9,491 bases of DNA from Candidatus Bathyarchaeota archaeon. Lineage in GTDB: Archaea > Thermoproteota > Bathyarchaeia > Bathyarchaeales > Bathyarchaeaceae. The translations under genes were made by a program, and so were the position numbers. Below the pieces are notes generated by a model. It made no database searches. It was not told the origin of the DNA and saw only the letters and a list, made by a program, of their open reading frames with translations. Of the stretch, positions 1-9,491 are shown piece by piece. The stretch is from contig CP070636.1 in the NCBI GenBank assembly GCA_020356305.1, positions 1,459,818 to 1,469,308 of the forward strand, read 5' to 3'. How positions within the stretch are numbered: position 1 is the first letter of the stretch; each line of letters opens with the position of its first letter.

Positions 1-70
1 GTAATCATTTTTTCTGCACAATTCTAACTAGTTCTCTTGGTTCTGCTAAAAGTTCTGACATTTCTCACAT

Positions 71-313
71 TTACTCGGTCTTCAATTCTTTTCCGCAGTT
101 AGGGCAGAATTTTGCTTCTTCTGCTACTTCTCTTTGACATTGTGGACAAATTCTAGTTGTAACTTGTGATGGAGGAAGTTTTTCCTCTAAAGCTTCTTTA
201 ACGGCTTTTCTAGCTACATATTTGATAATGTAGTAGACTATTAGAATTGGCACTACCAAAAATAGCAAAGTGAATAAAATTAGAATAAGTTCTGACCAGC
301 CAACAATAGCCAT
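71..313 (-). CDS. Small membrane-anchored zinc-ribbon protein
   Basis: 80 residues. An N-terminal hydrophobic helix (about residues 7-33) is followed by a charged amphipathic stretch (KAVKEALEEKLPPS) and then a C-terminal zinc ribbon with two CPxC knuckles (CPQC at about 56-59 and CPNC at about 70-73), which should bind one Zn ion. This matches the common archaeal and bacterial small zinc-ribbon proteins with one membrane anchor. Their role is generally unknown; they may act as adaptors at the membrane. The ATG is preceded on the minus strand by a short, close AAGGAAA that could be a weak ribosome site. A TATA-like stretch lies at about 367-376 (read on the minus strand). The stop is TAA. It is divergently oriented from the gene at 533, so the two do not share a transcript. 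The zinc ribbon and membrane helix are seen directly; function is not known. Confidence 0.75.
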   Translation of the reverse strand: MAIVGWSELILILFTLLFLVVPILIVYYIIKYVARKAVKEALEEKLPPSQVTTRICPQCQREVAEEAKFCPNCGKELKTE

Positions 314-513
314 TTTCCTTCATCTTTTGGGTTAAGGCTCTTGTGAAACTATTGTGTGCACAAGTTGTATTAAAAGCTTAAAAAAGAACTTTCTAGTGTA
401 GTGTTTACTTCATCTTGCTTGTTGTATGCATTCGGAATCCTGATTCTCAAGTCACAAAATTCTTAGTCGAATAAGAATACCCCGACCCAGAGGTATCACT
501 AGAACTTAGACGT

Positions 514-523
514 AAGGAGGTGA
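514..523 (+). promoter_or_regulatory. Strong Shine-Dalgarno site
   Basis: AAGGAGGTGA lies 9 bases before the ATG at 533. It is an almost complete anti-SD complement and fixes the start of the 69-residue protein. The only comparably strong site in the window precedes the methyltransferase gene at 8495. Confidence 0.8.
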
Positions 524-532
524 AAAGAACAC

Positions 533-742
533 ATGAAAATAGGTAAGGACGAAATAGGAGCCATAGGTATCATAGGCTTAATCTTGGTTCTACTGGGTAT
601 GTTCTTGCTAGTTGACAACTTGCTATCTGGTGGCTTTCTATTGATATTATTGACGGGCTCAATTATGCTTGTTAGCGGAAGTGGCATGTACTACTCAGAC
701 CTAATTAATCACAGAAAAAAAGCTGAACAAACAAGCTACTAA
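533..742 (+). CDS. Small two-helix membrane protein, unknown function
   Basis: 69 residues with two predicted membrane helices (about residues 8-28 and 32-51) joined by a short DNLLSG turn. The N-terminus (MKIGKDE) and C-terminal tail (about 20 residues, with HRKK) are charged, so both ends probably face the cytoplasm as a helical hairpin. The ATG at 533 is chosen because a near-perfect SD site precedes it at a 9-base distance. The stop is TAA, followed by two T-runs that could end transcription. I do not recognise a family. The strong ribosome site argues that this is a genuine, well-translated gene despite its size. It may be a membrane-complex subunit or a stress-related hairpin protein, but nothing in the sequence decides this. 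Confidence 0.7.
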   Translation: MKIGKDEIGAIGIIGLILVLLGMFLLVDNLLSGGFLLILLTGSIMLVSGSGMYYSDLINHRKKAEQTSY

Positions 743-748
743 TCTCCC

Positions 749-781
749 TCTTTTTCTGGTTTGCCCTAGGTCATCTTTTTT
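749..781 (+). terminator. T-rich archaeal-type terminator
   Basis: Two T-runs (about 750-755 and 776-781) follow closely after the stop at 742. Archaeal RNA polymerase stops at such oligo-T tracts without needing a hairpin. Inference from sequence only. Confidence 0.45.
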
Positions 782-826
782 GAGCAAATTGAAGTCTTCT
801 TGTTCATGCTTTTCCCTCTACTGCAA

Positions 827-838
827 ATACTGCAGTAT
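827..838 (+). repeat. 12-bp perfect palindrome
   Basis: ATACTGCAGTAT is a perfect inverted repeat in the gene-free stretch between the small membrane protein and the tRNA. It could be an operator, but no other copy was noticed here and the function is unknown. Confidence 0.4.
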
Positions 839-891
839 ATCATTCCAGGTTGCATTAATAATTTAAGGAGAAATGTTCTATGCGTGCAGTT

Positions 892-905
892 CATGCATGC
901 ATGCA
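892..905 (+). repeat. CATG/ATGC short tandem repeat
   Basis: CATGCATGCATGCA is a run of more than three ATGC units. Each pair of units is self-complementary, so the tract is also palindromic. It lies about 110 bases before the tRNA gene and no role is evident. Confidence 0.5.
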
Positions 906-980
906 AATTAAGCTCTATTCACCCAAAGAAGTCACTGGTAGATGAAGAAGCCTCGCTGAATCGTATTGTGTCCGAACGTC

Positions 981-988
981 TTAAAAAT
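981..988 (+). promoter_or_regulatory. TATA box of the tRNA-Thr gene
   Basis: TTAAAAAT is centred about 30 bases before the first base of the tRNA, the usual distance for an archaeal TATA box with transcription starting at or just before the tRNA 5' end. Confidence 0.6.
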
Positions 989-1044
989 GTGCGTCTCCTT
1001 CAGTTGGTTGAAAAGCCCCGGTGGCTCAGCTGGTAGAGCAGTAG

Positions 1045-1063
1045 ATTCCGTGGAGAAGCTGAA
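1045..1063 (+). other. Non-canonical tRNA intron (position 30/31), 19 nt
   Basis: This intron sits inside the anticodon stem. The precursor folds into a textbook bulge-helix-bulge. The central 4-bp helix is 1039-1042 with 1058-1061 (C-G, A-U, G-C, U-G). The 3-nt bulges are 1043-1045 and 1062-1064, with cleavage expected after 1044 and 1063. The inner helix is 1046-1048 with 1055-1057, and the outer helix is 1036-1038 with 1065-1067. The outer helix uses bases of the D stem and anticodon, so the mature fold cannot form until this intron is removed. Confidence 0.85.
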
Positions 1064-1070
1064 CCTCGTA

Positions 1071-1087
1071 AGCGATCTTGCCTTGAC
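1071..1087 (+). other. Canonical-position tRNA intron (37/38), 17 nt
   Basis: Removing these 17 nt joins A37 (1070) to A38 (1088). The boundaries are ambiguous by up to three bases because of repeated bases at the joints; this choice gives the canonical 37/38 site. The outer helix is the anticodon stem, complete only after intron 1 is removed. The bulges are 1069-1071 and 1086-1088. The inner helix is 1072-1074 with 1079-1081 (G-C, C-G, G-U) and the loop is 1075-1078. The central helix is imperfect: C1065-G1085 and G1068-C1082 pair, but the two middle positions do not, so this is a relaxed splicing motif. Confidence 0.65.
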
Positions 1088-1221
1088 AGCTACGGGTCGC
1101 GGGTTCGAATCCCGCCCGGGGCTTCCAAATCTTCCGTCTTAAACTCTGCTAAATATTGGAAAGGAGCTACACTTAAGAATAGGCTAACGCGTTTTTAACA
1201 AAGATTCAGGGGGGCGACTCG

Positions 1222-2835
1222 ATGCGAAAGATTCCTGTGACGATGGCAACCCAACATGCAGATTCAGCTACCAAGCACGTCTTGATTCAGGAAGAGCCTG
1301 ATGAAGCCATTTTGTGCTTCAAGAGGAAGGACGGGTTTGGTTGCGACGAGTATCTTGTAGATTATATGGGCAAACTGACACCTTACCATCAAGTTGGGCA
1401 GATAATTCGTAAGATTCGGCAGGAAACCAACTTTATTCCTGGTCGAGACGTTTTCGTCACTCCGAGAATCGTGAGCTCCTTTGAGGAAGAGCCCTTTAGA
1501 CAATTAATGACTGTCTTAGCCATAATCGAAGGAATTCGCCATTGCATGCAACATTTCAAGGAGCAGGGTATAGTTGAGGTAGTTCAAGCAGTAACCGCGC
1601 CCACTGAACAGTTGAAGATGTGTAAAGAGCGATGCCAAAGTCTGTTGACCCTCGTAGGCAAACATTTACACATGTCTACCAAAGGCATGAACCTTCGCAT
1701 CATCCCTCTTTTTGGAGGAATCGCAGAGCAGCTCTCGATCCAGCAAATTGTTCCTCCGTTAATCCAGGATGCAAAGATAGAGGACGATATGAGATTGTTC
1801 ATCGGAAAGTCTGAACCGTCTCTTCTATATGGACATCCAGCTTCAGTTTTATCCTGTAAAATAGCAATTTCAAGTTGTCACAAGATCGAAGCTGCGAGCG
1901 GCGTAAAGGTTTACCCCATATTTGGCGGAGGATCGCTGCCTTTCCGAGGACACTTAACGTTAGAAAATGCCAGCAACTTTCTGGAAGAATACCGCGGTGT
2001 TCGAACATACACAATCCAGTCTGGCATGAGGTACGATCATGGACTCGATAAAACGCGGGCACTAATTAAAGAGATAAAGAAAGGCGTTGAAAAAGAACCA
2101 TTAGACTTCGACTCTGATCAGCTTGCCAAGATCCAGCAAATGATGTTTATGTTCGCCAAAAATTATCTGATTGAACTGTCTGAGATAGCCGAGAAGGTCA
2201 GCATGATAGCTGACTACATCCCCGCCCAGCGAGACCGTCTGCTTGACGTGGAAGAGGTTGCCTACTACCGCGAACTTCGAAACGTTGAAAGCATTTTAAA
2301 ATTATGTCCTGACAAGGAAGTTAGAAGAAGCATACTAGGATACACTTCGACAGCTTTTCGCAAACCTCCGAGATGGACGAATTTCGTCGCAGCCATGTAT
2401 ACCTGTGGTCTGCCGCCCGAATTAATTGGAACGGGCAGCGCTCTCAAGGAAATCAAGGAGACTATGGGAGAAGAGTGGGTTGAAGCTTTTCTGACAACCA
2501 TAGTCCCCTCCTTCAAAGTTGACATAAAATTCGCCTCTAGATTTCTCGACAGAGATCCTAAACACAACATGTTATTGACGCGAAGACTGACCACGAGCAT
2601 TGGCACATTAGAATCATTCGTTGAATTCGCGGAGCCTGACAACAGCTATATTATCCTTAGTCGAGTAGCAACCGCTTACATAAAAGACATGCTGGCTGGG
2701 AAAATCTCCAAAGCTAAAAAGTTGGCCCTGGTTATCGGTGAAAGTGGTGTTGCCGAATACCTCGACGGGACAAATCAGGAAAATCTAAGCCGGTTGATTC
2801 TCGACCTTGGAAGAATAAGGAAATCTCTCGCGTAG
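1222..2835 (+). CDS. ppcA: Phosphoenolpyruvate carboxylase, archaeal type
   Basis: 537 residues, slightly longer than the roughly 480-520 usual for the archaeal PEPC family and far shorter than bacterial PEPC (about 900). The family carboxylates PEP with bicarbonate to oxaloacetate, feeding the TCA branch and aspartate synthesis in the cytoplasm. Visible hallmarks are the N-terminal TMATQHADS (7-15), the family's TM(A/S)TQHPD-type motif with A for P, then GFGCDEYLVDYMGK (38-51), the Gly-rich GGGSLPFRGHL (235-245) with a conserved Arg, and VDIKFASRFLDRD near the C-terminus. The ATG follows a G-rich ribosome site (1208-1214) by about 7 bases. Two TATA-like stretches (about 1169-1177 and 1191-1198) lie upstream; only the first leaves room for the SD in the leader. 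The stop is TAG, and that codon is in frame with the next gene, a PEPCK-like protein 18-24 bases downstream. Confident family call. Confidence 0.93.
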   Translation: MRKIPVTMATQHADSATKHVLIQEEPDEAILCFKRKDGFGCDEYLVDYMGKLTPYHQVGQIIRKIRQETNFIPGRDVFVTPRIVSSFEEEPFRQLMTVLAIIEGIRHCMQHFKEQGIVEVVQAVTAPTEQLKMCKERCQSLLTLVGKHLHMSTKGMNLRIIPLFGGIAEQLSIQQIVPPLIQDAKIEDDMRLFIGKSEPSLLYGHPASVLSCKIAISSCHKIEAASGVKVYPIFGGGSLPFRGHLTLENASNFLEEYRGVRTYTIQSGMRYDHGLDKTRALIKEIKKGVEKEPLDFDSDQLAKIQQMMFMFAKNYLIELSEIAEKVSMIADYIPAQRDRLLDVEEVAYYRELRNVESILKLCPDKEVRRSILGYTSTAFRKPPRWTNFVAAMYTCGLPPELIGTGSALKEIKETMGEEWVEAFLTTIVPSFKVDIKFASRFLDRDPKHNMLLTRRLTTSIGTLESFVEFAEPDNSYIILSRVATAYIKDMLAGKISKAKKLALVIGESGVAEYLDGTNQENLSRLILDLGRIRKSLA

Positions 2836-2859
2836 CAGACTGGCAAAAGGTGTATGTTC

Positions 2860-3945
2860 ATGAGCATGTGGGTTGAATCCAAATTCAAGGGAAGAGCGAA
2901 CTACTTTACTCCAGACAAAGACATGCATATTTCCGTAGAGAAAAGAGACGAACTTGTGGAATATTGCCAACAGTTTGTCAAGTACGAGGACGATGCATAC
3001 CTTAACGGGTTAAACGTCAGACTTTACACCAACATGGAACACGTGCATGACTTCTGGTGTGATAATTGGTGGCCCTATTCTCCCGCTGTGAGACCACATG
3101 GTGTTGTTTATGCAATAGATGATGGTGGAAAAATCAACCTTAAAGACTTCTACAACAAGCCCTTGACCAATCCAGAGGTAAACGCAGGCGGCCTCTACAA
3201 TCCGGATACAAAAACAGCCATAATTCTAAACACCAACTATTATGGGCAAACGAAACCCACAGCCCTCGGAATTTCAGCAGACATTTTAGAGGATCAGTTC
3301 GACATCCTCTCTGTTCACGGAGCTTCCGCAGCCATTAGAGGCAACGGTTACCTATTGATAGGACCGACGAACGCTGGGAAAACTACTCACTCCTATGGTC
3401 CGATAATCGATGATCCCAAAGGCGAGTTTCACCAGGACGACTGGATTTATGTCAGCTTTACAAATGGAAAGGCTATAGGCCATGCATCCGAAAGGAGATT
3501 CTATATGAGAACAAACTCTATGGAAAACTACCCTTGGCTGGAACCGATCTTTAGAAAAAGCAAATTAGAGAATGTAAGGCCTGACGATCCCACAGAGAAA
3601 TTCTTGATGTCCCATCCCAGAGTGATGATAGATCCCAAACACATAGTGAAACCGGAGAAAGTTGTGAACGAAGTGAGGATACGAAAAACGTTTCTGTTGA
3701 AAAGAGACTTCCAAGATAATGTCGTCGCCAGGTCTATTGATCCAGAAGAAGGTGTAGAAATTCTCAGAAAAGCGCCGGAACAATGGTACAACAACTATCT
3801 GATCACTTATGGAAGGAGAAAGGAGAGAAAAAGAGCGGAACTATACAAAAAGTTGTTCGAGATCGCTGAACCGTACCAAATAAACGTGATAGCCCCTGTG
3901 GAAACCGTGAGAAAAATAATCATTAAAATTGCGGAAAGTGGTTAA
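2860..3945 (+). CDS. Divergent PEP-carboxykinase/HPr-kinase-like P-loop protein
   Basis: 361 residues from the ATG at 2860. In-frame ATGs lie at 2854, 2860 and 2866; 2860 is preferred because AAAGGTG (2846-2852) ends 7 bases before it but only 1 base before 2854. The middle holds a P-loop, GPTNAGKTTHS (168-178), then HQDDWIYV (191-198), placed like the metal-binding GDD of ATP-PEPCK. Downstream, RRFYMRT...RKSKLENV and RVMIDPKHIV (from residue 254) resemble the PEPCK stretches GGCYAKT...LENV and RVSYPIYHID. The protein is much shorter than ATP-PEPCK (about 530-540) and its N-terminal third is not recognisable. It could interconvert oxaloacetate and PEP opposite to its PEPC neighbour, or be a regulatory kinase using the same fold. 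The superfamily assignment is fairly sure; the reaction is inference. The gene probably shares a transcript with ppcA. Confidence 0.72.
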   Translation: MSMWVESKFKGRANYFTPDKDMHISVEKRDELVEYCQQFVKYEDDAYLNGLNVRLYTNMEHVHDFWCDNWWPYSPAVRPHGVVYAIDDGGKINLKDFYNKPLTNPEVNAGGLYNPDTKTAIILNTNYYGQTKPTALGISADILEDQFDILSVHGASAAIRGNGYLLIGPTNAGKTTHSYGPIIDDPKGEFHQDDWIYVSFTNGKAIGHASERRFYMRTNSMENYPWLEPIFRKSKLENVRPDDPTEKFLMSHPRVMIDPKHIVKPEKVVNEVRIRKTFLLKRDFQDNVVARSIDPEEGVEILRKAPEQWYNNYLITYGRRKERKRAELYKKLFEIAEPYQINVIAPVETVRKIIIKIAESG

Positions 3946-4025
3946 TCCCGCAGTTATTTGAAAAATATGTTCTATGGACAAAATTCTTGTGATCTCTTTC
4001 AGAGACTAAGTGACGCTCAGTAACA

Positions 4026-4033
4026 CTTATAAG
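4026..4033 (+). promoter_or_regulatory. TATA box for the 49-residue ORF
   Basis: CTTATAAG is a palindromic, strong archaeal TATA box. Transcription would start near 4055-4058, leaving a leader of about 20 bases that contains the SD of the small ORF at 4078. Confidence 0.6.
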
Positions 4034-4077
4034 GGAAAATTGCAGAAAAAGGGAAGGACCCATTGAAGGAGAAGGGG

Positions 4078-4227
4078 ATGGATTTTTTGAAAATTCAAGA
4101 AATGAAGCGCCGTGCCGTACGTTTGAGACGGTTGATCGACTCAAATGAGAACAAAGAGCGGAAGGCACAAATGCTTCGAGAGTATGCGCATCTCATCTGG
4201 CTGATCTGCACCCGCTCAAAAACCTAA
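4078..4227 (+). CDS. Small basic helical protein (49 residues), unknown
   Basis: The frame runs ATG to TAA and encodes 49 residues, about 30% Lys/Arg/Glu. Residues 4-46 look like one or two helices with a coiled-coil pattern: MKRRAVRLRRLIDSNENKERKAQMLREYAHLIWLI. The C-terminal third is hydrophobic (AHLIWLICT). Support for its being real: a GGAG site (4068-4071) 6 bases before the ATG, a good TATA box at 4026-4033 at the right distance, and a codon pattern that reads like protein throughout. A TTG at 4063 is also in frame but lies before the SD. I recognise no family. The size and charge would fit a small nucleic-acid-binding or adaptor protein, but that is only a guess. Confidence 0.55.
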   Translation: MDFLKIQEMKRRAVRLRRLIDSNENKERKAQMLREYAHLIWLICTRSKT

Positions 4228-4536
4228 ATCACAGACTCCTCGACCTAATCCTTAGCGCCTCCTATAAAAAGAACGAATTCTGTAGCTTTTCGCATTATCA
4301 TGACGTACATTGCAGCTCTAAATCTTAAGGGTTCAAGAACGATTCCGCCCAATGGCGCTCCGAATACGACGCGGGGCCTGTTCATGGTATGGCATTACTA
4401 AAAACCCCGCCGCAAGAACTCGGGAAATATCGCGCCTTCCTCTTTTGCAACTCGGGATTTTGCCAAAATTCAGATTGCAAATTCATAATCATTTTAAGTA
4501 GCGGAAAAACCAGTTTAAACTGTAGGTGGTACCGCA
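4228..4536 (+). other. Gene-free stretch, no clear feature
   Basis: I find no convincing gene here. There is a TATA-like CTATAAAAA (about 4262-4269) with a short frame (ATG 4300 to TAA 4401, 33 residues) that lacks an SD and looks like chance. GCGGGG (4371-4376) and CCCCGC (4405-4410) could close a long-loop hairpin. An AT-rich stretch near 4485-4500 may hold the promoter of the gene at 4537. A degraded gene or unrecognised small RNA cannot be excluded. Confidence 0.4.
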
Positions 4537-4728
4537 GTGAAAAGAACCATCGAAATCGACGTTCCCGATGACTTAAACGCCTTCATCGAATCACTGGCAA
4601 CGTTTCTGAAAACAAAGCCAGACAACATAATTAGACGCACAGTAGCAGATGCTGTAAAAGCCATTCCTGAAAACGTGGAGAGACATCTGAATCCCACAAA
4701 ACTGAAGAAGATCTATAAACTCAAATAG
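4537..4728 (+). CDS. Ribbon-helix-helix-like small DNA-binding protein
   Basis: 63 residues. The N-terminus KRTIEIDVPDDLN (2-14) reads as the short beta strand of a ribbon-helix-helix (RHH) fold. Two helices follow, about 14-27 (AFIESLATFLKTK) and 29-44 (DNIIRRTVADAVKAIP), then a Lys-rich tail. RHH proteins pair their strands in a dimer and insert them into the major groove; they serve as repressors or antitoxins. The start is GTG at 4537, with AGGTGGT (4524-4530) about 6 bases upstream. The stop is TAG. No toxin-like gene is adjacent, so a lone transcriptional regulator is more likely than half of a toxin-antitoxin pair. The RHH reading comes from the pattern only; the second half is less typical. 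Confidence 0.6.
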   Translation: MKRTIEIDVPDDLNAFIESLATFLKTKPDNIIRRTVADAVKAIPENVERHLNPTKLKKIYKLK

Positions 4729-4786
4729 TTCTTTGCAGGCAGATCGATGGAGATATCTTAGCAACACCTCGGATATTCCGCATTTG

Positions 4787-4808
4787 GCACGGCTTCCCAG
4801 AGCCGTGC
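4787..4808 (+). terminator. Perfect 8-bp hairpin, possible terminator or RNA element
   Basis: GCACGGCT and AGCCGTGC form a perfect 8-bp stem around the 6-nt loop TCCCAG; a G-U pair can extend it by one. It lies 58 bases after the RHH gene and 82 before the next start. A T6 run follows at 4838-4843, about 30 bases later, too far for a bacterial-style terminator. It could mark an RNA 3' end, a processing site or a leader element of the gene at 4891. Confidence 0.45.
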
Positions 4809-4890
4809 TTCTAAATTCATATTCTAGTTTCATAACCTTTTTTAGGAGTCCGTACCGATACCGACAACAGAACAGCAAAGGGATTGCGAA

Positions 4891-5316
4891 ATGGACCTTC
4901 TACCTGAAAAAAGATTCGGGATCTTCCTAATTGGTGTCTCCGTTTGGTACATGGTAAACCTGATATTCTTTGACGCACTTAATCCAATTCTAACGATACC
5001 TGGCTCTGTAATATTCCTCGCTGGGCTCTGGCTTGTGCTATCACCCACAACGACAACCACCACAGCAACTATAGCCGCCACAACTCCTGCAACACCATCA
5101 GTTCCAATAACACCTACGCCAACATCAAGCATCCTTGCTCAGGTTCCTACAAGACCTACAACGAAACCTCGAAGAAGGCTTTCAACAAAGCCTGCTACAA
5201 AGACCACAAAGAAACGTGGAAAACCTAAAAAAATGACTAGCAAAACCCAAAAGACCATACCGAAGACTAGAGAAGTCGGAAAGGCGGCTGAAAAGAAGAG
5301 TTCATCAAAAAGGTAG
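4891..5316 (+). CDS. Membrane-anchored protein with Thr/Pro linker and Lys-rich tail
   Basis: 141 residues in three parts. Two membrane helices (about 9-28 and 33-51) form a hairpin. A Thr/Ala/Pro-rich, probably disordered segment (52-90) includes a run of six Thr. A strongly basic tail (91-141) is rich in K, R, T and P, with repeated KPATK/KKRGKPKK-like units reminiscent of histone H1 or bacterial H1-like tails. If the basic tail stays inside (positive-inside rule), it could contact DNA, RNA or acidic partners from the membrane. If outside, the Thr-rich part could be O-glycosylated or bind the cell surface. Weak AAAGGG (4877-4882) precedes the ATG. The stop is TAG. No known family is recognised. 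UppP follows about 100 bases later, so a cell-envelope setting is possible. Confidence 0.6.
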   Translation: MDLLPEKRFGIFLIGVSVWYMVNLIFFDALNPILTIPGSVIFLAGLWLVLSPTTTTTTATIAATTPATPSVPITPTPTSSILAQVPTRPTTKPRRRLSTKPATKTTKKRGKPKKMTSKTQKTIPKTREVGKAAEKKSSSKR

Positions 5317-5385
5317 ATCATTAGCCAAGAAGACTTGGCGATTCAACCATTACGGATCTCCCCGATTCAAACAGCAAGCAAGTAA

Positions 5386-5393
5386 ACTTTATC
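5386..5393 (+). promoter_or_regulatory. Possible TATA box before uppP
   Basis: ACTTTATC lies about 28 bases before the GTG at 5418 and only a few bases before the TTG at 5397. If it is the promoter, transcription starts near 5415 and GTG 5418 is the start of an almost leaderless message. Confidence 0.4.
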
Positions 5394-5417
5394 AAATTGC
5401 ACTCAAACCTCAATTGG

Positions 5418-6209
5418 GTGTACAAGGTTTACAACAGAATAATTAAGACTATAATCCTCGCTATTGTCCAAGGCGTAACCGAGTGGCTGCCCATATCCAG
5501 CTCTGGGCACATTGTCATTGTGGAGGAGTTGACGGGCCTAGAACAATTGCCTCTCCTCTTTCCTGTGACGTTGCATTTAGGAACCCTATGTGTGGTCTTG
5601 GCAACGTTCTGGACAGACATTGCAGAGATTTTCAAAGCTTTGTTCCGGAGGAACTTCAAGACAGAAGAGGGAAAGCTAGCTCTGTACATCGCAGTAGGAA
5701 GTGTGCCCACCGCTTTGATGGGTTTCCTCCTCCGCAACATCGTTGAATCTTTATTCCATAGCCTTCTGACGGTTGCCGCGGCACTAATCATTACTGGCTC
5801 TTATCTCGTTGTTTCTGAAAGAAGAAGAGACGGGAGAGAAATGAACTATCTAGATGCGTTGCTGATTGGGATGGCGCAGGGCATCGCTATCATTCCCGGC
5901 ATTTCCAGAAGCGGCGTCACAATAACTACGGGGTTGTTGAGAAGGCTTGAGAAACAAAAAGTGTTCAGATACTCGTTTCTGCTGTCGATACCCGCTATAA
6001 TAGGAGCAATCATCACTGAGTCCATGAATCTGACCGCTGGCAATGTGGACACAGCTACCCTTCTGCTCGGCGTGGTAACATCCATGATCGTGGGCTATGC
6101 ATCTTTGAAACTGCTGTCGAAGATTATTCTAAGAGAAAGGCTTCACCTCTTTGCGTATTACTGCTGGACCGTCGGCGCAATACTCCTCTTTTACAGCTTC
6201 TTGGGTTAG
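5418..6209 (+). CDS. uppP: Undecaprenyl/polyprenyl-diphosphate phosphatase (UppP/BacA family)
   Basis: 263 residues from GTG 5418, close to the family's usual 260-275, with about seven or eight membrane helices. The family removes one phosphate from a polyprenyl diphosphate at the membrane, recycling the lipid carrier for cell-envelope or glycan assembly; in archaea the carrier is probably dolichol-type. Motif 1 is QGVTEWLPISSSGH (18-31), with Q18, E22 and H31 lining up with E. coli E17, E21 and H30. Motif 2 is PGISRSG (160-166), with the catalytic Arg at 164. Start choice: the frame stays open to TTG 5397, but GTG 5418 gives the usual N-terminal length and suits the TATA box. No SD is visible. 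The stop is TAG, with an in-frame TGA two codons later. Confident family call. Confidence 0.92.
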   Translation: MYKVYNRIIKTIILAIVQGVTEWLPISSSGHIVIVEELTGLEQLPLLFPVTLHLGTLCVVLATFWTDIAEIFKALFRRNFKTEEGKLALYIAVGSVPTALMGFLLRNIVESLFHSLLTVAAALIITGSYLVVSERRRDGREMNYLDALLIGMAQGIAIIPGISRSGVTITTGLLRRLEKQKVFRYSFLLSIPAIIGAIITESMNLTAGNVDTATLLLGVVTSMIVGYASLKLLSKIILRERLHLFAYYCWTVGAILLFYSFLG

Positions 6210-6338
6210 GTTTGAAGAACACGTAGAAACGAAACGGTCCTTCCACAATTCGTTGAGTTTTCGTGGCAGATTGTGAAACAAATAAGAGAAACTACGCGCC
6301 GTAGTTGTGTAGGGCTGTCAGAGAGCGGAGGATGTGTG

Positions 6339-6965
6339 ATGGTATCCGCAAAAAAGTCTCCAAGCATTGTTTACTGGCTCGGGAACAACACGTACCTGAA
6401 CATAACAAACGAGTGCTCTAATGACTGCTACTACTGCTTCAAAAGGTACAAAAACGGCGTTGACGGGTTTAATCTTAAACTACGTAGAGACCCCTCACCA
6501 AGAGAGATTACCCAACAGCTTCAAAGGGTTCTCAGCAAAAAAACTTGGGATGAAATTGTCTTTTGCGGGTTCGGAGAACCTATGCAAAGACTGAACTGCA
6601 TCTTGGAAGTTGCGACATGGATAAAGAAACACTCTGCAGAAATTCTCAGGATAAACACTAACGGTCAAGGATACCTCTTAAATCCCGGAGACAAGGTGAT
6701 CAGGAAACTAAAGAAAGCCGGCGTCGACAAGATAAGCGTAAGCCTAAATGCTCACAACAAAGAAACATACAACGACGTGTGTAGACCGAAATTTGGAAAT
6801 GCCTTTGAAAACGTTGTGAAATTCATCGAAGACTCGAGCAAGGAATTCAAAACAGAAATAACAACTGTAACCATTCCCGAAGTCGACATTTCAAAAGTGC
6901 GAGATCTAGCCAGAAAGATGGGGGTAACGTTCAGAACAAGAGAATATGTACCCTGCTTCTGGTAA
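6339..6965 (+). CDS. Radical SAM protein, TatD-linked family
   Basis: 208 residues from ATG 6339. The frame extends to GTG 6273, but GGAGG (6327-6331) sits 7 bases before 6339 and the family motif YLNITN begins soon after, so 6339 is preferred. CxxxCxxC at C26, C30 and C33 binds the [4Fe-4S] cluster that cleaves S-adenosylmethionine. The motifs VFCGFGEP (74-81), RINTNGQG (104-111), VSVSLNAH...TYNDVCRPKFG and the C-terminal FRTREYVP match the short radical SAM group often fused or linked to TatD DNases (TIGR04038 type) as I recall it. The substrate of this group is unknown. No TatD gene lies in this window. The protein lacks any extra C-terminal cluster (SPASM) domain and is near full length for the group. 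The stop is TAA. Confidence 0.85.
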   Translation: MVSAKKSPSIVYWLGNNTYLNITNECSNDCYYCFKRYKNGVDGFNLKLRRDPSPREITQQLQRVLSKKTWDEIVFCGFGEPMQRLNCILEVATWIKKHSAEILRINTNGQGYLLNPGDKVIRKLKKAGVDKISVSLNAHNKETYNDVCRPKFGNAFENVVKFIEDSSKEFKTEITTVTIPEVDISKVRDLARKMGVTFRTREYVPCFW

Positions 6966-7057
6966 AGCTCATAGATCATGCGCGCGCACCTTCTGAACTC
7001 CGCTTCGAGAGCATGCATAATTTCTTATTGTTGGGAAGAACAGCACTTTTGGAAAAA

Positions 7058-7066
7058 TTATAAAAG
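7058..7066 (+). promoter_or_regulatory. TATA box for the gene at 7091
   Basis: TTATAAAAG within an A/T-rich stretch is centred about 29 bases before the ATG at 7091. The expected transcription start is near 7088, so the message is probably leaderless; no SD is visible. Confidence 0.6.
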
Positions 7067-7090
7067 GGCTTCTTCTAACAATCTTTCTCT

Positions 7091-7627
7091 ATGGAAAAAA
7101 AGAAGAGAATTGGGCTTCTCGCCTTACTGGTGTTCATTGCCGGAATCATTATGGCCATCATTGATGCGGTTGTAACCGTACATTATGATGTTCTCCCCGA
7201 ACAGCCTTCAGCAAATTTCTCAGATCTGGTGATAAACGGTCCTATGTGGTGGAAAATAAATCCAGTTATTATCATAACCATCATATGTGTTGGAGTGATA
7301 GCATTCTTGCTTGGAAACGACATTGGAAAATCGACGAGTCTTTCAAAGGAACTGAGAGAACTTATGCCCGTGTTCCTTACATTTGTAACTCTTTCATTTT
7401 CGGGACTAGGTGACATAATATCACAGACATTCATTGAATATTTGAGGGGAAATAACCCGTTCGCTTGGTTACATCACGAGTGGTGGTGGACAAGGTTCAT
7501 GCCAATTCCAGCGCTGATAGCTTTTCTAGCGGGCCACAGCGTTCCCCTAGGGATAGACATGGTGATTGGGTCTATTGTGGGAATCTTCATTCTGGCTGCA
7601 ATGTGGTTCTACTACTATAAACACTAA
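7091..7627 (+). CDS. Polytopic membrane protein, unknown function
   Basis: 178 residues with a Lys-rich N-terminus (MEKKKR) and four or five hydrophobic segments: about 7-28, 57-75, 91-110, a shorter one at 137-149, and 153-175. Between the third and fourth is an aromatic, charged loop, HHEWWWTRFMP (128-138). The third segment ends in SFSGLGDIISQ. Repeated polar residues in the helices (D25, D155, H149, E130) could be functional, but I see no known transport or enzyme motif. The ATG at 7091 is the first in frame and fits the TATA box at 7058-7066 as a leaderless start. The stop is TAA, followed by T/C-rich sequence (about 7660-7688) that may end transcription. I do not recognise the family; a conserved archaeal membrane protein seems likely. 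Confidence 0.7.
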   Translation: MEKKKRIGLLALLVFIAGIIMAIIDAVVTVHYDVLPEQPSANFSDLVINGPMWWKINPVIIITIICVGVIAFLLGNDIGKSTSLSKELRELMPVFLTFVTLSFSGLGDIISQTFIEYLRGNNPFAWLHHEWWWTRFMPIPALIAFLAGHSVPLGIDMVIGSIVGIFILAAMWFYYYKH

Positions 7628-7869
7628 AGTCTCATCTTCACATATTTTGTGATCCGCGCTGTCATTTGCTTCCTTTGTTTTCTTGTTAACCCCTTCGACG
7701 GTTATCACGCTGCTCTGGCCTAGCGCGATTGACGCGAAGTGAGGGACGCAAAATGCGCAAGTGTACTTGTGAAAGACTATTCTATTAGACAATGCACTAT
7801 ATGTAGCGCATGTATGGCGCTTCAATTGTCATGTACAACATATATAGCACGCGCTGATACCAAGACAAT

Positions 7870-7879
7870 GATTTAAATC
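7870..7879 (+). promoter_or_regulatory. Palindromic TATA-like site for the gene at 7908
   Basis: GATTTAAATC is a perfect 10-bp palindrome containing TTTAAA, centred about 33 bases before ATG 7908. It fits a TATA box with a very short leader. Its symmetry means it could work in either direction. Confidence 0.45.
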
Positions 7880-7907
7880 CATGTAATCATAATTAATATT
7901 GAGAAGA

Positions 7908-8282
7908 ATGGGGATACCAATAACAAAATCACCCATCAAACCGCCTACCTATTATTCTATGAAGTCGATTGAAAAAAAGAGGTCCTTGGATCACAAAATA
8001 GGAATGTACATTGTTGATGACATGGGAAAGTTTCGACAAGAAAATTATCCTAATGACATATACACTATTAGACCCAAGGAAATCGAAGATAGAGTAAAGA
8101 ATGCTGTAGGAGATAGTAAAGCAACTAGAAGGAAGATCATTCATGCCATCAAAGCGTTAACTTATGGCATGAGTGAAGACGATTTTTGGCACACAATTAC
8201 TAGGAGTGGTGGTCGAAACTACTTTATTAGGGCCACTCCAGAAAATTTCCTATTCTTAAAACTCAGATTAAGATTAATTTAA
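7908..8282 (+). CDS. Orphan protein, possibly winged-helix DNA-binding
   Basis: 124 residues from ATG 7908; a TTG at 7899 is also in frame, three codons earlier. No SD is visible; a TATA-like palindrome suggests a near-leaderless message. The N-terminal half is basic and proline/serine-rich without clear structure. The second half could be a winged helix: RPKEIEDRVKNAV (helix), SKATRRKIIHAIKALTYG (possible recognition helix), then DDFWHTITRSGGRNYFIRATPE as a beta wing. That reading rests on the pattern alone. The gene is more AT-rich than the PEPC or UppP genes and is flanked by about 280 and 210 bases without genes, which may mean recent acquisition. No homologous family is recognised. The stop is TAA. 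Confidence 0.6.
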   Translation: MGIPITKSPIKPPTYYSMKSIEKKRSLDHKIGMYIVDDMGKFRQENYPNDIYTIRPKEIEDRVKNAVGDSKATRRKIIHAIKALTYGMSEDDFWHTITRSGGRNYFIRATPENFLFLKLRLRLI

Positions 8283-8421
8283 TCGTTCTAATTTGCTTGA
8301 ATGGTGCGCGCCCGAAAGTATGGTGTCTACTTAAGCTGCTTCTATCTCTGCTTCTTTCTGCCTATGCAGTATGAATAGCACCCGTAACTCGGAAGATTTC
8401 AATCAATCACTCTCCCGCAAA

Positions 8422-8431
8422 CTTTTATTAT
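8422..8431 (+). promoter_or_regulatory. Possible TATA box for the methyltransferase gene
   Basis: CTTTTATTAT would place the transcription start near 8453, giving a leader of about 40 bases that contains the strong SD at 8477-8486. Confidence 0.4.
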
Positions 8432-8476
8432 GTTCAAGCGAAAATTGGTAAGACGCTTTGAAAGCCAGAATAGTAG

Positions 8477-8486
8477 AAAGGAGGTG
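8477..8486 (+). promoter_or_regulatory. Strong Shine-Dalgarno fixing a TTG start
   Basis: AAAGGAGGTG ends 8 bases before TTG 8495 but 20 bases before the first in-frame ATG (8507). This decides for the TTG start. Confidence 0.8.
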
Positions 8487-8494
8487 AAAGAACT

Positions 8495-9491
8495 TTGGGG
8501 AGATCTATGCTAAGGCTTCTTTCTAAAGAAGACATGGATAAGATCCATCGCGCTACAGTGAAGGTGCTGGAGGAGACTGGTGTCCAGTTTTTCCACGACG
8601 AGGCCTTGAACATTCTTGAGAAGAACGGGGCTGTAGTGGATCGGAAAACGAAGACGGCAAAGATACCGGAGTCCGTGTTCGATGAATTCAGGAAAAAGGC
8701 TCCAAGCGAATTGCCTCGATTTGATCGGAACGGTAGGAGAGTCCCAATACCCGAAGAGGATTTCTTTATTGACACTTTTGGTGATGGCACATATTTCACA
8801 GATCGAGATGGAACTCAGCGTCCATCCACTCTGAAAGACATTGAAAAGATAATGATTGTCGGTGATGCGCTGGAGAATGTCGACGAGGCGTGGGTGGGAT
8901 CTATGCCAACGGATTTGCATCCAAATGTGCAAATAATCCATTCTTTGGAGGTACTAGTAAACAACAGTCCTACTAAACCTTTCAGTCTATTTGGAGAGAA
9001 TGGGAATCAAATAAGGTACGCAATGAGAATCGGTGAGGCGCTGTTGGGAGGAATGGAAGAACTCAGGAAGACACCCGTCATAGTTGGTGGCGGGTGGGCT
9101 ACTAGCCCCTTGATGCATGCAAATGATATTCTTGACTCTCAAATCATAGCTGCGAAGGAAGGATTCCCTACTTCCTGTGGAAGCATGGCCACGTCTATTA
9201 CAACTGCTCCAGCAACATTGGCGGGAACCGTAGTGGTGTGGAACGCAGAAGTCATGAGTAGTCTGGTGTTGTCGCAGATGATAGCGCCTGGAGTTCCATT
9301 TCAGATCGAATGCTCTGGAACTGCCACAGACCCGCGGAGGGGATACTACCCTGTTGGAAACCCTGAGATGGCTTTGATCAACGCTGGCTGCATGGAACTG
9401 TCGAACTACTACGATCTCCCGTGTTTGGTTGCTGCTTGCTAGGCAGACGCCAAGATAGTTGACCCTCAGGCCGCCCACGAGAAAACAATCA
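8495..9491 (+). CDS. mttB: Trimethylamine methyltransferase MttB family, in-frame TAG (pyrrolysine), runs off window
   Basis: 332 codons are visible from TTG 8495. TAG is at codon 316 (9440-9442) and the frame stays open to the window edge, so the gene is partial at its 3' end. The family transfers a methyl group from trimethylamine (or a related quaternary amine) to a cognate corrinoid protein; it folds as a TIM barrel in the cytoplasm. Family-like stretches are LLSKEDMDKIHRATVKVLEETGV near the N-terminus, VGGGWATSPL, GFPTSCGSMATSITTAPATLAG, ECSGTATDPRRG and NPEMALINAGCMELSNYYDLPC before the TAG. After it the frame reads ADAKIVDPQAAHEKTI, matching the family's (S/A)DAK.PD.QA..EK segment. Methanosarcina MttB carries pyrrolysine at about residue 334, so position 316 fits with a slightly shorter N-terminus. 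Corrinoid protein and activator genes would be expected beyond the window. Substrate specificity within the family is inference. Confidence 0.9.
9440..9442 (+). other. In-frame amber codon read as pyrrolysine
   Basis: The TAG lies between LPCLVAAC and ADAKIVDPQAAHEK of one continuous MttB reading frame. Pyrrolysine at this position is the catalytic residue that binds the methylamine in pyrrolysine-type MttB. No pylT or pylSBCD gene is in the window, so decoding is inferred from the conserved position. Confidence 0.85.

Follow-up and report, generated by a model that had tools for sequence, protein, structure and literature searches.

An in-frame TAG, very probably a pyrrolysine codon, in a divergent MttB-family methyltransferase gene of a bathyarchaeon

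The closest described counterpart of the gene reported here is the trimethylamine methyltransferase MttB of Methanosarcina barkeri, known from the structures 7xcl and 7xcm and represented by the NCBIfam model TIGR02369 (trimeth_pyl). According to the accessible text of PMC9842639, Pyl334 (pyrrolysine, Pyl), Gly110, Tyr364 and Met249 lie in the MttB active site, Gly110 and Tyr364 are fully conserved in Pyl-MttB, Glu225 forms a salt bridge with MttC, and residues 82–395 make up the TIM barrel. The same superfamily holds members without Pyl, including glycine betaine methyltransferase (9yce, 2qne) and bathyarchaeal paralogues, which are present in many copies in the same genomes. Unlike Pyl-MttB, these enzymes carry a sense residue at the Pyl column (in 9yce, as judged by eye).

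The use of Pyl in Bathyarchaeia is already known, because it has been published. The accessible portion of Mukai 2017 (PMC5424206) describes borehole archaea, Bathyarchaeota among them, with PylRS and Pyl-utilizing MtmB, MtbB and MttB genes, and that of Sun 2021 (PMC9723677) describes Pyl clusters in Bathyarchaeota archaeon JdFR-11. Two reviews, as far as their accessible sections go, also list Bathyarchaeota with Pyl; one terms them methylotrophic methanogens (PMC9499178), and the other gives the combination of a separate PylSn with PylSc as rare in archaea, at 7/75 (PMC11764691). A bathyarchaeal mttB is reported in the accessible part of PMC11264602, from which the word pyrrolysine is absent. 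A first-pass annotation of the DNA studied here had considered a Pyl-type MttB outside Methanosarcina to be of special interest; that observation stands, and its novelty is lowered by the reports of PMC5424206 and PMC9723677 as far as they are accessible.

Candidatus Hecatella orcuttiae (JdFR-10/11) belongs, like the relatives bin28 (CP070759.1) and G217 described below, to the Bathyarchaeia with Pyl genes. The genome G211 encodes a PylS that agrees letter for letter with the listed Hecatella sequence. In G211, pylT-S-B-C-D form one run that adjoins a TAG-bearing mttB and a corrinoid-protein gene, there is no space for PylSn between pylT and pylS, and the MttB scores 667.7 bits against TIGR02369. 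By contrast, PylSn and PylSc are separate proteins in bin28 and G217, where the pyl genes are dispersed and MttB is divergent and present in several copies. The Sifarchaeia (Asgard) offer a further likeness, being non-methanogenic archaea with Pyl genes in which UAG is an ordinary stop (21%), but the only in-frame UAG reported for them in the accessible text of PMC9723677 is in mtbB, not mttB.

The stretch of DNA that we analysed, hereafter the window, comprises 9,491 nucleotides of the forward strand of a Candidatus Bathyarchaeota archaeon contig (CP070636.1, positions 1,459,818 to 1,469,308). Pieces at 4061–4367, 5384–6385, 6385–6974 and 7038–7623 match bin28 at 73–80% nucleotide identity, in the same order and on the same strand, with an additional stretch of about 3.1 kb separating the second piece from the third in bin28. 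In a DNA comparison with six genomes, CSMAG_1134 matched 5379–6965 at 71%, and the mttB region (8476–9489) was 83% identical to bin28 and 85% identical to CSMAG_1134. The bin28 mttB copies sit elsewhere, outside the stretch collinear with the window, and the PEPC gene of the window (1222–2835) was unmatched in bin28 at E 1e-60. The window therefore derives from a bathyarchaeon that is near bin28 and distinct from it. Its archaeal-type PEPC is patchy across the class, with matches at E 1e-60 in 8 of 256 genomes, the closest being in G062 (84%), where the class searches found neither PylS nor a TAG-bearing mttB.

Several other features of the window were observed. A tRNA gene at 1015–1123 scores 52 bits in Rfam and receives no call from ARAGORN; its length suggests an intron, and bin28 has a counterpart of 946–1123 at 89% identity. 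Positions 6273–6965 encode a TatD-linked radical SAM protein (TIGR04038, 210.2 bits; cut-off 129.7), and the TatD family itself had no match among the ten window proteins scanned against Pfam and NCBIfam. The PEPC gene ends in TAG at 2833–2835, and six codons on, at 2854, a PEPCK-like gene begins in the same frame. We considered and rejected a read-through fusion of the two: in the five relatives readable across this junction (L065–L069; L064 ends within PEPC and is absent from the count) the PEPC stop is TAG in two, TGA in two and TAA in one, and a further in-frame stop follows within 14 codons in all five, so that the shared frame is probably due to chance. In L067 the gene after PEPC also lies in the same frame, behind two TGAs.

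At the end of the window, re-reading reproduced exactly the arrangement given by the first-pass annotation, which is an MttB frame of 315 codons, a TAG and 16 further in-frame codons (Table 1). The TTG at 8495, with the Shine-Dalgarno-like stretch at 8480–8487, looks likelier from the sequence to be the start than the ATG at 8507. When read through, the frame scores 144.7 bits against PF06253 (MTTB; gathering cut-off 25), which places it within the family, and 282 bits against TIGR02369 over model positions 3–330 of 469, where the cut-off of 525 bits applies to full-length sequences and the window piece spans 328 of the 469 positions. Alignment to MttB, which had been proposed as a check, puts the TAG on the Pyl column of the solved structures, opposite the residue printed as K in 7xcm and X in 7xcl, and so agrees with the suggestion that a TAG at this position is that of Pyl-type MttB. 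Judging from the sequence, the TAG is very probably a Pyl codon in the gene of a corrinoid-dependent MttB-family methyltransferase, in a bathyarchaeon related to bin28. This reading draws on the frame, its family and the position of the TAG, together with the conservation of the codon in its clade, the selection acting downstream of it and the pyl genes of relatives.

Table 1. Coordinates of the mttB features at the end of the window
Feature	Position	Strand	Basis
Shine-Dalgarno-like GGAGGTGA, 7 bases upstream of TTG 8495	8480..8487	+	Inferred from sequence
mttB 5' part, 315 codons from TTG 8495 (alternative ATG 8507)	8495..9439	+	Frame, Pfam and NCBIfam matches
In-frame TAG for residue 316, predicted to encode Pyl; counterpart of Pyl334 in M. 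barkeri MttB	9440..9442	+	
mttB continuation, 16 codons ADAKIVDPQAAHEKTI, stops at window end	9443..9490	+	

A scan of genome contigs identified five loci that encode relatives of the read-through protein: three in bin28, one in CSMAG_1134 and one in a Methanomassiliicoccaceae MAG. The four from bin28 and CSMAG_1134 are 84–87% identical over the matched part. A class-wide search with an alignment of the window type, in which rows were not chosen for a TAG, returned 12 rows of at least 364 bits, and each of the ten that span the codon has one TAG. Copy numbers from this search are lower bounds, because 6 of up to 27 candidates were scored in the richest genomes. Read as DNA, the Pyl column holds TAG at 15 of 15 loci, and TAA or TGA at none (the window, three loci of bin28, CSMAG_1134, eight of G217, G211 and one Methanomassiliicoccaceae contig), the nine from G217 and G211 having been chosen because they hold a TAG. 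The bin28 copies L003 and L004 stop short of the codon and are not part of this count, and L041 and L049 (the latter the same gene as L001) were left out of the column alignment. Rows L052 and L054 of that alignment are in the wrong frame; the copy behind L054, when read again, has TAG at the column.

The sequence beyond the TAG is also conserved. The mttB genes of bin28 and CSMAG_1134, two Bathyarchaeota MAGs, are 84% identical to that of the window, remain open for about 160 codons past the TAG and end in TAA. Between the two relatives, dN/dS is 0.126 over the 310 codons before the TAG and 0.082 over the 161 codons after it, and the sequence after the TAG is under purifying selection in these relatives. 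The window differs from each relative by one amino-acid change over its 16 post-TAG codons. Homologues in close relatives with a sense codon at this position and no downstream conservation had been named as evidence that would speak against a Pyl codon; instead, the TAG is kept and the downstream sequence is constrained.

Protein catalogues give a matching picture from the side of gene prediction. The bin28 protein had 921 matches (7993 candidates sharing the most words were scored, and 120 of the 921 were listed), for which the catalogue shows protein ends rather than codons. Among the 120 listed, 59 clusters are 76–100% identical to the bin28 protein, and 58 of these terminate exactly before the Pyl column, the exception (P0056) being a partial bin28 protein; seven further clusters, 45–50% identical, also terminate there. 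It had been predicted that a gene caller would wrongly end the protein at the TAG, and the ends of these 58 clusters bear this out. The other 54 listed proteins are at most 38% identical and 451–788 residues long; at the Pyl column, 53 of them have a sense residue and one has a gap. One catalogue protein (P0076, 788 residues) joins an MTTB domain to PF00670, PF01450, PF03446 and PF07991, which we take to be dehydrogenase-type domains. In a tree of 59 rows of our own choosing, a single branch with support 97/88 has 19 Pyl rows on one side, six of them proteins that end at the column, and the 40 sense rows of non-Pyl enzymes on the other; the window, bin28, CSMAG_1134 and P0057 cluster together at 100/100.

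These data bear on the possibility that the TAG arose by nonsense mutation, or by an error in sequencing, in an mttB copy that is either ordinary or decaying, the downstream match being a leftover. The lineage has several mttB copies, so that one could decay, no corrinoid-protein gene lies upstream of mttB in the window, and G143, a genome in which the class search found no PylS, does have off-column in-frame TAGs in one of its MttB paralogues. But a chance lesion would hardly fall on the Pyl column, recur in all ten rows of the closest group and all 15 DNA-read loci (nine chosen for their TAG), coincide with the ends of 58 of the 59 listed clusters, and be followed in relatives by sequence with a dN/dS of 0.082, and we regard this explanation as very improbable. 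The G143 paralogue itself (L077) has two in-frame TAGs, both away from the Pyl column, which may reflect a pseudogene, an error or some other recoding. We therefore rejected the presence of a TAG within an MttB paralogue as sufficient proof of Pyl.

Stop-codon usage was sampled from mechanical, uncurated ORFs with a minimum length of 150 residues (100 for the window) over 400 kb per genome, with Pyl-TAG ends included. By this measure TAG ends 74 of 265 ORFs in bin28 (27.9%), 58 of 271 in G217 (21.4%), 92 of 303 in G211 (30.4%) and 92 of 255 in G060 (36.1%), the last being a genome with no PylS in the class search; in the window, four of the eight frames of at least 100 residues meet a TAG, that of mttB included. 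Since TAG ends 21–30% of sampled ORFs in the relatives with Pyl, we rejected recoding of TAG across the whole genome, and UAG appears to serve as both stop and Pyl codon.

The frequency of TAG stops in these genomes would also fit a true stop in mttB, yielding a 315-residue protein and perhaps a separately translated C-terminal part, as would the ends of the predicted proteins in 58 of the 59 listed clusters and an ATG in bin28 that opens a 139-codon frame 66 bases past the TAG. However, the first part would then break off within the TIM barrel and without Tyr364, and a plain stop accounts neither for the absence of TAA and TGA at the codon in all 15 loci nor for the coincidence with the Pyl column and the presence of pyl genes in relatives. 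We give a true stop the same very small chance as decay or error, and a Pyl codon remains much the better explanation.

The machinery that a Pyl codon would require is present in relatives. PylSc exceeded the cut-off in three of the 256 genomes of the class, namely bin28, G211 and G217, and so did PylB in these three, PylC in bin28 and G211, while PylD is present in G211 and G217. No PylC match was found in G217, and in bin28 PylD gave two loose matches of 18–19 bits, not over the cut-off; these absences may be gaps or real. The pylT/pylS/pylBCD set is complete in G211, complete except for PylD in bin28, and without PylC in G217. In bin28, pylC is in two pieces with overlapping ends and adjoins a corrinoid-protein gene, and a copy of the window-type mttB is divergent to that gene. 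CSMAG_1134 (about 1.0 Mb) has a TAG-bearing mttB and no PylS over the cut-off.

ARAGORN called a tRNA-Pyl (CUA) gene upstream of pylS in both G211 and G217. In bin28, a CUA tRNA gene was located by eye before pylSn, at about 13067–13135 of L012; it is uncalled by ARAGORN, has an unusual T-loop and an A at the place of U33, the usual base in tRNA, and these oddities may stem from sequencing error, decay or a genuine variant. An Rfam scan of the three pyl loci did not recognise the tRNA-Pyl genes as tRNA. PylSn has a gene of its own between pylT and pylSc in bin28 (97.5 bits; L012 13149–13424) and G217 (100.2 bits; L056 10348–10716), against a cut-off of 51.15. Among the matches listed, at least 35 PylS clusters are 80–91% identical to the bin28 PylS over its whole length, so this type of PylS is apparently frequent in places where the mttB clade is found; PylS and mttB are not linked to the same cells. 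In a PylS tree, bin28 and G217 group at 93/98, apart from the group holding Hecatella (96/87); the root of this tree is meaningless because the Methanomassiliicoccaceae row, its faulty outgroup, is a wrong ORF with a very long branch.

Reading of the TAG by another tRNA and amino acid, in an organism without a complete Pyl pathway, could be argued from the missing PylD of bin28, the missing PylC of G217 and the rarity of PylS finds in the class (3 of 256 genomes), but it is no more probable than the two explanations above, given that bin28 retains PylSn, PylSc, PylB, PylC and a CUA tRNA gene and that at least 35 listed PylS clusters, not linked with mttB to the same cells, are 80–91% identical to its own.

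Taking the TAG as a Pyl codon, we asked how its gene compares with canonical Pyl-MttB. The TAG column and the 97/88 branch place the clade in the Pyl-MttB group, and with M. barkeri MttB it shares the superfamily, a similar length, the TAG/Pyl column and the active-site equivalents: Gly110 corresponds in the window to the Gly of an FGDG motif, Met249 is also kept, and Tyr364, at a position beyond the window end, is Tyr in bin28 and CSMAG_1134. The clade differs in several respects. The bin28 protein is 36–37% identical to the canonical enzymes of G211 (L055) and a Methanomassiliicoccaceae genome (L005); at the place of Thr111 the window and bin28 have Asp, and CSMAG_1134 has Glu; and at that of Glu225 the window has Met, by visual reading of the alignment. 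All eight full-length clade members tested fall below the 525-bit trimethylamine cut-off of TIGR02369 (bin28, 457.7; CSMAG_1134, 462; six of six from G217, 398–454), whereas the proteins of G211 and L005 (602.4) both pass. The first-pass annotation had proposed a Pyl-type trimethylamine methyltransferase. Membership of Pyl-MttB holds, whereas specificity for trimethylamine is not secured, because the full-length close relatives score below the cut-off; by analogy with the family, trimethylamine would be the likeliest, though unproven, substrate.

The clade is also present in multiple copies. G217 has 14 TAG-bearing MTTB matches, some of them fragments, of which eight were examined at the Pyl column, and bin28 has at least three mttB copies that span the codon, plus pieces that fall short of it. 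Several bin28 copies (L001, L003, L004, L012, L094 and L100) are interrupted by runs of N, and the window too stops within mttB; these may be loci at which nearly identical copies cause assemblies to break. The canonical mttB of G211 (L055 7363–7365) has the Pyl-column TAG inside, a second TAG at its end and a TGA two codons later, as if to back up the stop.

Regarding metabolism, mcrA (TIGR03256) was found in none of four relatives, whose genomes are possibly incomplete, and these organisms are on that ground probably methylotrophic rather than methanogenic. Corrinoid proteins exceed the TIGR02370 cut-off in all four relatives; the bin28 corrinoid-protein gene divergent to the window-type mttB scores 186.6 bits, below that cut-off (215.3), and no corrinoid protein was matched among the ten window proteins scanned, which cover the upstream side of mttB only. 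The description of an archaeon other than Methanosarcina that has a Pyl codon in an MttB-family gene and no methanogen-like gene set accords with the bin28 matches, the tRNA-Pyl and pyl genes of relatives and the failure to find mcrA in the four.

Our data are consistent with a model in which the cell from which the window derives would make Pyl with PylB, PylC and PylD, the genes for which are known from relatives, and charge tRNA-Pyl(CUA) with PylSn and PylSc. Pyl would then be inserted at the mttB UAG in competition with release factor. The resulting protein would be about 475 residues long, and its Pyl imine would bind and activate a methylated amine, most likely trimethylamine. The methyl group would be passed to a cognate corrinoid protein and, following published proposals for the class, its carbon would enter tetrahydromethanopterin/Wood–Ljungdahl metabolism and not methane.

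What is possibly new is the divergent, multi-copy Pyl-MttB clade itself, about 36% identical to canonical members, below the trimethylamine cut-off and cut short in catalogues; no description of it was found in the titles and beginnings of abstracts that our literature search covered. A bolder proposal, which we offer tentatively and consider rather unlikely to hold, is that a lineage-specific Pyl methyltransferase subfamily has expanded in mcr-less Bathyarchaeia, where it would demethylate amines other than or beyond trimethylamine and be served by a split PylSn/PylSc, in cells that use UAG as the stop in a fifth to nearly a third of their genes.

Overall, our analysis extends the short list of archaea that are inferred to use the 22nd amino acid but not to make methane by a bathyarchaeal lineage distinct from Hecatella. 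What the catalogues list for this enzyme clade are fragments that break off at the Pyl codon (58 of 59 clusters). Under the bolder proposal, this truncation would lead to Pyl-dependent methylotrophy in sediments being undercounted, and if the subfamily is functional, the use of methylated amines by these sediment archaea is underestimated. The lineage may also provide a test case for how one cell retains UAG for two purposes, as a frequent stop and as the codon for Pyl.
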